DNA from: Bacillota bacterium
Lineage (GTDB): Bacteria; Bacillota; Peptococcia; Peptococcales; Peptococcaceae
Assembly: GCA_023443145.1 (NCBI GenBank)
Contig: JAEZVS010000059.1
Location: 1-11,029, forward strand
DNA length: 11,029 nucleotides
Reading direction: 5' to 3'
This document shows, piece by piece, positions 1 to 11,029 of this stretch. A model generated the notes under the pieces. The model ran no database searches. It was not told the DNA's origin and saw only the letters and a list, made by a program, of their open reading frames with translations. Position 1 is the first letter of the stretch, and each line of letters begins with the position of its first letter. Position numbers and translations under genes: made by a program.

Positions 1-407
1 CTTTTTTTGGTTTGGGCGGCAACAACCGCCGCCCCGATCAGAACAAGCGCCAAAATGCTCAACAGACCCCAGCGCACCAGGTGAATCGTCAGCGCTTCAT
101 AGCCGGTTGTCCACACCCGTTGACAAAAAAACATGGCGATCACCCAAAGGCCCACATTCATAAAGGCAAGGGCGGCCGCCACTTTGCCCTTGGGGCTCAT
201 CCGATGTCGATCGGGACCGATGGCCCCGGAATAACGGGCCACTATTTTTTCCGCATCACTGCGGCTCCGTTTCTCTTCACGCATTAGAAAGCGTACGGCG
301 GCATCGGTTTGCCCCATGCGTATCAGCCCTTCCAATTGCGCCAGTCGTTCCTCATTTTTTAAGCGGGCGGCGCGTTTGGCTTCTTTCTTTTCTCGGCGGC
401 TTGACAA
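1..407 (-). CDS. Small membrane protein of unknown function, TTG start, 3' end outside window
   Basis: I do not recognise this gene. It is an open frame of 135 codons that leaves the window at position 1 without a stop. The start is a TTG at 405-407. An AGGAG motif (416-420 read on the minus strand) lies 8 nt upstream, whereas the in-frame GTG at 414-416 overlaps that motif, so TTG is preferred. The first 60 residues are highly charged (SSRREKKEAKRAARLKNEER) and look like a helical or coiled cytosolic segment. Two hydrophobic stretches follow, at about residues 76-97 and 110-130, consistent with two membrane helices. A well-formed promoter (430-458) stands just upstream, divergent from dnaX. 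Coding is supported by the ribosome binding site, the promoter and the long open frame; function cannot be inferred. Confidence 0.7.
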   Translation of the reverse strand, partial: MSSRREKKEAKRAARLKNEERLAQLEGLIRMGQTDAAVRFLMREEKRSRSDAEKIVARYSGAIGPDRHRMSPKGKVAAALAFMNVGLWVIAMFFCQRVWTTGYEALTIHLVRWGLLSILALVLIGAAVVAAQTKK

Positions 408-429
408 GTCAATCACTCCTAACTTGTTT

Positions 430-458
430 ACTATAGCATGACGCCTGCGCAAATTCAA
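430..458 (-). promoter_or_regulatory. Promoter for the minus-strand membrane protein gene
   Basis: On the minus strand TTGAAT (453-458) is followed after exactly 17 nt by TATAGT (430-435), a near-consensus vegetative promoter. It lies just upstream of the AGGAG/TTG start at 405-420. A 6-bp inverted repeat (CTGCGC at 445-450, GCGCAG at 460-465) straddles its -35 element and could be an operator or chance. Confidence 0.65.
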
Positions 459-477
459 GGCGCAGACCGCCACACTA

Positions 478-507
478 TTGCAGGAAATGCGGACGACGTG
501 CTATACT
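478..507 (+). promoter_or_regulatory. Probable promoter of the dnaX-ybaB-recR operon
   Basis: TTGCAG (478-483), 18-nt spacer, TATACT (502-507), followed by a leader of roughly 35 nt to the dnaX start. It points away from the divergent promoter at 430-458. The -10 is good and the -35 is a 4/6 match. Confidence 0.55.
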
Positions 508-547
508 CACTTTATGTAAACGGGTGCACATGCGGGAGGTGATGACC

Positions 548-2215
548 ATGGCTTATCAGGCCTTGTATCGGGCGTGCCGGCCCCAACGCTTTGCCGATTT
601 GGTGGGTCAGGATGTGGTGGGGCAAACCCTCTTGAACGCCATTTTGCAAAATCGATTGGCCCACGCCTATCTTTTTTGCGGGCCGCGAGGCACAGGCAAA
701 ACATCCACCGCCAAAATTTTGGCCAAAGCTGTCAATTGTCTCCATCCGCAAGAAGGTGAGCCCTGCGGCGTGTGCGACAACTGCCGGGCCATTGACGGCG
801 ACCGCTTTATTGACGTGGCCGAAATTGATGCGGCCTCGAACCGCGGCATTGAGGACATGCGCGAATTAAAAGAGCAGGTGCGCTTTGCGCCGTCTCTGGG
901 CGCATACAAAGTCTACATCATTGATGAAGTACATATGCTCACCACGGAAGCCTTTAACGCCCTCTTAAAAACGCTGGAAGAGCCTCCGGCGGATACCCTC
1001 TTTATTTTGGCCACCACCGATGTTCAGAAAGTGCCTGCCACCATTCTGAGCCGTGCGCAGCGCTTTGATTTTGGCCGTATTTCCCCCCATCTCATTGAAG
1101 AGCACCTAAAGCGTATCGCCCAAAACGAAGGGGTGCAATTATCCGACGATGCGGCGGCCCTTCTGGCCGAAGAGGCCCATGGCGGCTTGCGGGATGCGGT
1201 GAGCCTTTTGGATCAGGCCATGAGTTATGCCGGGCGCGACATCAACCGTCGAGATGTGTTGGCGCTCATTGGCGGCTTTAACGAAGAACTCCTCCCAACG
1301 CTGGTGGAAGCCCTGGCCGATCGCGATGCCGACACCCTCTTCGGCACTTTGGCCGACGCCCTTTATCACGGGGCTGACGCCCGCGCCCTGTTGGATGCCA
1401 TGGCGACCTTTATGCGCCGCCTCTTCTATCGTTGCGTCACTCCCGGGGGCAGAAGCCGAGAAGAAGATGGCCCCTTAAGCGCGCGCTTTTCTTTGCAGGA
1501 ATACGAAGCCTTTCTGCGCGCATTGGGCGAAGCCCAAACCGCCCTTCGCCTGGCGCCTGACGCACAATTGGTGCTGGAAGTGGCAATGATGGACCTTTAC
1601 CTGATTGCCACCGCAACGCCAAAGGCGTCAAGTCTGTCGGTAAAAAAACCGACCGTGACCGCTTCAGCAGCGCCGCCTTCCGTTTCAAGAGACCATGGCG
1701 CCGCCGCCCCCGCCATGGTGGAAAAACCGCCGTCCTCCAGCGAAGACAAATCCCCTTCCTTACCGAAGACCGATGGCGCGCCCGACGCCGCGAGCCTTGC
1801 GCCCGCTCCGGAAAAAGCCCCGAAAGAGGTAGCGGAAACCTCTGCGGAAGATGGGGCAGAAAAAGGGGCGGCAAAACATGCCCTCACCCCGGCCCGGCTG
1901 GAAGCCGCGTGGCCCGAGGTAATAGAAGCCCTCCGTAAAGAAAGTGTACGCTTACACGCATTTATGAAACCGGCTCAATTGGCGCCGCCGGAAAACGGGC
2001 ACATTGTGGTGCGCTTTCCGCCCCGCCACGAGTTTCACTACAATCAGATGAATGTACCTGAAAACATCCAGCTGCTCACCAAACTGTTTGATGCCGTACT
2101 GGGCGAACACCACAGCCTGCGCATCGTCTTAGATGCACCCCGGGAGGGTCCGGGTTTGGCTGAAACGGCCAAAAATCTTTTTGGCGCCGAGCACGTACAC
2201 ATTATTGACGATTAA
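548..2215 (+). CDS. dnaX: DNA polymerase III subunit tau (gamma/tau), clamp loader ATPase
   Basis: This is the clamp-loader motor subunit that opens and loads the beta sliding clamp and tethers polymerase cores at the replication fork. Visible in the 555-aa product are Walker A GPRGTGKT (residues 45-52), a zinc module with Cys64, Cys73, Cys76 and Cys79, Walker B with DEVH (126-129), sensor 1 around ATTDVQK (155-161) and the SRAQ arginine-finger motif (168-171). Domain III runs to about residue 360. A Pro/Ala/Glu/Lys-rich linker follows (about 365-450) and then a C-terminal tau-specific domain. Length matches Bacillota tau proteins. The ATG at 548 is chosen because GGAGGT at 535-540 lies 7 nt upstream. 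In-frame ATGs at 524, 530 and 542 would sit on or before that site. It is the first gene of dnaX-ybaB-recR. A run of seven A residues (1642-1648) at the domain III/linker boundary is described separately. Confidence 0.97.
   Translation: MAYQALYRACRPQRFADLVGQDVVGQTLLNAILQNRLAHAYLFCGPRGTGKTSTAKILAKAVNCLHPQEGEPCGVCDNCRAIDGDRFIDVAEIDAASNRGIEDMRELKEQVRFAPSLGAYKVYIIDEVHMLTTEAFNALLKTLEEPPADTLFILATTDVQKVPATILSRAQRFDFGRISPHLIEEHLKRIAQNEGVQLSDDAAALLAEEAHGGLRDAVSLLDQAMSYAGRDINRRDVLALIGGFNEELLPTLVEALADRDADTLFGTLADALYHGADARALLDAMATFMRRLFYRCVTPGGRSREEDGPLSARFSLQEYEAFLRALGEAQTALRLAPDAQLVLEVAMMDLYLIATATPKASSLSVKKPTVTASAAPPSVSRDHGAAAPAMVEKPPSSSEDKSPSLPKTDGAPDAASLAPAPEKAPKEVAETSAEDGAEKGAAKHALTPARLEAAWPEVIEALRKESVRLHAFMKPAQLAPPENGHIVVRFPPRHEFHYNQMNVPENIQLLTKLFDAVLGEHHSLRIVLDAPREGPGLAETAKNLFGAEHVHIIDD
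1642..1648 (+). other. Candidate slippery site A AAA AAA inside dnaX
   Basis: Seven A residues fall in zero-frame phase GTA AAA AAA CCG (codons 365-368), giving the X XXY YYZ pattern used for -1 frameshifting in Escherichia coli dnaX. Poly-A also supports transcriptional slippage, as in Thermus dnaX. Moving to the +1 frame (or losing one A) meets TGA at 1656-1658, giving a product of about 369 aa that ends after domain III, the layout of a gamma subunit. A -1 shift instead stays open to TAA at 1936-1938. A 9-bp hairpin (1692-1700 with 1711-1719) lies about 43 nt downstream, farther than usual for a frameshift stimulator. Function is inferred only. Confidence 0.35.
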
Positions 2216-2248
2216 GGTCCAACCACCTCAGTAAAAAGGAGAATGAAC

Positions 2249-2563
2249 ATGGCCAACATGCAAAAAATGATGAAAGAAATGCAGAAAATGCAAAATCAGA
2301 TGAAGAAATTACAGGAAGAACTGGCCGAAACGCCTGTTACAGGAACATCCGGCGGCGGCGCCTGCACCGTGACCGTCAACGGCAACAACGAAATGCTTTC
2401 TGTAAAACTCGCGCCCGATGTGGTGGATCCCGACGATGTTGAAATGCTGGAAGATTTAATTGTGGCCGCCACCAACGACGCCATGAAAAACGCCAGCCAA
2501 TTGTCGGAAGAAAAAATGGGCAGCCTCACCAAAGGTATGAAACTCCCGGGCGGACTTTTTTAA
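2249..2563 (+). CDS. ybaB: YbaB/EbfC family nucleoid-associated protein
   Basis: This is a small DNA-binding protein of the YbaB/EbfC family, which forms a dimer shaped like tweezers and coats the nucleoid. The gene classically sits between dnaX and recR, as here. The product is 104 aa, the usual family length. It has a Met/Lys/Gln-rich N-terminal helix ([20 protein letters not shown]), a central Gly-rich beta segment with [13 protein letters not shown] and a C-terminal helix ending in MKLPGGLF. The ATG at 2249 is preferred over the one at 2243 because AAGGAG at 2236-2241 is 7 nt from the former and only 1 nt from the latter. The stop codon TAA shares its last base with the recR ATG (TAATG), implying translational coupling. 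Confidence 0.93.
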
Positions 2564-3162
2564 TGAGCCGCCCCAGAGACGCGCTGGCCGATCTTATTGA
2601 CGCCTTTGCACGTCTGCCGGGCATTGGCCGTAAAACCGCCGGGAGACTGGCCTTTCACATCATCGATGCCCCCGACGACGAAGTCAATTTTATGATTCGG
2701 GCCTTGGAAAACGCCAAAACCCAAATCGGACACTGCCCCATTTGCGGCAATTTAAGCGATGGCAGCCCCTGCAAAATTTGTCTGCAGAGTGTGCGCAAAA
2801 ACGGTCAGCTTTGCGTAGTGGAAGAGGTGCGCGATATTGTGGCCCTTGAACGCACCCAGGCTTTTCGCGGCCGTTATCACGTATTGGGCGGTCATCTCTC
2901 ACCTATGGACGGCATTGGCCCCAACCAGCTGCACATTCAGGAGCTTTTCCGGCGTCTGGAAGAAGAAGATATCAGCGAAGTGATTCTGGCCACCAATTCA
3001 TCGGTGGAAAGCGAGGCCACCACCCTATATTTGATTGAGCAGCTGAAAAAATATCCGGTGCGCACCACCCGCATCGCCCAAGGGTTGCCCATGGGCGCCG
3101 ACATCAAATACGCCGATGATGTGACGCTGGCCCGCGCTTTGGAAAGCCGCTTTGAGGTGTAG
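2563..3162 (+). CDS. recR: Recombination mediator protein RecR
   Basis: RecR acts with RecO and RecF to load RecA on single-stranded DNA covered by SSB during recombinational repair. The 199-aa product has the full architecture at the normal length. A helix-hairpin-helix region includes LPGIGRKTAGRLA (18-30). A four-cysteine zinc finger uses Cys58, Cys61, Cys70 and Cys73. A Toprim domain begins near LCVVEE (83-88) and includes HVLGGHLSPMDGIGP (106-120). The conserved C-terminal segment is GLPMGADIKYADDVTLARAL (174-193). The start overlaps the ybaB stop by one base and lacks a strong separate ribosome binding site, so translation probably depends on ybaB. No hairpin terminator follows the stop; transcripts may continue through the tRNA gene to the terminator at 3314-3361. 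Confidence 0.96.
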   Translation: MSRPRDALADLIDAFARLPGIGRKTAGRLAFHIIDAPDDEVNFMIRALENAKTQIGHCPICGNLSDGSPCKICLQSVRKNGQLCVVEEVRDIVALERTQAFRGRYHVLGGHLSPMDGIGPNQLHIQELFRRLEEEDISEVILATNSSVESEATTLYLIEQLKKYPVRTTRIAQGLPMGADIKYADDVTLARALESRFEV

Positions 3163-3180
3163 ATATTTTTAGCCAACCAC

Positions 3181-3210
3181 TTGACAAAATCCCATTTGAT
3201 GCGCTAAGAT
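3181..3210 (+). promoter_or_regulatory. Promoter of tRNA-Leu
   Basis: A perfect -35 TTGACA (3181-3186), an 18-nt spacer and -10 TAAGAT (3205-3210) lie 14 nt before the mature tRNA 5' end. It begins just 18 nt after the recR stop, so the tRNA may be made both from its own promoter and by read-through. Confidence 0.75.
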
Positions 3211-3223
3211 AATAAGGCATCTT

Positions 3224-3307
3224 GCGGATGTGGCGGAATAGGCAGACGCGTGCGTTTCAGGGGCGTATGCCAGCGATGGCGTGTGGGTTCGACTCCCACC
3301 ATCCGCA
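3224..3307 (+). tRNA. tRNA-Leu (anticodon CAG)
   Basis: The 84-nt class II cloverleaf can be folded by hand. The acceptor stem is GCGGATG with CATCCGC and discriminator A. The D stem is GCG/CGC with a GG-containing loop. The anticodon stem TGCGT/GCGTA has two G-T wobbles around loop TTCAGGG, with anticodon CAG at 3258-3260. A long variable arm has GCC/GGC pairing. The T arm is GTGGG-TTCGACT-CCCAC. The long variable arm and CAG anticodon indicate leucine, reading CUG. The 3' CCA is not encoded (TCA follows the discriminator), so it is added after transcription. tRNA 3' ends are frequent integration targets, which matters for the AT-rich island that follows. Confidence 0.95.
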
Positions 3308-3313
3308 TCATGA

Positions 3314-3361
3314 CGAGTGTGCTTACAGCATTTGACACGCTGTAAGCACACTCGTTTTTTT
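3314..3361 (+). terminator. Intrinsic terminator after tRNA-Leu
   Basis: A perfect 16-bp inverted repeat (3314-3329 with 3339-3354, left arm CGAGTGTGCTTACAGC) encloses a 9-nt loop and is followed by seven T residues (3355-3361). It starts 6 nt after the tRNA and would end both the tRNA and any recR read-through transcript. Confidence 0.92.
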
Positions 3362-3449
3362 CTTGTTTTCATCCGGCTTTCCGCCGGGATGTCGTGAACA
3401 AACACACCTTTCCGGCTATTGACGGTCACATCAGGAATGAGAAAGGACA

Positions 3450-3489
3450 GCAAAAGAAAAAGGATGATTAGACAGCGCTTATCATCCTT
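3450..3489 (-). terminator. Intrinsic terminator of the ECF/araC operon
   Basis: A perfect 9-bp inverted repeat (AAGGATGAT at 3460-3468, ATCATCCTT at 3481-3489) with a 12-nt loop is followed, on the minus strand, by a T-rich tract (3450-3459). It lies about 55 nt beyond the araC stop, in the right place and direction to end the operon. Confidence 0.75.
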
Positions 3490-3544
3490 AATGCCACCAG
3501 GCTTCAATTTTTCTTTCCGTTCTACACGACCTATTCTGTATCAG

Positions 3545-4504
3545 TTAGACAATTGATTTTCGGTATTCTAACGGCGTTTTACCCATTGTTTGATGAAATG
3601 CGGAAGCAAATTTGCTGGGACTGCCATATCCTACAAGTCCCGCTATCTCAGCCACTTTGAGTGTCTTATCGGATCGCAGCAAAGAAGCCGCATAGTTCAT
3701 ACGATAGTTTCTCATATATGTAAAAATCGGGCTGCCATATACCGATTTGAAACATTTTTTCATGGGGGTCAGGGCAATATCAAACTGCGCGGAGAGTTCT
3801 TCCAATGTATAGTTTTGGGTCAAATCCTGGGTGAGAAGTGCATGGATTGCTTTGATTTTCTCAATTTGTCCTTTATAAAAATAGGGACGTTCTTCTGTAC
3901 GACCTGAGAGTTCCAGAGCATCCAGAAACAGCAACAGCTCCAACACTTTGATCTTGAAATAGTCCTTTTTAATTTTGACCGGCACATGGTAAAGTTCTGA
4001 AAAAATATGTTCAATAGCCGGTTCTTTGGGAATGACATAGGGCATGCGGTCACTGCAATATTTTTTCTGTAATTCATAAAGATCCACGGAAAACCCTTTC
4101 ATATAAGCCGGAATCTCTTTTGCCGCAGTTTCCATTTGAAAGCCAATGGACATACCGTGATAGTGGCAAAGGGGAAATTCTACTTTTCCCGAATGATGGA
4201 TGCGGCGATCCACTCGAAGATCACCAGCTTCTAAATAACTAAAAGTATCTTGTCCGACTTCCTGCTCGATACTGCCTTCCCGGCAGTGGTCAATACAGAG
4301 CAGGTCCATATCTGTCTGAAAGCCCGAAATGCAATTCTTCATGTGAAAGTCATTATACATGAGAAATACACCAGGAAAGACATGATAGACTGTCATCATA
4401 CCTTCACCGGAGCCATCATTTAACCGCATGATTTTACAATCATCCGATTCTATCAGATGTTGAACATTGGGGCCGCAGTTGATTTGCTGAAACAACTCTA
4501 GCAT
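3545..4504 (-). CDS. AraC-family transcriptional regulator of the ECF operon
   Basis: This is a predicted DNA-binding regulator of 319 aa. The C-terminal third (about 215-317) is an AraC/XylS double helix-turn-helix domain. The first helix-turn-helix lies at 232-257 (YTLEELSAQFDIALTPMKK...). The second, at 282-316, contains VAEIAGLVGYGSPSKFASAF and ends in GKTPLEYRK, the usual AraC signature order. The N-terminal two thirds form a putative effector domain with motifs such as GSGEGMMTVYHVFPGVFLMY; this general organisation recalls PchR/YbtA-like regulators of metallophore uptake, a similarity I judge by eye only. The ATG is preceded by GGAGG with 8-nt spacing and overlaps the ATPase stop by 7 nt, so regulator and transporter are translationally coupled. 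Being the last gene of the operon, it probably feeds back on its own promoter near 7292-7300. The effector is unknown. Confidence 0.92.
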   Translation of the reverse strand: MLELFQQINCGPNVQHLIESDDCKIMRLNDGSGEGMMTVYHVFPGVFLMYNDFHMKNCISGFQTDMDLLCIDHCREGSIEQEVGQDTFSYLEAGDLRVDRRIHHSGKVEFPLCHYHGMSIGFQMETAAKEIPAYMKGFSVDLYELQKKYCSDRMPYVIPKEPAIEHIFSELYHVPVKIKKDYFKIKVLELLLFLDALELSGRTEERPYFYKGQIEKIKAIHALLTQDLTQNYTLEELSAQFDIALTPMKKCFKSVYGSPIFTYMRNYRMNYAASLLRSDKTLKVAEIAGLVGYGSPSKFASAFHQTMGKTPLEYRKSIV

Positions 4505-5913
4505 AAATGCTGCCTCCTCTCTGCGTGGCCTCCCTTCATAGCAAATATTTTATCACAAGTCCGGCTCAAAAACTCGAAATCATGAGAAACAATGATCATG
4601 ACTTTGTTTTCCGTTTTAAGCCCCCGAATCATATTGCTGACTTCCAACATACAACGATAGTCCAGACCGCTGGTCGGTTCATCAAAGATAATCATATCTT
4701 TGTCAAAGAGAATAGCAGTTGCTACTGCAAGGCGCTGCTTCTGACCGCCTGAAAGGGCCATTGGATGGCGATCTTTGAAATCCATCAAGTCAAAGGATCT
4801 GAGCATTTCTGCAATTTTCTCTGGTGGGCAATCCGGCTGTGCCAGCTCACATTCGTTCCAGACGCTGTCCGAAAAAAGCTGATGGTTCACATCCTGCATA
4901 ACACAGAAGCTGGCCTTATTCCGCTGTTTTACCTTCAGACTTTGTCCGTCCAGCCGGACCGTTCCACAAACTTCTTTCAAAAGTCCGCACAGGCAACGCA
5001 TCAGCGTTGTTTTGCCTGCGCCGTTATGACCGACAATTCCCAACACTTCGCCCCGTTTTGCAGAAAAGCCGAGATTGCTGAATACCGGCTTCTTATCAAA
5101 AGCGCAAGAAAGATTTTCTACGGATAAGCCTTCCTGCGCGCCCGGCAGATCGGCGGGAGGCTTATCCAGTACAGGATAAACAAAAGTTCTAAGCCCCATC
5201 CTGATGCGCTGTTCATTCGAGAGACTGCAAAATTCCTCCCCTGAAAAGACCTGAACGATGTTCCCCTTTTGAATAAAGATTGCGCGGTCAATCAGGTCCA
5301 TCAGGAAATATAGACGGTGTTCGGCAATGACAACTGTCCGTCCTTCTTTTTTGATCCGGATGATCTGTTGACGTAAAGTATCAATCGAATCAGCATCCAG
5401 GTTTGCGGTCGGCTCGTCCAGCACAAAAATGGACGGGTTCATAGCATATACAGAAGCAAACGCAAGACTTTGTTTCTCTCCGCCAGACATAGAGAAAATA
5501 TTTCTTCCCAAAAGGGATTGGATTTTCAGGGCGGAAACAGTGGCGTCATATCGTTCTTTGATTTTTTCCGGTTCAACACCCGCATTTCCCAAACCGAAAG
5601 TGATCTCGCTATCTGAGTCAATATTGAAAAATTGAGATTTCGGATTTTGAAATACTGATCCAACATGCTTTGCCAGTCGGTACATTTCTGTTTTCGTCAC
5701 TTCCATATCGTTTACAATCGTCGTACCTGATAAAGTACCCCCCTCAACAAAGTGAGGAATTAAACCGTTCATCAGTTTTGTCACTGTCGTTTTGCCACAG
5801 CCCGATTCTCCTATAAGGACCACGCATTCGCCTTGTTGGATATTCAAATCAATATGGGAAAGTACTCCTTGCTCTTTCTCATATTCAAAAGATACATCCT
5901 GAATCTGGATCAC
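4498..5913 (-). CDS. ECF transporter ATPase with two fused ABC domains
   Basis: This is the energy module of an energy-coupling factor importer; it hydrolyses ATP on the cytoplasmic face to drive uptake through EcfT and the S component. The 471-aa chain contains two complete nucleotide-binding domains, equivalent to fused EcfA1 and EcfA2. Domain 1 has Walker A GESGCGKT (35-42), Q-loop Gln89, signature MSGGEKQ (142-148), Walker B IFVLDE (162-167) and switch His199. Domain 2 has Walker A GHNGAGKT (295-302), Q-loop Gln340, signature LSGGQKQRL (387-395), Walker B MIIFDE (407-412) and switch His444. All catalytic residues are intact in both halves. The start is GTG at 5913, supported by AAGGAG 8 nt upstream; that site overlaps the TAA of the preceding ecfT-like gene (13-nt gap). 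The fused ATPase dedicated to one S component suggests a group I, stand-alone ECF system. Confidence 0.94.
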   Translation of the reverse strand: MIQIQDVSFEYEKEQGVLSHIDLNIQQGECVVLIGESGCGKTTVTKLMNGLIPHFVEGGTLSGTTIVNDMEVTKTEMYRLAKHVGSVFQNPKSQFFNIDSDSEITFGLGNAGVEPEKIKERYDATVSALKIQSLLGRNIFSMSGGEKQSLAFASVYAMNPSIFVLDEPTANLDADSIDTLRQQIIRIKKEGRTVVIAEHRLYFLMDLIDRAIFIQKGNIVQVFSGEEFCSLSNEQRIRMGLRTFVYPVLDKPPADLPGAQEGLSVENLSCAFDKKPVFSNLGFSAKRGEVLGIVGHNGAGKTTLMRCLCGLLKEVCGTVRLDGQSLKVKQRNKASFCVMQDVNHQLFSDSVWNECELAQPDCPPEKIAEMLRSFDLMDFKDRHPMALSGGQKQRLAVATAILFDKDMIIFDEPTSGLDYRCMLEVSNMIRGLKTENKVMIIVSHDFEFLSRTCDKIFAMKGGHAERRQHLC

Positions 5914-5926
5914 ACAGAACAGCTCC

Positions 5927-6610
5927 TTATCTTACTGTAATTGAAACCACGCAGAAAGCTACCCCAGCCACCAGGCATAAGAAGTCCTGCACACCGAACT
6001 TCATCTCCATCATGCTTGTCTTGGGCGCAGGATTTTCAATTCCTCGCGTAACAGCAGCAGCAGACAATTCTTCCGCTGTCGTTGTTGCAGAAATCATGAT
6101 CGGCACCAGCAAACATTCCATTTTCTGTGCGCCATGAATATTGCGGAGCTTCATGGCATCCCGGATGTAGCCGGTTTCTTCTTTTAAAGCAGGAAAATAG
6201 CGCATGGTTACAGACAGAGGGATGATGAGGCTTTGCGGAATATGCCATTTCCGCAAAGCGGCCATCAATTCCTGGACAGATGTTTTCTGCACTATCATCG
6301 CACCAACGATCAAACAAGGAAAAATCTTTCTTGCGTAGGACACGATAATGATAAAACTGCTGGCTAGTATTTTCGGACTATTGGGGAGAATGTAATATTG
6401 TAAGGCCAGACAAAGCCCAAAAGCGATTGCCAGTTTACCTGCGGATTTAACACAGCCGCAGACGACGATCATCAGAAGCAGCAAAACCACCCATGTCATT
6501 TCAACCCATACAGAGTGCTGAGTAAAGGCGACTATATTTGCCAAAACCAGCAAAAGCAGTTCTGTGCGCGGGTCAAATCGTAATGTGTGTGTTTTGGCTG
6601 CCTCGTTCAT
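5927..6610 (-). CDS. ECF transporter transmembrane protein, EcfT/CbiQ family
   Basis: This integral membrane scaffold of the ECF importer connects the ATPase to the substrate-binding S component. The 227-aa product has hydrophobic segments at about 17-31, 36-53, 58-74, 81-107 and 207-225. Its long cytoplasmic coupling region carries DAMKLRNI (151-158) and AAAVTRGIENP (184-194), the latter matching the Ala-Arg-Gly coupling-helix motif of EcfT proteins that contacts the ATPases. The start ATG overlaps the stop of the upstream S-component gene (ATGA, 4 nt), so the two are translationally coupled. Length is a little short of typical EcfT but no domain seems missing. Confidence 0.9.
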   Translation of the reverse strand: MNEAAKTHTLRFDPRTELLLLVLANIVAFTQHSVWVEMTWVVLLLLMIVVCGCVKSAGKLAIAFGLCLALQYYILPNSPKILASSFIIIVSYARKIFPCLIVGAMIVQKTSVQELMAALRKWHIPQSLIIPLSVTMRYFPALKEETGYIRDAMKLRNIHGAQKMECLLVPIMISATTTAEELSAAAVTRGIENPAPKTSMMEMKFGVQDFLCLVAGVAFCVVSITVR

Positions 6611-7215
6611 GACACAATACCCGCTTTCACAAAATGCTTTTTAAACAGTCTTCTGGCAATAAAGGCCCCAATGATACCGCCGATAATTGGCGCAACAAAG
6701 AGAACCATCAACATTGTATTGGATGACAAGGCTTCTACTGCCGCGACATAATCAGAGGGCATTCCCTGTTCCGTAATCTGAGCTAGGAAGTCTGCCTTGA
6801 ACAGCCAAATCGGAAGAGGAGAGCCAACCATACCCAGCGAAAAAATCACATAAGCTACCGAATTTCCCTTATAGCTGTTATACTTAGTCACTGCTCGAAT
6901 AACTTCAGCTAAAATGCAGCTTGATGCCATGGAAATCAAAATCACAAGGGTAAATTGACCTGTGGAAAAATAAATTAAGGCAGTGATGAACCCCATCAGG
7001 AAAACAGCGCCCGGCTTTTGAACTTTTGCGGCCATCAGCATAAATGGAATACCTGCAAGCACAGCAATGAAGCCGGGCATCAGCATCCAAAGAACAGGAT
7101 GAATACCCCCCATAAGCATGAAGGCAAAGTTGATGACAAAGTAAATTGCGGAAAAGATACCGATGGTAATGAGGTCTTTCCCTTTCAGTTTTTTGTCCGT
7201 ACTCATAACAGTCAT
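6607..7215 (-). CDS. ECF transporter S component, MptD/Trep_Strep family
   Basis: This is the predicted substrate-capture membrane subunit of the ECF importer. The 202-aa protein is mostly hydrophobic, with about six membrane segments (roughly 14-33, 43-63, 69-86, 88-109, 119-138, 167-188). It carries the family-typical opening LKGKDLITIGIFSAIYFVI. Similarity is to the MptD / Trep_Strep (TIGR02185, PF09605) family, recognised from memory of the pattern; substrates in that family are largely uncharacterised. The ATG at 7215 is chosen because AAGGAGG (7224-7230) lies 8 nt upstream; the frame stays open farther upstream but without a ribosome binding site. First gene of the operon, overlapping the next by 4 nt. 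Substrate cannot be read from sequence; the linked AraC regulator makes a metal chelate, haem or cofactor possible but unproven. Confidence 0.85.
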   Translation of the reverse strand: MTVMSTDKKLKGKDLITIGIFSAIYFVINFAFMLMGGIHPVLWMLMPGFIAVLAGIPFMLMAAKVQKPGAVFLMGFITALIYFSTGQFTLVILISMASSCILAEVIRAVTKYNSYKGNSVAYVIFSLGMVGSPLPIWLFKADFLAQITEQGMPSDYVAAVEALSSNTMLMVLFVAPIIGGIIGAFIARRLFKKHFVKAGIVS

Positions 7216-7264
7216 GTACAATTCCTCCTTTTGGTTAGTTAATGCTAATATGCGGGCTTTTTGA

Positions 7265-7282
7265 AAGCGCCCTTCGGCGCTT
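7265..7282 (-). promoter_or_regulatory. Hairpin in the 5' leader of the ECF operon
   Basis: A perfect 7-bp stem (AAGCGCC at 7265-7271, GGCGCTT at 7276-7282) with a 4-nt loop falls in the predicted leader between the promoter and the ribosome binding site, about 50 nt before the start codon. No T tract follows it on either strand, so it is not an ordinary terminator. It could stabilise the message or bind a regulator. No known riboswitch was recognised in this leader. Confidence 0.35.
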
Positions 7283-7291
7283 ATCGTTGCC

Positions 7292-7300
7292 ATCATAGCA
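7292..7300 (-). promoter_or_regulatory. Probable extended -10 promoter of the ECF/araC operon
   Basis: On the minus strand TGCTATGAT forms an extended -10 element (TGnTATGAT) about 77 nt upstream of the S-component start. There is no convincing -35 at the expected distance, which fits a promoter that needs an activator such as the AraC-family protein encoded at the end of the operon. Confidence 0.45.
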
Positions 7301-7360
7301 AACCTACAGAATCTTTTCCGCTCCAATCGGCCTTTTTTGCTCCCATCAGACAGTTTCTTT

Positions 7361-7404
7361 TTATAAGAGTGTTGCCGAATGAATGCCTTTATTCTTATAA
7401 GAAT
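7361..7404. repeat. Paired TTATAAGA boxes, one inside a 14-bp palindrome; possible operator
   Basis: TTATAAGA occurs at 7361-7368 and again at 7395-7402, 34 bp centre to centre (close to three helical turns). The second copy is embedded in the perfect 14-bp palindrome ATTCTTATAAGAAT (7391-7404). They lie upstream of the ECF promoter and before the relaxase relic, a position suited to an operator for the AraC-family protein. AT-rich palindromes also occur by chance. Confidence 0.35.
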
Positions 7405-7452
7405 TCCGGTTTGGTTTTATTCTTCCTGAACCATTTCTCTTATTCAAGATTG

Positions 7453-7491
7453 TCGTTTTCGTAGAGAGAGCATACGAGAGTAGGGAAACGA
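7453..7491. repeat. Nested inverted repeats just upstream of the relaxase relic
   Basis: Inner arms TCGTA (7459-7463) and TACGA (7473-7477) flank a 9-nt loop; outer arms TCGTTT (7453-7458) and AAACGA (7486-7491) extend the structure with an 8-nt bulge on one side. Origins of transfer often carry inverted repeats and lie directly upstream of the relaxase gene, so this may be an oriT relic. The evidence is positional and the stems are short. Confidence 0.25.
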
Positions 7492-7952
7492 TAGCAAGCA
7501 CAGCAAATGAGTACCCGCTGTTGACGCTGAAAGCGGCGATTGACCCTATTTGCAATCCCGACAAGACGGATGGAAATCTGCCGGAGTCCGTCTTCGGCTG
7601 CACAGCGGAGACTGCCGACATAAATTTACTCGGACCCACCGCCACACCATCGACAAGGGTGCGTACTCAGGATGCCGCCTGATCCAAGCCTTTGAGTCCG
7701 GAGAGGTGTCACCGGAGGGGCATGCTTGAAATTGGGTTGCAGCCGCCAAAAGAAGACATACTGAGCGGCAAATGCGCATTCATACGGAGCACCCATATTG
7801 ACTAAGAACATATTCATAACCATCTGCTCTTCAACGCAGCCCGTTTCACCGGCCACAAGCAGCACCGCTCCCAGAAGCACATCTGCCACGACATACGCAG
7901 GGCCGGCGACCGACTGTGCAGAGAGCATGGCCATGGTGGTCATAATGACATT
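7491..7952 (+). pseudogene. Decayed relaxase (conjugative mobilization nuclease), N-terminal third
   Basis: Intact relaxases of the PF03432 type nick DNA at the origin of transfer and lead it into the recipient. Here three segments in two frames reconstruct one. Segment 1 (7491-7622) reads TLKAAIDPICNPDKTDG (7524-7574), then FGCTAETADI. Segment 2 (7622 to about 7718, another frame) reads LIQAFESGEVSPE (7679-7717). Segment 3 (about 7722-7952, back in the first frame) reads AFIRSTHID, a TAA stop at 7803-7805, then EHIHNHLLFNAARFTGH and DIRRAGDRLCREH. The HxHNH metal-binding motif remains. The start position appears to be ATA instead of ATG (7491-7493), after AGGG. One base seems lost near 7623 and a second shift lies near 7718-7728. 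The family's probable catalytic Tyr in the IDYI motif is Pro (7545-7547). The C-terminal two thirds are absent; homology fades near the transketolase terminator. The gene is clearly dead. Confidence 0.85.
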
Positions 7953-7976
7953 CAAGGCTACAACATCTCGCGCAAC

Positions 7977-8011
7977 AAAGAGCCGGCTTCTCTAAGAGAA
8001 GCCGGCTCTTT
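7977..8011 (-). terminator. Terminator hairpin of the transketolase operon
   Basis: A perfect 17-nt inverted repeat (7977-7993 with 7995-8011, left arm AAAGAGCCGGCTTCTCT) lies 19 nt past the stop of the downstream transketolase gene. On the minus strand the arm ends in CTCTTTGTTG, a short T-rich tail. The symmetric arms could also stop plus-strand transcripts. Stem strength compensates for the weak T tract. Confidence 0.75.
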
Positions 8012-8030
8012 ACTGCGCGTCAATATTATG

Positions 8031-8966
8031 TTATTTGCGATCGATGGCAAGGCGGGCGGCGCGCACGATGGCATCCGGCGTAAGGCCGTAACATTCTTTT
8101 AATTCGTCGGGGGTGCCGCTTTGCCCGAATTGATCTTTCACACCTACGCGCTCCAACGGCACAGGCACGGTTTCGGCCAATACTTCCGCCACGGCGGAGC
8201 CCAGTCCGCCAATGATGTTGTGTTCTTCGGCAGTAACAAAGGCTTCGGTGATGCGGGCCCACCGCACAATTTCGTCACGGTCGATGGGCTTGATGCTGGA
8301 TACGTTTAAGACGGTGGCGGAAATGCCTTCGTCGGCCAGGGCTTCAGCCGCTTCCAGGGCCTCGGCCACCATAATGCCGCAGGCGGCAATGGTCACATCG
8401 ATGCCTTCGCGCATCACCTGGGCACGACCCACAATAAAGGGTTCGTCTTCTTCCGTCACCGTTTCCACCTTGGCACGGCCCAAACGAATATAGACGGGGC
8501 CGTCCACATCCAAAGCGGCGGCAATGGCGCCTTTGGTTTCGGGACCGTCGGCAGGCACCAGCACCGTCATATTGGGCAGGGTGCGCATAAGGGAAATATC
8601 TTCAATCATTTGATGGGAACCGCCATCTTCGCCCACGGTGATGCCCGCATGGGTGGCGGCAATTTTTACCGGCAACTTGGTGTAACAGATGGAATTTCGA
8701 ATTTGGTCGTAAGCACGGCCGCAAGCAAATACGGCAAAGGTGGAGGCAAAGGGTATTTTGCCTGCGGCGGCCAGTCCGGCGGCCATGCCCATGAGGTTCT
8801 GTTCGGCAATGCCGGCGTTAAAGAAACGTTCGGGAAAGGCTTTGGCAAAAACCGACGTTTTGGTGGAGCCGGACAAATCGGCATCTAAAACCACAATGTC
8901 GTCGCGTAAATTGCCCAGTTCGGCTAAGATGTCGCCATAGGCGTCGCGGGTGGCTTGTTTGCTCAT
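8031..8966 (-). CDS. Transketolase, C-terminal subunit (pyrimidine-binding and C-terminal domains)
   Basis: This is the second half of a split transketolase, which with its partner transfers two-carbon units between sugar phosphates in the non-oxidative pentose phosphate pathway, using thiamine diphosphate. The 311-aa product contains the pyrimidine-binding domain, with Glu55 in GIAEQN (52-57), the residue that activates the cofactor in this family. FASTFAVFACGRAYDQIRNS (73-92) and HAGITVGEDGGSHQMIED (106-123) are also conserved, and a Rossmann-like C-terminal domain follows. Length is normal for the split form. The ATG overlaps the stop of the partner gene (ATGA) and has AAGGAGG 7 nt upstream, so the two chains are probably made in equal amounts. 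A related 1-deoxyxylulose-5-phosphate synthase is excluded by the split layout and the motif pattern. Confidence 0.94.
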   Translation of the reverse strand: MSKQATRDAYGDILAELGNLRDDIVVLDADLSGSTKTSVFAKAFPERFFNAGIAEQNLMGMAAGLAAAGKIPFASTFAVFACGRAYDQIRNSICYTKLPVKIAATHAGITVGEDGGSHQMIEDISLMRTLPNMTVLVPADGPETKGAIAAALDVDGPVYIRLGRAKVETVTEEDEPFIVGRAQVMREGIDVTIAACGIMVAEALEAAEALADEGISATVLNVSSIKPIDRDEIVRWARITEAFVTAEEHNIIGGLGSAVAEVLAETVPVPLERVGVKDQFGQSGTPDELKECYGLTPDAIVRAARLAIDRK

Positions 8967-9811
8967 CCTCGGGCCTCCTTTCCATAATCAGCGGTAAGCG
9001 CAGCCAGAGCGGCTTCCACCTGTTCGGCATTGGGGGCTTTGCCATGCCAGCCGGCCTGACTTTCCATAAAGGGCACTCCTTTGCCTTTAATGGTGTGCAT
9101 CACAATCATCTGGGGACGGCCGCTTTTAGATTGCGTGGCGGCATCGATGGCCTTTTTGAGGGCGTCAAAGCGATGGCCTTCTATTTCCTGCACATCCCAT
9201 CCGAAAGCACTGAATTTAGCCGCCACTGGATTGGGGTTCATCACATCTTTGGTGGCGCCGTCAATTTGCAGGCCGTTTAAATCCACAAAGGCAATGAGAC
9301 GGTTCAAACCGTAATGGGCTGCCGCCATGGCCGCTTCCCACACTTGTCCTTCCTGCAATTCGCCGTCGCCTAAAAGAACAAACACGCGATGGGATGATCC
9401 GTCCAGGCGACCGGCAAGGGCCATGCCCACTGCCGCTGAAAAGCCCGTGCCCAAAGAGCCGGTGCTCATTTCCACACCGGCCACGTTTCTCATGTCGGGA
9501 TGGCCTTGCAAAGGGCTGCCCAAACGACGCAGTGTGCCCAGCAGTTGGCGGTCAAAATATCCGCGTTCGGCCAGGGTGGCGTAAAGCACCGGCGCCGCAT
9601 GGCCTTTCGAGAGCACAAAACGATCCCGCGCAGGATCATCAGGACGCGCAGGATTCACCTTCATTTCCTTGAAATACAAATACGTTAAAAGCTCCACCGC
9701 CGACAGCGAGCCACCGGGGTGACCACTTTGAGACTTGCCCAACATATCGATAATGTCGCAGCGGATGCGGCGAGCCATTGTTTCCAACGACTCCCGTGGG
9801 TCGTCAATCAT
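8963..9811 (-). CDS. Transketolase, N-terminal subunit (diphosphate-binding domain)
   Basis: This is the cofactor-diphosphate-binding half of the split transketolase. The 282-aa chain shows SQSGHPGGSLSAVELLTYLY (27-46) and DRFVLSKGHAAPVLYA (63-78), with active-site His31 and His71. The thiamine-diphosphate motif begins GDGELQEGQVWEA (148-160) and ends in DLNG (177-180), the GDG...N pattern that holds magnesium and the diphosphate. The start ATG at 9811 has GGAGG 6 nt upstream. It is the first gene of a two-gene operon driven by the promoter at 9856-9884, and its stop overlaps the next start by 4 nt. Base composition and codon choice match dnaX and recR rather than the ECF island. Confidence 0.95.
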   Translation of the reverse strand: MIDDPRESLETMARRIRCDIIDMLGKSQSGHPGGSLSAVELLTYLYFKEMKVNPARPDDPARDRFVLSKGHAAPVLYATLAERGYFDRQLLGTLRRLGSPLQGHPDMRNVAGVEMSTGSLGTGFSAAVGMALAGRLDGSSHRVFVLLGDGELQEGQVWEAAMAAAHYGLNRLIAFVDLNGLQIDGATKDVMNPNPVAAKFSAFGWDVQEIEGHRFDALKKAIDAATQSKSGRPQMIVMHTIKGKGVPFMESQAGWHGKAPNAEQVEAALAALTADYGKEARG

Positions 9812-9855
9812 CCGTCTTCCTCCGTTCCAAAATCAATGCAATGCGATCTTATTTT

Positions 9856-9884
9856 ATTATACCAGTGCCCGCCCGCGGTGTAAA
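9856..9884 (-). promoter_or_regulatory. Promoter of the transketolase operon
   Basis: On the minus strand TTTACA (9879-9884), a 17-nt spacer and a perfect TATAAT (9856-9861), preceded by TGG to give a partial extended -10. It lies about 45 nt before the transketolase start and is the best-formed promoter in the window together with that of the tRNA. Confidence 0.8.
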
Positions 9885-9907
9885 TATGCGGTGGGGCGAG
9901 CCGGGGC

Positions 9908-11029
9908 TCAATCCGGCAAGGCACGCAGGGCGCGCACCAAAAAGAAAGCAGTGAGAGCCGTGGCAAACAAATCGCTGACGGGATAAGCCAGCCAAATGCC
10001 CGTCATTCCCCAAAAACTTGCCATAATGTGTACACAGGGAATGAGAACGATCAGCTGTCGGCTAAGGGTGAGAAAAGTGGCGATCAGCGCTTGGCCGGTG
10101 GCTTGAAAATACACACTGCCGACGATGGGATAGGCTAAAATAGGCAAGGTTAAAAAATACAGGCGCAACCCTTCGTACACCACATCATGCAAACGGGCAT
10201 AGGCTTCGGGATCGCTCACAAATAAGCGGATCAGGGCATCGGGAAAAAGCATCACCCCCGCAAAAAAAAGGCACATATAGACCGTGCCGCTTAAAATACC
10301 GGTGCGAAGGGTGGCTTTCACCCGGCTGTATTTTTTGGCCCCAAAATTATAGCCGATGATGGGCTGCGCCCCCTGATTGATGCCAAAAATGGGCAAAAAA
10401 CAGAGGGTGGATAAACTTTGCACCACACCCATGGCCGCCACTGCCAAATCGCCGCCCCAAAAATTCAGCTCGTGATTAAAGATGGTCATCACCAAACTTG
10501 CCGCCATCTGCATGCCGAAAGAGGGCAACCCCAATACCAAAATGCGCCGCACCAGCGTCATATCCGGCGTAAATTGCCACACATACAGGCGCAGCACGGA
10601 TCTTTTGCTCAAAAAATAAGACAGCACCCAAAAAAATGAAAGTGCCTGCCCAATGATGGTGGCCAGCGCCGCACCTTTTACGCCCCAGCCAAATTGAATA
10701 ATAAAGAGATAATCCAGCACCGTATTGGCCAGCGCGCCGATGATCATGGTGGCCATGGCCGCGGTGGGATTGCCGTCGCTGCGAATGAAATTATTTAAGC
10801 CGAAGCCTAAAATCTGCAAAGGAATCCCTATAATGATCACCTTTTGGTAAGCCGCCGCCATCGGAAGCAGCGTCTCCGAAGCGCCAAAAAGGCGCAACAT
10901 CGGTTCCAACGCCGCCCACATGCTCACCGCCGTAATCAGCGAAAAGATCAACAGCATCCAAAAAGCATGGCTTAAGATACGATCGGCCTCGCTCCTTCTG
11001 TCCTCACCCAAGCGAATGGAGGCCAGCGC
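9908..11029 (-). CDS. MATE-family multidrug/cation antiporter, 5' end outside window
   Basis: This is a predicted inner-membrane efflux protein of the MATE family, which exports drugs or metabolites in exchange for sodium or protons. The frame is open to the right edge, reading ALASIRLGEDRRSEADRILS from 11029. The TTG at 11009-11011 is therefore not the real start, and about 80 N-terminal residues are missing. The 373 residues present include the family-typical stretches IIIGIPLQILGFGLNNFIRS followed by DGNP, then NTVLDYLFI and FGINQGAQPIIGYNFGAK, and about ten hydrophobic segments. It ends in a short basic tail at TGA (9908-9910). It is upstream of the transketolase genes on the same strand, but that operon has its own promoter and no clear terminator separates them, so some read-through is possible. 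Substrate unknown. Confidence 0.9.
   Translation of the reverse strand, partial: ALASIRLGEDRRSEADRILSHAFWMLLIFSLITAVSMWAALEPMLRLFGASETLLPMAAAYQKVIIIGIPLQILGFGLNNFIRSDGNPTAAMATMIIGALANTVLDYLFIIQFGWGVKGAALATIIGQALSFFWVLSYFLSKRSVLRLYVWQFTPDMTLVRRILVLGLPSFGMQMAASLVMTIFNHELNFWGGDLAVAAMGVVQSLSTLCFLPIFGINQGAQPIIGYNFGAKKYSRVKATLRTGILSGTVYMCLFFAGVMLFPDALIRLFVSDPEAYARLHDVVYEGLRLYFLTLPILAYPIVGSVYFQATGQALIATFLTLSRQLIVLIPCVHIMASFWGMTGIWLAYPVSDLFATALTAFFLVRALRALPD

Follow-up and report, generated by a model that had tools for sequence, protein, structure and literature searches.

What was the DNA between the ECF transporter operon and the transketolase operon of the window (the whole stretch analysed, 11,029 nucleotides), and where did it come from? 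The original prediction read 7491-7952 as a fossil relaxase gene with layered damage. We read the stretch, at a probability of about 0.9, as a dead mobilisation module left by an integrative element, mobilisable or conjugative, of a kind common in gut Clostridia. The features of the locus itself are as follows.

7490-7517, plus strand: oriT-like half-site (core, left hairpin arm and loop; right arm not kept), by a 27/28 match to OY725877.1
7518-7523, plus strand: deletion junction from the half-site to relaxase codon 12, by the core-relaxase distance in intact loci against zero here
7524-7931, plus strand: PF03432 relaxase pseudogene covering residues 12-146 of about 444, by frame-aware profile alignment
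7545-7547, plus strand: Pro codon at the Tyr19 position (Tyr in 36/36 intact relatives)
7623-7624, plus strand: first frame change, by profile alignment
7727, plus strand: second frame change, place approximate, by profile alignment
7803-7805, plus strand: in-frame TAA within the His motif stretch, by translation and profile alignment
7969-8019, minus strand: inverted repeat past the transketolase genes, with 25-nt arms that are 92% complementary

Members of the relaxase superfamily nick DNA via a tyrosine and a metal bound by a His motif, and lead out the nicked strand. For the homology assessment, a profile was made from a non-redundant selection of 36 intact relaxases out of 157, and both frame changes and stops were allowed in the alignment. 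Applied to the region 7400-8040, it aligned 7524-7931 of the plus strand to residues 12-146 of the 444-residue PF03432 relaxase with a score of 349 half-bits, against a mean of 32.3 and a maximum of 46.7 half-bits in 25 dinucleotide shuffles, 34.2 half-bits on the reverse strand, and 27.8-38.7 half-bits on the two strands of six other places. All 120 relaxases listed, out of 7,991 matches, align to the plus strand inside 7480-7960 (E 1.9e-32 to 2e-18), and 117 of these 120 alignments span 7521-7527 to 7931. The fossil relaxase with its layered damage is thus borne out, and the frame-aware match is not confined to a short chance segment. The predicted peptides occur in the sequence, in the predicted order and in two frames: TLKAAIDPICNPDKTDG at 7524-7574, LIQAFESGEVSPE at 7679-7717 in another frame than TLKAAIDPICNPDKTDG, THID at 7791-7802 followed by the TAA and then by EHIHNHLLFNAARF at 7806-7847, and IRRAGDRLCREH at 7893-7928. 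As the significant homology runs colinearly over the PF03432 domain, we regard the stretch as a relaxase by descent, that is, a pseudogene.

Single pieces of the pseudogene carry part of this signal. The PF03432 check that had been proposed gave a divided result: 7806-7994 matches the family (E 4.4e-5) with 24.2 bits, under the gathering cut-off of 24.6, and the other three pieces match no Pfam family. Searched alone in plasmids at an E limit of 10, 7491-7679 matched 19 records and 7806-7994 matched 353; OY725877.1 was matched by both, on the same strand and with 279 nt between them, as against 282 in the window. Even the intact relatives yield only sub-threshold relaxase matches in NCBIfam (SAG1250 family, 89.5 bits versus 575), and no solved structure was found for the intact relaxase. 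At the DNA level, 7450-8020 has no match among plasmids and phages, and the 46 genomes of the host's presumed class gave just three matches of 23-31 nt, which we take as chance.

The damage was largely predicted correctly. The shift expected near 7623 and the second one expected near 7718-7728 coincide with the two frame changes placed by the profile, and the TAA is confirmed as an in-frame stop. Proline also stands where the prediction had put it, at the position of Tyr19, which we take to be the probable catalytic tyrosine (motif I; the relaxase group would be MOBP). A working PF03432 relaxase would need this tyrosine and a continuous full-length frame, and the window has neither, given the two frame changes, the stop and the absence of both ends. 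The His motif is retained, with His101, His108 and His110 in place and the stop codon separating His101 from the other two. The fossil is altered at one of 13 invariant columns (Tyr19 to Pro), at 3 of 19 columns conserved to 95% (Tyr19, His63 and Ser138) and at 8 of 30 conserved to 90%; when intact sequences were left out in turn, the columns conserved to 95% held a mean of 0.44 changes and a maximum of 4/22. This loss of conserved residues is below what a very old fossil might show. The two frame changes by themselves could be assembly errors; assembly error as the whole explanation is rejected, since it leaves the deletion, the truncation and the loss of the tyrosine unaccounted for. With codons 1-11, mobC and about two thirds of the gene absent, the fossil is, judged from its sequence, able to make no working relaxase.

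The 5' edge departs from the original prediction, which had seen an ATG-to-ATA start codon at 7491. A relaxase N-terminus at 7491-7523 was considered and rejected: relaxase homology begins at codon 12 (7524), and the DNA in front of it is an oriT-like motif. The stretch 7490-7517 is identical at 27 of 28 bases to OY725877.1, positions 2591-2618, between the HTH gene and mobC. It so happens that the join places the virtual relaxase start at exactly 7491, in frame, which is a coincidence.

Relatives of the half-site were sought by DNA comparison in 42 relaxase loci. The stretch was found by blastn in 13 of them, and a 26-mer of it, at up to 8 mismatches, in 22; across 3.1 Mb from other loci, with both strands counted, the same 26-mer gave 21 matches, every one at 7-8 mismatches. 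The core RTAGCAAGCA followed by an inverted repeat occurs on either strand in 36/42 loci, as against 26 times in the 3.1 Mb control. On the relaxase strand and less than 1 kb upstream, core and hairpin are present in 34 of the 42 loci, 376-834 nt before the relaxase start, and an upstream hairpin site on that strand is absent in eight; one locus has, beside the proper site, an extra core site at 34 nt from the relaxase. When the core was picked regardless of the repeat, it was found with at most two mismatches in 38/41 loci. The hairpin arms covary: over the 29 distinct sequences, with wrong picks retained, 81% of the cells are paired, compared with 32-49% in slid registers and a maximum of 68% (mean 58%) when the arms were re-dealt 1,000 times. 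From this architecture, a core with a covarying hairpin upstream of mobC, the motif is probably the oriT of the relaxase group. A literature search, which sequences printed in figures would escape, found nothing linking the motif to oriT.

The conserved core that stands upstream of mobC and relaxase in intact loci is present in the window; the complete hairpin is not, as only four of seven right-arm positions can pair, two of them as G-T. The core lies at distance zero from the virtual relaxase start, and core, left arm and loop abut codon 12. Since the right arm is missing and this distance is zero, a deletion is required.

At the other end, relaxase homology stops at 7931. The predicted extent of 7491-7952 is thus too wide for the relaxase: homology covers 7524-7931, with the 3' breakpoint at 7931, not 7952. 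The C-terminal relaxase, mobC and the HTH gene were sought in the window, and no trace better than E 0.7 was found. A weak match that pairs relaxase residues 267-284 with 7970-8023 (E 0.45, 78 alignments) lies inside the inverted repeat and was taken as chance. The repeat is probably the transketolase terminator; a simple terminator scan of 7150-8060 reported none. Its left arm (7969-7979) has an 11-base string in common with OY725877.1 from about position 2553, upstream of the oriT-like motif, probably by chance.

Identity of the pseudogene to intact relaxases ranges from 39 to 72 of 135 columns. The nearest relaxases are Clostridia types, the best being identical at 72/135, and three relatives from the host's presumed class are far from the fossil (39-42/135); in that class, a relaxase relative is present in 8 of 46 genomes (E <= 1e-10). 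The source would have been an integrative element with the intact order oriT, mobC and an overlapping PF03432 relaxase. Its intact relaxase would have nicked at the oriT hairpin with the motif I tyrosine and a metal on the His motif, and led the strand out. In the order of lesions that we infer, a deletion would have fused half of oriT to relaxase codon 12, and the remaining gene would have gained two frame changes and a stop and lost its tyrosine, with all past residue 146 gone.

Whether this dead module belongs with its neighbours depends on the left side of the window, where two further features matter.

3223-3309, plus strand: tRNA-Leu (CAG), far edge of the low-GC island
3545-7326, minus strand: ECF transporter S, T and A genes and an AraC-type regulator, low GC, by Pfam and NCBIfam

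The window appears to be an entire metagenome contig, as the proteins it encodes are listed from one contig of 11,029 bases. The host looks Peptococcaceae-like from its proteins: the C half of transketolase reaches 82% identity with its best relative, 72% with Peptococcus simiae and 71% with Peptococcaceae-named proteins (120 listed of 7,998). In the nearest genome compared (G035), identity is 73% for transketolase and 64% for RecR, the two genes lying on separate contigs. The left side is ordinary host DNA, because the order recR then tRNA-Leu(CAG) is common to G035 and G045. At the right end, the MATE gene (GC 52.0%) passes the general MATE model only and no multidrug model.

Between these flanks lies the ECF island. 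Its S component is of the MptD family, with a gene start probably near 7216. The most serious alternative is that a single degraded mobile element extends from the tRNA-Leu to 7931, the relaxase coming from the element that delivered the island. GC content speaks for it, being 44.3% in the island (3545-7216) between 55.4% (500-3400) and 56.7% (transketolase), as do the composition change points, which adjoin the tRNA-Leu 3' end (3323; 3151-3503) and fall on the oriT-like core (7514; 7445-7582). So does the sporadic ECF S gene, found in 4/391 Clostridia genomes (E <= 1e-50; 51-64% identity) and in none of the 46 genomes of the host's presumed class (E <= 1e-60). Further genome sets gave 0/4 and 0/8; a count of 0/7 at 1e-70 is little informative, as this limit is stricter than a known match. 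Four plasmid records contain it at 32-62% identity, and five pattern matches in viral contigs include no relative. Against a single element, the fossil has a host-like GC content of 55.7%, unlike the island (four intact relaxases measured 41.9-53.3%). No direct repeat of at least 14 nt that could serve as att repeats was found in 3150-8100, and no relaxase match in five loci with related ECF S genes, four of them under 4 kb. Pfam scans of the window genes, the partial gene at 3-473 left out, revealed no integrase family, so that neither an integrase nor flanking repeats were found to support an integrative element. Delivery of the island by the fossil's own element is thus possible, though unlikely. 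Since the island combines low GC with a sporadic S protein that nevertheless shares 80-92% identity with the 119 further proteins listed (of 966), it was probably acquired, and probably as a separate acquisition set against tRNA-Leu(CAG). The dead mobilisation module may be older than the island, or independent of it.

The position of the right-hand composition break, at best 7514 and hence on the oriT core, resembles that of mobilisable elements which target another's oriT. It is on this ground that the island might have entered at, or by, the nick region of the older element's oriT, and the half-site might persist, recognised by a related relaxase supplied in trans; we hold this to be improbable.

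Still more doubtful is a co-option of the remnant, be it for the ECF operon, as regulatory or antisense DNA, or as a small open frame. The half-site does lie some 275 nt ahead of where the S gene probably starts, and there are open frames of 65-109 amino acids on both strands, including the antisense frames that had been foreseen. Neither the antisense frames nor any of the four open frames tested match a Pfam family, however, and between 7223 and 8021 a simple scan found no promoter-like site and there is no Rfam match. Finally, the cancelling of the two frame changes and the common frame of both ends might point to a gene that still works by way of programmed frameshifting and recoding; this is rejected in view of the two cut ends (codons 1-11 and mobC at one, the C-terminal two thirds at the other), the replacement of Tyr19 and the TAA inside the His motif stretch.

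Beyond the window, 10 of 148 Clostridia genomes contain the exact motif pattern, at 17 places in total; a reversed control pattern was found at one. Of the loci of about 3 kb taken at these 17 places, five contain a relaxase match and 12 do not, although a relaxase could lie beyond the locus; going by these 12, relaxase-less copies are not rare. Seven such loci without a relaxase match have the core at about 1501-1524, and for one of them a relaxase copy that has a core of its own lies some 4 kb away in that genome; the seven cores are possible second or relaxase-less oriTs. Another genome has repeated core copies in four loci, on stretches about 91-95% alike, some in tandem and some with half a hairpin as in the window, and one continues into a mobC-like start.

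A codon-only reading of a dead transfer gene can thus misplace its edge, here by taking a piece of a probable oriT for a mutated start codon. The core with its covarying hairpin, found with 34 of 42 related relaxases, is a candidate oriT for a group of gut elements and usable as a tag for dead or relaxase-less copies.

Two kinds of known systems invite comparison. IME_oriTs are described as mobilisable elements that have a Rep-trans type relaxase of their own and are integrated in the oriTs of ICEs, namely MobT ICEs (PMC7563843). As far as this description goes, the window differs in that no Rep-trans type relaxase gene is seen, and is alike in that foreign DNA apparently stops at an oriT or close to one. 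Closer are the gut Clostridia mobC-relaxase modules of OY725877.1, NZ_OY725736.1 and NZ_AP023416.1 with their relaxases of about 444 residues, the latter two annotated in the order HTH, mobC, relaxase. Unlike these, the window copy holds residues 12-146 only, without mobC and the right arm of the hairpin and with lesions; the oriT-like core, which in all three stands with its hairpin upstream of mobC, is shared with the window.
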